Shown in pieces: positions 1-64,000 of a stretch of DNA of 64,000 bases. Source of the stretch: Anaerocolumna sp. (lineage in GTDB: Bacteria > Bacillota > Clostridia > Lachnospirales > Lachnospiraceae); NCBI GenBank assembly GCA_029239975.1, contig JARBTX010000008.1, positions 1 to 64,000 of the forward strand. Direction: 5' to 3'. The position numbers and the translations under genes were made by a program. How positions within the stretch are numbered: position 1 is the stretch's first letter; every line of letters begins with the position of its first letter. Below the pieces are notes generated by a model. That model did not search any database and was not told the DNA's origin. It was given only the letters and a program-made list of their open reading frames with translations.

Positions 1-189
1 ATACAGTGTATAAAATCAAGGTACTAGTTAAGTGAAAGTGTCCAAAAATTAGGTGCCTTTCTTTTTTTAAATGTCCTTGACAAGGGGTACAGTTCATTTC
101 ACTCCCTTTTATTTTCATTCTCTTTTATTTTCACTCTCTTTTATTTTCATTCTCTTGTTATTCTTTATAAATGTATCTGTCATAATAGA

Positions 190-1185
190 TTACCTATTAT
201 GTTTGTGGTTACTTGTTTTTTCAGAATAAATACGTTCTACAACATTTCCGATATCATCTTCTTCAATCGAAATATCGCTAAATTCGTATTTATTTAATAA
301 ATCACGCAACAACTGCCCGGATTGTTCTTTTTCTACCATAAATGAAAGCTTATATGGACTTTCTTCTAATACCTGACACGACGAAGGCAATAAAAGACTT
401 GTTTCTCTCTCAAGTGAAATAGTTACTTTCTTATGTGTTTGATATTGATCAAATAATCCATTAGTTTCTCCGTCATATATTTTAGTACCATTATTAACAA
501 CAACACATCTTTTACAAAGGCTTTTTATATCATCCATATAATGAGATGTTAATACAATTGTTGTTCCTTTTGTTTCATTCACTTCTTTTAAAAATCTACG
601 AATTTGCTTTTGTGCTACTGCATCTAACCCTATAGTTGGTTCATCTAAGAATAGTAATTTGGGATTATGTAGTAATGCTACGATTAATTCCATCTTCATT
701 CTCTCACCCAATGAAAGAGTTCGAACCTGTACATCTAGATACTCCGATACTTGAAATAGATGAATAAAATACTCTAGATTCTCCTTATATTCATCATCTG
801 GAATATCATACAGTTCTTTAAATAGTAGAAATGTATCTGCTGCTGTTAATTCAAAAAACAGTTGACTTTTTTGACCCATTACTACTGCATATTGTTTTTT
901 AAATGCATTTTCAAGTTTATTCGGATAATATCCTAATACAGAAATCTCACCAGAAGTTGGAGCAATAATACCTGTAAACATTTTAACTAGAGTTGTCTTC
1001 CCAGCACCATTTGGACCAATTAAACCAATGAACTCCCCTTCTTTAATGGTTAAATCAAATTGTGTTACAGCATCTTTTTTTACAAACTCTCGTTTAAACA
1101 AACTTTTAATACTTCCCTTTAACCCAGCTTCTTTTTTATATCTCATATATGACTTTGTTAACTGCTTCGTTTCAATTACATTCAT
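190..1185 (-). CDS. ABC transporter ATP-binding protein
   Basis: Walker A GPNGAGKTT, signature LSLGERMK, Walker B LLFLDEPT in ORF; SD TAAGGAG upstream. Confidence 0.9.
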   Translation of the reverse strand: MNVIETKQLTKSYMRYKKEAGLKGSIKSLFKREFVKKDAVTQFDLTIKEGEFIGLIGPNGAGKTTLVKMFTGIIAPTSGEISVLGYYPNKLENAFKKQYAVVMGQKSQLFFELTAADTFLLFKELYDIPDDEYKENLEYFIHLFQVSEYLDVQVRTLSLGERMKMELIVALLHNPKLLFLDEPTIGLDAVAQKQIRRFLKEVNETKGTTIVLTSHYMDDIKSLCKRCVVVNNGTKIYDGETNGLFDQYQTHKKVTISLERETSLLLPSSCQVLEESPYKLSFMVEKEQSGQLLRDLLNKYEFSDISIEEDDIGNVVERIYSEKTSNHKHNR

Positions 1186-1365
1186 TTTATAATCTCCTTA
1201 AGATAAAATTATTACGTATTGATTAAATATAAATAAGCCCACTACTAGACAATCTACCTTCATATAGATATTGAAATAGCTGGTAAGTAAAACTGCTATG
1301 AAATACTCAATATCAATATGGACATAGTAATCCCGTGGGCTTTCAAAATTGATATAGACCTAGAA

Positions 1366-1672
1366 AAAGCGTGGCAAACTTAAGCCACGCTTTAAACTCA
1401 AACGAAATAGTTATAAGTCTAATATCACAAGGTTTTGTAAGTCTGTAAGGCAGATGTCATTAGGCCTTTGTAAATGCCTAAAAGAGTGCAAAAACCAAGC
1501 TTATAAAACATATAAGCTATTAAATAAATAGGAAAAATTATTCCTATAATTTACTTTGCACACTCAACAACTATTTAGTTGTTATTAATCTCCGATACAT
1601 AAACATTTAACATACAATAACCTTCTCTTTCTTCGTTTTTATGTAACCAAAGCTTCCTAAAAATTTACTTTG
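1366..1672 (-). ncRNA. candidate structured leader RNA or small RNA ending in an intrinsic terminator
   Basis: TTGACA-N17-TAGTAT promoter-like sequence, long-range stem GAGTGTGCAAA/TTTTTGCACTC with two internal hairpins, terminator GCGTGGCTTAAGTTTGCCACGCTTTTT. Confidence 0.5.
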
Positions 1673-1727
1673 ATTAATTGTTATTTATACTACTATTCTT
1701 TACAACATTTGTCAATTATTTTTTCTA

Positions 1728-3089
1728 TTATCTAGTGACATTTCGAACCCATTTATAAGATTTATAGCGTAATGTCGTTAACGGAATTTTAATTACCTCA
1801 TCACTTAATAAGATCATATAAACAATTGGTACTGGCAATTTGAAGATAAACGCAGCTAACCAACCAAGTAAAATAGAACAACCCCACATGGTTGACACAT
1901 CTAGTTTTAATCCAAATTTCGTATCACCACCAGCTCTAAATACACCTACTACCATGGTTGTATTATAGGATTGTGCAATAACAAAGTATGACATAACAAA
2001 CATCATAATATTCATATAGGATCTAGCTTCCCCTGATAACTCCATTTGTCCTCTAACTAATTGTGAAGCTCCAAGAACAACAACGGAACCAATTACACCT
2101 AATACAATACTTAATTTTACAAATCGTTTTGCATACACTTTCGCTAATTCTTCTTTTCTCTCACCAATTGCTTTTCCAATCATAATAGCTGTTGCATTGG
2201 ATAATCCAAAGGCAACTACCATGGCAAGTTGTCTGGTGACTTGTGTCACAGAATTGGCTGCAACAACTGGACTTCCAAGGTGTCCAATAATGGCCGTATT
2301 CATACTGGTTCCAGCTCCCCAAAATAATTCATTTAGCATTACTGGAATCGCATACGTAAAAAAATCTTTCAATAGTAGTTTGTCACTTGCAATTAAATCT
2401 TTCATATGAAATTTAATGGTTTTATTCATAAACTTAGCATAAAACCATACGATAACTAATTCTGTAGCTCTAGCGATTAAGGTAGCTAATGCAGCACCTC
2501 TAATTCCCATTGGTTCTAATCCAAATAAGCCGAAAATAAATATTGCATTTAAAATAACATTAATTATTAATGACACTAAATATACCACTGTTGAAACAAT
2601 AACTCGTTCAACACTACGCATGATGTTAAGGTATATCATGGTGATTGCAATAAAAATATAAGAAATTGCTACTATTCTTAAATACTGTACACCTTTTTCT
2701 ACTACTTCATCTTGTGATGAAAATATTCTCATAATAGGTTCTGTAAATAGATAGGTTGCTACTGTAAATAGAATAGATACCACTAATGCTATACGTAATG
2801 AGATTCCAAGCACTTTTTCAATCGTCCTAATATCTTTTTTCCCCCAATACTGAGCAGTTAACACTGCTGCTCCAGATGTAAGACCAAAAAAGATTAACGT
2901 CATTATAAATTGAACCTGTCCAGCTAAGGAGGATGCTGATAACTCAATCTCACCAACTTTTCCAAGCATGATAACATCGGCTGAACTAACTCCAACATTT
3001 ATTAAGTTTTGTAATGCCATAGGAAGTACAAGCATAAATACCATTTTAAAAAACCGTTTTTTTTCTTCTCTCTCTTCTATAACGTTCAT
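1728..3089 (-). CDS. MATE family efflux transporter
   Basis: 453 aa, multi-pass membrane protein with MATE-like architecture. Confidence 0.88.
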   Translation of the reverse strand: MNVIEEREEKKRFFKMVFMLVLPMALQNLINVGVSSADVIMLGKVGEIELSASSLAGQVQFIMTLIFFGLTSGAAVLTAQYWGKKDIRTIEKVLGISLRIALVVSILFTVATYLFTEPIMRIFSSQDEVVEKGVQYLRIVAISYIFIAITMIYLNIMRSVERVIVSTVVYLVSLIINVILNAIFIFGLFGLEPMGIRGAALATLIARATELVIVWFYAKFMNKTIKFHMKDLIASDKLLLKDFFTYAIPVMLNELFWGAGTSMNTAIIGHLGSPVVAANSVTQVTRQLAMVVAFGLSNATAIMIGKAIGERKEELAKVYAKRFVKLSIVLGVIGSVVVLGASQLVRGQMELSGEARSYMNIMMFVMSYFVIAQSYNTTMVVGVFRAGGDTKFGLKLDVSTMWGCSILLGWLAAFIFKLPVPIVYMILLSDEVIKIPLTTLRYKSYKWVRNVTR

Positions 3090-3250
3090 TGATTACTCCA
3101 ATCTTTAAATTTACACAGGACAAACTCTAGACAAATTAACATGTTTTTAAATAAAAGTCAATGTAGAATATTAACCTTGTTTTTTCACCAAATTTACACC
3201 ATTTGTTCATTACAAAAACACAAATATTTCTTACTATTATGTTATCAATA

Positions 3251-3288
3251 TAGATAATTGCGAAACTATATAGTTTCACAAATACCTA
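3251..3288. mobile_element. 38-bp mini copy of the AATTGCGAAAC palindromic element
   Basis: TAGATAATTGCGAAAC-TATATA-GTTTCACAAATACCTA flanked by ATGTTATCAATA / ATTTTATCAATC. Confidence 0.6.
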
Positions 3289-3318
3289 ATTTTATCAATC
3301 TATAAGAAGGAGAAAACC

Positions 3319-3939
3319 ATGAAAAAAATACATATGCTTATGTTATTTTTAACAGTATGTCTAATAATTCTTACTGTATCAGGATGTTCAAAAAAATCCT
3401 CACAAACGGATAATGATATTATAGCTACTGAAATTGTAGATGAGAGTGAATCAAATACCGTAGATAATAAAGATAGTACAACAGTACAAGGAATTGTTAC
3501 CGCAATTGATGGTAATAACATTACTATAAATGTAATGCCTAGTAGAGGTGATGGTGACAAAGGTAGACCAAGTGACAGACCAGAAAGTGCTCCAAACGGT
3601 GCTAATGGCAACAATGATCCAACATCAAATGGTGACAACACTAGAAAAACACCGGATTCCTTACCAAATGGAACAGATGGAAATGGTGATAGTATAAAAC
3701 AAGGTGATCCGAAGGAATCCCCTAATCAATTTGGTGAAGAAAAGACTATAACAATAACGGATGAAAGTATTATTTCAATCGAAAACGAAGATACAACTAC
3801 AACAGGAGCATTAAAGGATATCACAACAGGTAGTATGATTGCCTTTGAATATACAAAAGATGCAAATGGTAATGATACCTTAAGCGCAATCATAATTAAA
3901 TCTTTTAATAATGCATTCGGTGAGAAAGCCAATAATTGA
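3319..3939 (+). CDS. lipoprotein with low-complexity Gly/Asn/Asp linker
   Basis: signal peptide with lipobox-like VSGC, SD AGAAGGAG; DUF5666-like segments (VQGIVTAIDGNNITI). Confidence 0.7.
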   Translation: MKKIHMLMLFLTVCLIILTVSGCSKKSSQTDNDIIATEIVDESESNTVDNKDSTTVQGIVTAIDGNNITINVMPSRGDGDKGRPSDRPESAPNGANGNNDPTSNGDNTRKTPDSLPNGTDGNGDSIKQGDPKESPNQFGEEKTITITDESIISIENEDTTTTGALKDITTGSMIAFEYTKDANGNDTLSAIIIKSFNNAFGEKANN

Positions 3940-4066
3940 TATTCAAATCTGATATATGATTGATCCTAACAGAATGAAGATAGATATTAAAGATTGATAG
4001 TAAAATATAGGTAATAAAAATAAAATATAGGTAACAAAAATAATATTATTAGAATTTGGCTATAAA

Positions 4067-4113
4067 AATACCTACTATGTATCAAGGAATATATAATACA
4101 TAGTAGGTATTTA
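4067..4113. terminator. bidirectional intrinsic terminator
   Basis: AATACCTACTATGTAT...ATACATAGTAGGTATT stem with U-rich flanks between convergent genes. Confidence 0.8.
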
Positions 4114-4213
4114 TTTTAATAAAGATTTTTACCATGTGAATATCATATTAATTTTGCATCTCTTATACCTATATTATATCCGAGTATACTCTGATTTTTT
4201 GAATTTATAGGTT

Positions 4214-5395
4214 TTATTTATATGATTCTTCTAATATCTTTAAGCAATCCTCTTTCGTTAATGGAACTGGGTCAACTTCAAATAAACCACCCATTGTTTC
4301 ATACGCTTTTACCACATATTTTAGTAAATCATCTTTTTTGACACCGTAATCTGACATCTTAAGCTCAGAAACTCCACATGCTTCTTGTAATTGGGCTAAA
4401 GCATCCACAAAATCCATTGGATCTTTTGCATTTTCTTTACCCAGTGCTTTTGCCATGGAAATCATTCTTTCATTGCATTTTCCAGTATTCGCAAAGTGTG
4501 TATAATAGGCTCTACTAATCATGATTAAGCCAGCGCCATGTGGTAGTTTCGGATGATATGCACTTAACGCATGTTCTAGTGAATGCTCTGATGTACAGCC
4601 AGATGTAGATTCTACCATACCAGATAAGGTATTAGCTAAAGCAACCTCTTCACGAGCTGTTTCGTCTTTTCCATTCTTTACAGCTTTGGCAAGGCTTCTT
4701 CCAATTAGCTCGATGGCTTTTAATGCATACATATCACTCATTACATAAGCTGTTTTATTAAGATATCCTTCTGTACTATGGAATAAAGCATCAAATCCCT
4801 GATATGCTGTTAAATCAGCAGGAACTGTTACCATTAAATCCGGATCCACCACTGATAATACAGGAAATGTTTTTTCGTAACCAAAGCCAATCTTTTCTTC
4901 TGTATCTTCCTTTGTCGTAACCGTCCAAGGATCAATTTCTGTACCTGTTCCAGCAGTTGTTGTAATTGCAACAATAGGTAGCGGATCATTTAATACTGGC
5001 AGTCCTTTTCCACTTCCACCTGAAATATAATCCCAATAATCTCCGTCATTGGTAGCCATAACTGCAATAGACTTTGCTGAATCTATACTGCTACCTCCAC
5101 CAAGTCCAATAACAAAATCACAACTATTTTCTTTGGCAAATGCAGCTCCTTCCATTACATGTGCTTTAATTGGATTTGGTAATATCTTATCAAATACCAC
5201 GGACGCAACACCTGCAAGTTTTAGTTCATTCTCTACTCTCTCAAGGTAACCATTTGCTCTAATGGATTTTCCTGATGTAATAACAATTAATGCTTTTTTA
5301 CCTGGTAATTTTTGATTATGAAGATTACTTAATTGTCCTTTACCAAACAATAATTTAGTTGGTATAAAATAATTAAAATTCATATTTTTCCTCAT
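4214..5395 (-). CDS. iron-containing alcohol dehydrogenase
   Basis: GGGSSIDSAKSIA motif and Fe-ADH metal ligand region EHSLEHALSAYHPKLPHGAGL. Confidence 0.92.
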   Translation of the reverse strand: MRKNMNFNYFIPTKLLFGKGQLSNLHNQKLPGKKALIVITSGKSIRANGYLERVENELKLAGVASVVFDKILPNPIKAHVMEGAAFAKENSCDFVIGLGGGSSIDSAKSIAVMATNDGDYWDYISGGSGKGLPVLNDPLPIVAITTTAGTGTEIDPWTVTTKEDTEEKIGFGYEKTFPVLSVVDPDLMVTVPADLTAYQGFDALFHSTEGYLNKTAYVMSDMYALKAIELIGRSLAKAVKNGKDETAREEVALANTLSGMVESTSGCTSEHSLEHALSAYHPKLPHGAGLIMISRAYYTHFANTGKCNERMISMAKALGKENAKDPMDFVDALAQLQEACGVSELKMSDYGVKKDDLLKYVVKAYETMGGLFEVDPVPLTKEDCLKILEESYK

Positions 5396-5492
5396 TTCTG
5401 CGCTGTTTTATTTTCTTAAAATGTGTTACAGCGCTAACACAATTTTATTTCGTAAAAATTGAAAGTCCCATACCCTAACTTCCTTTTCCAAT

Positions 5493-5523
5493 ATCATACC
5501 CCTTACAGTTAACTCTAGGTCAA
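5493..5523 (-). promoter_or_regulatory. MerR-type promoter with 19-bp spacer for the alcohol dehydrogenase gene
   Basis: TTGACC-tagagttaactgtaagggg(19)-TATGAT on minus strand, dyad CCTAGAGTTAACTgTAaGG in spacer. Confidence 0.65.
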
Positions 5524-5677
5524 GGAAAATGTAAAAATTTTAAGTACTGTTTGTTATTTATTTCGACAATTCAAAAATAGATTGTTGTTTTAACATATTA
5601 TTTAACAATTCTCAAATTATGATATAAATGAAAAATTGTGGAATACTAGTTAAAAATTGATTTGAAAGGAAACTACA

Positions 5678-5932
5678 ATGTCAAAGATAATTATGGGTAT
5701 TAAATTGAAGGAAAGAGTTAAAACAGCTAGTAAAGTTCAGGAATTACTATCAAAATATGGATGTGATATTAGTACTAGGCTAGGACTTCATATTACGTCC
5801 CCAGATGCCTGCAGCCCAAATGGTTTGATCATATTAGAATTTATAGATGACTCAGATGATACAGTGGATAAATTCGAGAAAGAATTAGTTGAAATAGCAG
5901 ATGTAGATATTCAAAAGATGATTTTTAATTAA
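5678..5932 (+). CDS. small conserved protein, possible ACT/ferredoxin-like fold
   Basis: 84 aa ORF with SD GAAAGGA and downstream terminator. Confidence 0.6.
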   Translation: MSKIIMGIKLKERVKTASKVQELLSKYGCDISTRLGLHITSPDACSPNGLIILEFIDDSDDTVDKFEKELVEIADVDIQKMIFN

Positions 5933-5945
5933 TTTGATTTAAAAT

Positions 5946-5972
5946 AGGATTGTTGAGTGTATCAACAATCCT
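5946..5972 (+). terminator. intrinsic terminator
   Basis: AGGATTGTTGA gtgta TCAACAATCCT. Confidence 0.75.
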
Positions 5973-6043
5973 AGGAAAGTTTTTATATATTTATTAGTTA
6001 ATACGGTTTAAATTTAACTAAACCCAAATAATTTTTTATATCT

Positions 6044-7336
6044 TTACATAGAAATCGCTCTACAAGTTTTTTCAATATCTTCATCCGTATGAGCAACTGA
6101 AACAAACATGGCTTCATACTGTGAAGGTGCAATATAAATACCTTGGTCTAACATTCTTCCAAAATAATTGGCGTATTGATTGGTATCGGATGACGTTGCT
6201 GCCTTAAAATCCACAACTATCTCCTTCGTAAAGAAAGCACACAATAAAGAACCTATCTGATTTACCTGTAAACTAACGTTATTTCTGCTACCATATTCTA
6301 TAAAGGCACCTGCAAGTTTCTTTGCCTTATTCTCTAATTCATTATAATAATAAGAATTTCTTTTTAGAATCTCAAGAGTTTTAATGCCTGCTGTGGTTGC
6401 AATTGGATTGCCAGATAGTGTACCTGCTTGGTAAACTGGTCCAACTGGAGATACCATCTCCATAATTTCTCTTCTTCCGCCATAGGCACCAATTGGCATT
6501 CCACCACCCACTATTTTACCAAGGGTTGTAAGATCCGGTTTTATATTATAGTAACCTTGTGCTCCATCTAATCCTAGTCTAAATCCAGTAATTACTTCAT
6601 CAAAGATTAATAAAGCTTCGTTTTCTAATGTAATTTCACGTAAAAAAGGTAAAAATCCATCATCTGGTAATACTACTCCCATATTTGCTGCCACCGGTTC
6701 AACAATGATTGCTGCGATTTTTCCCTTATATCGTTCAAATAATTCACGAACAGAATCATAATCATTATATTCTGCAATTAGTGTATTATCGGTATATGAT
6801 TTCGGTACACCAGCACTGTCTGGTACTGCTTGAGTTAAAGCCGCAGAACCTGCCTTTACAAGTAAACCATCGGAATGGCCATGATAACAACCGCGAAATT
6901 TTATTATCATATCCTTTTTGGTGTAGCCTCTTGCAGTACGGATTGCACTCATAACAGCTTCTGTTCCTGAGCTAACCAATCTAGTCATTTCCATGGAAGG
7001 CATTAAATCTGCGATTAGTTCTGTTAAAATAATCTCTTTTTTGGTAGGCGCTCCAAAGGTTAACCCATCCATAGCAGCCTTTTGTACCGCTTCTATCACT
7101 TCATCGTTAGCATGTCCTAATATACCCGGTCCCCAGGAGCATACATAATCGATATATTCATTACCATCCACATCATAGATTTTACTGCCCTTTGCTTTTT
7201 CTATAAAAAGCGGTGTTCTACCAACAGAACCAAATGCTCGAACGGGGCTATTTACTCCACCTGGCATAAACTGTTTGGCTTTATGAAATAACTCAATAGA
7301 TTTATCATGTATCATTTCTATTTCTCCTTTAACCAA
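6044..7336 (-). CDS. hemL: glutamate-1-semialdehyde 2,1-aminomutase
   Basis: FGAPTKKE, PLP lysine region TTLGKIVGGGMPIGAYGG; true start probably internal Met (MIHDKS). Confidence 0.95.
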   Translation of the reverse strand: MVKGEIEMIHDKSIELFHKAKQFMPGGVNSPVRAFGSVGRTPLFIEKAKGSKIYDVDGNEYIDYVCSWGPGILGHANDEVIEAVQKAAMDGLTFGAPTKKEIILTELIADLMPSMEMTRLVSSGTEAVMSAIRTARGYTKKDMIIKFRGCYHGHSDGLLVKAGSAALTQAVPDSAGVPKSYTDNTLIAEYNDYDSVRELFERYKGKIAAIIVEPVAANMGVVLPDDGFLPFLREITLENEALLIFDEVITGFRLGLDGAQGYYNIKPDLTTLGKIVGGGMPIGAYGGRREIMEMVSPVGPVYQAGTLSGNPIATTAGIKTLEILKRNSYYYNELENKAKKLAGAFIEYGSRNNVSLQVNQIGSLLCAFFTKEIVVDFKAATSSDTNQYANYFGRMLDQGIYIAPSQYEAMFVSVAHTDEDIEKTCRAISM

Positions 7337-8283
7337 TTAGCAACATCCAAAGCGTGATATGTAATAATGATATTGGCTCCTGCACGTTTCATTGCTACCA
7401 TGTTCTCCATTACAATTTTTTTCTCATCAATCCATCCATTGATTGCTGCTGCTTTTACCATTGCATATTCACCACTAACATTATAAGCAGCAATTGGATA
7501 TTCTGTTTCTAATGCAGCGGTTTTAATCACATCAAGATACGCTAATGCTGGTTTCACCATTACAATATCTGCACCCTCATCGATGTCATCCTTAATTTCT
7601 CTTATGGCTTCTTTTACATTTCCATAATCCATCTGGTAAGTTTTACGATCTCCAAAGCTTGGTGCAGAATGTGCAGCATCACGAAATGGTGAATAGTAAC
7701 CAGATGAATACTTAGCACTATACGCCATAATCACGGTATCTATATAATCATGCTCATCAAGTGCTTGTCGGATTGCTCCAATATGTCCATCCATCATATC
7801 CGATGGTGCAATGATATCTGCACCAGATTTTGCACAGGTAACAGCCATCTTGCTTAACAAAGGTAACGTTTCATCATTTAAAACTTTTCCTTCTTTTATA
7901 ACTCCACAATGACCATGGGAAGTATATTCACATAAACAAATATCTGCAATTACAATAAATTCAGGATATTTTGATTTAATAAATCGAATTGCCTTTTGTG
8001 TGATACCATCCATATTATAAGCTTCACTTCCCAATTCATCTTTATGACTTGGAATTCCAAAAATCAGAATACTTTTTACTCCACTATCAAGAATACGAAG
8101 TAATTCTTCTTCTAAGCGATCAAGAGAAAATTGATAGATTCCAAGCATGGAATCAACTGGATTCTTTATATTCTCTCCTTCCATCACAAAGATAGGATAT
8201 ACTAACTCTGATATTTGTAAACTAGTTTCTCTTACTAAACTTCTTATTGTTTCATTTACTCTTAGTCTTCTTCTTCTTTTCAT
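7318..8283 (-). CDS. hemB: delta-aminolevulinic acid dehydratase (porphobilinogen synthase)
   Basis: MVKPALAYLDVI and YNVSGEYAMVKAA motifs. Confidence 0.95.
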   Translation of the reverse strand: MKRRRRLRVNETIRSLVRETSLQISELVYPIFVMEGENIKNPVDSMLGIYQFSLDRLEEELLRILDSGVKSILIFGIPSHKDELGSEAYNMDGITQKAIRFIKSKYPEFIVIADICLCEYTSHGHCGVIKEGKVLNDETLPLLSKMAVTCAKSGADIIAPSDMMDGHIGAIRQALDEHDYIDTVIMAYSAKYSSGYYSPFRDAAHSAPSFGDRKTYQMDYGNVKEAIREIKDDIDEGADIVMVKPALAYLDVIKTAALETEYPIAAYNVSGEYAMVKAAAINGWIDEKKIVMENMVAMKRAGANIIITYHALDVANWLKEK

Positions 8284-8440
8284 AGAACCTCCATATTACC
8301 GAAAACCACAATTTTAGATTTCTATATTTTTAAATGATGTATAACAAATTAAATCACTTTGAGAAATCACATTTATTAGGATACAAGCATATTCAATTTA
8401 CTTACGCACCAAACCTTTGATACCTACTTTTATGTTACTA

Positions 8441-9973
8441 TTAAATACTATCAATAATACAATCTACCATGCCAGAAACACTATATTCCTTCGCTATGAT
8501 ACAATCCTTATATCCATATTCGCCCAATCTTTTTGCTGTGATGTCACCAATACAAACAATTTTTGTTGTATTCGTATCGAAACAATCAAAACTATTGATA
8601 TTTTCAAAGAAACCATCAACACCTGAAGCACTTGCAAATGTAATATAATCCAAAGAATCTAGTTTAGTAATCACTTCATCACGTTTCGTTTTATCCACTT
8701 CTATATCATATATTTTAACATCATCAAATGGAATGGACTGTTCTGATAAAATTCTTGTTAAATCCTCTGAACCCTTCTCGGCTCTAGGAATTAACACTTT
8801 TTCAGCTTCTTTTATTAATTTGGTAAGACCTTTTGCTAATTCGTGTGTGGAATATATCTCCGGTACAAAATCCGCTTGAAAACCATAATTTAATAATGCA
8901 CTTTTTGTCCCTTCACCTACTACTCCGAATTTAATCTTTGATAATTTTCTAAAATCAATTTGATTTTCTTTTAGATTGTGAAAGAATATATCCACTCCAT
9001 TGGTACTGGTAAATACAATCCAAGAATATTGATCTAGGTTTTCTCGTGCGTCTCTTAAACTTATGTTATTATCATATTCCTTTACAGTAAGAAAACTAAG
9101 ATTTTCTACCATGGCACCTTCTGCTTTTAACTGATTAGAAAGTTTCTTAGTAAATCCTTTTGTTCCAGTAATGCCAACTTTTTTTCCTGTTAAACTTTTA
9201 ATGATTGTACTTTTCATGTCTAAATTTACAACATCACCTATTACAATAACTGCTGGTGCTAGAATATCATTTTTTTCTACTAACTCTTCAATGGTAGACA
9301 ATGTACCTTTTATCGCTATTTGATTATTGGTCGTTGCATTTGAGATAATTGCAACTGGGGTAGTACTGTCTTTACCATTCTTTATTAAATTATCTACTAT
9401 CTTTGATAGATTACTCATACCCATTAAAAATACTAAGGTACCATCTAATTTCGCTATGGTTTCAAAATTATCTACCATTTGATCAAACTGATCTTTTGTG
9501 TGTCCTGTAATTACATGGAATCCACTACTTACCCCCCTATGGGTAATTGGAATACCTGCATAGGTTGCTGCTGCAATGGCTGATGTAATGCCAGGGACTA
9601 CTTCATAAGGAATCGATGCTTCTTGTAAAGCTAATATCTCTTCCCCACCTCTGCCAAAAACAAAAGGGTCCCCACCTTTTAAACGAACAACCATTTTACC
9701 TTCTAAGGCTTTTTGTACTATTATTTCATTAATCTCCGGCTGCTTTATTGCATGGTTTCCAACATCTTTACCAACATATATTTTTTCACATGTTTTTGGT
9801 ACTAAATCAAGTAACTGATCCGTTGCTAAACGATCATAAATGACAACTTCACATTCTTTTAATAATCTTTCACCTTTTATGGTTAATAGTTCTGGGTCAC
9901 CTGGTCCAGCCCCTACTAAATAAACAGTTCCATTTTGATTCATATTCATTACCAGACCTTTCTCACCGTTCAT
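8441..9973 (-). CDS. fused uroporphyrinogen-III C-methyltransferase / uroporphyrinogen-III synthase
   Basis: N-terminal SUMT (VYLVGAGPGDPELLTIKG, RLKGGDPFVFGRGGEE) followed by HemD domain. Confidence 0.93.
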   Translation of the reverse strand: MNGEKGLVMNMNQNGTVYLVGAGPGDPELLTIKGERLLKECEVVIYDRLATDQLLDLVPKTCEKIYVGKDVGNHAIKQPEINEIIVQKALEGKMVVRLKGGDPFVFGRGGEEILALQEASIPYEVVPGITSAIAAATYAGIPITHRGVSSGFHVITGHTKDQFDQMVDNFETIAKLDGTLVFLMGMSNLSKIVDNLIKNGKDSTTPVAIISNATTNNQIAIKGTLSTIEELVEKNDILAPAVIVIGDVVNLDMKSTIIKSLTGKKVGITGTKGFTKKLSNQLKAEGAMVENLSFLTVKEYDNNISLRDARENLDQYSWIVFTSTNGVDIFFHNLKENQIDFRKLSKIKFGVVGEGTKSALLNYGFQADFVPEIYSTHELAKGLTKLIKEAEKVLIPRAEKGSEDLTRILSEQSIPFDDVKIYDIEVDKTKRDEVITKLDSLDYITFASASGVDGFFENINSFDCFDTNTTKIVCIGDITAKRLGEYGYKDCIIAKEYSVSGMVDCIIDSI

Positions 9974-10002
9974 TACCTAGTATACTGTTTTTTACTTTTT
10001 AA

Positions 10003-10896
10003 CTATCTTTTACCTATCATACCCTTGGTTAATTCCTGTGCTAATTCATATCGTTCATTAATAAGAGCCTTACCATTGGCTCTAAGAATTTGATTGCCAT
10101 ATCCGTAAATAATAGAAAGCTCTATCTGATTATCTATAATCTGAGAAAATACTCCAATTGGCTCACTACAGCCAGCATTTAATAATTTAAGAACTTCTCG
10201 TTCTGTTTGAAGACAATATATGGAATTGATAGAATTAAACCCTGCTAAAAGCGTTTTTAGCTTATCATCATCACTTCTACCTTCTACTGCAATAATCCCT
10301 TGACCCGCTGCGGGAATAAAGGAATTGGTATTTAAAAAAGTAAAGTTAAATTCAGCACCTTCTTTTATATCAATTCTATTTAGGCCTGCTGCAGCTAATA
10401 TAATTGCATCATATTCCCCATTTAGTAATTTACTCAGTCTTGTATTAACATTACCTCTAAGGGTTTTTACTTGTACATGAAATTGATCCTGAATCTGCAT
10501 TTGTCTTCTTAAACTACTAGTCCCTACTATACTATTCTCTGTAAGTGGATTCGTATTATCTTTTCTTGTAATAATTACATCTCTAGGATCTTCTCTATCC
10601 GATGCAGCGATTATCTCAAGCCCTTCTGGAAGTTTTATGGGCATATCCTTTGCACTATGTACCGCCAAATCAATCTTGCCCTTTAATAACGCTTCTTCAA
10701 ATTCGGATACAAAGGCACCTTTACCACCAAAACTTTCTAGGGATTTATCTAATATTTTATCACCTTGGGTCATCATGGGAACCAATTCTATCTTAACATC
10801 AGGATTATTCTTTTGTATAGCTTCTACTACTAGTTTCGTTTGAGCTAATGCCAATTGACTTTTTCTAGTTCCGATTTTAATTGTTTGCTCATACAT
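10003..10896 (-). CDS. hemC: porphobilinogen deaminase (hydroxymethylbilane synthase)
   Basis: IGTRKSQLALAQT, VHSAKDMP, dipyrromethane Cys in LNAGCSEPIG. Confidence 0.95.
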   Translation of the reverse strand: MYEQTIKIGTRKSQLALAQTKLVVEAIQKNNPDVKIELVPMMTQGDKILDKSLESFGGKGAFVSEFEEALLKGKIDLAVHSAKDMPIKLPEGLEIIAASDREDPRDVIITRKDNTNPLTENSIVGTSSLRRQMQIQDQFHVQVKTLRGNVNTRLSKLLNGEYDAIILAAAGLNRIDIKEGAEFNFTFLNTNSFIPAAGQGIIAVEGRSDDDKLKTLLAGFNSINSIYCLQTEREVLKLLNAGCSEPIGVFSQIIDNQIELSIIYGYGNQILRANGKALINERYELAQELTKGMIGKR

Positions 10897-11525
10897 TACT
10901 CTAAGTCCTCCTGCTTTCCCTTGTTTATAATTAACTCGATTTCATTTCTTGTTAACTTTCCTTTATTTAAGTAACCTAACTCCACTATCTGCTTAAATAT
11001 CTTTTTTCTCTTCTCTTCTGTATCAAAAACAGATTTCACTTCTTCTCTAACGTCACCTAAGATTTCCACTAAGTCTTCTATGTAGTCTGGAAGGATTTTA
11101 TGAATATCCCTTTTTATTCTTTGTGAGATAATTGGGCTTTTTCCAGATGATGTCACACCAATTGTGACAGAACCTTTTTTTAGATAAGCTGGAAATATGA
11201 AGCTACATTCCTTTTGACAGTCTACAACATTTACTGGTATTTTTGCATCGTTACACTCATTGGATATTCTTTTATTAAGGTTTAAATCATTCGTTGCTGC
11301 AATTACTAAGGTTGCTTTTTCAATATCAATAGTTTCATATAATCTTTTTAAAATCCTTATTTTCCCTTCTAAAGAAAGGATTTCATCACAAATTTCAGGT
11401 GCAATAACCACTACCTTAGCTTCAAATTCCAATAATGACGTAATTTTTCGATATGCTACGATTCCACCACCAACAATGACACATAATTTATCTTTTAGAT
11501 CTATAAACATCGGGAAATAAGCCAT
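10896..11525 (-). CDS. precorrin-2 dehydrogenase / sirohydrochlorin ferrochelatase-like (Met8/CysG N-terminal)
   Basis: FPMFIDLKDKLCVIVGGGIVAYRK nucleotide-binding start, GVTSSGKSPIISQRIKR. Confidence 0.9.
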   Translation of the reverse strand: MAYFPMFIDLKDKLCVIVGGGIVAYRKITSLLEFEAKVVVIAPEICDEILSLEGKIRILKRLYETIDIEKATLVIAATNDLNLNKRISNECNDAKIPVNVVDCQKECSFIFPAYLKKGSVTIGVTSSGKSPIISQRIKRDIHKILPDYIEDLVEILGDVREEVKSVFDTEEKRKKIFKQIVELGYLNKGKLTRNEIELIINKGKQEDLE

Positions 11526-11540
11526 GTTTCACCTCTTATC

Positions 11541-11770
11541 TTATTCATTCACTAGGTTTTATAAGCTGCTTAATTTATTCTTTCACTAGATTTTTAAGTT
11601 ACTTCATTTATTCTTTCACTAGATTTTTAAGTTACTTCATTTATTCATTCACTAGTTTAAGCTACTAATTTACTATTTTATTCTTTCACTAGTTCCTTTA
11701 AGCTACTAATTTATTCTTTCACTTGTCTTATAAACTACTTCATTTAATCTTTCACTAGTTTTTTTAAACT
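11541..11770 (-). repeat. ~33-bp tandem repeat derived from the 3' end of hemA including its stop codon (about 7 units)
   Basis: minus strand units such as ATGAAGTAACTTAAAAATCTAGTGAAAGAATAA (x2 perfect), ATTAGTAGCTTAAAGGAACTAGTGAAAGAATAA. Confidence 0.9.
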
Positions 11771-12937
11771 ACTTAATATAATGTCAAAATCATTACTTGG
11801 TACTAAGTCTCTTAATTGATACAAGATACTTTCCAAGGGTTGTTTTTCAAATACGCTCTTTACATTTTCCATATATGGTAAAAATTCTCTAAAATTAATT
11901 AATTTTAAACAATTATCAACTTCTTCATCAATAATACTTTTTGCTGACTCTACTTCCTGTAATTTCTGTGTGTTATTATTTTCCGATAATTTTTTAAAAT
12001 AATCAATATCTATTAATTTCATATTATCTAACTTTTCTATATTTTTATCAATATCCAATGGTACCGATAGGTCAATAAGTAGACGTGGTTTATTCTCATA
12101 TATAAATTTTTTTACTTCATCGTAAGTGATTGTATAATGTGGGCTTGTTGTTGCACTTACGATAATATCAACTTCATTTATTATCTCATATCTATGTTGA
12201 TAATCTATCATCTTTACTTTAGGATAACTTATGAATTCTTCGGATATATTATGAGATCTAATAGTTCCTACAATATCAATATGTGAATTATGGTATAAAT
12301 TTTTCATTAATATGGTTCCCATTTTACCAGTCAAACCGATAATTAATACTTTTTTCTTTTTGTCTTTTTGGATAAAATTTATGATCTCATGGGAAGCTAA
12401 CGTTCCAATCGATATTGGTGTCTTTGATATCTTTGTATTAGTTTTCACCTTTTTTGCGCAGGTAATCGCTTCGCGAAAAAGTGTATTTAGTAAAAATCCA
12501 GTTGTTCCTAATTCAAATGCTAATTGGTAATTCTCTTTAACTTGACCTAAAATTTCATCTTCACCAACTAACATGGAGTCAATACCACTGGTTACTCTAA
12601 ATAGATGATGAATTGATTTTTCATCACTATAACGATTAAAATATTTTAGCATATTCTCATAATTTAAATTTTTAATAGAAACAATATATTGTATCATTTG
12701 TTCGAGAGCATTTTGGTTACCATTCATATAGATTTCAGTACGATTACAAGTTGTAATCAATACACATTCCGTAATACTTTCTAATCTAACCGCACTCTTA
12801 AGAAAATCACACTTTTCTTCTTTGGTAAATGTTAATAACTCACGTATCTCTACTGGTGCAGTTTTATGACTGATACTTAAAGTATGTATGCTCATCTTTG
12901 TTCCTCTTTCATTTATCACAAGTTTTCTTTCTTTCAC
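11744..12937 (-). CDS. hemA: glutamyl-tRNA reductase
   Basis: SHKTAPVEIRE, CVLITTCNRTEIY, GEDEILGQVKENY motifs; start probably at internal MSIHTLSISH. Confidence 0.94.
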   Translation of the reverse strand: MKERKLVINERGTKMSIHTLSISHKTAPVEIRELLTFTKEEKCDFLKSAVRLESITECVLITTCNRTEIYMNGNQNALEQMIQYIVSIKNLNYENMLKYFNRYSDEKSIHHLFRVTSGIDSMLVGEDEILGQVKENYQLAFELGTTGFLLNTLFREAITCAKKVKTNTKISKTPISIGTLASHEIINFIQKDKKKKVLIIGLTGKMGTILMKNLYHNSHIDIVGTIRSHNISEEFISYPKVKMIDYQHRYEIINEVDIIVSATTSPHYTITYDEVKKFIYENKPRLLIDLSVPLDIDKNIEKLDNMKLIDIDYFKKLSENNNTQKLQEVESAKSIIDEEVDNCLKLINFREFLPYMENVKSVFEKQPLESILYQLRDLVPSNDFDIILSSLKKLVKD

Positions 12938-13034
12938 CTTTATTTTGATGATTATTATATCACATTTTTTTAATATGGGTTATCAATAACATCTTTATAT
13001 TTTTAGTAATTTTAGGTATTAGACTAGATTATTG

Positions 13035-13155
13035 GGGTTAGCATATAATTGGTTTTACCATATAATTAGTTTTAATATATAATTGGTTTTAATATATGTT
13101 TGGTTTTAATATATTTGGTTTTAATATTTATTTGGTTTTAATATATGTTTGGGCA
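13035..13155 (-). repeat. degenerate ~17-bp AT-rich tandem repeat
   Basis: minus strand CAAACATATATTAAAAC-type units, about 6-7 copies. Confidence 0.85.
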
Positions 13156-13172
13156 TAAAATAATAATTTCGT

Positions 13173-13799
13173 TTAAGGTATCATGTACAATAAGGCATTG
13201 CATATACTAGCAGCAACGTTACTTCCACCTTTTCTTCCCCTAGCTACGATATATGGAATATTTGTTTTCATAATTAGCTCTTTTGATTCTACAACGTTAA
13301 CAAAACCAACTGGAACTCCAATAATAACTTCTGGCTTTATTTTCCCTTCCGTAATCAATTCATACAGCCTTATTAAAGCGGTAGGAGCATTGCCAACTAC
13401 ATAAATGATTTTCTTATTTAGTTTTGCTGCCTTCTCTACACTTGCTACTGCTCTGGTTACACCATGCTCCTTTGCATATTCTGCTACATCTACATCATCC
13501 ATATAGCAATATACTTGATTTCCAAATCGCTCTAAAGCTTTTTTATTAATTCCTGCCTTACCCATATTTGTATCTGTTATAAAAATTGCTCCATTTTTTA
13601 TCGCTTCTATACCTTTATCCACTACATTTTCTGAAAAGCATAAATTATCTATATACTCAAAATCTGCTGTCGTATGAATAACTCTTTTTATAATGGGTTT
13701 TAATTTAGGATCTAATTCCACTTTAAGTTCTTGTTCAATTAATTCAAAACTTCTTTTTTCAATATCTCCTGGTAATACATTTTCTAATTGAATTCTCAT
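13173..13799 (-). CDS. cbiC: precorrin-8X / cobalt-precorrin-8 methylmutase
   Basis: IEQELK...VIHTTADFEY, VGNAPTAL, IIGVPVGFVNVVESKE. Confidence 0.94.
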   Translation of the reverse strand: MRIQLENVLPGDIEKRSFELIEQELKVELDPKLKPIIKRVIHTTADFEYIDNLCFSENVVDKGIEAIKNGAIFITDTNMGKAGINKKALERFGNQVYCYMDDVDVAEYAKEHGVTRAVASVEKAAKLNKKIIYVVGNAPTALIRLYELITEGKIKPEVIIGVPVGFVNVVESKELIMKTNIPYIVARGRKGGSNVAASICNALLYMIP

Positions 13800-14323
13800 A
13801 ACTCAATACCCTTTCTGGCAGCTATATTCTTATCATAGGGATGTTTAATCTTTTTTATTTCTGAAACATAATCCGCATACTCAATAAAGAGTGTATCTGG
13901 GTTTCGACCAGTAAGCACTAACTCTAACTCTGGTTTTTTATTGATAATTAGATTATCGATAGCTTTCGTATCAATTAATTGATACCTATAAGTTGCTGTT
14001 ATTTCATCAAGAATAAGCAAATCACACTGATTTGACTCTATCATGACAAATGCCTTTAATAAATTCTCATTATGAAGCTTAGTAATCTCTATTTTATCCT
14101 GATTACTCATGGTATTATAAAAACCATAATCTCTATTATTTCTTAGAACTGTCAAATTAGGAAGTAGCTTTAAACTTTCTAACTCACTAACTTGCCTTCC
14201 CTTAAGGAATTGTAGGAAGACAACTTTCATACCACTGCCAATAGCCCTAAGCGCTAAACCCATGGATGCTGTTGTTTTGCCTTTCCCGTCCCCGCAGTAA
14301 ACATGTATTAAGCCTTTATTCAT
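13796..14323 (-). CDS. cob(I)yrinic acid a,c-diamide adenosyltransferase
   Basis: [23 protein letters not shown]-loop of the CobA/BtuR family. Confidence 0.93.
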
Positions 14324-15837
14324 GCTCCTTCCTCCAATATCTTATATATGAAATCCATATTTAAATTACTTCGAACTGTGTCTGCTAAGCTATCATACTG
14401 CGCTTGTTTATGTGCCGCTATATCCATTGATTTTACTTGATTCATGTCTAAGCCTTTTTGCTTAAAAAGAACTTTTATGATTGCTTCCACAAAAGATTCA
14501 CTATCAAAAATCCCATGCACATAAGTTCCAAAAATATTATTAGAAACATATCCATCTGTCTTTTTATTTTCTATAGTTTGATTGGTATCCACTAGAGTAC
14601 AAAATGAGGTACCATTCTGATTATTTACAATAGTAGTTCCCATATGGATTTCATAACCTGTTATGGTTATGCCACTTAACATTTCCATATCTCCTGTTAA
14701 ATTATCAATATTACCAGTTACTCGAGTTCGGACCTTTTGTTCTTCAAAAGTTGTTTTAGTAGGCAGAAGGCCTATTCCTTCCATTTCACCAGATGCTTCT
14801 ACATGATATGGGTCCATAAGTTTTTCACCTAACATCTGATAACCACCGCATATTCCCATAATGACCTTACCTTTGGCTGCTTTTTGTTTTATTGCAGCCT
14901 CCAATCCATTTTGTCTAAGCCAAGCCAAATCCTGCATTGTACTTTTTGTTCCTGGAAGTATGATCATATCAGCATCTTTTAGTTCAGAAACATTTGTTAC
15001 ATAACGAACGGAAACTCCTTCCATTTGTTCTAGTGGATTAAAATCAGTAAAATTTGATATACGTGGCAATTTTATAATTGCAATATCAACTAAGCCAATC
15101 TCATTTTTATTCTGTAGTCTTGTTGATAAACTATCTTCATCATCAATATCTAAATAGACATAAGGAATCACTCCTGCAACTGCTTTACCACTTAACTCTT
15201 CTAACATATCAAGTCCTGGTTGTAGTATTGACTTATCACCACGGAACTTATTTATAATTGATGCCTTTACTCTAGCTTTTTCATCTTCTTCTAAAAGCAT
15301 GATTGTTCCAATTAGTTGTGCAAAGACTCCGCCACGATCAATATCTCCAACTAAAAGAACTGGAGCATTCACAAGCTTTGCCATACCCATATTAACAATA
15401 TCTTCGCTTTTTAGATTAATCTCAGCAGGGCTTCCGGCTCCTTCAATTACGATAATATCATACTCTTCTTCCAATTTTTGATACGCTTTCATAATCTCTG
15501 GGATTAGACTCTTCTTATATTTAAAGTAATCCACTGCCTTCATATTACCAATTACTTCACCGTTTACAATAACCTGTGATCCTACATCCGTAGTAGGTTT
15601 AAGCAAGATGGGATTCATATGTACGGAAGGTTTAATTCCACAGGCCTCTGCTTGCATAACCTGTGCTCGTCCCATTTCAAGTCCTTCCTCTGTGATAAAA
15701 GAGTTTAGCGCCATATTTTGTGATTTAAATGGAGCTACTTTAAACCCGTCTTGTTTCAATACCCTGCAAAGACCTGCTACTAGCAAACTTTTACCTACAT
15801 TAGACATGGTTCCTTGTATCATAATTGATTTAGCCAT
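14320..15837 (-). CDS. cobQ: adenosylcobyric acid synthase
   Basis: [28 protein letters not shown] glutaminase triad region. Confidence 0.95.
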
Positions 15838-15864
15838 ATTATACTCACTTTCTGCATGATAAAT

Positions 15865-16929
15865 TTAAGTATTATTTTCTAATAGTACCTGTTCTATCTG
15901 ATTTATAAATTCCACATTTTCCCCATGATTTTTTATTGCAATGCGGTAATACTCTTTACCTAATTGCCTATAATTATCACACCAACGTATTAAGATTCCT
16001 TTTTTTAATAAAGGTTCATATAATTCTTTTTTACTCTGAAAAAATATATAATTGGCGGTAGGATCAAACACCTTCAAACCTAATCTTTTTAAATGTTTAC
16101 AAAGATAGTTTCTTTCTATCTTTATTAACTCCATAGTATCTTTAAGGTATTCCTGTTGTAACAAAGCTTCCACCCCTGCAATCTGCGCAGGAATGGACAC
16201 ATTCCAACTAGGTCCTATATCTTGCATTTTCTCTAGCAAATTAAAATTACAACATAACCCATATCCTAGTCTTAAGCCTGCCATTGCATATATTTTTGTA
16301 AATGCTTTTATAATAAAGATATTTGAATTGTTATGAATATACTTTTTTACTGATAGCAAATCACCCTTTTCAACAAAATCCAAAAAACACTCATCTACAA
16401 CAAGAAAGATATTGTGAATTTTACATTGTTGTATTATCTTCTCTATGATTCCTATATCCATACAATTACCAACTGGATTATTCGGATTACATAAAAAAAG
16501 CATATCCACGTTTTCATTTAAACTATCAACTATTTTTTCTGTGATAGCATAACAATCATCTTCTTTCAATAAATAATACTCGATAGCACTTCCTGATGCC
16601 AGTAAGGCCTTCTCATATTCAGAGAATGTTGGTGCTAATACCATTGCTCTTTTTGGTTTTCTAGCAAAACATAAGCGAAAAATAATATCAGAAGCACCAT
16701 TACCACAGATAATGTGATTTTTATCTACCTGCTCATAATCTGCTATGGCTTTTATTAATGTATTGCAGTTATTGTCAGGGTACTGAATAAATTGGTCTAT
16801 GTTCTTAATAAGTACTTCTTTTACCCTACTTGGTAACCCTAATGGATTAATATTAACGGAATAATCTAAAGTAACCGTTTTATTATATATTTCACCACCG
16901 TGTCTGTATTTTTCCATGGTTTTCCTCAA
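15865..16929 (-). CDS. threonine-phosphate decarboxylase-like class I/II aminotransferase
   Basis: HGGEIYNK...DYSVNINPLGLP, CNPNNPVGN, KAFTKIYAMAGLRLGYG; likely start at the ATG near 16917. Confidence 0.88.
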   Translation of the reverse strand: MRKTMEKYRHGGEIYNKTVTLDYSVNINPLGLPSRVKEVLIKNIDQFIQYPDNNCNTLIKAIADYEQVDKNHIICGNGASDIIFRLCFARKPKRAMVLAPTFSEYEKALLASGSAIEYYLLKEDDCYAITEKIVDSLNENVDMLFLCNPNNPVGNCMDIGIIEKIIQQCKIHNIFLVVDECFLDFVEKGDLLSVKKYIHNNSNIFIIKAFTKIYAMAGLRLGYGLCCNFNLLEKMQDIGPSWNVSIPAQIAGVEALLQQEYLKDTMELIKIERNYLCKHLKRLGLKVFDPTANYIFFQSKKELYEPLLKKGILIRWCDNYRQLGKEYYRIAIKNHGENVEFINQIEQVLLENNT

Positions 16930-16937
16930 TTCTTTCT

Positions 16938-17028
16938 GCTTAATCTTGCCCCTAAGGATAACTGAAGCCAGAAAATTCGAATAAATTTTATGATAAATTA
17001 AAAAACTATATAGTTTCCCAATTAACTA
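16938..17028. mobile_element. half copy of the AATTGCGAAAC palindromic element
   Basis: CTTAATCTTGCCCCTAAGGATAACTGAAGCCAGAAAATTCG...AAACTATATAGTTTCCCAATTAACTA aligns to the right half of the 51.7 kb copy. Confidence 0.7.
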
Positions 17029-17039
17029 TTTAAACTCGA

Positions 17040-17193
17040 GTGTCAAAAGCAATCAGTAATTTTAAGTCAATCAATCTGCATAAACACGTACTTGCTAGAG
17101 CGTGTTGCAAACTAAATTCTTGTTTACGTCACGCATCGTTAAGCTAACATAGTGCAAGTTGACGTACATTTAAATTAAATGGGCTTTTGACAC
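17040..17193. mobile_element. inverted-repeat element with GTGTCAAAAGC ends
   Basis: 11-bp perfect terminal inverted repeats GTGTCAAAAGC/GCTTTTGACAC with nested internal dyads. Confidence 0.65.
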
Positions 17194-18176
17194 ACGAATC
17201 CTATTAATATTTTTATTACAAGAATAATTAACATCGTTGCAAAAGCGGTCGCATATAATAGTATATTTGCCCTTTTAATATCATTGGTCTCGATGGGCCT
17301 AATCGCATCACCGATGGTTGGTTTCTTATGTAAAACTCCAAAGTAATAAGCATCTCCTGCTAACTCTATATTTAAAGCTCCTGCACATACTGCTTCTGTT
17401 TGAGCAGAATTTGGACTTGCATGATTTCGTCTATCACGTTTATAAATTCTAGCAGCTGATTTAATATCTAGTCCAATGACCGGGCAAACAAGTATCATAA
17501 TGAACGCTGAGATTCGTGCTGGCAAATAATTCATTACATCATCTAGTTTAGCTGCAAATCTTCCAAAGTATAGATACTTTTCGTTTTTATAACCCACCAT
17601 TGAATCCATTGTATTCACTGCTTTATAAAAAAATCCAAGAGTTGCACCACCTAAAGCCATATAAATCATAGGTGCAATTACACCATCTGAAGTATTTTCA
17701 GCCACTGTTTCTACTGCCGCTTTTGTTATTCCTGTTTCATCTAAAATCTTTGTATCCCTACCTACTATCATGGACACATAATATCTTGCTTCTTCTAAAT
17801 CACCCTTTTTAAGTGACTGATATACTCTCATACTTTCAACTTTAAGGCATTTAGTGGCTAAAATTTGATAACACATAATACTTTCTATTAATAAGCCTAA
17901 CCATGGTATATATTTGTATAAAAAGTATAGTATGAAAAAGGGTATTAACGTGGAAATGAAAAGTACAATAACAACAAGTATTACACCTTTTATTATTTCT
18001 AGATTTGCATTTCTTTTATTGTTGTTATTTAACTTTGGATCTTTTCTAATAACCTTCTCTGTTTTACTAATTAACTTACCTATAAAACGGATGGGGTGTG
18101 GAAGCCAATGTGGATCACCAAATATTAGGTCTAATACAAAACCGAATAACAATGCTACCATGCTATGTAATATCAT
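17175..18176 (-). CDS. cbiB: adenosylcobinamide-phosphate synthase
   Basis: LDLIFGDPHWLPHPIRFIGKLI, SPNSAQTEAVCAGALN. Confidence 0.94.
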   Translation of the reverse strand: MILHSMVALLFGFVLDLIFGDPHWLPHPIRFIGKLISKTEKVIRKDPKLNNNNKRNANLEIIKGVILVVIVLFISTLIPFFILYFLYKYIPWLGLLIESIMCYQILATKCLKVESMRVYQSLKKGDLEEARYYVSMIVGRDTKILDETGITKAAVETVAENTSDGVIAPMIYMALGGATLGFFYKAVNTMDSMVGYKNEKYLYFGRFAAKLDDVMNYLPARISAFIMILVCPVIGLDIKSAARIYKRDRRNHASPNSAQTEAVCAGALNIELAGDAYYFGVLHKKPTIGDAIRPIETNDIKRANILLYATAFATMLIILVIKILIGFVCQKPI

Positions 18177-18793
18177 AATTGTTCACCTACACCTATTATT
18201 TTTGTAATTACTGTTACATAATTTTTGTCTTTCGAAAGCTCACAGATATAGCCTTCACCATTTTTAATTTGCCAATGATAAAATTCGTGATTAGGGTTAG
18301 AATACCAATCTAATATGGACATTATGGTACCGCCATGAACAATGAGTGCTATCTCATCACAGGAACAATGGCTCAATATGTGTTGAAATCCTTTGATACA
18401 CCTTTCTTTAAAACCTTCATGAGTTTCACCCCCTGGAAATGGAAGTGTCCCATTGCTATCTAGCCAATCCTGATACTTTTTATTCTGATTTAGTTCCTGA
18501 TAATTTTTATTTTCAAATTCTCCAAAGTCACATTCACGTAATTCATTACAAGTTATATACTTTTGGTTTGGGTATATGATACCTGCTGTCTCAATGCAAC
18601 GTTTCATTGGACTTACATAAATCTGTTGTACCTTAGGATAACAGTTCATTCTTGTATTATCCCAAAGTTTGTTAATTCCATTTATACATAAGGCTTCATC
18701 CGTTGAACCGATGTATCTTTTATACAGATTACCTTCTGTTTGTCCGTGACGTATTAGTATTATTTTCATTTCAACTTTTGTCCTATCCCGCAT
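18173..18793 (-). CDS. histidine phosphatase, probable alpha-ribazole phosphatase
   Basis: IILIRHGQTEGN motif; position in cob cluster. Confidence 0.82.
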   Translation of the reverse strand: MRDRTKVEMKIILIRHGQTEGNLYKRYIGSTDEALCINGINKLWDNTRMNCYPKVQQIYVSPMKRCIETAGIIYPNQKYITCNELRECDFGEFENKNYQELNQNKKYQDWLDSNGTLPFPGGETHEGFKERCIKGFQHILSHCSCDEIALIVHGGTIMSILDWYSNPNHEFYHWQIKNGEGYICELSKDKNYVTVITKIIGVGEQL

Positions 18794-19152
18794 ACAATTC
18801 GTACTACACTATCTGCATGTTCTGCTAATTTACAGCAACTACGTCCTACTATTTCTCGGTATCTTCTATCTTCTTTTTCCATAGGAACAATTCCATACCC
18901 TACTTCATCACAAAGGATAATAACAGATGGGTTGTCCTTGATTAATTTTTCTAAAAATGCTTCCACTTCTTCATTTTCTTTTATTAATCTTCGAATGAAT
19001 TCATGAAAATGATTGATTATAGGCTTAGTTAAAATATCTTCTGTAGTACAATCCACACCATCACAGATTAACTTACTGCTTTCTTCCATCTTTTTTTGAT
19101 GAAGTACAAAATCAAGTTTTCCTTGAGCTCTGCCACCAACATATAACTCCAT
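18766..19152 (-). CDS. short CobU-like protein with atypical P-loop
   Basis: MELYVGGRAQGKLDF start and VIILCDEVGYGIVPMEKEDRRYREIVGR resemble CobU; 128 aa only. Confidence 0.7.
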   Translation of the reverse strand: MELYVGGRAQGKLDFVLHQKKMEESSKLICDGVDCTTEDILTKPIINHFHEFIRRLIKENEEVEAFLEKLIKDNPSVIILCDEVGYGIVPMEKEDRRYREIVGRSCCKLAEHADSVVRIVCGIGQKLK

Positions 19153-19185
19153 TTATTAAGTTCTCCTTTTTGTAATAACTTTAAA

Positions 19186-19337
19186 TAGGTAATTGCGAAA
19201 CTATATAGTTTATCGAATGCATCATACAATTTATACGAATTTTCTGGCTTCAGTTGCCCTTACGAGCAAGATTCAGCCATAAAATTGTATAAATTATATG
19301 ATACATAAATACATCTTTGATGTTTCGCAATTGGCTA
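19186..19337 (-). mobile_element. full copy of the AATTGCGAAAC palindromic element
   Basis: TAGGTAATTGCGAAAC...GTTTCGCAATTGGCTA, internally homologous to the 51.7 kb copy. Confidence 0.8.
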
Positions 19338-19359
19338 ATTAACTATAAGGATAAGCATA

Positions 19360-19433
19360 TCAAAAGTCGAAGTATAGTTTACAACGTATAACACTTTTTA
19401 TAACCATAATTTATACTTTAACGACTTTTGACA
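19360..19433. mobile_element. short element with TCAAAAGTCG/CGACTTTTGA ends
   Basis: TCAAAAGTCGaAGTATA...TATACTTtaaCGACTTTTGAcac; same outer end GTGTGTCAAAAG as the element at 17.1 kb. Confidence 0.6.
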
Positions 19434-19462
19434 CACTAAAATCCTTTAAGATAACTTACTAT

Positions 19463-20224
19463 TTATAATTTATCTATAATAATTGTAGTAATTAAAATTG
19501 CCAATTCACACACTTGCAGGAAAAATCCTGCTAAATCGCCCGTTATTCCACCGAATTGTTTATAAGACATCTTCCTGTAATAAACAAAAACTAACACTGC
19601 TACAACTAAAAGGATTACTCCTGTTACTGCATTTAGAAAAATCATTGCAGCGACGCATAGTAATATGATTGAAACTAACATAATACCAGTAATTTTTCTA
19701 TGTGCACTGGAAGAAAAGGTATATAAAAGCCCTTCTTTTTTAGCAGACTTAAATAAAACCAAAGACAATCCACTGAATGCTCTAGAGAGCACAAAACCTA
19801 TACTAATGATAAGGCTTATTCTTAAGTTTTTAATCTCGGTAAGTGCCCCAAAATACACTAAGTAATACATAACACATCCAATAATAGCAAATGCTCCTGT
19901 ATGGGGATCTTTCATAATTTCTAATTTCTTTTCTTTCGGTTGATATGAACTTAAGGCATCTACCGTATCGAGAAATCCATCAATATGAATTCCACCTGTT
20001 ATCATAACTGGTATTACACAATAAATTGCAGATCTAAAATAAATTCCAAAACCTAACTTTTCACTTATCCACCACCACAGAGTAAGAAAAGCTCCAATTA
20101 CCACACCTACTAGTGGAAAAAAGCCAAGTGAATATTTCATATTTTTATCATTCCATTCTACTCCCCTAACTGGAAGCCTTGAATACATTGAAAATGCTAT
20201 TAACATTGAATTTATCCAAGTCAT
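19463..20224 (-). CDS. cobS: adenosylcobinamide-GDP ribazoletransferase (cobalamin synthase)
   Basis: GGIHIDGFLDTVDAL, MKDPHTGAFAIIG, GGITGDLAGF. Confidence 0.95.
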   Translation of the reverse strand: MTWINSMLIAFSMYSRLPVRGVEWNDKNMKYSLGFFPLVGVVIGAFLTLWWWISEKLGFGIYFRSAIYCVIPVMITGGIHIDGFLDTVDALSSYQPKEKKLEIMKDPHTGAFAIIGCVMYYLVYFGALTEIKNLRISLIISIGFVLSRAFSGLSLVLFKSAKKEGLLYTFSSSAHRKITGIMLVSIILLCVAAMIFLNAVTGVILLVVAVLVFVYYRKMSYKQFGGITGDLAGFFLQVCELAILITTIIIDKL

Positions 20225-20760
20225 ACTTTTCTCCCCTTAATTATATTTGGTATACCACATACTACCTCAACTACATTCAATGCGAGAGAACTGATTCTAC
20301 GATTTATATCACCTAGATTTTGAATATATGTACTTGTATCATCATCATAACTTATACCATCTGAAAACACTTCATTGGAGACAATAACTAGGTTATCACA
20401 CAAGGAATCAAGATGTTTCATTCCTTCCATAATCTCATCACGAACATCTATAGGCTCTGGTAATTGCCTTATTCCATTCTCACTATACATCTCATTTGCC
20501 AGAAGGTTAGACATACATTCCAGTAAAATAGTAGGTTTTCTCTCTACCTTTAGTGACTTTATATTGGTAAAACACTCTATGGTTTGGAATTTCTTATCTT
20601 GTCTTTGTTCTTGATGTCTTTTGATTTTCACAAGACTTTCATTACCATAAGGAATCATAGTGGCTATGTAAATCAAATGTGTCTTATTTAAGCTTAACGC
20701 TAAATTTTCAGCGTACTGGGATTTTCCACTGCCGCTACCACCTGTAACTAATGTAATCAT
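20221..20760 (-). CDS. cobU: adenosylcobinamide kinase / adenosylcobinamide-phosphate guanylyltransferase
   Basis: LVTGGSGSGKSQYAE, YIATMIP...RIKRHQEQR-type region, VSNEVFSDG. Confidence 0.93.
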   Translation of the reverse strand: MITLVTGGSGSGKSQYAENLALSLNKTHLIYIATMIPYGNESLVKIKRHQEQRQDKKFQTIECFTNIKSLKVERKPTILLECMSNLLANEMYSENGIRQLPEPIDVRDEIMEGMKHLDSLCDNLVIVSNEVFSDGISYDDDTSTYIQNLGDINRRISSLALNVVEVVCGIPNIIKGRKV

Positions 20761-20828
20761 TTTCTTCTCCCTATGCGTTTATGGAATATTTCCTTTACCT
20801 TAATTTTTTATAATTACAATTAAATAAA

Positions 20829-21935
20829 TCATTCAAATTTTTCATAAGACTTAATATGGATATCTGAGAAGGTGTTGTTCTCGTTATATACACTAAGCGC
20901 CATATCGAGCATTGGAAAAACTAACGCTGTCCCAGTTCCTTCTCCAAGAGCTAAATTTCCATGTATAATTGGGTTTAGTCCCAATTCTTTCATGATCAGC
21001 AAACTAGCAGGCTCTTTACCAATATGGGATGGTAATATATAATCAGCTGTATCCTGACACAATCTAGTTGCAAGCAAAGCTGCAACAGCAGAAATCATTC
21101 CATCTATAATAATTGGGACATGGTATATAGCCCCACCTAGGAATATACCAGTTAATCCTGCTATGTCATAACCACCTAGTTTTGCTAAAACATCAATTGG
21201 ATCTGAATCATCTGGGTCATGAAAAGCAATAGCTTTCTTAATAACATCTATCTTTCTTAATAAACCATCCTTAGATAGACCTGCTCCTTTTCCTGTAACC
21301 AGTTCGACTGGTACATGAAGCAGTACACTAGCTATGGCACTGCTAGTGGTTGTATTACCAATTCCCATCTCACCAGTACCAAAAATTCCATATCCTTCCT
21401 CTTTTAAGTCTTTTACCAATTGGATACCTATATGTATTGCCTGTAATGCTTGTGCACGGGTCATTGCAGGTTCTTTTGCTATATTACCTGTCCCATAAGC
21501 TATTTTTCTATTTAATACACCATCAGTTGAAAGATCTGTTTTTATTCCAATGTCCACTGGAATAACATTTACTTCAGCAACCATAGCCATTCGATTAACA
21601 CTAGCCGTCCCTTTTGCAAAGTTCTCAGTTACAATTGCTGTTACACTACTATCTGTTTGAGTCACTTGCTCTGAAACTACTCCATTGTCACTACACATAA
21701 TTAGGATTGCTCTCTTGCCTAGGTCGAACTGCTTTGTCCCTTTTATACCAGCTATTTTAATAATTAAATCTTCTAGTAGACCTAGACCTTCAATTGGTTT
21801 TGCTATATTATCCCAATGATTTTTTGCATTCAATATAGCAACTTCATCACTGGGATGAATTTCTTTTACTATTTGATCCAATTCCAAATTCATAATTATC
21901 TCACATTCTTTTAATAGCATTTTATTTGATAACAT
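20829..21935 (-). CDS. cobT: nicotinate-nucleotide-dimethylbenzimidazole phosphoribosyltransferase
   Basis: CSDNGVVSEQVTQ, GEMGIGNTTTSSA, LGGYDIAGLTG; start probably at internal MNLELDQ. Confidence 0.95.
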   Translation of the reverse strand: MLSNKMLLKECEIIMNLELDQIVKEIHPSDEVAILNAKNHWDNIAKPIEGLGLLEDLIIKIAGIKGTKQFDLGKRAILIMCSDNGVVSEQVTQTDSSVTAIVTENFAKGTASVNRMAMVAEVNVIPVDIGIKTDLSTDGVLNRKIAYGTGNIAKEPAMTRAQALQAIHIGIQLVKDLKEEGYGIFGTGEMGIGNTTTSSAIASVLLHVPVELVTGKGAGLSKDGLLRKIDVIKKAIAFHDPDDSDPIDVLAKLGGYDIAGLTGIFLGGAIYHVPIIIDGMISAVAALLATRLCQDTADYILPSHIGKEPASLLIMKELGLNPIIHGNLALGEGTGTALVFPMLDMALSVYNENNTFSDIHIKSYEKFE

Positions 21936-22029
21936 TCTCTATCTTTTTTCATAATATATCTATACTAGTTGTAATTGCATGCAATTCCTTCTTCATTCAC
22001 TTACTTAAATTATTTCTTTATATATTTTA

Positions 22030-22233
22030 TCAATCACTTCTTCTATCACTTCTTCTATCACTTCTTCAATTACTTCATCAATCACTTCTTATATCACTTC
22101 TTATATCACTTCTTCTATTACTTCATCAATCACTTCTTCTATTACTTCTACAATCACTACTTCTATTACTTCTTCAACTACTTCTTCAATTACTTATTCA
22201 ATTACTTCTTCAATTACTTCTTCAATTACTTCT
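22030..22233 (-). repeat. 12-bp tandem repeat, 17 units, beginning with the last three codons and stop of cobB
   Basis: minus strand AGAAGTAATTGA (R S N stop) and variants; 204 bp = 17 x 12 with exact period. Confidence 0.95.
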
Positions 22234-23595
22234 CATCTTTTCACTATACTTAATACATTGATTCACAAAACCCTCTGCAATTGCTGGATTACTGTAATAA
22301 TATAGGTGTGGAAAACCTGCATACATTATGTCCGTTGCATGAATGCAATCCCATTCTTTCGTTCCACTTGCTTTAACGGCATGATAATCTTCTCCAGAAC
22401 TTTCACTATCCCAATAATGAAATTCATGTGCTTTAACATGACCTAATTTGCTAGAAATTAGATTATCCTTATAAGCACTCATATCGATATAGCCAAATCG
22501 TTGTAACCGATTTGTCTTATAACATTTACCCTGAATCACACCTACCATAGGATATTCTTTTCCTGTTGTATCTTCCATCGTATCATGTAGGTACATAAAC
22601 CCACCACATTCTGCGATTGTTGGGATTCCATCATAAATTGCTTGTTTTATACTCTTTAACATGTTCTGATTTTTTGACAGCTCATCTGCATATAGCTCTG
22701 GATAACCACCATTTAATAAAAGCCCACTAATATCATTTGGGAGTTTCGTATCCTTAAGTGGGCTAAATGGTAGTAACGTACAACCCATCTCAGTTAATAA
22801 ATCAAGATTATCCCTATAATGAAAGCAAAATGCATTATCCATGGCAATAGCTATCTTTATTTGTTTACTCACCTTTTTCACTTTAAAAATAGAGATGTCA
22901 GGAAGGTCTTCAGCTTGTTTTGATAGTTGAAGCATACCGTTTATATCAAGTGTGTTTTCAAGATTACTAGCTAATAATTCAATCTTGTTCTTAATATCTT
23001 CTATCTCATCTGCCGTAACTAGCCCCAAATGCCTACTTTCTAGTATGCATTCTTTTATGACTGGTACGTACCCTAAAGAAACAACACCTAGCTTTTTTGC
23101 TAATTTTTTAGCATCTTCATACAACACTTCAGGTAACTGATTGAATATAACCCCTTTTATATTATTATCAGCTTTAAACCCTAGAAACCCTTGCAGAATA
23201 GCTCCAATTGAAGTACTTACCCCTTTACAATCTAGTACTAATATCACTGGCGTTTTGGTGATTGTTGCTATGGAGTAACTACTAGCATTACTAGTAAAAC
23301 CAATGCCATCATAATATCCCATAACACCTTCAATCACACTAATATCTGTATCCTTTGAATTCTTAATAAATAGGGAGTTTAATGTTTCTGAATCTGTGAA
23401 ATAACTATCTAAGTTTCCTGACTTCGTACCTATAATCTTACTATGAAACATAGGGTCAATATAATCAGGCCCACATTTAAATGAGCTAACGAAAAGTCCT
23501 TGATTCATGATACATTTTAAAATACCACAGGTAATGGTTGTCTTTCCGCATCCACTTTTAGTACCAGCAATCATTAATCTATTAATTTTGTTCAA
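22222..23595 (-). CDS. cbiA: cobyrinic acid a,c-diamide synthase
   Basis: MIAGTKSGCGKTTITCGIL, FKCGPDYIDPMFH, AECGGFMYL. Confidence 0.95.
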   Translation of the reverse strand: MNKINRLMIAGTKSGCGKTTITCGILKCIMNQGLFVSSFKCGPDYIDPMFHSKIIGTKSGNLDSYFTDSETLNSLFIKNSKDTDISVIEGVMGYYDGIGFTSNASSYSIATITKTPVILVLDCKGVSTSIGAILQGFLGFKADNNIKGVIFNQLPEVLYEDAKKLAKKLGVVSLGYVPVIKECILESRHLGLVTADEIEDIKNKIELLASNLENTLDINGMLQLSKQAEDLPDISIFKVKKVSKQIKIAIAMDNAFCFHYRDNLDLLTEMGCTLLPFSPLKDTKLPNDISGLLLNGGYPELYADELSKNQNMLKSIKQAIYDGIPTIAECGGFMYLHDTMEDTTGKEYPMVGVIQGKCYKTNRLQRFGYIDMSAYKDNLISSKLGHVKAHEFHYWDSESSGEDYHAVKASGTKEWDCIHATDIMYAGFPHLYYYSNPAIAEGFVNQCIKYSEKMRSN

Positions 23596-24788
23596 TGAGT
23601 TTTCCCCCTACCGCTAAGGATAAAAACTGGATTTTGTCCGCATAGCATATGATAATTCCCTATTTCTTTGGTTTTTGAAATAGATGCTTGTACTACTTCT
23701 ATATCTACCATTTCTTTTGCTTTAAATAATGTTAGTGTCTCAGCTAAGGTCTCTAATGCAATGGCATTTACGACGATTTGAATGGAATTATTTTTATGTA
23801 ATAGAGCACTTATAATAGACTCCATATTTCCTTTGCTTCCACCAATAAAAGCGATATCCGGTGTTTCTAGCTCACTAAAAACATCTGGTGCCATTCCATG
23901 AATAATCTCAAGGTTAAAAGTCGCGAATCTTTCTCTATTTAACTTAATTAATTGGATGGCTTCATCCTTTTGTTCGATTGCATATACTTTACCCTTTTTT
24001 GCAATAAGCGCCATTTCTATGGAGACAGAACCAGTGCCAGCTCCAATGTCGTATATAATGGAGTCTTCTTTTAAGTTTAGTTTACTAATGGATATGGCAC
24101 GAACTTCACTTTTTGTCATTGGAACTTCTCCACGAATAAACTCATCATCGTTTATTCCTAATCGGTATTCTGGTTGGAAACCTGGATTATTTATTATTAT
24201 AACGCTTAGTGGTTCAAATTCTTGTCCCGTTAAATCCATCGCTTTTGCCTTTATGATTCTTTCATTACTGTAAGACAAGTTTTCACCAATGCTAACTTCC
24301 ACATTACCGAAACCAGCTTTCTCTAATTTCATACATATATCACTAATTTTTCCGTCTGTTAATGCAAATGTCTTTTTGTGTTGTTTCACTGCTAATACTA
24401 TATTTTCATTTCTCCCATGTAGACTTGTTAGGTATATATCTTCCCAAGAACAACCAAGCTTTGCACAAAAATAAGATAAAGATGATATACCAGGAATTAC
24501 TTTTACTGTAAAGTCATGTAGTTCTTCTAATATCTTATTGGTTCCACTATAAAAACCGGTATCACCGGACATTAGGATACAAAAGTTTTGAAAACCTGAC
24601 TTAACAATATATTCACGTATTTCTTTACTATCATAGGTGAAGACCATTGTTTTGTTGTTATCCTGAAAGGTATCTAACATTCGTTTTGCTCCAATTAAAA
24701 CCTGCGCTTCATCTATGTATCTTTTTCCTTCTAAGGTTATGGTTTCAGGATTTCCCATTCCAATTCCTATAATGGTTATATTCTTCAT
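23592..24788 (-). CDS. fused cobalt-precorrin-7 methyltransferase / decarboxylase (CbiE-CbiT)
   Basis: ITIIGIGMGNPETITLEGK then IYDIGAGTGSVSIEMAL and AFIGGSKGNM. Confidence 0.93.
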   Translation of the reverse strand: MKNITIIGIGMGNPETITLEGKRYIDEAQVLIGAKRMLDTFQDNNKTMVFTYDSKEIREYIVKSGFQNFCILMSGDTGFYSGTNKILEELHDFTVKVIPGISSLSYFCAKLGCSWEDIYLTSLHGRNENIVLAVKQHKKTFALTDGKISDICMKLEKAGFGNVEVSIGENLSYSNERIIKAKAMDLTGQEFEPLSVIIINNPGFQPEYRLGINDDEFIRGEVPMTKSEVRAISISKLNLKEDSIIYDIGAGTGSVSIEMALIAKKGKVYAIEQKDEAIQLIKLNRERFATFNLEIIHGMAPDVFSELETPDIAFIGGSKGNMESIISALLHKNNSIQIVVNAIALETLAETLTLFKAKEMVDIEVVQASISKTKEIGNYHMLCGQNPVFILSGRGKTH

Positions 24789-24804
24789 ATTAATCCCTAA
24801 CTTT

Positions 24805-25560
24805 CTAACTAATAAATTTTTTAACCCACTCGTTCATTTCACTAACCAAGTATCCATCTTCTTTACTTGGGCGTCTTATTACAATAACTTCAACTCCAGC
24901 TTTTTTTGCAGCCTCAATTTTCTCCACAAATCCACCAGCAACGCCAGATTCTTTCGTTACGAGATAATTAGCCCCAGTCTCCTTAAGTGTTACGTAGTTC
25001 ATTTCCAGGGAACATGGTCCTTGCATACAGATTAAATTCTTTCCCTGAAATCCTAATTTCTCACATTGTGCTACCACTTCTTTCGTTGGCAGTACACGAA
25101 CAATAAGACGGTTTTTATAATCATTTACTTTTGTAAATGCTTCTAATTCTTTACTTCCTGTGGTGATAAGTGCCTTCTCTGTTCTATGATTTAAAAATTC
25201 TACCACTTCCCTAATGGACTCTACATATAAAACATGTTCACACTCCATACTTTCTCTCAGTACTCTTACATATTTGATACCACTTGTTTCACAAGCTTCT
25301 TTTATATTATTGGTTACCAAAACCGCATAGGGATGAGTGGCGTCAATAATCAACTGATGTTTTTTACGTTCGATTTCATCTAGTATCTGTTGTTTATCCA
25401 TACGCCCCACATGAACCTGTAAATATGTACTCTTAGGTAATACTGTTTCACCATAATCTGTAGCTACACAAACATCTACCTGTATTTCATGTTCAATAAA
25501 ATATTCACAAAGGATTCTTCCTTCTGTTGTTCCGGCAAAGATAAGTACCTTATTCGTCAT
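24805..25560 (-). CDS. cbiJ: cobalt-precorrin-6A reductase
   Basis: LIFAGTTEGRIL, DATHPYAV, TGSKEL motifs. Confidence 0.92.
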   Translation of the reverse strand: MTNKVLIFAGTTEGRILCEYFIEHEIQVDVCVATDYGETVLPKSTYLQVHVGRMDKQQILDEIERKKHQLIIDATHPYAVLVTNNIKEACETSGIKYVRVLRESMECEHVLYVESIREVVEFLNHRTEKALITTGSKELEAFTKVNDYKNRLIVRVLPTKEVVAQCEKLGFQGKNLICMQGPCSLEMNYVTLKETGANYLVTKESGVAGGFVEKIEAAKKAGVEVIVIRRPSKEDGYLVSEMNEWVKKFIS

Positions 25561-26299
25561 TGTTCTCCTTCTTTGTGATGAAATATCCTCTTGGTGTTAC
25601 CATCTTATTGTTTATATTTTTTGTTGATGAGTTACCTATATATACAGTGGTAAACATATCTACCGATTCATCTATTAGTTCTCCCAAGGTTGTAATTACA
25701 CTTATTTCTCCAGCTCGTCCAATATTTTTTACGTATCCGCACACAGTATCTTTATCTTGGTATTGTAAAATAATTTCACAAGCCCTTTTAAGATAATCAT
25801 GTCTCTTTTTACTAGAAGGATTATAAAGACAAATTACTAAATCACACATAGCACTACATTGTAATCTTTTCTCGATAACTTCCCAAGGAGTCATTAAATC
25901 ACTTAAACTAATCACAGCAAAGTCATGTGTAAGAGGCGCTCCAAGTACTGCTCCACCACTACAAGCCGCAGTAACTCCAGATATCACTTCGATTTCAAAT
26001 GGTTCATATTCTGTGGAAAGTTCATAAATTAAACTTGCTAACCCATACACTCCGCTATCTCCACTACATACAAGTGAAACCGTCTTCCCTTTTAACGTTT
26101 CTTCTATCGCCCACCTGCATCGTTCTTCTTCTTTTGTCATAGGTGTACTAAAAAATACTTTGTCATTAAAATATTCCTTTACTAAATCTATATAGACAGA
26201 ATACCCAACAATAATTTCACTGTTCTTTATGGCATTTTTTGCTTGTATTGTCATGTATTCATATCCACCTGCACCAAAGCCTACGATGTATAATTTCAT
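25550..26299 (-). CDS. cbiH: cobalt-precorrin-3B C17-methyltransferase
   Basis: IVGFGAGGYEYMTIQAKNAI, VCSGDSGVYGLA, CLYNPSSKKR. Confidence 0.93.
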   Translation of the reverse strand: MKLYIVGFGAGGYEYMTIQAKNAIKNSEIIVGYSVYIDLVKEYFNDKVFFSTPMTKEEERCRWAIEETLKGKTVSLVCSGDSGVYGLASLIYELSTEYEPFEIEVISGVTAACSGGAVLGAPLTHDFAVISLSDLMTPWEVIEKRLQCSAMCDLVICLYNPSSKKRHDYLKRACEIILQYQDKDTVCGYVKNIGRAGEISVITTLGELIDESVDMFTTVYIGNSSTKNINNKMVTPRGYFITKKENNDE

Positions 26300-26311
26300 A
26301 TTTGTCCTCCA

Positions 26312-27343
26312 TTAAAATTGTAATATGTGGTTTATCTCACAGACTGCTAATGTGATTCCCTGCTTGCTCGTTTTTGGTATAATCAATGATCCATACTCAC
26401 TTCCAAGCATGGCACTTCGTTCACACACATTATCAACACCAACCGTATTTTTTACAAAAGATGAACTTGCAAATTCTCCCTTTACTGCATTCAGTTCTTC
26501 TACTGAAAAGGTATTAAAACGAACACCGAACTTTTCGGCTAACTGTATCATACCTGACTCTTTGCTTTTTAAATCAATGGAGCAGATTTTTATGACTCTT
26601 TTAGAATCGATTTGATTTTCCTTTAGCACTTCATCAACAAATGTTTCAATCCTATCAAAAGGAGTTTCTCGCTTACATCCAATTCCTAAAACAATATTTT
26701 TAGGAATCAAGTTAAGGGTATTAGGGTAAGGCTTTCTATTCTTATCATTTGAAATACATATACCTATGTCTGTTTTATCTTTTGTTAACTCAGAAGGTAA
26801 CTGTCCCGCCATTTTTAATTCACTAAAAAAGCTTATCTTTTCTCCATGTAATATACTACTGGATATTAGTTTTATCATACTTACATCTGTGATGATTAAC
26901 TTATTCTTTTTAGCCCAGCTATCCACTGCAAACTTTTGGTTAACATCCGTTGCAGTAGTAATAACTGGCTTTCCACCAATCATATTGGCTACTATGTTTG
27001 TAAGCTCGTTCCCGCCACCAATATGTCCAGACAAAAGAGAAATGACATAGGTACCATGTTCATCTAAAACTAATACCGCAGGATCTTCTACTTTACTACG
27101 TAAATATGGTGCAATGGAACGAACAGCAATACCACAAGCTCCGATAAAAATGATTCCATCCATAGTAGAAAATAGATTTTTCATTAAATCCTTTAAGTTA
27201 CAAAAAGGAGTAAGGTTGGTATCATCTACGTATTTATCTATCATGTACCCTGTTACTTGCTCACCAGTTAACATTAGCTCATTTACAATTTTTGAATTTA
27301 ACCCGCCACCTTTTCTTGTAAAAGCTATCACGGCTAGTTTCAT
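26312..27343 (-). CDS. cbiG: cobalt-precorrin 5A hydrolase
   Basis: IAFTRKGGGL, VLDEHGTYVISLLSGHIGGGNELT, VLGIGCKRETP. Confidence 0.93.
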   Translation of the reverse strand: MKLAVIAFTRKGGGLNSKIVNELMLTGEQVTGYMIDKYVDDTNLTPFCNLKDLMKNLFSTMDGIIFIGACGIAVRSIAPYLRSKVEDPAVLVLDEHGTYVISLLSGHIGGGNELTNIVANMIGGKPVITTATDVNQKFAVDSWAKKNKLIITDVSMIKLISSSILHGEKISFFSELKMAGQLPSELTKDKTDIGICISNDKNRKPYPNTLNLIPKNIVLGIGCKRETPFDRIETFVDEVLKENQIDSKRVIKICSIDLKSKESGMIQLAEKFGVRFNTFSVEELNAVKGEFASSSFVKNTVGVDNVCERSAMLGSEYGSLIIPKTSKQGITLAVCEINHILQF

Positions 27344-28095
27344 TTCGTGGCCTCTCGGTACTCAGTTGAAAAGGTGGGATCATATAACTTGGACAATTCG
27401 TATTCATCGCCTAAGAATTCACCAACCACAATTAGTGCTGTTTTGGTAATATTGTTATCCAGTGCTAACTGGGGTAAATCCTTAAGTACTCCCTTTACAA
27501 TGATCTCATCTTTCCAGGTCGCTTTGTATACAATTGCGCAAGGTGTTGTTAGTTGATAACCACCAATTAATAACTCTTCTTTCAGTTCTTTCAGTAGCCC
27601 TGTACTTAAGAAAATAACCATGGTTGCTTGATGGCTAGCAAGTAATGCTATCTGTTCTTTTGGCGGCACCGGTGTCTTTCCTGGCATACGGGTAATGATA
27701 ACGGTTTGAGACACATTTGGTAATGTATATTCCGCTTTTAATGCCGCAGCTGCTCCACAGAAACTACTTACACCAGGGCACACATCATACTCAATGCCAA
27801 CAGCCTTAAGGCGATCCATCTGTTCACGAATCGCACCATATATACTTGGATCCCCAGTATGTAATCGAACAATATTTTTCCCATCCTTATTATTTGATAC
27901 CATAACATCTATTATCTCATCTAAAGTCATATGAGCACTGTTATAAACTTTACAGTCTTTATTTGCATACTGTAAAAGTTCTTCATTCACTAAAGAACCC
28001 GCATATATTATAATATCCGCTTCTGTTAATAATCTTTGTCCTCTAAGGGTGATTAAATCCACCGCACCACTTCCTGCGCCTACAAAATGTACCAT
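27340..28095 (-). CDS. cbiF: cobalt-precorrin-4 C11-methyltransferase
   Basis: VHFVGAGSGAVDLITLRGQRLL, RLHTGDPSIYGAI. Confidence 0.95.
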   Translation of the reverse strand: MVHFVGAGSGAVDLITLRGQRLLTEADIIIYAGSLVNEELLQYANKDCKVYNSAHMTLDEIIDVMVSNNKDGKNIVRLHTGDPSIYGAIREQMDRLKAVGIEYDVCPGVSSFCGAAAALKAEYTLPNVSQTVIITRMPGKTPVPPKEQIALLASHQATMVIFLSTGLLKELKEELLIGGYQLTTPCAIVYKATWKDEIIVKGVLKDLPQLALDNNITKTALIVVGEFLGDEYELSKLYDPTFSTEYREATK

Positions 28096-28098
28096 ATA

Positions 28099-29229
28099 TT
28101 ACTCCTTTTCTAACCTACTTATTAGCAAGTCTACTTGTTTTGTTTTTCCTAATAGTCCATATTTATTTGAGAAAACCACTACTCCTAAAACAAATCCATC
28201 ATATGCTCTATGCTGTATATGGTAATCAATTCGTTCCATTAAAATTTTCATGGTTTCATTCATAATCCGGGCCCTCTCTAAAATCTCTAAAACCCCATCT
28301 GTGGTATCACATTCTAGTATCTGTTTTAAGAGTTTTGTATCTGCACCTGCTAATAAGGCACAACTACATAATATCTCCATTCTACCGTCAGCCCATTTTG
28401 AATGGGTATTCATAATTCCTGCACCTAACTTCACTAATTTCCCAATATGCCCAACAATCAACATACCCTTTAGCTTATATTCACATGCCATATCAATGGT
28501 TTCCCCTATGAAATTACTACATTTCACAGTTTTACTTAAATCTATGGATAAGGAATTACTAATAAATGCCTCACCATAATTGCCCGGTGTAACAACTAGA
28601 TATTTAGCACCACTTGCAACCGACATACTAATCTCTGCTTTTATTGTATCAACTAACGCTGCTTCACTCATAGGTTCTACAATTCCGCTTGTTCCAAGAA
28701 TCGATATACCACCTACAATGCCAAGCCTTGGATTAAAGGTTTTCTTAGCAAGTGAGACCCCTTCCGGAATGGATATGATAACATTCATACCGCCCTTATA
28801 TTCGGCTTCTTCGCAAACAGACGTTACAGCATCAAAAATCATTTTCCTAGGAACACTATTAATTGCTGCTTGTCCAACTTCTTGATCTAACCCAGGTTTT
28901 GTGATTCTTCCTACTCCGATACCACCATCAATCATAATACCCGTGTCAATTTTACTTACCGTGGAATAAATCAATATTCCATCTGTTACATCCGCATCAT
29001 CTCCAGCGTCTTTTTGAATTGCACAGGTAACACTGTCCTTATTCCTTGTTATATCTAAAACTTTAAGATCTAATCTGACCCCCTTTGGAGTCATAACCGA
29101 GATATGATGAATTATTTCATCACTTAGGAGCATAAGTGTTGCTGCTTTAGTTGCAGCGGTTGCACAAGAACCTGTTGTGTATCCACATCTTAACTTTTTA
29201 TTATCTTTAAAAACATATCTGTCTAGCAT
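28099..29229 (-). CDS. cbiD: cobalt-precorrin-5B C1-methyltransferase
   Basis: LRCGYTTGSCATAATKAA. Confidence 0.95.
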   Translation of the reverse strand: MLDRYVFKDNKKLRCGYTTGSCATAATKAATLMLLSDEIIHHISVMTPKGVRLDLKVLDITRNKDSVTCAIQKDAGDDADVTDGILIYSTVSKIDTGIMIDGGIGVGRITKPGLDQEVGQAAINSVPRKMIFDAVTSVCEEAEYKGGMNVIISIPEGVSLAKKTFNPRLGIVGGISILGTSGIVEPMSEAALVDTIKAEISMSVASGAKYLVVTPGNYGEAFISNSLSIDLSKTVKCSNFIGETIDMACEYKLKGMLIVGHIGKLVKLGAGIMNTHSKWADGRMEILCSCALLAGADTKLLKQILECDTTDGVLEILERARIMNETMKILMERIDYHIQHRAYDGFVLGVVVFSNKYGLLGKTKQVDLLISRLEKE

Positions 29230-29342
29230 ATGCGTTTATTCTCCTGTTCTATTCATACTCCCCATAAACTTCCAAAACCTACTTCAAAAAAAATTTGACT
29301 TATGATACAATGTGAAAAGAGTTTCACACGTTATAAATAAGA

Positions 29343-30044
29343 TTGGAGATAATTATTATGATAGGAACCTTATATGGGGTTGGTGTTGGACCTGGAGACC
29401 CTGAATTACTTACTTTAAAAGCAGTTCGCATCATAAAAGAGTGTGATATAATTGCAATTCCCGCTTTAGATAAACATACTTGTGTTGCTTTTCATATTGC
29501 ACAAAAAGCAATACCAGAACTAGATGAAAAGGAAATTTTACCAATCGATATGCCAATGATTAAGGATAAGGTATTACTAAAGCAAAGCCATGAACAAGGT
29601 GCATATCTTATCACAGAGCAATTACAAAAAGGTAAAAATATTGCTTTTCTTACATTAGGTGATCCTACCATTTATTCTACCTACATATACATTCATAGAC
29701 TTGTAAAGGAATCTGGACACCAGACTGAAATTATTAGTGGAATCCCTTCTTTTTGTGCTGTTGCGGCTACTCTTGGAGATAGCTTAGTTGATAAAGCTGA
29801 GCTACTGCATATAATTCCAAGCTCTTATTCCATTAGTGAGTCCATAAGTCTTTCTGGAACCAAAGTATATATGAAAGCAGGCAAACAAATTGGTGAAGTA
29901 AAGAAACAACTACAGTCTAATGGTTTCGATGCTGTTATGGTTGAAAATTGCGGTATGTCTAATGAAAAAATCTATCCTAGTGTGGAAGATATTCCAGAAG
30001 ATGCAGGATATTATTCTCTCATTATTTCAAAAGAATCTAAATAA
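29343..30044 (+). CDS. cbiL: precorrin-2 / cobalt-factor II C20-methyltransferase
   Basis: LYGVGVGPGDPELLTLKAVRII, FLTLGDPTIYSTY; likely start at internal MIGTLYG (29358). Confidence 0.93.
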   Translation: MEIIIMIGTLYGVGVGPGDPELLTLKAVRIIKECDIIAIPALDKHTCVAFHIAQKAIPELDEKEILPIDMPMIKDKVLLKQSHEQGAYLITEQLQKGKNIAFLTLGDPTIYSTYIYIHRLVKESGHQTEIISGIPSFCAVAATLGDSLVDKAELLHIIPSSYSISESISLSGTKVYMKAGKQIGEVKKQLQSNGFDAVMVENCGMSNEKIYPSVEDIPEDAGYYSLIISKESK

Positions 30045-30053
30045 TTTTAATCT

Positions 30054-30076
30054 AAGGGCTGCCTGTCAGCCCTTTA
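30054..30076. terminator. intrinsic terminator after cbiL
   Basis: AAGGGCTG CCTGT CAGCCCTTT. Confidence 0.75.
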
Positions 30077-30100
30077 TGATTTACATTAATGAACTCTTTC

Positions 30101-30196
30101 TATTGCCACTTAATATTGCCAGCTTAATATTGCCAGCACTATATCTCCATCATTATATTTCCGTCCATCATTATATTGCCATCATTATATTGCCAT
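30101..30196 (-). repeat. ~14-bp tandem repeat from the cbiK 3' end including stop (about 7 units)
   Basis: minus strand ATGGCAATATAATG (M A I stop) repeated with decay. Confidence 0.88.
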
Positions 30197-30967
30197 CTTA
30201 ATATGGTCTATAAAGATACTTCGTATCTCTTTATATTCACCTAATCCTTTTAAAATACAGGATACATCAAACCCTTCTTTTTCTAATTGAAACCTCCATG
30301 AGTTTTCCTCTTCTCCTGCCATATCATTTTTTGCATGCTCCCCTGAAACAATCATAAATGGTGTTACAAGTACTTTATTATACTTCTTTCCCTTTAATTG
30401 TTTCATAATATCAGTTATTTCTGGATAAGCTTCCACGGTGGCTACATAAACATTATCATAACCACGAGCTTTAAACATATAATCTAGAGCAGTATATGAC
30501 GTATTTGTATAATGTTCTGTGCCATGCCCCATAAATATTAGCGCTTGATTTTTTTCATTTACAGGTAATTCTTTTGCTAATGTTTCTACGACTCTCTTAT
30601 AATCATCTGTAGAATGTAGTAGTGGGGTACCAAATTTTATAGTTTTAAAATCATCTTTATGATAGATTACGTCCGCTATCATGTTGTCATTTTCAATACC
30701 ATTCAGTACATGTGTTGGTTGAACAATAATTTCTTCCATACCATCCAATTTCATTTGAACCATGGCCTCTGAAACAGTAAACACATGAATGTTATCTCTA
30801 TGTTTTAAAATTTTAATTATCATTTTACTAGTATAAGCACGATATACTCTATATTCAGGGTAGCAATTATTAATATCTTGTTCGATTTGGTCTATTGTCT
30901 TTTCTCTCGTATCATTATGGCTTGTACCAAAGCTTACAACTAGAATTGCTTTTTTACACATTCTCAC
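30185..30967 (-). CDS. cbiK: sirohydrochlorin cobaltochelatase
   Basis: AILVVSFGTSHNDTREKTI, FMGHGTEH, VTPFMIVSGEHAKNDMAG. Confidence 0.94.
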   Translation of the reverse strand: MRMCKKAILVVSFGTSHNDTREKTIDQIEQDINNCYPEYRVYRAYTSKMIIKILKHRDNIHVFTVSEAMVQMKLDGMEEIIVQPTHVLNGIENDNMIADVIYHKDDFKTIKFGTPLLHSTDDYKRVVETLAKELPVNEKNQALIFMGHGTEHYTNTSYTALDYMFKARGYDNVYVATVEAYPEITDIMKQLKGKKYNKVLVTPFMIVSGEHAKNDMAGEEENSWRFQLEKEGFDVSCILKGLGEYKEIRSIFIDHIKMAI

Positions 30968-31811
30968 ATCTCCTTAACATATCTTCTATGTATTGTTCTA
31001 ATTCTTTCATACTCTTAGGCACTGCTAAGTTTTTATTTAAAATACCTTTTTCACACAAACTGCAATACATTTTTATTACATCCGGTTGGGATAAATTGGA
31101 TTGTTTTAACATAGAAATATCTAAAAATATTTCCTCCGGTTTTCCCTGTGCAAGGACTTTTCCATCATTCATTATGATTATCTTATCTGACCATTCCAGT
31201 GCATGATTCATGTCATGCGTCGAAATTATAACTGTAATCCCATTACTTTGCAGTTTATCAATTTGATGATATACAATTTCTGTATGTTTTGGATCAAGAG
31301 CTGATGCTGGTTCATCTAAAATAACCACATCTGGATCCATAACTAATATATCAGCAATGGTTACTTGCTTTTTTTGACCACCACTTAAAAATTGAGTTGG
31401 TTTATGACGAAATGCAGATATATCTAAAACCTTAATTGCTTCTTCTACTCTTATTTTTGCATCTGCAGCTTTTATACCAAGATTCATTACTCCAAAAGAA
31501 ATCTCTTCATAAACGCTTGCTGAAAAAAGTTGATTGTCAGGGTCTTGAAAAACAATACCTACTTTACTTCTTAAATTTAATAAACCTTTTCTTTTGTAAT
31601 CAATCGGCTTATTATTAAAATAAATAGTTCCGGATTTAGGTTTAAGAATGCCATTTAAACATAAAAATAAAGTGGATTTTCCAGAACCATTTGCGCCTAA
31701 AAAGGCAACTTTTTGACCTTTCTCTATATCAATGCTTACATCACTTAAGGCATTGGTGCCATCTTCATAAGTGTAAGTTACATTCTCTATCTTAAGTATA
31801 TTGGTACTCAT
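30954..31811 (-). CDS. cbiO: cobalt ECF transporter ATPase
   Basis: GANGSGKSTLF, LSGGQKKQV, VVILDEPASALDP. Confidence 0.93.
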   Translation of the reverse strand: MSTNILKIENVTYTYEDGTNALSDVSIDIEKGQKVAFLGANGSGKSTLFLCLNGILKPKSGTIYFNNKPIDYKRKGLLNLRSKVGIVFQDPDNQLFSASVYEEISFGVMNLGIKAADAKIRVEEAIKVLDISAFRHKPTQFLSGGQKKQVTIADILVMDPDVVILDEPASALDPKHTEIVYHQIDKLQSNGITVIISTHDMNHALEWSDKIIIMNDGKVLAQGKPEEIFLDISMLKQSNLSQPDVIKMYCSLCEKGILNKNLAVPKSMKELEQYIEDMLRRCENV

Positions 31812-32584
31812 AAAAATCTCCTTTGAGTCAAATATATCATCAGTAAAATGATTTCAAATACAATCACACATGTTATTTCTTTTTTAGTCGCTTTATTCGT
31901 TTCATGTAGTACATTAATCGTACCGTCATAACACCTAGATTCCATAGCATCATATAAGATAGAAGCTCTTTTAAGAGCTTGAATTAATAAAACTGCAAAC
32001 AACTGGCTAGTTGACTTTATGGAAGTTTTTATATCAATATTACCTAATCTGCATTTTTGAGAAATGAAAATGGAATATGCACTATTTAAGAGAATAAAAA
32101 TAAAACGATATATTAACATCAATAATTCAATGATTAAGTTTGGGCAGTGTATTACTTTTAACACATATAGTATATCTGTTATTGGTGTGGTCAACGACAA
32201 AAAATACAAACAAGAAACAGCTCCTAAGGATGTGATGATTAAATTAAGAGCATACATAATTGCATCATCTTTAAGGATCAAATACACAGGAAACAAAGGA
32301 ATTCGAAAGGGTGATATGGGTTCATCCGTTATATTTATTATAATTGTAAGAGTACTAAGTAATAGAAAACTAATTGGTAACACATACAGTTTAAAGTAAT
32401 ATTTATAAGAATTCCTACTATTAAAAACAGTAAGGCTTACCATGATTATTAACGTAATAAACGAAATAATGAATGAATGTGCTGCGATAGTTAATATAAG
32501 TGTACTAATTGCAAAAAATGCTTTTAAGCAAGGACTTGTATATCGCAACTTGGACGAATAGGAAAGCTTATCAATCATTACCAT
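31808..32584 (-). CDS. cbiQ: cobalt ECF transporter transmembrane protein
   Basis: LSYSSKLRYTSPCLKAFF, AMESRCYDG. Confidence 0.92.
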   Translation of the reverse strand: MVMIDKLSYSSKLRYTSPCLKAFFAISTLILTIAAHSFIISFITLIIMVSLTVFNSRNSYKYYFKLYVLPISFLLLSTLTIIINITDEPISPFRIPLFPVYLILKDDAIMYALNLIITSLGAVSCLYFLSLTTPITDILYVLKVIHCPNLIIELLMLIYRFIFILLNSAYSIFISQKCRLGNIDIKTSIKSTSQLFAVLLIQALKRASILYDAMESRCYDGTINVLHETNKATKKEITCVIVFEIILLMIYLTQRRFL

Positions 32585-32587
32585 TTA

Positions 32588-32887
32588 CTACGCTCCATTT
32601 CTATGCTTTGATCGTTCTTTTAATACTCCTATACCATAACCAAAGACCCCTGCCCCAAGCGCTGCTTGAAGACAAAAAAGTAAAGATTCTGTTTCACCAC
32701 CTGGTGGTTCATAAACAGGTGACGCCCAAGGTTCATAATCATTTACCTTTAAAATCTTACTTATTGTATTTGAAGCTGCATCATCTGCACCACCAAACTC
32801 AGAATCTTTTACTATAATAAGTGGTACCACAGCAATAGCGATACAAATAAGTATTAAAATAATAGAAACCTTTAATTTTCTAGTCAT
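32588..32887 (-). CDS. cbiN: cobalt transport protein CbiN
   Basis: [45 protein letters not shown]. Confidence 0.92.
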
Positions 32888-33639
32888 TTAGTAATCTCTC
32901 CTTTCACAAATCCTAATTCAATTAGTTCAGGTTTGGCATATGATTCTAGTGCCATAATTACTAAAACAGTAATGATACCTTCTATAACTGCTAAGGGTAT
33001 TTGTGTTATAGCAAATATACCTAAAAACTTAAAAAGAGATGCACTAAAACCACCAACTTCAGATGGATAAGCTATTGCTAATTGCATGGAAGTTACACAA
33101 TATGTAACTAAATCTCCAAGTGATGCTGCCATAAATACAGCTACTAATTTAGGTGACTTAAGTTTTATTGCTATTTTATAAATAACAAACGATATAAAAG
33201 GTCCTGCTATTGCCATAGAAAATGTATTAGCTCCTAATGTAGTTAATCCACCATGGGCAAGTAAAATTGCTTGAAATAATAACACAATTAAGCCTATGAT
33301 ACTCATAACACTTGGCCCAAATAAAATAGCTCCAAGCCCAGTACCGGTTGGATGTGAGCTACTTCCAGTTACAGATGGTATCTTTAAAGCAGATAGTACA
33401 AATGCATATGCACCAACCATAGCAAGAATTAACAAGGCTTTTCTGTTCTCGGATACTGTCTTTTTCATAGAGAAATATCCAACTAACAAAAATGGTATAC
33501 AAAGTAATCCCCATGCCACACAATACTTTACTGGCAAATATCCTTCCATAATATGCATAGCATTTACTGGTGGCGCGATACCAAAAGTGAGTACGATAAG
33601 AGATATAATTTTTATTACTCTTATTTGATGTTTTGTCAT
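32884..33639 (-). CDS. cbiM: cobalt ECF transporter substrate-capture protein
   Basis: [13 protein letters not shown]...[19 protein letters not shown]. Confidence 0.95.
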
Positions 33640-33913
33640 TTTTTAACCCACGCATATCACATTTTTTAGAACATGTGAACTGTCATAATTGGATTGAAAG
33701 AGAAAGACAGTTGTATGCATTCCTTTTTTCATATTTCTTTCAACCATTTTAATGTAATGCATAAAAAAATGCCCTTTTGTACAGACATATCACATTTCAG
33801 TAATGAAATGATTTATGTTGACAAAAAGACATAATAAAATAAAGTCCTACCTATCATAGGAACTATATTTATTACATCTAGTTATCGTCCGTAACTAGGT
33901 GTAAAACACGTAT

Positions 33914-34127
33914 CACAAAGGCAGGTCTTCTGACTTAGGCGTCATCGCAATATCCAATCTTCCCATTTACACAGTGATTTTTGTATCTACCTATTTTAAA
34001 GGTTTAACATAAAATAGATAGTTACTAGGATATTACTCTTCCTTTACAGCGGCGGGACCGTATGGGGTTTTCACCCATTTCCCTATTATCTTGTACTACA
34101 AATAATTGTAGCAAGCACCTCTATGAT
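33914..34127 (-). promoter_or_regulatory. cobalamin riboswitch upstream of cbiMNQO-cbiK
   Basis: minus strand AGGTGCTTGC, GGGAAATGGGTGAAAACCCC..ACGGTCCCGCCGCTGTAA, GACGCCTAAGTCAGAAGACCTGCC match the cobalamin riboswitch core (B12 box). Confidence 0.95.
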
Positions 34128-34144
34128 ATTAAATTGTTAAAAAG

Positions 34145-34173
34145 AGTTTAACATTATTTGTAAAATTTGTCAA
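34145..34173 (-). promoter_or_regulatory. sigma-A-like promoter for the riboswitch operon
   Basis: TTGACA-N17-TAAACT. Confidence 0.65.
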
Positions 34174-34221
34174 TTAGGATTTATGGTATGTTTTCAAACC
34201 GAATTCCAAAGTAAGGAATGA

Positions 34222-35091
34222 TTAATCAATAAATTGAGAATTCTTTGGTATAGTGTGAAATGCTTTTTTAAAAGCTCTTGAAAATGTTGAATAATTTTTA
34301 AATCCACTCTGAAAACACGCTTCTGTTATGGAACTGCCATTTTGAACTAGATTTTTAGCAAGTAATAATCTCTTTTCTGTTATATAATTACCAATTGTGT
34401 ATCCTGTTCCTTCTTTGAATAGATGCATTAAATAATATCTACTTAAGTAAAAATTCTCTGATAATGTATCTATTGATATGTCTTCTGTAATATGTTCGTT
34501 AATAAATTCAATAATTGGTAGAAGTTTTTCATTTCCATTCACTGAATCTAAGTAATTGATGTGATTGGATATTACTGTTCGATTTAATTGGATCATGAAT
34601 TCTAAAAATAGAATTTTTTGATATAGTTCTTTCGCAAATGCATTATCTGAAAAAGAATGTTCTAATTCTTGACATACTTGATATAACTTACTCTTATCCA
34701 AAGATGGAATTCGAAGAACATTGGAATGTTCTTTCTTTGCACGTTCAAAGCAATAGCTTAAATTATAGTCTTTCTCTTTATATGTATTTAAAAACTGAGT
34801 AGAAACATAGATAATAATTCTCTCATAATCGGAGTTATCTAGAACAGTTGGTTTATGAATTTCACCTGCATTGACTAATACAATATCGTATGGTTTTAGG
34901 GAATAATTTTTGCCTTCAATGGAATAATTGATATTTCCACTAATAAAAATAATTATTTTATTAAAATCATGGTAATGATATGCAAAATCTTTACGTTTAC
35001 TATCAAGTATATGAAACATTTTAAAATCATTCTCTAAGTATCCTAGCTTTTCGATATTGTTCATAAAAACCTCCTTACCATTCATACACAA
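34222..35091 (-). CDS. AraC family transcriptional regulator with cupin sensing domain
   Basis: cupin-like N-terminus and C-terminal double HTH (LSENFYLSRYYLMHLFKEGTGYTIGNYI). Confidence 0.88.
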   Translation of the reverse strand: MCMNGKEVFMNNIEKLGYLENDFKMFHILDSKRKDFAYHYHDFNKIIIFISGNINYSIEGKNYSLKPYDIVLVNAGEIHKPTVLDNSDYERIIIYVSTQFLNTYKEKDYNLSYCFERAKKEHSNVLRIPSLDKSKLYQVCQELEHSFSDNAFAKELYQKILFLEFMIQLNRTVISNHINYLDSVNGNEKLLPIIEFINEHITEDISIDTLSENFYLSRYYLMHLFKEGTGYTIGNYITEKRLLLAKNLVQNGSSITEACFQSGFKNYSTFSRAFKKAFHTIPKNSQFID

Positions 35092-35414
35092 TAAAACAAA
35101 ATTTATATGAGTCTTAAAATCTTGTTTTATATCTGACTCCCATTATCCATTCTTTGCATATAATGAAAAAAAAGACTATCAATTATATTCATATGAAACG
35201 TTAATTATGCAATCCTTACCTAAGGGTTGCTTAGCATTCTTATAAGCGTAACTACTAATTACATCGATAAATCGATTAATTACATCTATAAATCATTATA
35301 TAGCATTATTTGCAATATTCAAAGCATTATAGTGCTATTTTAATAAAATAATGTTATGTAAAATGTAATTAGATAATATGAAAATGCTCTAAAACTTATA
35401 CAGGGAGGTTTTTT

Positions 35415-36281
35415 ATGCAACTAACAGGTGTTTGGCTACCGATTATTACTCCATTTCAAAATGATAAAATAGATTATAAATCATACGAAAGACTAATTCA
35501 TCATTATTCTAGTAAAGGTATTAGTGGAATCATTCCCCTTGGTACTACAGGTGAAATTCCTACCTTAGATGATTATGAATTTGAAGAAATGATTGAAAAG
35601 ACAATGGAATATAACACAGAAAAATTACCAATCTACGTAGGGGTAGGTGGTAACTACACTGCTAAGGTCATTAAAAAATTAAAGCTAGCTGAAAAATACA
35701 AAATTGATGGTATTCTTTCAGTTTGTCCTTATTACAACAGACCGAATCAAGAAGGAATCTATAGTCATTTTAAGAGTATTGCAGAAGAAACAGATCTTAA
35801 TATAATTATTTATAATATTCCTTACCGAACTGGTACAAATGTAGAAAATGAAACTATTCATAAACTAGCTGAATTTAAGAATATAGTAGGATTAAAAGAC
35901 TCTTGCGGTGATATTAAGCAAACTATGGCATTACTTCTTGATCCACCGAAAGACTTTTCTATTTTAACTGGGGAAGATATTTTATTTTATTTAACTTTAA
36001 CTTTAGGTGGTCAAGGTGGAATACTTGCTTCTTCACATTTAAATACAGAACAATTTGTGGATGTATACAAAAAAGTAAAAAATAATGATACCGAAGCTGC
36101 GCTAGCAATTTGGAAAGAATTATATAAATTTATCCCATTATTATTTAAAGAACCAAATCCAGCACCGATTAAGTATTGCTTAAGTCAAATGGGATTAATT
36201 GATACACCGGAATTAAGATTACCATTAACTCAGATTTCGGATTCTTTAAAAGAAAAATTGAATCCTTTTATTAATAAGTAA
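35415..36281 (+). CDS. dapA: dihydrodipicolinate synthase / N-acetylneuraminate lyase family protein
   Basis: GVWLPIITPF, GIIPLGTTGEIPTL, YNIPYRTG, VGLKDSCGD; SD AGGGAGG. Confidence 0.85.
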   Translation: MQLTGVWLPIITPFQNDKIDYKSYERLIHHYSSKGISGIIPLGTTGEIPTLDDYEFEEMIEKTMEYNTEKLPIYVGVGGNYTAKVIKKLKLAEKYKIDGILSVCPYYNRPNQEGIYSHFKSIAEETDLNIIIYNIPYRTGTNVENETIHKLAEFKNIVGLKDSCGDIKQTMALLLDPPKDFSILTGEDILFYLTLTLGGQGGILASSHLNTEQFVDVYKKVKNNDTEAALAIWKELYKFIPLLFKEPNPAPIKYCLSQMGLIDTPELRLPLTQISDSLKEKLNPFINK

Positions 36282-36299
36282 GTAAGACGTATTATAGAG

Positions 36300-36458
36300 A
36301 TTCAGGGTTTTTAGTTTTAGATAGAAAATGAGTGTATATCAATTCATCTGGACTCGCCTTTCCTTCAATCGGTAAATGCATCCGATTTCAGCCGGTCTTC
36401 GCCATCTGAATTGATATACACTCATATTCTTTAATTTAACGTAATGATCCCTGAATCT
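36300..36458. repeat. long nested inverted repeat downstream of the dapA-like gene
   Basis: GATTCAGGG/CCCTGAATC outer arms, GAGTGTATATCAATTCA/TGAATTGATATACACTC 17-bp perfect arms, AATCGG/CCGATT inner. Confidence 0.85.
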
Positions 36459-36544
36459 TTTATAGTTTCCATTAATTATGATATTAATAAATGAATTGGT
36501 TTTTATCATTCATCTATAAAATTAATTGGATATTTAAAATATAA

Positions 36545-36580
36545 AACGGATAGAGTATCGTATCTTTCACTCTATCCGTT
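36545..36580 (+). terminator. intrinsic terminator
   Basis: ACGGATAGAGT...ACTCTATCCGTTTGTTTTTT. Confidence 0.85.
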
Positions 36581-36826
36581 TGTTTTTTCTTTATTTTTTT
36601 TCTTTATGTTTTTTACTATCTATCTCTGGTATTCTTTCTATTCAGTTTAAAACCATACACAACTTTTAAATAGAGAATCTTTTATGATTATAGTTATAGG
36701 ATTAAAGTGTTAAAAGTCAAAATTTTTGGTTTACGAATGAATATCACTTTTTATATATTTTTATTAACTATTTCATTAATTAATTCATTAATTAATTTGG
36801 GCACTCGACACTACTTTCAATTAAAG

Positions 36827-38698
36827 TTATTCATTCATACTATGTTTCCATTTTAATAATAAAGAAGAATTAACGATTACCACAATAGAACCTGCATTAT
36901 GAACTAATGCACCAACTACAGGATTTAATATTCCTGTGATTGCTAATATAATTGCTGCAAAATTAAGTGCCATGGAAAAAATCATATTTAATTTTATGGT
37001 TTTCATCATATGTTTTGAAAGCTGAAATAAATGTGGTAATTTCGTAATATCATCTCTTACTAATACTATGTCTGCTGCATCTACTGCGATATCACTGCCT
37101 TCGCCACCCATAGCGATACCCACAAGTGCTGTTTTAAGAGCTGGTGCATCATTAATCCCATCTCCTACCATACATACCATATCACCATTATTTTGGATTT
37201 CTTTTATCGCATTTAATTTATCTTCAGGTAAGCAATTTGCATAAATGTTGGTAATTCCGGCATTTGATGCAATATGCTCTGCAGAAAACTGATTATCTCC
37301 GGTTAATAGTACTGTCTCTACCTTGGTTTTATGTAAGGATGTTATCGTATCAGAAACATCTTCTCTTAATGTATCTGCAAGTGCAACAAACCCTTTTATT
37401 TCTTGATTTATGGCTATGTATATAATGGTGGCACCTTCATTTTGAAATTGCGTTACCATATCATTTATAAGGCTTAACAATATTTTATTATCAACCATGA
37501 ATTCTTCATTACCTGCATAGATTAACTTTCCATCTATTTGTATGGAAACTCCACGACCTGGATACATCTTAAATTCTTCTGGTTCGTTTATCGTTTCCTT
37601 AGTAGTTTCTCTATAACATTCTACAATGGCTTTTCCAAGTGGATGTTCCGAATAAATTTCAGCCGAAGCTAGATAACTATATAGCTGATTCTCTGTAAAA
37701 TTATTATCTATACTCTTAATAGCTACTACGATTGGTTTACCTTTGGTGAGTGTTCCAGTTTTATCAAAAGTTATTTTTGTTACCTTTGATAAGCGCTCTA
37801 ATGCATCACCTTCACGCACTAAAATTCCGTATTTTGATACATTTCCAATAGCAGCCATTATCGCAGTAGGCGTTGCCAGTACTAATGCACATGGACAAAA
37901 CACTACTAAAATAGTTACTGCTCGTATTATTTCACCTGTAATAATCCACGTTAGAAGTGCGGATGATAATGCGATACATACAATCCAAGTTGCCCACCTA
38001 TCTGCTATACCAACGATTTTAGCTTTACCAGCGTCCGCTGATTGTACTAGTTTAATCATTCTTTGAAGTGAGCTATCTTCACCAACTTTTTTCGCTTCCA
38101 TCAGAAAACTACCAAACTGATTCACTGTTCCACTAGATACATAGTCACCAATTGTTTTATCAACTGGTATGGATTCTCCTGTCATAACGGCTTGATTAAT
38201 GGAAGTTACACCAGATGTAATAATTCCATCAGCTGGTATGATTTCACCCGGTTTCACCCTTAGAGTATCACCGACTTTTACTTCATCTGTTGAAATAACT
38301 TTTTCTTCTCCATTACTAATGACTCTTGCAGTCTGTGGTGTTAAATGAACTAATTTTTCAATTCCAGCTCTAGCCTTTGCTACCGTTAAATCTTCTAATA
38401 AAGCTCCTAATTGCATGATAAATGCAACTTCACCAGCCGCAAAGGTTTCACCAATAAGAACTGAAGCCACCAAAGCAATTGCAACTAGTACGTCTGCTTT
38501 GATATCAAATTCTGTTACGAGCCCAATGATTGCTTCCTTAATAATAGGAAGACCACATAATATAATTGCAATCCAAGCCAAATTAAGTCCAACCGGCGCA
38601 ATATGTAATAAATTTAAGAAAAGTGCAATGCCTGATATTACTAATAGTAAAATACTTCTCTTTGTTTCATCTTGAAAAATATTTTTTACTCTTTTCAA
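36827..38698 (-). CDS. heavy-metal translocating P1B-type ATPase (CPC type, no N-terminal HMA domain)
   Basis: CPCALVLATP, DKTGTLTKG, MVGDGINDAPAL. Confidence 0.93.
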   Translation of the reverse strand: MKRVKNIFQDETKRSILLLVISGIALFLNLLHIAPVGLNLAWIAIILCGLPIIKEAIIGLVTEFDIKADVLVAIALVASVLIGETFAAGEVAFIMQLGALLEDLTVAKARAGIEKLVHLTPQTARVISNGEEKVISTDEVKVGDTLRVKPGEIIPADGIITSGVTSINQAVMTGESIPVDKTIGDYVSSGTVNQFGSFLMEAKKVGEDSSLQRMIKLVQSADAGKAKIVGIADRWATWIVCIALSSALLTWIITGEIIRAVTILVVFCPCALVLATPTAIMAAIGNVSKYGILVREGDALERLSKVTKITFDKTGTLTKGKPIVVAIKSIDNNFTENQLYSYLASAEIYSEHPLGKAIVECYRETTKETINEPEEFKMYPGRGVSIQIDGKLIYAGNEEFMVDNKILLSLINDMVTQFQNEGATIIYIAINQEIKGFVALADTLREDVSDTITSLHKTKVETVLLTGDNQFSAEHIASNAGITNIYANCLPEDKLNAIKEIQNNGDMVCMVGDGINDAPALKTALVGIAMGGEGSDIAVDAADIVLVRDDITKLPHLFQLSKHMMKTIKLNMIFSMALNFAAIILAITGILNPVVGALVHNAGSIVVIVNSSLLLKWKHSMNE

Positions 38699-38711
38699 TT
38701 TGTATCCTTTC

Positions 38712-38728
38712 CATACCCATAGGGGTAT
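38712..38728. promoter_or_regulatory. CsoR-type operator
   Basis: ATACCCATAGGGGTAT dyad. Confidence 0.7.
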
Positions 38729-38745
38729 TGGTATATTCTAAAAAT

Positions 38746-38774
38746 ATTATACCCATGGGGGTATGGATTGTCAA
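38746..38774 (-). promoter_or_regulatory. ATPase promoter with CsoR-type operator between -35 and -10
   Basis: TTGACA-atccatacccccatggg(17)-TATAAT; dyad ATACCCCCATGGGTAT in spacer. Confidence 0.8.
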
Positions 38775-38785
38775 TCGAAAAAGAA

Positions 38786-38864
38786 AAGTTGTTATACATT
38801 TTGAATAACCTATTACTTGTACCTTTTGGCAATGTAATAACATTCAAAATTTATAACAACCTTT
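38786..38864 (-). terminator. long hairpin between csoR-like gene and ATPase gene
   Basis: GTTGTTATA.ATTTTGAAT...ATTAC...GTAAT...ATTCAAAAT..TATAACAAC followed on minus by TTTTCTTTTT. Confidence 0.65.
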
Positions 38865-38970
38865 TATTAGTCTGTCTTTTCTGTTTTTATAGTATCTTCT
38901 GCAATTTCTGTTTTCTGTAAACTGTGTAATTTCTGTTTCCATGTATCTTGTATAATTTCTTTATATAGTA

Positions 38971-39246
38971 CTATGACATCCTTGAGAATTGTTCTACTGC
39001 TTTTACTAACTTTTTCATCGTTGCATCTGCATCTCCATGCTCAATACTATCTAGTACACAATGATTTAAATGACCTTCTAAAACTACCTGCCCAACCTTG
39101 TGTAGTGCTGATTTTGCAGCATTTATTTGCATTAATACATCCTCACAAGGTATATCTTCATCAACCATACGGTCAATGGCATTTAACTGACCTATTATTT
39201 TTTTCAATCTTCTATGAAGATTGTCTGCATCCATACATTGTTTCAC
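38971..39246 (-). CDS. csoR: CsoR/RcnR family metal-sensing repressor
   Basis: DUF156 fold; C-H-C pattern DIPCEDVL ... GHLNHCV. Confidence 0.88.
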   Translation of the reverse strand: MKQCMDADNLHRRLKKIIGQLNAIDRMVDEDIPCEDVLMQINAAKSALHKVGQVVLEGHLNHCVLDSIEHGDADATMKKLVKAVEQFSRMS

Positions 39247-39260
39247 TCAAAAACCTCCTT

Positions 39261-39360
39261 TATACCCTTACGAGTACATTTATACCCTTACGAGTACATT
39301 TATACCCTTACGAGTACATTTATACCCTTACGAGTACATTTATACCCTTACGGGTATAAA
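39261..39360 (-). repeat. five 20-bp tandem repeats resembling CsoR operators in the csoR 5' UTR
   Basis: TATACCCTTACGAGTACATT x4 perfect plus TATACCCTTACGGGTATAAA. Confidence 0.95.
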
Positions 39361-39363
39361 GAT

Positions 39364-39392
39364 AGAATAACAATAAAACAAATATATGTCAA
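39364..39392 (-). promoter_or_regulatory. csoR promoter
   Basis: TTGACA-N17-TATTCT immediately upstream of the repeat array. Confidence 0.7.
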
Positions 39393-39414
39393 TTTATTAG
39401 TAAGTCGCTTTAAC

Positions 39415-39855
39415 CTACTGAATGAAGTTGTTATTAACAGTAGTGACATAGATATGCCCTATACTAAAGAGAATACCACTTATTAGTAAAAGATAATCTC
39501 GCATCATAAATCCAGTTACTATAAATAAAATACTAGGAATAATGGCAAGTGCCATGGCAAATTTCTTATCTACTCTTTTAAAATAAATTACCCAACATAT
39601 TAAGTATAAAAGCACTAAAATAATTACAATAATTAACCATATAGCAAATACTTCATTGGAACGAAATCCACTCTCTAAGATACCAATATTAAATATTATG
39701 AAAAACATAGAACCATATCTTCCAATCTGTTCTAAAAAGTTTATATATTTATTGGTGCAATAGTTTATATGTTCTTTGTGTTTTAATCCAAAAATAATAT
39801 TTGGAATCATAATTATAGTAATTATGATAATCCCATATAGATTTAGCCAGCTCAT
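39415..39855 (-). CDS. multi-pass membrane protein of unknown function
   Basis: 146 aa ORF, several hydrophobic helices. Confidence 0.65.
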   Translation of the reverse strand: MSWLNLYGIIIITIIMIPNIIFGLKHKEHINYCTNKYINFLEQIGRYGSMFFIIFNIGILESGFRSNEVFAIWLIIVIILVLLYLICWVIYFKRVDKKFAMALAIIPSILFIVTGFMMRDYLLLISGILFSIGHIYVTTVNNNFIQ

Positions 39856-39947
39856 AAGTTTACCTTTCTATTATTACAACTGTAAGTAATATGTATTTTT
39901 TCTTTTGAATTATAACTTTTTCACACAAGTCACATTCTACTATAAAT

Positions 39948-42900
39948 TTATTCGAAGCGAAACCATTTAAAGTTAAAATTACAACCAGGTAAAAATATAA
40001 AGGAAACAATTTGTAATCCAAATACCGCATCTAAAACAAATTCACGTTCCACGTAATCAATCGTATGAGAAAATTCTACTATCTGCTTTATCTCACCATT
40101 ATCACTATTAAAACATAAATGAATGGTATTATTCTCTATATTAGAACTTCCACATAGGATTAATTTTTTACAACCATCTATACCAAAATCCATCTCATCA
40201 AAAATAATTGTTACATTATTCCCGATGTTAGTAATAGCATCTTCATCTATACGATAGCTGTCCCCATAGATTTTGGTATAAGATAATATAGAAAGTTTCT
40301 CAAATGCCTTTTCTTTCTTAGTAAATGTAAATCCCTTTATATGTACCTTACTTCTTAGAAGAAAAGCTATGGATGTAACTCCTGATAAACGTCTTTTTAA
40401 CTGAAACGTTTCTTCTTGGTATGTATTCCATATGGATGGTTTGTGATAGACTACATCTGCTAGCAACTCACTTCCAACTTCCCTTGGTACTCCTTCCCAA
40501 ATTTCAATTTGAGTAGCAATACTTGCAAGTTCAAAAACTGGTAATGTAATTTCATCCGAACCATAGGAGCCAAAATCTAATTTATCAAAGACTACAATAC
40601 TTTCACCATCTCTTGCAGTTGCAACACCACGTTCATTTCCACTGGTAATTTCTCCAATGCTTTTGGTAAAAAGGCTTCCTGAAATAAATTCATAGGGGTT
40701 ATAATAAGCAGTTCCAAGTCCAGTAATGTTAAAGTCCATAGCTGAGATTAATTGAAACGCTTTATTCCCATTCTTTGCAGACACCCGTACATAAAAGGTA
40801 CCATCTCCTAAAGCTTTAAGCCCCGCTTTTAAACCATTTGGAGTAAGTGTTACTATGTTAGAATCCACACCTGAAGCATTGGTAACACGCCATTCAATAT
40901 CAGCATAGGTTGCATTTTCTGGATAGATCTTAACCTGTACTTCTACTTCACGAAGGCTAGAATCTAGGTTATTGCCTTGGGGGCTAATAATTTCTAATTT
41001 GCGTATCGGTATCTCACTATTCTTTGGACTCTTCCTATTCTCGGTGTAAGCAGATATCCCTTTTGGCACATCACATGCAAGAGCTTCCATTTTTAGTGTC
41101 GCCGACGGAAGTCCAGTAGATGATACTTCCATAAGTATTTCACCAGGAGTTGTTTTCGCTGCAATTATAGCTAAGAGCTTACCACTAAATAATCTGCGGC
41201 TAGTTCCTTTATAGGAATCGTAATCCGTACTATCTCCATTATCCAGTCCGATTAGTCTTCCTTCACCAGTTATAGTTACATCTACTCTATTATTTGCGTT
41301 ATGTACTGGGTTACCAAATTTATCTTCCATGGATATTTCTACAAATATGAAATCTCTGCCATCTGCATATAACGTTGTTTTATCTGGTTTTAACTTAATC
41401 ACAGCAGGATCAAAGAAAGATACCATTCTATCTGTTGCAATAATGTGATTATACTCGTCATAAGCTACTGCTTTTAGTTCACCTTTACTATATGGAATCT
41501 GCCAATCTCCAATTAACTTATTCCCATGCTTATGATCAATTAAAAAGTCACCTAACGATTGATTATTAAATAATAATTCTATTTTAGGAGCATTGGAACA
41601 CACACGAACATCGATTAATTGATCTTCATTAAAGTCCCAATATGGAAATATATGTACCATTGGAGCTTTTTCATAGTCCGTCCATTCTGCCTGATAGATA
41701 TAAAAAGAATCTTTTTTAAAGCCTGCTGTATCTATTTGACCAAAATAAGAATTCTTTGTGTGATAAGGTGTTGGTTCTCCAATATAATCGAATCCACTCC
41801 AAATAAACATTCCAGCACTAAAGTTTGCATCCCTATCATTTATAATACATTTTTCTATACTTCTAGCACCCCAGCTTGTGATGCTATTGCCTAAGGAAGA
41901 ACATTGTTCATCATCATCACTTAAAATCTCTGCACTTAAAGGAAAATGATAAATTCCCCTGCTTTGCACAATCGAACCAGTTTCACTTCCGTATATGATC
42001 CAATCTTTATATTTTTTATGATGCTCATAGTAATATTTTTCTCCGTAATTATAACCAACTAACTTTATGATGTCTGCACATTTTCTTGCATTCTCCCAAG
42101 GCATATAATTAGAGCCAATGGTTACAGGTGCATTCTTACATGGGTCAAACCTATAAACGAAATCTATCAACATCTGAGTAACTTCTAGACCACGTTCATC
42201 CACATGAGTATCATAAATTTCATTCCCTATGCACCACATAATAATACAAGGATGGTTCCGATCTCTACGAATCCAACTCTTTACATCCTTTTCTGCAAAG
42301 TCTTTAAAAAATCTTGCATAGTCATACTGTGTTTTCGGTTTTTCCCACATATCAAAAGATTCGGAACAAATCAATATCCCCATCTCATCAGCAAGTTCTA
42401 AAACTTCCACTGCACACATGTTATGAGCTGTACGTATTGCATTTACACCCATTTCTTTTAATATGGACATCTGTCTTTTGATTGCCGCTTTATTTACTGC
42501 AGCTCCTAGTGCACCTAAGTCATGATGCATACAAACTCCGTGAAGTTTTACATGATGATCATTTAAATAAAAGCCACTATCAGGTTCAAATCTCAGGGTA
42601 CGAAATCCAAACCGATTGATTTCTTCATCAATTACCACATCATTTTTTAATAGTTCTGTTTTTAAGGTATATAAATAAGGACTATCTATATCCCAGAGTT
42701 TTGGAGAATCGACTGTCATTATCTGTACGGTTTTCGTGTTTTCTACACAGCAAACAATTGCTTCTCTGTTATCATATATTGTATAACGGAGGATATATTC
42801 ATCTTGGGCCCTTACATTCGAAATCTCACTTTCAACTCGTACACACCAATTAGAATCAATCTTTTCGGTAGCAATATAGATTCCATCCGATTCCAAATGA

Positions 42901-43376
42901 ACTTGCGGAACGACCTTTAACCACACATTACGATATATTCCACCACCTGAATACCATCTGGAATTAGGGGTTTTTAGTACAACACGAACTAAAATCTCAT
43001 TCCTTCCATCTATTATTGAATCTGTTATATCTACTTCAAAGGTAGAATATCCATATTTCCATTCATAGACTTTAGTACGATTTACATAGATTGTACTATC
43101 CATATAGATGCCTTCAAAACGTAATAGGTAATAATTCCTTTTAATTCCGTTACTGCTATCCAATTCCTTATTATTGATCAGATCAACATAGAAACTTTTA
43201 CGATACCACCCTTCCCCCGAATTATAAAAGGATGATGTATCATAGATTACCCAGTCATGAGGGATATCAACATGTTGCCAAACTTTAGTATCATCTATAA
43301 AATCATATATATTACAATCAATTGCCTGCTTTGTAAACTCCCAGTTATCATGAAACAATTGTTTTTCACCCATCAA
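39948..43376 (-). CDS. glycoside hydrolase family 2 protein with C-terminal Ig-like domains
   Basis: GVCMHHDLGALGAAVN, IRTAHN, WCIGNEIYDT; start probably ATG at 43373. Confidence 0.9.
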   Translation of the reverse strand: MMGEKQLFHDNWEFTKQAIDCNIYDFIDDTKVWQHVDIPHDWVIYDTSSFYNSGEGWYRKSFYVDLINNKELDSSNGIKRNYYLLRFEGIYMDSTIYVNRTKVYEWKYGYSTFEVDITDSIIDGRNEILVRVVLKTPNSRWYSGGGIYRNVWLKVVPQVHLESDGIYIATEKIDSNWCVRVESEISNVRAQDEYILRYTIYDNREAIVCCVENTKTVQIMTVDSPKLWDIDSPYLYTLKTELLKNDVVIDEEINRFGFRTLRFEPDSGFYLNDHHVKLHGVCMHHDLGALGAAVNKAAIKRQMSILKEMGVNAIRTAHNMCAVEVLELADEMGILICSESFDMWEKPKTQYDYARFFKDFAEKDVKSWIRRDRNHPCIIMWCIGNEIYDTHVDERGLEVTQMLIDFVYRFDPCKNAPVTIGSNYMPWENARKCADIIKLVGYNYGEKYYYEHHKKYKDWIIYGSETGSIVQSRGIYHFPLSAEILSDDDEQCSSLGNSITSWGARSIEKCIINDRDANFSAGMFIWSGFDYIGEPTPYHTKNSYFGQIDTAGFKKDSFYIYQAEWTDYEKAPMVHIFPYWDFNEDQLIDVRVCSNAPKIELLFNNQSLGDFLIDHKHGNKLIGDWQIPYSKGELKAVAYDEYNHIIATDRMVSFFDPAVIKLKPDKTTLYADGRDFIFVEISMEDKFGNPVHNANNRVDVTITGEGRLIGLDNGDSTDYDSYKGTSRRLFSGKLLAIIAAKTTPGEILMEVSSTGLPSATLKMEALACDVPKGISAYTENRKSPKNSEIPIRKLEIISPQGNNLDSSLREVEVQVKIYPENATYADIEWRVTNASGVDSNIVTLTPNGLKAGLKALGDGTFYVRVSAKNGNKAFQLISAMDFNITGLGTAYYNPYEFISGSLFTKSIGEITSGNERGVATARDGESIVVFDKLDFGSYGSDEITLPVFELASIATQIEIWEGVPREVGSELLADVVYHKPSIWNTYQEETFQLKRRLSGVTSIAFLLRSKVHIKGFTFTKKEKAFEKLSILSYTKIYGDSYRIDEDAITNIGNNVTIIFDEMDFGIDGCKKLILCGSSNIENNTIHLCFNSDNGEIKQIVEFSHTIDYVEREFVLDAVFGLQIVSFIFLPGCNFNFKWFRFE

Positions 43377-43704
43377 ATGTCCTCCATGTCCTTCATGTTC
43401 TCCATATCATCCATATAGATTTGAATATAGATTTTTTATTTACATTTATGATAATCCATTTTTCTATATTTTACATATATCTATTAACTATTGGTTAATT
43501 CCTGTTGTATCTTTTAATGATACTTCTAATGGAGTTTGGCGAAGTGCATGTAGATAGATAACTTTGTGAATATAAGATGGGAACTCATTTTTTAATTTTA
43601 TAAATTTCATTTCTATTACCCCAGCATTTTTCCATTATTATACAGTATCAGTATGCTTATTACAAGAACCAATGGATAATCAACGCTTAAGAAAGATACA
43701 ATGA

Positions 43705-44124
43705 TTAAAAACTAATCTTCTTCATAGGTTTTCCTGAAAAATCTGAAATACTTGCTGTTCCATGCTCCAAATAAAAAACCTTGAAAATTGGATTATCTGC
43801 AGTTTTATATCCAGTTTTGATGGAGTCAAAAACATTTAACACCTTTCCCTTAATCTCAATATCATCACAAAAATATATTTTGCCACTAATTCGCACCGTT
43901 ACCATCTCTTTTGATGTAGCTGCATATTCAATATATGGTACTTCTATTAACTGCTTATATACATCCTTTAGACTATTTGTACAAAAATAAAGTTTCTCAT
44001 CTTCATAAAGTATGAATCCAAATGGCCTTACTCTTGGCAAGCCATGATCAATTGTAGCTAAATTACCATTGACATTTTTCTTTAAAAATTCCACTATTTC
44101 CATCATTGTTAACTCTTCCATCAC
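43705..44124 (-). CDS. pyridoxamine 5'-phosphate oxidase family protein
   Basis: NGNLATIDHGLPRVRPFGFIL flavin-binding split-barrel signature. Confidence 0.8.
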   Translation of the reverse strand: MMEELTMMEIVEFLKKNVNGNLATIDHGLPRVRPFGFILYEDEKLYFCTNSLKDVYKQLIEVPYIEYAATSKEMVTVRISGKIYFCDDIEIKGKVLNVFDSIKTGYKTADNPIFKVFYLEHGTASISDFSGKPMKKISF

Positions 44125-44250
44125 ATCACCTCATTGAACTATTTATTTAAAGCAAGTATAATGATAGTATAGTTTGGAAAACCATACAAGTACGCACATT
44201 GACATGACTAAGTCAGATTAAGATGACTGACAAGAAAGGAATTCTTATAC

Positions 44251-44646
44251 ATGGAAGACATCTCAAATCTTTGCCCTGTTACAACTGTTCAAAACACACT
44301 CATGGGTAAATGGAAATTAATTATTCTATGGATATTGCATACAAGAACAAGAAGATTTAATGAATTAGAAAAGCGAATACCGGGTGGCATCTCACACGGA
44401 GTATTAGCCCAACAGTTAAAAGAAATGGAACGAGACGGACTTATTCACCGTAAAGTATACAATGAAGTTCCACCAAAGGTAGAATATTCACTTACCGAAA
44501 TAGGTATCAGTTTTATTCCAATCATGAATCAAATCATGGAATGGGGTGCCACATATGTTCACAAAATGACTCAATGCAATATGGACATCTGCGTAGCCAA
44601 CAATTTTCCTTGTAATAAATGTCATAGTCTAATGCATGATGAATAA
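44251..44646 (+). CDS. HxlR family transcriptional regulator
   Basis: LMGKWKLIILWIL, FNELEKRIPGGISHGVLAQQLKEMERDGLI. Confidence 0.93.
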   Translation: MEDISNLCPVTTVQNTLMGKWKLIILWILHTRTRRFNELEKRIPGGISHGVLAQQLKEMERDGLIHRKVYNEVPPKVEYSLTEIGISFIPIMNQIMEWGATYVHKMTQCNMDICVANNFPCNKCHSLMHDE

Positions 44647-44821
44647 TTAATACTAATTAATTTTTTTTTTTAATAATATATATCTAATTCATCAACAAAT
44701 AAATTCCTATACAATATTGTTAAACCATAATTTAATAAAATTCAAGCACATAAATATTTAAGCTACTATGGCGTAATTTTATTATAAACATTGGTATGGT
44801 ACGCAATTCATACATTTCACG

Positions 44822-44875
44822 TATAAAAAGATTCAAATCAATTTAGAAACTAATTGATATGAATCTTTTTATACT
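44822..44875. terminator. bidirectional terminator
   Basis: AAAAAGATTCAAATCAATT...AATTGATATGAATCTTTTT. Confidence 0.8.
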
Positions 44876-44907
44876 ATCTAATATTTATTATTACTCATAT
44901 GGTACTT

Positions 44908-45747
44908 TTACTTTTCCTTTACTGGTATCCAGATTTCACTAACATAATCATCACTTCTACTATCACCTTCTGTATAAAATTCAATATCATAATCTGATAT
45001 TAATTCATAATTAGATGCTGGCAACCATTCTCCATACACTCTTTTCCAAAGGTCTTGGATTGCATTAGGCATAGCACCAATACAAGTAAAAATTGCCCAT
45101 GTATGAGCTGGTATCTCTAGTATCTCAAATCCATCTGGTATTTCTTTTACAAACTTTCTTTCACAACCAATTCCATACTTCCATTCTTCCCTATTATCTT
45201 TTGCTTGTACACAGATTCCCATCATGCCACATACGATATCATCTAGTCCCGCACTATAATATTCACTCCAGAATTTTGGAATTTCTGTTTGTGATGTTAC
45301 TTCATTAAAATATTTAGTCTTTGCTACCACTTGAAATGCTTCTTTTTTCTCAATCCTATAATCCATACTATTACCGCCTTCTAATATTATTTTTAGAGTA
45401 AGTCGATTGAAAGATTTTAGAATGGTCCCTGTTTTTTTCGCTTCATTTGGTGTTACACCATGAAATCTACTAAATGCTTTTGAAAAACTCTCTGGTGTTT
45501 CATATCCATACTTTAATGCAATATCGATAACTTTAACATTACTTGTTAAAAGTTCATGACCGGCTAGTGAAAGGCGCCTATTTCTCATATACTCACCAAC
45601 GGTAAATCCAGTTAACAAATTAAATGTTCTCTGAAAATGAAAACTAGAAAGATAGATATATTCTGCTACATCTTCACAGGTTATATTTTCAGTAATATTA
45701 TCTTCCATGTAAGCAATTGCTTTGTTTAATGACTTTATCCATTCCAA
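44908..45747 (-). CDS. AraC family regulator with GyrI-like effector-binding domain
   Basis: N-terminal double HTH; C-terminal AraC_E_bind-like domain. Confidence 0.88.
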   Translation of the reverse strand: MEWIKSLNKAIAYMEDNITENITCEDVAEYIYLSSFHFQRTFNLLTGFTVGEYMRNRRLSLAGHELLTSNVKVIDIALKYGYETPESFSKAFSRFHGVTPNEAKKTGTILKSFNRLTLKIILEGGNSMDYRIEKKEAFQVVAKTKYFNEVTSQTEIPKFWSEYYSAGLDDIVCGMMGICVQAKDNREEWKYGIGCERKFVKEIPDGFEILEIPAHTWAIFTCIGAMPNAIQDLWKRVYGEWLPASNYELISDYDIEFYTEGDSRSDDYVSEIWIPVKEK

Positions 45748-45892
45748 ATCTTATCATCTCCTTGTGGTACTATAATATCAAAAAGCAGGTTAGTATTCCT
45801 GTCAGTAACTGCTCTGATTTGTCTATTTATTTATAACATCATACCGTTTTAATGTTTACATCTACTATTATAAATTAAGTCCTACTAAAATT

Positions 45893-47245
45893 CTACTCTG
45901 TCGTGAATCTCATTTGTTTATAATGAAATATGATATAAAGTATTACTCCTAAAATACATGTAATGATTTCTGTAACCGTCATAGACCATATCACTCCATG
46001 TAAACCATAAAACTTATGCAATACGAATATAACAGGTATAAAAAGAGAACCTTGTGTAATTGACATAATAGTAGCTGGTATCCCTTGTCCTGCTGCTTGA
46101 AATATACTTATAAATAATGTTGTAAATCCATTAAATACAGCTGACACAAGCATTGCAATCATAATATACAATCCAATACTCATTACCTTTGAATCATTTG
46201 TAAATAGATGTAATATTGAATCTCTGAATATAAAAACCAGAGTTACAAAGATTCCAGATAACCCTATAATCCATAAAAATGATTGTTTTAAGACTTCTTT
46301 TAACCTTCTAAAATTATGATTCGAGAAATTATAAGCGATTAAAGGTATCACCCCTAGTGCTAAGCCCATTGACAAAAATTCAGGTATTTGAACAATTCTA
46401 AGTGCTATACCAAAGCCTGCAACAACATGATCTCCATATTGGATAGAAAAGTTATTTAAAAGAAGGGTTGTGATAATAAGAAATACTGTTAATAATAATT
46501 CGGATACTCCTATTTTATATATTTCAAACTTATCTTTTCGTGGTATACGAAAAGTCTTTAAAAATCCTTTCAAATGTTCGCTTTTCTTTTCCAAATAATA
46601 TACATAATAAATGGATGATCCTATATTTGCTAGAATCATGGATAAGGCTACTCCTATGACATTTAAATGAATCACTATTATAAGTATCACATCAAAGAAA
46701 ATGCTTAGAATTGTACTGATAAACATTCCATACATGGATTCTTTTGAAGCTCCCTCTGCTCGTACCACTTGTTCTAATGCAAAGTTTAGTACAATAGAAA
46801 AACCCCCAAGAAACATTGTAAAAGAATAGTTCTTTGTATAACTAATAATAGCAGAAGTATCTGCTCCAAGGATTTTAACAATTGGCGACGAAAACAAAAT
46901 AGCTATCATGGCTATAAAAAATGCTATCACAATACTACTATAAAAAGTATATCCTGCAATCTTTTTTGCCTTTTCTACCTCTTGCTTGGCAACAAGTCGA
47001 GTCACAAATGTCCCTCCACCTACACCCATCATGTTTCCTATAGCCATTAATATTGTAAAAATTGGTAAACCTAATGTGACAGCAGTTAAAATATCCGTAT
47101 TATGTAACAGTCCAATAAAAAAAACATTAATAATACTATATATTGAGCCGACAGACATACCAATCATCATGGGTAAGGATAAATGTGCTATTGCTTTCGA
47201 AATTGAAGCACTTTTTAAATAATACTCATTTGTTGTTTGTTCCAT
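45893..47245 (-). CDS. MATE family efflux transporter
   Basis: 450 aa, MATE architecture. Confidence 0.9.
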   Translation of the reverse strand: MEQTTNEYYLKSASISKAIAHLSLPMMIGMSVGSIYSIINVFFIGLLHNTDILTAVTLGLPIFTILMAIGNMMGVGGGTFVTRLVAKQEVEKAKKIAGYTFYSSIVIAFFIAMIAILFSSPIVKILGADTSAIISYTKNYSFTMFLGGFSIVLNFALEQVVRAEGASKESMYGMFISTILSIFFDVILIIVIHLNVIGVALSMILANIGSSIYYVYYLEKKSEHLKGFLKTFRIPRKDKFEIYKIGVSELLLTVFLIITTLLLNNFSIQYGDHVVAGFGIALRIVQIPEFLSMGLALGVIPLIAYNFSNHNFRRLKEVLKQSFLWIIGLSGIFVTLVFIFRDSILHLFTNDSKVMSIGLYIMIAMLVSAVFNGFTTLFISIFQAAGQGIPATIMSITQGSLFIPVIFVLHKFYGLHGVIWSMTVTEIITCILGVILYIIFHYKQMRFTTE

Positions 47246-47372
47246 AATTTAATCTCCTTTGGTTTATTCATATTGTTAGAATTAATACTGTTAGAATTCT
47301 AAGTATTTAGATATATTTATTTAAAGGTTATATTTTATGAGGTACTAATAATTTCTGTTATATAATAATTAA

Positions 47373-47792
47373 TTAAATACTATCGTTTACTTTAATAAGT
47401 AACGATAATAATGTTTCCATTTCTTCTTTCGTTAGATTAGCTGTAATGCTATGTTCAATTTCTCCAAATGCATTATTGAAATCTTCCACTAATTCCGCAC
47501 CCTTTGGTAATACATAAATATTCTTTTGCCTTTCATTTTCCTTGGGAATTCGTCGTTCAATGTAACCCTTTTTCTCTAATCCTTGAAGCATACTAGTAAT
47601 ACTTGCATCCGTCCGATGTAGTACTTCAGCTAAATCTTTTTGTATTATCCCATTATCTTGATGTTCGTAAATATAACCTATCATGCGGCCTTGTTGTGAA
47701 TTTAATCCTAATTTATTAATTTTTTCATCTGCGTTTAATTTTATTTTTAATGCAATTGACCTAATAATATCAGAATATGGACTTTTAAACAT
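47373..47792 (-). CDS. MarR family transcriptional regulator
   Basis: winged helix IIQKDLAEVLHRTDASITSMLQGLEKKGYIERR. Confidence 0.92.
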   Translation of the reverse strand: MFKSPYSDIIRSIALKIKLNADEKINKLGLNSQQGRMIGYIYEHQDNGIIQKDLAEVLHRTDASITSMLQGLEKKGYIERRIPKENERQKNIYVLPKGAELVEDFNNAFGEIEHSITANLTKEEMETLLSLLIKVNDSI

Positions 47793-47877
47793 ATCAGAAA
47801 CTCCTTGTAATTTATTTAGAATTCTAACTGTTTATAGTTTAATAGTTAGAATTTAATTTGTCAATATGATTTATTTA

Positions 47878-47922
47878 AAAATGAGAATGATTCATAAATT
47901 GCTGAACCATTCTCATTTTTAA
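47878..47922. terminator. intrinsic terminator
   Basis: AAAATGAGAATG...CATTCTCATTTTT. Confidence 0.75.
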
Positions 47923-47942
47923 TTATACATATCGTATTTTTT

Positions 47943-50900
47943 TTAATTTGTTACTTCTTTTATACTTACATTCTCAATGGATATAATACCTGGATCAACA
48001 GCAACATCGCTAATATAACCCATTGAGCAAACGAAATCTGCTGCTATATCTGTTGGCTGATTCATGGTAAATGTTAAATCTATCTCTTTCGTTTCTCCAG
48101 CTATTAATTGTACATCTGCACCACCATACCAATTGTAAGAGGTACTCATGTAAGCAAGTTTTATAGTACGAGTTACAGATGATGTTACCTTCATCTTAAC
48201 TTGATAAGTTTTTCCTTGCTCAAATTTAAGTCCACTTTGCTTTAGTTGAACATTCCAGTCTTGGTTACCAAGATTCGTAATATTAAATTCTACTTTATTA
48301 TTAGCAAATGAATATATTGCTTCTCCTGGCGATGAAATAGCTGCAATCCAATTTGTAGAACCTTCTGTAAAATCACCATTTTTTATTAAATCGTCACTTG
48401 GATTGGTTATTATTACAGGCTCAGTAGTTTCTTCTAACTTAACATTATCAATCCATACTTTATGTGTGTTTGTAATCTGAGTTCCATTGATGGCTCCCAT
48501 ATTAAAACTTAAAATTGTTTTTGGATCAGTAGTACTTCTCATATTAAATACATACTCATAGGTAGTATAATCACTACCTAAATCTGCAATCTTTCCACCA
48601 GAATAAGACGTCCAATCATTATCGGCACTACCATCTCTTTGAAGTGCAACCATAAGTTTTCTTGCTATATCTGACTTTGCATCAAAGGTTAATTTATACC
48701 ATTTACCTTGTTGTAACTCTACATTCTTTTGCATTAATTGAATCTTATACTCTGCGTCAGAAGTGTCATCAATGGTAAATCCTGCTGCATTATTTTCCGT
48801 TAAACTGTCTACAACATAAGATACTTTTGAAGATATGCCACCATCTACATACACTTGCCATCCTGTGAATCCATTTGAGAAATCACCGTTTAGTAACATT
48901 CCAGCTTCTGTAATTTTTACATTATCAAGATATGTTACTCCAGCTACGCCTAGTAAAAACTCTAAATCATGACTGGATATTGTGGCACCCGTTGAGAATT
49001 GGATTCGAAATGATTGAACTGATGTGGATAGGTTCGCATCAAATGTTTGCCCATTAATTTTTGCTTGAATTATTTTTGCATCATTACCATACGCATCAAA
49101 TGTTAATACATAATCTTTATTCTCAGTAATTGCTAACTTTGTTTGCTTAACTACAACATCATTTATTGTTGCTATTGTATCAGGAACTTCAACTTTAAGT
49201 TCTCTTATATTGGAAGTATTGGTAACTGATATACTAGCACCAGGTAATTTATTGTCAACCTCCCAATAAGCCATTCTGTTTGTACCTTCCTGAAAAGCAC
49301 CATTATAAACATAGTTGCCATCTGGTAGAATTGTTTTAGTATCATCAATTACAGTATCAGATAACTTCACTAATCTTACATTACTGATTTCAACAAGAGC
49401 TGAAGATCCTTGATTTCCAAGATTATATTCTAATCTTCCATTTGCATCGTTTTTACCGGTCATAGTAAAATCATAAGAATAGCTTTGCAAATTTGTAGTT
49501 AACGCAACTTCTGTATCTGGCATATAACGAATGTATTCTTTATCTGGTGCTGTAACATTAACAATCATCTTTCGGTCCGCACTCGCCTTGGCGTCAAAAG
49601 TTAACCGATAATTACCTCCTTGTTTCATTGGTAAGTTTGGTTGTACTAATTGAATAGAATAATTTACTGTACCAGAATCAGTTGTATCAATACTTAATTT
49701 ATTCTGTGCTATGCTAGCCGTAGCCTGACCTCCTAATGCGGTTAAAAGGCTCCAATCACTATTATCTAATAAATTTTCAGTAACCGCAAAATTGCCATTG
49801 ATAATATAGTTACCAGTTGCATCTGGGTCTCTTAAGTTTACCACTGGTTTTACTACATTTTCATCGTAACTTTCCTTTTGATATACTTTTACATAATCTA
49901 CTTGTAATTTAGCATTATCAAAGTTAGTTGTTTCATCTGGATTTCCTGGCCATGAACCACCAACTGCCAAGTTTAGTTGTAAGAAAAATGGTTGGTCAAA
50001 AGGTGCTGGAAATGTTATCTCTTCCCCACCGTCTACTTTCGTGAACCAATCATTTACTGTATGAAATAAGATACCATCAATATAAAAGCGCATCCTAGAT
50101 GGTTCCCATTCGACACTATAAACATGATAGTCGTCTGCTAATGTACCATTGTTTAATACATAAGTTCCTTGACTTGATGCGTGTGGATTACCATAATGAA
50201 TCGTACCATATAATTTATTTGTTTCATGACCTAGGACTTCCATAATATCGATTTCACCACATTTTGGCCATTGACCATATAGACTTTCATTTTCTGGCAT
50301 CATCCATGCTGCTGGCCATAAACCCTGTCCTGTTGGAACTTTCGCTTTTATTTCAAATTTTCCATATTTAAATATCTGTTTATGCTGAGTTGTTACTTTT
50401 CCTGATGAGTAAGAAATAGCTGACCCAGAAACTGTTTTAATCGCTTTGATTACAAGGTTACCATCACTTACATAGATATTATCTGGTGAATTGGTATACT
50501 CTTGTAATTCGTTGTTAACCCAACCTGGTTCATGTAATTCCATGTTCCAGTTTGTCATATCTAATGAATCCCCATTAAAGTCATCACTCCATACTAGATT
50601 GTACTCATTTACTGGGTCACCACCTGGATTGTTCCCACCTGGTATTACAATTGATTGACCAAGGATTATTAGTCGGCAAGTTGCCTTTACGGTAGAATCT
50701 CCATTTGCTGTTACAGTAATAAGTGCTGTTCCTTCTGACTTTGCTACTACTTTTCCTGTAGAATCTACTGTAGCTACGGAATCATTATCACTGGTCCAAG
50801 TAACTGTTTTATCCTTTGCATTTACTGGACTAATTTCTGATTGTAATGTAAATGTATCTCCAACCTTTAATGTTTGACTCTCAGAATTTAACGTAATCGC

Positions 50901-51551
50901 TATAGGTTTTACAGGTAATACAACGATTGTACAGGATGCTTTTTTATTACTGCCATCTGTAGCAGTTGCTGTAATCTGCACTATCCCGTCTGTTTTTGTG
51001 GTAACTAGACCATTAGAATCTACTGATGCAATAGATTCATTCGATGAAGTCCAATTAATCTCTTTTACAGTTGCCTTATTTGGACTAATGGTCACATTTA
51101 ATTGAACCTGTTCTTCAGCATTTACAGTTATCTTAGATTTATCTAATGTAACCTTAGTAACTGGAACACCTACTTTAACCATAAGTGTTGTTTTTATATT
51201 ACTTCCATCTATAGACTTTACTGTAATTGTAGTTGACCCATTTTTTAAGGCCTTTATCTTTCCTTTTGTAGATATACTAGCCACTTTTGGATTACTTGAG
51301 ATAAACTCAAGTTCTTTGTTAGTAGCATTCTTAGGTGCAACACTTACTTTTAAAGTATATGTTTTACCTTTTTTTAAAACCAAAGTATTATCTGTTGGTT
51401 TAATTATTGTTACACTTGAAACATTTACTTTCTTTGTGTTCTTTGCTGTACTTGCATATGTAACAAAGCTATTACTCGTACATACTAAAACAATTGCAAT
51501 TATTACTGCAATTACTCTTGTCATCTTTCTTTTCATGATTAACACCCCCAA
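47943..51551 (-). CDS. secreted GH16 beta-glucanase with N-terminal Big_2 repeats and C-terminal CBM modules
   Basis: signal peptide, repeated Big_2-like segments, catalytic GEIDIMEVLG, CBM4/9-like repeats. Confidence 0.93.
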   Translation of the reverse strand: MGVLIMKRKMTRVIAVIIAIVLVCTSNSFVTYASTAKNTKKVNVSSVTIIKPTDNTLVLKKGKTYTLKVSVAPKNATNKELEFISSNPKVASISTKGKIKALKNGSTTITVKSIDGSNIKTTLMVKVGVPVTKVTLDKSKITVNAEEQVQLNVTISPNKATVKEINWTSSNESIASVDSNGLVTTKTDGIVQITATATDGSNKKASCTIVVLPVKPIAITLNSESQTLKVGDTFTLQSEISPVNAKDKTVTWTSDNDSVATVDSTGKVVAKSEGTALITVTANGDSTVKATCRLIILGQSIVIPGGNNPGGDPVNEYNLVWSDDFNGDSLDMTNWNMELHEPGWVNNELQEYTNSPDNIYVSDGNLVIKAIKTVSGSAISYSSGKVTTQHKQIFKYGKFEIKAKVPTGQGLWPAAWMMPENESLYGQWPKCGEIDIMEVLGHETNKLYGTIHYGNPHASSQGTYVLNNGTLADDYHVYSVEWEPSRMRFYIDGILFHTVNDWFTKVDGGEEITFPAPFDQPFFLQLNLAVGGSWPGNPDETTNFDNAKLQVDYVKVYQKESYDENVVKPVVNLRDPDATGNYIINGNFAVTENLLDNSDWSLLTALGGQATASIAQNKLSIDTTDSGTVNYSIQLVQPNLPMKQGGNYRLTFDAKASADRKMIVNVTAPDKEYIRYMPDTEVALTTNLQSYSYDFTMTGKNDANGRLEYNLGNQGSSALVEISNVRLVKLSDTVIDDTKTILPDGNYVYNGAFQEGTNRMAYWEVDNKLPGASISVTNTSNIRELKVEVPDTIATINDVVVKQTKLAITENKDYVLTFDAYGNDAKIIQAKINGQTFDANLSTSVQSFRIQFSTGATISSHDLEFLLGVAGVTYLDNVKITEAGMLLNGDFSNGFTGWQVYVDGGISSKVSYVVDSLTENNAAGFTIDDTSDAEYKIQLMQKNVELQQGKWYKLTFDAKSDIARKLMVALQRDGSADNDWTSYSGGKIADLGSDYTTYEYVFNMRSTTDPKTILSFNMGAINGTQITNTHKVWIDNVKLEETTEPVIITNPSDDLIKNGDFTEGSTNWIAAISSPGEAIYSFANNKVEFNITNLGNQDWNVQLKQSGLKFEQGKTYQVKMKVTSSVTRTIKLAYMSTSYNWYGGADVQLIAGETKEIDLTFTMNQPTDIAADFVCSMGYISDVAVDPGIISIENVSIKEVTN

Positions 51552-51740
51552 AAATATAGCTTTCTGAAATAAATAAATTTACTTTTAATACTGTATTTTT
51601 TACTCCATATACACCTTACCTTCCTTATTTTTACTTAAACGTAACATACCTGATAAATATGATATATTATATTTCTCACATTTATATCAAATTCTTCATT
51701 CCTTTCAACTTTTGTGGTATAATTACTTAATACTAAGTTT

Positions 51741-51892
51741 TAGGCAATTGCGAAACACCAAAGATGTCATTATTGCTTATACAATATATACAATTTTATA
51801 GCTGAATCTTGCTCCCTACGGCAACTGAAGCTAGAAAATTCGTATATATTGTATAAGCAATTCAATAAACTATATAGTTTCGCAATTGCCTA
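51741..51892 (+). mobile_element. full copy of the AATTGCGAAAC palindromic element with 12-bp flanking direct repeats
   Basis: 16-bp perfect terminal inverted repeats TAGGCAATTGCGAAAC/GTTTCGCAATTGCCTA, inner 20-bp perfect arms, flanks TAATACTAAGTT on both sides. Confidence 0.85.
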
Positions 51893-51921
51893 TAATACTA
51901 AGTTAATTAAGGAGATAAACT

Positions 51922-52677
51922 ATGGAACCATATAACATAGATAAAGAGTTAACTCATTCCTTATTCTTAAATCGAGAATATGAAAGGAATCATCTACCCT
52001 ACAATAATGAATTATCCTTTTATGATGCAGTAAAAAGAGGTGATATTGAATTTATAAAACAAACTATGATACCACTAACCAGTGATGGCTTAGGACACCT
52101 ATCTGATAATCCGAAACGTAATTTACAATATCACTTGGTTGTTTGTATTGCATTAATTACACGATTTTGTATGGAAGGTGGTTTGGAATATGAAACTGCC
52201 TATACGTTAAGTGATTTATATATTCAAAGAACAGATGCATGCAGGACTTGTGAAGAAGTAACATCCCTACATAGAGAATTAATCTTTGATTTCGCCAAAC
52301 GTATGCAGTCCTTACATCAAGAAAAAACCTTATCTCACCAAATTGCATTATGCATTGATTACATATTTGACCATTTACATAATCAAATCACAATAGAAGA
52401 ACTTGCAAATTATGTGAACTTTAATCCAAATTACCTTAGTAAGTTATTTAAAAAAGAAATTGGAATGCCAGTGGCTTTCTACATTCGTGGAAAAAGAATA
52501 GAAGCCGCAAAAAATATGCTCAGGTACTCTAATTATACTTACGTTGATATTAGCAATTACTTATCTTTTACCTCACATAGCCATTTTATCAGTGCATTCA
52601 AAAAGCAGGTCGGTATGACGCCAAAACAATATCGCAATAAATATTATAAAAATAATTGGACCGTAATTAACATCTAA
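51922..52677 (+). CDS. AraC family transcriptional regulator
   Basis: C-terminal double HTH (VNFNPNYLSKLFKKEIGMPVAFYIRGKRIEAA...). Confidence 0.9.
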   Translation: MEPYNIDKELTHSLFLNREYERNHLPYNNELSFYDAVKRGDIEFIKQTMIPLTSDGLGHLSDNPKRNLQYHLVVCIALITRFCMEGGLEYETAYTLSDLYIQRTDACRTCEEVTSLHRELIFDFAKRMQSLHQEKTLSHQIALCIDYIFDHLHNQITIEELANYVNFNPNYLSKLFKKEIGMPVAFYIRGKRIEAAKNMLRYSNYTYVDISNYLSFTSHSHFISAFKKQVGMTPKQYRNKYYKNNWTVINI

Positions 52678-52691
52678 TTAGTAATATAAAA

Positions 52692-52752
52692 AAGTTCCAT
52701 ATGGAGAAAGGTTTAAAATTCAATCATAACCTTTTCATCCAAATGGAACTTC
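52692..52752. terminator. bidirectional terminator
   Basis: AAGTTCCATATGG...CCAAATGGAACTT with inner AAAGGTTT/AACCTTTT. Confidence 0.75.
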
Positions 52753-52827
52753 TTTATCTATATAATTTTATCTATATTTTATATATATTTTTTTTTTATA
52801 TATTTTTATCTATTTAATGAATCCAAA

Positions 52828-54345
52828 TTATCTCTTGTTCGTTTTTTTGGCAACATCTGTTTTTTCTTCTGTTTCTTTTGGTTCCGTTCCTTTTAACTCA
52901 TATACAACAACTGCCACACCTCTTTTAATATTTTCAAACATTATTTTAGCTGCTGCTGGTGGCATATTAATACAACCATGGGAACCATTTGTTTTATATA
53001 TATCTTGACCAAACTTCTTTCTCCAAGGGGCATCATGAAATCCTATATTTCGGTTAAACGGCATCCAATATTTTACCGGTGTCGAATAATCTTCACCAGT
53101 TAAAGTAGCATCATTTTCTTTATACTGAACTGGATAAGTTCCAACTGGCGTTCCATAATCTTTTGCAATATTACCAGATACAAAATCTGTTTCTAAGATA
53201 AGTTCACCTTCTTTATAAAAGAATAGGTGTTGTGCAGTTAAGTTAACTTCTACGTATGTATTTCCAATATCATCCTGACCATATTGTTGTGCAGTTTGAA
53301 AATAAGCAGGTTCTCTGTTAATTTGTGCACCATCAAGTATTAACACTTTTAGGTCAGCTCTCTCAGTTACTCTGTCTAGCCACCAACCATAATCTCCACC
53401 TGAAACTTGTATCGTCTCACCATAGGATGTTTTAAACGTACGTACTCTACCAAAGGAATTATAATTCTTTCCTATATAATCTACATATTCTTTAATACCA
53501 TCTTCGTTTAAGCTTATATTATAATTCTCATCCATGGAAAGCCATTTGCTAATCTTACTTCCATCTAAAATTTCTGTTACATCACCAAATTGATATGTTA
53601 TCTTTGTAGCTGCAATTCGATTCATTTCATCCAAAGCTTTCACAAGTTCAGGATTTTCAGATGTTATTTCAGGTTCAACATATGCTCCAGTCGCATCTAA
53701 AATTATATTTGTTGGTAATGAAGTAATTGACTCTTTGATAATACCTTTTAGTAAATCTTTATCGATTTTAGCACCGGGATCCGCCGGTACTATTTCATAA
53801 CCGTTTTCACCGTATTCAGAAATAGAAGCATTTTTAGGTTCTACTATGTTTGCAGCATCAAAAAATTTAAGCTTATCAATAATTTTATCTAATAATGCTT
53901 CATCATATTCAATCATCGTATCTACTTCCAAATCATGTGGTTGAAGTAATGAAAGTGGCCATGCAAAACTATTTTGTTCATCTAATAACTCTGATAAGCT
54001 TTTACCATAAACCGTATGTAAATCAATACTAATTCCGTGTATGGTATCTGTAACATTATTTCTTCCATCTAATGATAAAACATAAGAATTTACTTGTTCA
54101 TTAATAGCAACTTCTGCTTGTTCTACTGTCATATTAGATGCACTAACACCATTGATAACTGTATTACTATAAAAATGATTGCTATAGTAATAAGTAAGAA
54201 ATAGATATGCTAAAAGTATGGGTGAAAGTACCCCAATGCTGATTAAAATTAAATTCTTCTTACTTTTTTTGTTGCCTTGTATATATTTATTTTTATTTGT
54301 CATAATAAACCTCCATTCTACCAAAACACTAAGTTTCTGGCACAA
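52828..54345 (-). CDS. L,D-transpeptidase (YkuD) with peptidoglycan-binding-like domains
   Basis: HDAPWRKKFGQDIYKTNGSHGCINMP active site. Confidence 0.93.
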   Translation of the reverse strand: MCQKLSVLVEWRFIMTNKNKYIQGNKKSKKNLILISIGVLSPILLAYLFLTYYYSNHFYSNTVINGVSASNMTVEQAEVAINEQVNSYVLSLDGRNNVTDTIHGISIDLHTVYGKSLSELLDEQNSFAWPLSLLQPHDLEVDTMIEYDEALLDKIIDKLKFFDAANIVEPKNASISEYGENGYEIVPADPGAKIDKDLLKGIIKESITSLPTNIILDATGAYVEPEITSENPELVKALDEMNRIAATKITYQFGDVTEILDGSKISKWLSMDENYNISLNEDGIKEYVDYIGKNYNSFGRVRTFKTSYGETIQVSGGDYGWWLDRVTERADLKVLILDGAQINREPAYFQTAQQYGQDDIGNTYVEVNLTAQHLFFYKEGELILETDFVSGNIAKDYGTPVGTYPVQYKENDATLTGEDYSTPVKYWMPFNRNIGFHDAPWRKKFGQDIYKTNGSHGCINMPPAAAKIMFENIKRGVAVVVYELKGTEPKETEEKTDVAKKTNKR

Positions 54346-54584
54346 GTATGTAAAGTGCGTTATTTAGTAGATTTATTGCTTATATTTTTATTTCACTCTA
54401 CACCTTATTAACTTTATTTTTTAATATTTTATGACATATACTATTGTAACATAAAAAAGTGTTATAAAAGTGTTATTTTTTCGACTTTCTAATTACATTT
54501 TCATTAAATCATTATTACAAAATGTAAAATCTTGTCCATGTTTCATAGTTTTTACATTTATTTTCTATGTTTTAACAAAAAAAG

Positions 54585-54622
54585 ATTCCTATCAATAATT
54601 TATTTGATTGCAGAATCTTTTA
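54585..54622. terminator. intrinsic terminator
   Basis: AAAGATTC...GAATCTTTT. Confidence 0.6.
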
Positions 54623-54648
54623 TGTTTAACTTATTCAATTTTTAAAGA

Positions 54649-56148
54649 TTAATATTTATATAAAAGCTTTTCATTATAATATAATGAATTTCGTTTTAAT
54701 TGATTATTTAATTCCGTTAGTCCCATTTCTTCTAATAATGTTGGTGTCTCTGAGAATAAATTAGTTCCTAGTCCGAGTCTATTTCCTTCAATATCTACAC
54801 CTAAACTAGCCAATGTGGTAGGGAACATGTCCATAGTAGTAAAATTTCGATCAAAGTCAAGCGAGTACTCAACGGTTGAATTTATTATGGTACTATAGAC
54901 TTTTCTTTGATATCCAGTAGGTTTATATTTCATATACTTTGAATCCATGGTTGGATGATCACCTGAAATTACAATAGTTGTATTTTCATAAAATGGTTGT
55001 TGTTTAATCCAAGATATAAAATTTACTAGCTGTTTACTGCCACATGCAATTACATTTGAATATTGATCTCCATATTCATACCCGCATTGTTCACAGCGAT
55101 ATCCACCAACATAATGAGTATCTACCGTAAGCATAGTTAAGTTAAATGGCTGATTTGATTCCGATAAACGAGTTAATTCTTCTTTTGCATTGTTATAAAG
55201 CTTTTGATCTTCATAACCCCAAAATACGTGATAATCTGGATCAATCCACCCTTTTTCAATTGCATAGTTATAATCTTCCACTGCATAGTTTCCGTGTTGA
55301 GACATATAATTTAGTCTTCCGCCATATACAGCATCCGATCCAACCAGAAATACCTGTTGATATCCTTGACTATTTAAAATATCGCCAATAGAATAGGCTC
55401 CTGGTAAAAATGAATTGTATTTATTCATAGAATTACCATCAATCGGAATAGATAACGGTATTCCTGCAGTTTGTGCCACTATTGCACCTACCGTCCAAGT
55501 ACTTCCTGTTGCTGCAATACCACCGGATATCTTCCCAGAAGCTGAAAAATTAGTATTCGATAACTGTAACTCTGTCAATTCTGGTATTAGGTTATAAGGT
55601 TTTGCACCACCTAGTTCCCTTGACATATAGCTATCTTCCATTGACTCCATAAATATATAAATAAGATTTCTTTTTTCTTCTGGAAATGTTATATTTGCTT
55701 CTTTAGGGTCTACATAATACTCTTCAAAGATTGTAGAGGATTGCAAGTTACTTTTAATATAATCAGGAACTTCAAGACTTACCAATCCATAAATAACAGC
55801 AGCCATTAAAATACAGGTTGTAACCAAAGGATAAAATCTTCTCCATAATTTTATTGGTCCTAAAATATATTTTTTTCTGATATGTAGAGCACTAACAAGT
55901 CTAATATCTTCTTTTATAGCAAGTATAATACCAGGAACCGCCATAAGTATAGCTACTATAATACAAAAGATACCGAATTTTTGAAATACACTAATGTTAG
56001 ATCCCTTAAGTGGAATCATTAATTGAAATATTATTTCTGCAAATTTTACATCACCGAATTGTACCTTTAGCCAAGTAATTGTAATAAATAAAATATTTGC
56101 AAGAACTAATAATATCGTGCCTATAATTATCTTACTAATTTTTTTCAC
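54649..56148 (-). CDS. LTA synthase / sulfatase family membrane protein
   Basis: RNLIYIFMESMEDSY, STWTVGAIVAQTAGIPL, VISGDHPTMDSKYM. Confidence 0.88.
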   Translation of the reverse strand: MKKISKIIIGTILLVLANILFITITWLKVQFGDVKFAEIIFQLMIPLKGSNISVFQKFGIFCIIVAILMAVPGIILAIKEDIRLVSALHIRKKYILGPIKLWRRFYPLVTTCILMAAVIYGLVSLEVPDYIKSNLQSSTIFEEYYVDPKEANITFPEEKRNLIYIFMESMEDSYMSRELGGAKPYNLIPELTELQLSNTNFSASGKISGGIAATGSTWTVGAIVAQTAGIPLSIPIDGNSMNKYNSFLPGAYSIGDILNSQGYQQVFLVGSDAVYGGRLNYMSQHGNYAVEDYNYAIEKGWIDPDYHVFWGYEDQKLYNNAKEELTRLSESNQPFNLTMLTVDTHYVGGYRCEQCGYEYGDQYSNVIACGSKQLVNFISWIKQQPFYENTTIVISGDHPTMDSKYMKYKPTGYQRKVYSTIINSTVEYSLDFDRNFTTMDMFPTTLASLGVDIEGNRLGLGTNLFSETPTLLEEMGLTELNNQLKRNSLYYNEKLLYKY

Positions 56149-56355
56149 TTTCCTATGCCTCTTTTTCTATTCATTTGTATATACCCTGTCATATTATAAT
56201 CAATAAGTAGATATAATTACAACTATTATTTTGTAGCATAAATAATATTTCTATTAGTTATAATTAACAACTAATAAATTAAAATAACACCCTATCATAA
56301 TTTATGACAGAGTGCTATCCTTCACTTACAATAAATAGTTATATATTTATTATTA

Positions 56356-61561
<5,206 letters not shown>

Positions 61562-61562
<1 letters not shown>

Positions 61563-62893
61563 TATTCTATATACGCTCCATTCCTGCGAAGAATATTTCT
61601 AAGGTTATTGGTGTCAATATCACGCACATCAAAGGTATCACAAGCTAATGTAGCTGCTGTTCCAGCTGCTTGACCAGTAACCAAACACACTGGCATAACT
61701 CTTACACTTCCCTGAACTCTGTGTTCACAGGCAATGCTTCTTCCTGCCACCAACAAATTCTTAATATTTTTTGGAATTAGACTTCGATAAGGAATACCAT
61801 GGGATTCACCGTCTGAATAGGATTCCCACTCTTCTTCTCCGTTGCTTTCCCCATTTATAATTTTCTCATTCTTATCAATTGAATGATGAACATCTAAGAA
61901 ATAGCAATTACGTCCAATTTCATCTGGAAAGGAACGTCGTTCTATATAGTCCTTAAATGTAATCTTATATTCTCCAATGATTCTTCTAGAATCTCTAATT
62001 CCCATGGATGGTGCCGTAGCTATTAAGTAGGATGCACCATATGTCTCTGGAAGATATTCTTTTAATCCTTGATGTAACTGATATGCTAACTGTCTTCCTT
62101 TTATTAAGGCTTCTGATACACTGAAAGGATTTGTAGAATCAACGTTCCATAAATGTCCGGCATTAAACCCTACTGTACGTGGTCCAATCAATGAATTGCA
62201 ACAATGTGGATCAACTACTAACGGATATTTTTCTGATCTTGCAATATCATATATTGCACAATCCGGATTATTCATATGAAGAAAAGGGGAGTTATGGTAA
62301 TGATATTCATCTACATTTGTAATTGCAAAGCACTGAGTTGAAGGTTGAACTTCTCCACTGCCTTCTTCACCATATTCAAAAGATAACCCTGACATAGCTA
62401 CAAGGTCAGCGTCTCCAGTACAGTCAATATAAATCTTACTTTGATAAGCTAAAATCCCTGCTTTATTGGTTGCTACTATATATTCTATTTTTTTATCTGT
62501 ATTTACAGCTGATACTACTTGGGTGTTAAATAAAACCGTTACACCAGCATCTACTACCATTTGGTCATAGACTCTTTTTAGCGCTTCTGGGTCTATTGGT
62601 ACCCAATCCAGATCTCCTGCTTTTACATGTTTCATATTTGCTTTTGCTTTCTCAAATACTTCAAGAGCAATACCACGATAAACTACTTTCGTGCGATCTG
62701 AAAATGGACACCAAGCAGGCACAAGTCCATTGGTTCCCATACCACCTAATGCTCCTGTTGATTCAATTAACAATACGCTTGCTCCTTCTCTTGCAGCAGA
62801 TATTGCAGCAGCACAACCAGATGGTCCACCACCTACAACAATAATATCAAATTGATTATTTAAAGGTATGTCTTTAGAAAATTGAATGTTCAT
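61562..62893 (-). CDS. FAD-dependent oxidoreductase
   Basis: [52 protein letters not shown]. Confidence 0.9.
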
Positions 62894-62959
62894 TTCTTCC
62901 TCCTTGCTATGTTATATTATAATCTCTAAGCGTTTGCTTCGATGTGATATCCAAATGTA

Positions 62960-64000
62960 TTAATAAATAACCGTCATAATTGAATGAGCTCCTAGTGTTA
63001 AATCACTAATGTTGTCATTATCGCAAAGCTTAAAATCACATGCACTATCCGTTTTATTAAGTATTACTATTACCTTCTCTCCATCTGGATTAACAAAACC
63101 TACAGTCTCCAACTGATCACTAAAACGAGATACTACAATCCTTTTTGCACCTTTCTTAATAAAACGGCTAAAATGTCCAATATAAAAATAAGAAAGTTTT
63201 AGTTCAATTGTATCTTTATCTGGGTCACACATAACAGGAGCATCACAGTAGTTTCCTACATGATTTGGGCCTCCATCAGAATCTAAAATTACATTCCAAT
63301 CTAAATAAGCATTCATACCCGAATTTAAGTTTCCAATTATATCATGTGCATATTTTTCTGCTATTGTAACTGGATTCGGATTTCTATAAAGTGAAAACTC
63401 AGCACATCCTTCTGAGAATATTAATTCTTTTTCAGGAAACTTATCTCGCACCAATTTTAATGCTTCAAAATGATCTCCTGAATACCAGTGAAAGGCGATA
63501 CCATCTATACATTCATAAGCTTCTTTATCAGATATTGTTGCAACTGCACGATCATAAACTCTTTCTTTGTTATGATCCCAAATATTAATCTTTACATGTT
63601 CTAGTCCATGTTTATTTAACACTTTCTTTAAGTAATTACATGCGAAATTCTTCTCATCTTCTACAGTAAAAACACAGGAATCCCATCTTTGAATCGCTTT
63701 TGGTTCATTTTGAATGGTTATTCTGGTTACATCAATTCCATGATTTTTATATTCTATAATATATCTGGCTATAACTTCTGCCCATCTTTGGTAATATTCC
63801 GGAAGTAATATTCCACCCTGGTTCATTTGTTTATTGGATTTCATAAAGGCTGGTGGACTCCAAGGGCTGCCTAGAAATTGTATGTTAGGATTTTTCTTTA
63901 GCGCTTCTTTAACATAGGGAATAACATACTTTTCATCCTGTTCCAATGAAAAACTACGAAGTTTGGTATCTGTCTCATCTGTTACATATGCGCTGTTTCC
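62960..64000 (-). CDS. GH30 family glycoside hydrolase, truncated by window edge
   Basis: FLGSPWSPPAFMKSN, TIQNEP, LIFSEGCAE; reading frame stays open past 63946 to 64000. Confidence 0.88.
   Translation of the reverse strand, partial: GNSAYVTDETDTKLRSFSLEQDEKYVIPYVKEALKKNPNIQFLGSPWSPPAFMKSNKQMNQGGILLPEYYQRWAEVIARYIIEYKNHGIDVTRITIQNEPKAIQRWDSCVFTVEDEKNFACNYLKKVLNKHGLEHVKINIWDHNKERVYDRAVATISDKEAYECIDGIAFHWYSGDHFEALKLVRDKFPEKELIFSEGCAEFSLYRNPNPVTIAEKYAHDIIGNLNSGMNAYLDWNVILDSDGGPNHVGNYCDAPVMCDPDKDTIELKLSYFYIGHFSRFIKKGAKRIVVSRFSDQLETVGFVNPDGEKVIVILNKTDSACDFKLCDNDNISDLTLGAHSIMTVIY

Follow-up and report, generated by a model that had tools for sequence, protein, structure and literature searches.

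The 12-bp array between cobB and cobT

The 64-kb window (the whole stretch of DNA analysed here) contains a cobalamin cluster in which cobB, cobT and their neighbours were confirmed by NCBIfam models, and the array under study lies between these two co-directional genes, as the original prediction had placed it (Table 1). A cobalamin riboswitch upstream probably controls the cob genes in general, and the negative GC skew across the window suggests that these genes are on the leading strand. Two minus-strand regions of the same cluster, 18766-19152 and 20221-20760, both match the CobU kinase/guanylyltransferase family below the cut-off, the former matching only the C-terminal part of the family.

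Table 1. Positions of the cobB array, its neighbouring genes and related features in the window
Feature	Position	Strand	Description	Basis
Array at hemA 3' end	11541..11777	-	33-bp units x 7, overlaps stop; hemA (glutamyl-tRNA reductase) at 11744-12937 (-)	Pfam GlutR_N (hemA)
cobT, nicotinate-nucleotide--dimethylbenzimidazole phosphoribosyltransferase	20829..21893	-	Probable start at 21893	NCBIfam TIGR03160, 354.3 bits vs 319.3
Unique DNA, core array to probable cobT start	21894..22029	-	Contains two tiny ORFs and the degenerate end of the repeat	
Degenerate extension of 12-bp periodicity	21982..22029	-	Units 18-21, 3-10/12 matches	TRF span, unit listing
Core array	22030..22233	-	17 units x 12 bp, sense consensus AGAAGTRATWGA; unit 1 (22222-22233) holds CobB stop	Unit listing, TRF, shuffles
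cobB/cbiA, cobyrinic acid a,c-diamide synthase	22222..23595	-	457 aa; AGA AGT AAT TGA at end is unit 1	NCBIfam NF002204, 445.5 bits vs cut-off 254
Array at cbiK 3' end	30101..30197	-	14-bp units x 6.7, sense TAATGATGGCAATA, overlaps stop; cbiK at 30185-30967 (-)	Pfam CbiK (cbiK)
Cobalamin riboswitch	33903..34137	-	About 10 kb upstream of cobB, same strand	Rfam RF00174, 92.3 bits

The cobB gene terminates in ATG AGA AGT AAT TGA and is followed immediately by the array. Unit 1, AGAAGTAATTGA, consists of CobB's final three codons and the stop codon, and 17 in-register 12-mers run on the minus strand from 22233 down to 22030, so that the coordinates, unit, period and count first reported (17 x 12 bp, 22030-22233) were exact on re-inspection. 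TRF called 21982-22233 with a period of 12, 20.9 copies, 79% matches, 0% indels and a score of 257. Shuffled sequence scored at most 81 (whole window, 60 dinucleotide shuffles) and 83 (local 400 bp, 300 shuffles). The array is thus real and far above chance. Prokaryotic satellites and minisatellites have been described as arrays of four or more tandem units of 10-200 nt that are species-specific, often unique and attributed to replication anomalies (Subirana & Messeguer 2019, PMC6749651). With 17 units of 12 bp (20.9 by TRF) the cobB array falls within this class, its regularity as measured by TRF exceeding chance, and it resembles those satellites in unit size, copy number and sequence uniqueness.

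Counted from unit 1, the 17 units carry 0, 0, 0, 1, 1, 1, 3, 1, 1, 2, 3, 3, 1, 1, 2, 2 and 1 mismatches, and most of the variation falls on unit positions 7 (A/G) and 10 (T/A). Units 1 to 3 are identical, as are units 11 and 12 and units 15 and 16, and the latter two pairs look like recent duplicates. Neighbouring units were not significantly more alike than random pairs (p = 0.27). The 12-bp periodicity of the original prediction is exact, but the loss of identity that it described is not a smooth decay: the divergence is a mosaic with re-duplicated units. Over all 204 bp, C is absent from the sense strand.

A two-unit pattern with three mismatches allowed matched only this locus in its own genome, and the unit is absent from 14 congeners, which means that the array is not part of a dispersed family. 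The 137 bp adjoining it also have a single match in the genome, and a dispersed or MIRU-like mobile repeat was rejected on these grounds. Like the array, mycobacterial MIRUs lie between co-directional genes where coupling matters (review PMC12548453), but MIRUs form a single mobile sequence family whose insertion sites are start codons and whose ORF is coupled through a -4 nt spacing, whereas the unit of the cobB array is unique in the genome, located at a stop codon and without such a coupled ORF. A MIRU-type start-codon insertion with a coupled internal ORF was likewise rejected, since the array adjoins the stop codon and the ORFs in its frames finish by 22005, more than 100 bp before cobT, with no long one running into that gene. 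The array further resembles MLVA VNTR loci such as TR6 and TR10 of Clostridium difficile, as described in PMC2628660, in being a short array of near-identical units in a low-GC genome, but unlike those loci it is known from the sequence of one isolate alone: the 15 genomes of the genus that were compared include no other of the same species, and the nearest CobB among them is 65% identical.

The cobB tail and the start of cobT

The nearest congener with a cobB-cobT junction (G001, CobB 65% identical) has no array there. Its junction reads ...GAG CGG AGA AGC GGA TGC TTT AAA GAA AGG ACA GAA TTA TGA AC..., in which the cobB stop TGA and the cobT ATG overlap as ATGA. When the window is aligned to this junction, the match holds through GAGAAG and resumes near TTATGAATTTGG, the interval being taken up by the array and some 130 bp of other sequence; at the array point, cobB has AGAAGC in G001 and AGAAGT in this genome. 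Since the array and the approximately 130 bp sit at the AGAAG point, the unit arose from the cobB tail, and the array occupies what was formerly the C-terminal tail of the gene. The seed AGAAG is ancestral cobB sequence, and the earlier suggestion that the unit was made from the last cobB codons is supported by the AGA AGC GGA TGC found at exactly that point in the array-free G001. The cobB-cobT junctions of the other congeners also contain no array and range from an overlap to a gap of about 130 bp, varying with the start codon chosen.

Two start codons were considered for cobT, and the ATG at 21893 (354 aa) is probably to be preferred over that at 21935 (368 aa), because it aligns with the ATGA junction of G001 and has the better predicted anti-SD pairing upstream (-5.8 vs -2.7 kcal/mol, computed against an assumed standard 16S 3' end). 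The CobB stop and this probable cobT start are 328 bp apart.

Tandem arrays in the genome and the genus

A TRF survey (at least 4 copies, units of 10-200 bp) of 669 kb of this genome, the window included, found 44 arrays, corresponding to about 66 per Mb. The sample covers about 14% of the genome, a draft of 180 contigs with 6.5% contamination, and gene boundaries were taken from ORFs called at 90 aa or more, not from annotation. By extrapolation, the genome carries hundreds of such arrays. Thirty-four of the 44 are intergenic, with diverse and apparently unrelated units of 12-47 bp. In reference genomes surveyed previously, bacteria reach at most about 14-23 arrays per Mb and Methanosarcina up to 89, with many of the arrays coding (PMC6749651); this genome differs from those bacteria in its density and in that most arrays are intergenic and several are seeded on stop codons, although the counting programs differ and the comparison is indicative only. 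The window's most homogeneous array (39259-39356, 20 bp x 4.9, 98% identity, TTTATACCCTTACGAGTACA) lies inside an ORF call and is possibly recent.

Array-rich genomes also occur elsewhere in the genus. Densities of 86 per Mb (140 kb) and 90 per Mb (100 kb) were found in the congeners G010 (arrays on L074-L080) and G012 (arrays on L139-L143), compared with 13 per Mb in the other congeners pooled (1.0 Mb). While the cobB array by itself is an ordinary minisatellite, three species with about 66-90 arrays per Mb against about 13 per Mb in the other sampled congeners offer a natural system in which to ask why some bacteria gather intergenic repeats, whether arrays at gene 3' ends, as seen in this species, mark hot spots of mutation or refuges from selection, and how operon expression changes once overlapping genes have been pushed apart. 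Simple loss of mismatch repair or RNase H cannot account for the array load and was rejected as its cause, since MutS, MutL and the RNase HII/HIII and RNase HI families were found in this genome as well as in nearly all congeners, the few absences falling in incomplete congener genomes. A tandem duplication of another kind, near-perfect and 273 bp long, was seen at L058:11386-11890 and contains a short hydrophobic reading frame. The ATP synthase epsilon gene (L058:16736-17146) follows a few kb downstream, and the duplication is probably one of atpE (c subunit).

Unit length being a multiple of three had been taken to preserve the CobB C-terminus. This does not hold, because the stop codon lies within unit 1, which makes the length of the unit irrelevant to the C-terminus. 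Moreover, the intergenic arrays show no preference for such periods (13, 8 and 13 with a remainder of 0, 1 and 2 modulo 3), so the unit length of the cobB array needs no explanation. Among arrays inside ORFs, 8 of 10 have periods that are multiples of three.

Arrays in this genome are concentrated at gene ends. Of 42 flanking gene ends, 10 are overlapped by an array, as against none of 30 flanking starts (Fisher p = 0.004). Co-directional arrays are closer to the upstream stop in 24 of 28 cases (p = 0.0002), and divergent genes flank only 1 of 36 arrays (p = 0.01). With the genus pooled, arrays overlap 16 of 70 gene ends vs 1 of 66 starts (p = 0.0001). Of the ten ORFs whose stop an array overlaps, nine correspond to recognisable genes, namely hemA, cobB, cbiK, atpC, ligA and those encoding a methyltransferase, an isochorismatase, a GHKL protein and a two-domain sugar-/nucleotide-binding protein, and the first three of these are all located within the window. 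The stop codon itself is repeated in several stop-overlapping arrays, for example that of cbiK (...GATGGCAATATAA followed by TGATGGCAATATAATGATGG). Although equally array-rich, G010 and G012 together have 13 co-directional arrays that are split 6 vs 7 and so lack a 3' bias, and the bias may therefore be species-specific or limited by numbers. The preference for 3' ends could be mutational, not selective.

Sense strands of arrays in co-directional gaps are poor in C, with a mean of 0.064 vs 0.114 in unit-length-matched controls (p < 0.001), and 7 of the 28 are C-free where 2.4 are expected (p = 0.006). Such a bias is compatible with a strand-linked mutational process, R-loops for instance: untranslated, C-poor RNA behind stop codons might form R-loops which promote slippage. 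We regard it as doubtful that the species has a strand-aware process of this kind, building stop-codon-seeded arrays at gene 3' ends; if it does, gene ends would be systematically remodelled and operon genes uncoupled. A search of the literature on gene-end-seeded arrays returned nothing specific.

Origin of the cobB array and its likely effect on cobT

The cobB array is, with good probability, a locally seeded, lineage-specific minisatellite that is tolerated behind a stop codon. A 12-bp segment comprising CobB's last three codons and the stop would have been duplicated in tandem, the presumed mechanism being slipped-strand replication or unequal recombination, and the units may then have diverged and been re-duplicated. 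Persistence of the array would follow from two properties: copies behind the stop leave CobB intact, and the RNA of the sense strand has no C, hardly any structure and no terminator. In general, a gene would be left unharmed by a duplication across its stop codon but not by one across its start or promoter.

We find it unlikely that the array is instead a contingency locus, in which a variable number of units tunes cobT (or CobB) via spacing, via re-initiation at repeated start/SD-like units or via mRNA stability. Its position between two genes of an operon whose counterparts in a relative overlap, where spacing matters (PMC12548453), would suit such a role, as would the unstructured RNA, the 204-nt array alone having an MFE of -3.6 kcal/mol vs a mean of -37 for windows of the operon. 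Eight units contain GTGAT and have a predicted anti-SD pairing of -6.4 to -7.4 kcal/mol, while 9 of the 12 start sites examined in the cluster pair at -7.5 to -10.6 kcal/mol (all against the same assumed 16S end). The pairing of the eight units is, however, made via GTGAT and not via AGAAG, which had been called SD-like: AGAAGTAAT units pair at about -2 kcal/mol, and the first units (-2.2) are at background (mean -2.0). The GTGAT units have no starts leading to cobT, no long ORF from the array reaches that gene, and neither terminator-like nor sense-strand promoter-like sites were found at 21800-22400. A change in unit number would flip neither a reading frame nor a promoter, given the stop codon in unit 1 and the lack of a sense-strand promoter-like site in that interval. 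That many unrelated arrays lie behind unrelated genes also argues against a dedicated switch. Copy-number control of cobT by the array is unsupported rather than refuted. A structured RNA or riboswitch at the array was rejected, as folding of the array region was no better than that of shuffles (z = 0.33) and the sole Rfam match in the window is the cobalamin riboswitch.

It is very improbable that the array is a decayed coding repeat, left over from a small gene or the tail of a repeat protein and read in sense frame 2 as (EEVI)n, ending in EVIDKIYKEII. Of the four positions that vary in at least two units, this frame makes two synonymous and one a conservative E/D exchange, but chance alone would place three of four such sites in a single codon phase about one time in three. 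Frame 2 is furthermore stopped at units 4, 11 and 12 and by a TGA just before the array, and none of the congeners has an EEVI-type tail. All three sense frames through the array are interrupted, and the antisense open frames over it encode L/Q/S or F/Y/N repeats only. An assembly artefact, with the array or its exact length produced by the fragmented and partly contaminated draft, is hardly credible either, as the units carry distinguishing variants, 204 bp is short and similar arrays occur in single-contig congeners, although the count of the identical units 1-3 could possibly hold some error.

As a minisatellite, the array probably only separates two genes which overlap in a related species, and it would act mechanically, the cobB stop and the cobT start having gone from an ATGA overlap to a separation of 328 bp. 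Coupling works best at a short intergenic distance (review PMC12548453), so cobT should now be uncoupled from cobB. The likeliest consequence would accordingly be a loss of direct translational coupling that leaves cobT to its own weak ribosome-binding site. Between the array and cobT, two tiny minus-strand ORFs (21996-21949, MKKELHAITTSIDIL, and 21952-21911, MKKDRECYQIKCY) share an ATGA overlap and end 17 nt short of the probable cobT start; they could be a re-initiation chain or a product of chance.

Follow-up and report, generated by a model that had tools for sequence, protein, structure and literature searches.

CsoR-type operators and the promoters that carry them

In Clostridia (Lacrimispora, Blautia, Christensenella and others; L014-L117), the csoR leader contains a single type 2 CsoR operator, a dyad of the form ATACC-N6-GGTAT that lies between the −10 hexamer and the Shine–Dalgarno sequence (SD). 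At P1B ATPase promoters, operators of this type can occur twice around one promoter, mostly 25 bp apart (19 bp in the same-genus genome G006), where they flank or overlap the −10 hexamer; two is the highest number at any such promoter among the genomes scanned here. CsoR/RcnR promoters with two close operators have also been described (PMC12724321). In Streptomyces lividans, the operators of csoR, copZA1 and copZA2 each consist of a TAC/GTA inverted repeat with G-tracts and are single, without a tandem array; an additional GTA/TAC motif overlaps the copZA1 operator (PMC3902906). Two tetramers of S. lividans CsoR bind one operator, and binding is lost when the TAC/GTA repeat is swapped (PMC3902906).

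Here, we focus on a csoR leader in a 64,000-nucleotide stretch of DNA from Anaerocolumna sp., which was analysed as a whole and is referred to as the window. The leader shares its gene family, dyad and operator position with the other Clostridia, the repetition of one type of operator with the two-operator promoters, and the TAC/GTA repeat and G-tracts with S. lividans; four of its units also contain GTAC, which recalls the extra motif of copZA1. It differs from these systems in carrying five operators in tandem at 20-bp spacing, which fill the leader. Such an expansion of an otherwise ordinary control site is genuine and unusual, CsoR-family promoters usually having one or two operators.

Architecture of the csoR leader

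Five head-to-tail units of 20 bp, of which four are identical, make up the array; they lie on the minus strand at window positions 39260-39360 and separate the promoter of a csoR-like gene from its ribosome-binding site. Direct reading gives four copies of TATACCCTTACGAGTACATT (39261-39340) and one of TATACCCTTACGGGTATAAA (39341-39360); Tandem Repeats Finder reports 39259-39356 with a period of 20, 4.9 copies and a 98% match, and a repeat search returns a start-to-start distance of 20 throughout. These results bear out the initial annotation, in which five 20-bp repeats, four of them identical, were said to fill the csoR 5′ UTR. A tandem run of four exact 20-mers far exceeds what chance would give. 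The repeat spans 100 bp, a length at which the number of copies could be wrong in an assembly as fragmented as this one (180 contigs; 92% completeness, 6.5% contamination). Within the whole 4.8-Mb genome, the unit pattern is matched exactly in the csoR leader alone, and near matches elsewhere include two sites at the adjoining ATPase promoter.

The csoR promoter, TTGACA-N17-TATTCT (39392-39364, minus strand), matches 10 of 12 consensus positions, with the −35 hexamer at 39387-39392 and the −10 hexamer at 39364-39369, separated by a 17-bp spacer. Consensus promoter matches number four, with 5.0 expected in shuffled sequence, so a match by itself is weak evidence. The promoter–operator layout is kept the same in relatives, whose TTGACA occupies the same place relative to the operator. 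The downstream end of the array is the SD, AGGAGG (39259-39254, minus strand), 7 nt ahead of the csoR GTG start codon at 39246; promoter and SD are thus found where they had been placed, immediately on either side of the repeats.

Unit 1, nearest the promoter (39341-39358; 22 bp with its flanks, 39339-39360), is the perfect dyad TATACCC-GTAA-GGGTATA and reads as a full CsoR-type operator that covers the predicted transcription start. Units 2 (39321-39338), 3 (39301-39318), 4 (39281-39298) and 5 (39261-39278, next to the SD) share a single sequence, TGTACTC-GTAA-GGGTATA, which is a degenerate form of the operator. All five keep TAC-N8-GTA and so fit the type 2 pattern, in which a TAC...GTA inverted repeat is set around G/C-tracts; both tracts (CCC/GGG) are present in unit 1 and one full tract in each of units 2–5. 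The 20-bp period had been taken as about two helical turns that would place all sites on one face of the DNA. At 10.5 bp per turn it amounts to ~1.9 turns, which upholds the first part of this proposal but not the second, as successive units drift by ~34 degrees each.

The repressor

The gene downstream of the array (38971-39246, minus strand, GTG start) encodes a CsoR-family repressor of 91 aa, which matches PF02583 (CsoR/RcnR, DUF156; E=1.4e-25) at 89.9 bits against a gathering score of 22.8, and the structure of CsoR 4m1p in the PDB at E=1.2e-17. Together with the single operator at the same spot in relatives and two like sites at the ATPase promoter, this family membership agrees with the earlier identification of the repeats as CsoR-type operators ahead of a CsoR-family gene. 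When aligned with 4m1p, C34, H59 and C63 make up the Cys-His-Cys ligand triad of copper-type CsoR, and all three are invariant across 84 distinct orthologues. Copper CsoRs have a second-shell Tyr preceding the first ligand Cys; this residue is not present here, where Pro33 stands ahead of that Cys. The protein also stays below the named-family cut-off for copper-sensing CsoR sensu stricto, scoring 68 bits with the RicR model against 175, which leaves copper as a candidate inducer. An N-terminal QCM that includes C4 is invariant in 84/84 distinct orthologues. C4 is a possible fourth ligand, which would separate this subfamily from copper CsoR. The same genome encodes two further CsoR-family paralogues (C63:2595-2828 and C54:4869-5111), 37% and 30% identical.

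A single operator in relatives

Orthologous csoR leaders, 105 in all, were searched for ATACC-N6-GGTAT, a site being accepted when at least 8/10 positions matched within 80 bp of the start codon. One operator was found in 45, mostly at ~−30 to −14 from the start codon, and the TTGACA of these relatives lies at ~−64, mostly between −61 and −73. Two full, separate operators occur in none of the orthologous leaders listed, and the other csoR leaders of the same genus have one operator or none. In the window, TTGACA precedes the start codon by 146 bp, or by 66 bp once four 20-bp units are subtracted, and the leader that remains consists of −10 hexamer, perfect dyad and SD in the layout of the relatives. 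Since −146 less 80 bp gives −66, as in relatives, four extra copies were added to an ancestral one-operator leader; this comparison shows that the array is an expansion of the ancestral single operator.

The rarity of such expansions was assessed in 397 genomes of the family and 391 of the class, using patterns able to detect the array in the window. In the family, 17 other genomes have paired sites, 25 or 26 bp apart and never more than two per place, and a three-site pattern matched this genome alone among those of the class; as the patterns demand exact half-sites, they would overlook arrays of greater degeneracy, and the genomes represent a sample. Natural pairs are usually 25 bp apart and occur mainly at the promoter of the neighbouring metal ATPase; at most of the loci read around such pairs, an ATPase reading frame begins next to them. 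The 19-bp pair at the ATPase promoter of G006 indicates that near-abutting operators do occur naturally. Viral contigs searched for two units and plasmids searched with the leader returned no match, and thus give no sign of a mobile origin. A literature search for natural operator arrays of variable copy number found nothing relevant in the limited set covered.

Operator strength and autorepression

A symmetric matrix was built from 33 natural csoR-leader operators of relatives and applied to the 64-kb window. Unit 1 scores 20.8 bits, inside the range of the natural operators, and units 2–5 score 11.6 bits each, just under the lowest of the 33 (12.7 bits), which is the sole csoR operator of Blautia parvula and has the same degenerate half, AGTAC, as units 2–5. 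The initial annotation had likewise described the promoter-proximal unit as near-perfect and the other four as imperfect. About 0.9 sites scoring like units 2–5 are expected by chance in random sequence of 64 kb, so the score by itself is no proof that these units are bound. In favour of binding, units 2–5 retain every TAC and GTA position, and these show no or almost no variation in the natural operators; being copies, the four units contribute one observation. Units 2–5 depart at core columns 3 and 7 only, both of which vary in natural operators too.

The best explanation, whose chances we put at about even, is that the autoregulatory operator has been tandemly expanded in this lineage in a way that strengthens autorepression. 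The ancestral csoR leader contained one CsoR-type operator between −10 and SD, at which bound repressor would have stopped initiation until the inducer released it. The five copies would have arisen as the 20-bp unit was multiplied by replication slippage or unequal recombination, and those beyond unit 1 differ from it at two positions of one half-site. The main block to initiation would come from unit 1, which covers the start site, while units 2–5 would act as weak sites that are occupied cooperatively with the help of their neighbours, adding occupancy and a roadblock to the polymerase. A cooperative roadblock was also among the readings offered by the initial annotation, and it is a plausible one. 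Compared with a single site, the array would keep csoR expression lower and either raise the inducer level needed for derepression or make the response steeper. This model has to contend with the geometry of the array: sites of 18 bp at 20-bp spacing nearly touch, which may leave too little room for tetramers on every site.

Its main rival is near-neutral tandem expansion, a possible but distinctly tentative account in which slippage copied the operator, unit 1 alone regulates, and units 2–5 have decayed into passengers, making the 5′ UTR longer but leaving control as it was. Weak and identical units are what recent slippage would be expected to leave; the array is not conserved, with more than two tandem sites in no other family or class genome scanned and hence no second array to show selection, and many other tandem repeats lie in the window. 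Against such neutrality, the unit retains the contact positions and a half-site in use elsewhere, and what has been repeated is precisely the operator, the rest of the leader being short and conserved.

Five abutting sites in a natural row at a gene that represses itself, with a clear one-site ancestor among relatives, lend themselves to testing how autoregulation depends on the number and strength of operators. The array also suits testing whether slippage can tune a metal response. It is unlikely, in our judgement, that the array already serves this purpose, with strains differing in unit number and thereby in repressor level and in the threshold and steepness of induction, so that the array would be a heritable dial for metal tolerance.

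The leader transcript

The initial annotation had raised the possibility of an RNA-level element. In the transcript, each unit could fold into a hairpin of 7 bp closed by a GUAA loop, and five such hairpins, or one long rod, would then shield the 5′ end or impede the loading of ribosomes. The leader and early csoR together fold at −56.6 kcal/mol (z = −7.9 against shuffles), and both departures of units 2–5 become G-U pairs in the transcript. DNA dyads and tandem copies fold automatically, however, and shuffling breaks the repeats; the two G-U changes are common to all copies and count once. In the 33 natural operators, core columns 3-7 contain 11 non-pairs and zero G-U, so that RNA pairing is not kept at the asymmetries. 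As these asymmetries are all non-pairs in RNA, the symmetry of the operators is best explained by DNA binding. Nor does predicted pairing of the SD vary much when the number of extra units is changed from 0 to 4, its mean unpaired probability staying at 0.10-0.18. These observations weigh weakly against an RNA-level role, which we consider improbable.

The adjoining ATPase promoter

Downstream of csoR lies a gene for a P1B heavy-metal ATPase of 623 aa with a CPC motif (36827-38698, minus strand). The protein exceeds the cut-offs of the general, Cd and Cu subfamily models (TIGR01525, TIGR01512 and TIGR01511), and no CxxC metal-binding motif was found in it. Its promoter, TTGACA-N17-TATAAT (38746-38774, minus strand), matches the sigma-70 consensus at 12/12 positions. 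Two operators accompany it on the same strand: the first (38748-38765; 24.1 bits) lies over the −35/−10 spacer and the −10 hexamer, and the second (38712-38729; 25.2 bits), 36 bp from the first, lies between the −10 hexamer and the start codon. Because the ATPase has this two-operator promoter of its own, it would be controlled separately, and the array would mainly set the level of the repressor. A pair of operators 25 bp apart is seen at the ATPase promoter of many relatives.

The initial annotation had also listed a titration decoy that sets repressor level; in such a scheme the extra sites would bind repressor, lower the free pool and raise the basal level of the ATPase. Beyond the presence of the extra sites nothing speaks in favour of this scheme, which would add just four weak sites per chromosome. 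Those sites, moreover, belong to the leader of the repressor gene itself, so that their occupancy would act more directly by cutting repressor synthesis, and we regard titration as highly improbable.

Other repeats are found in the same region and elsewhere in the window. The csoR–ATPase intergenic region contains an inverted repeat (38784-38864) with 23-nt arms that are 91% complementary and a 35-nt loop, present in a single copy in the genome, and directly downstream of csoR (38878-38960) are ~3 imperfect 25-bp tandem repeats (TTTCTGTTT). Further away, a 12-bp unit is repeated in 20.9 copies at 21982-22233, and tandem arrays at 11541-11777 (33-bp x7) and 13043-13146 (17-bp x6) suggest a repeat-rich region.
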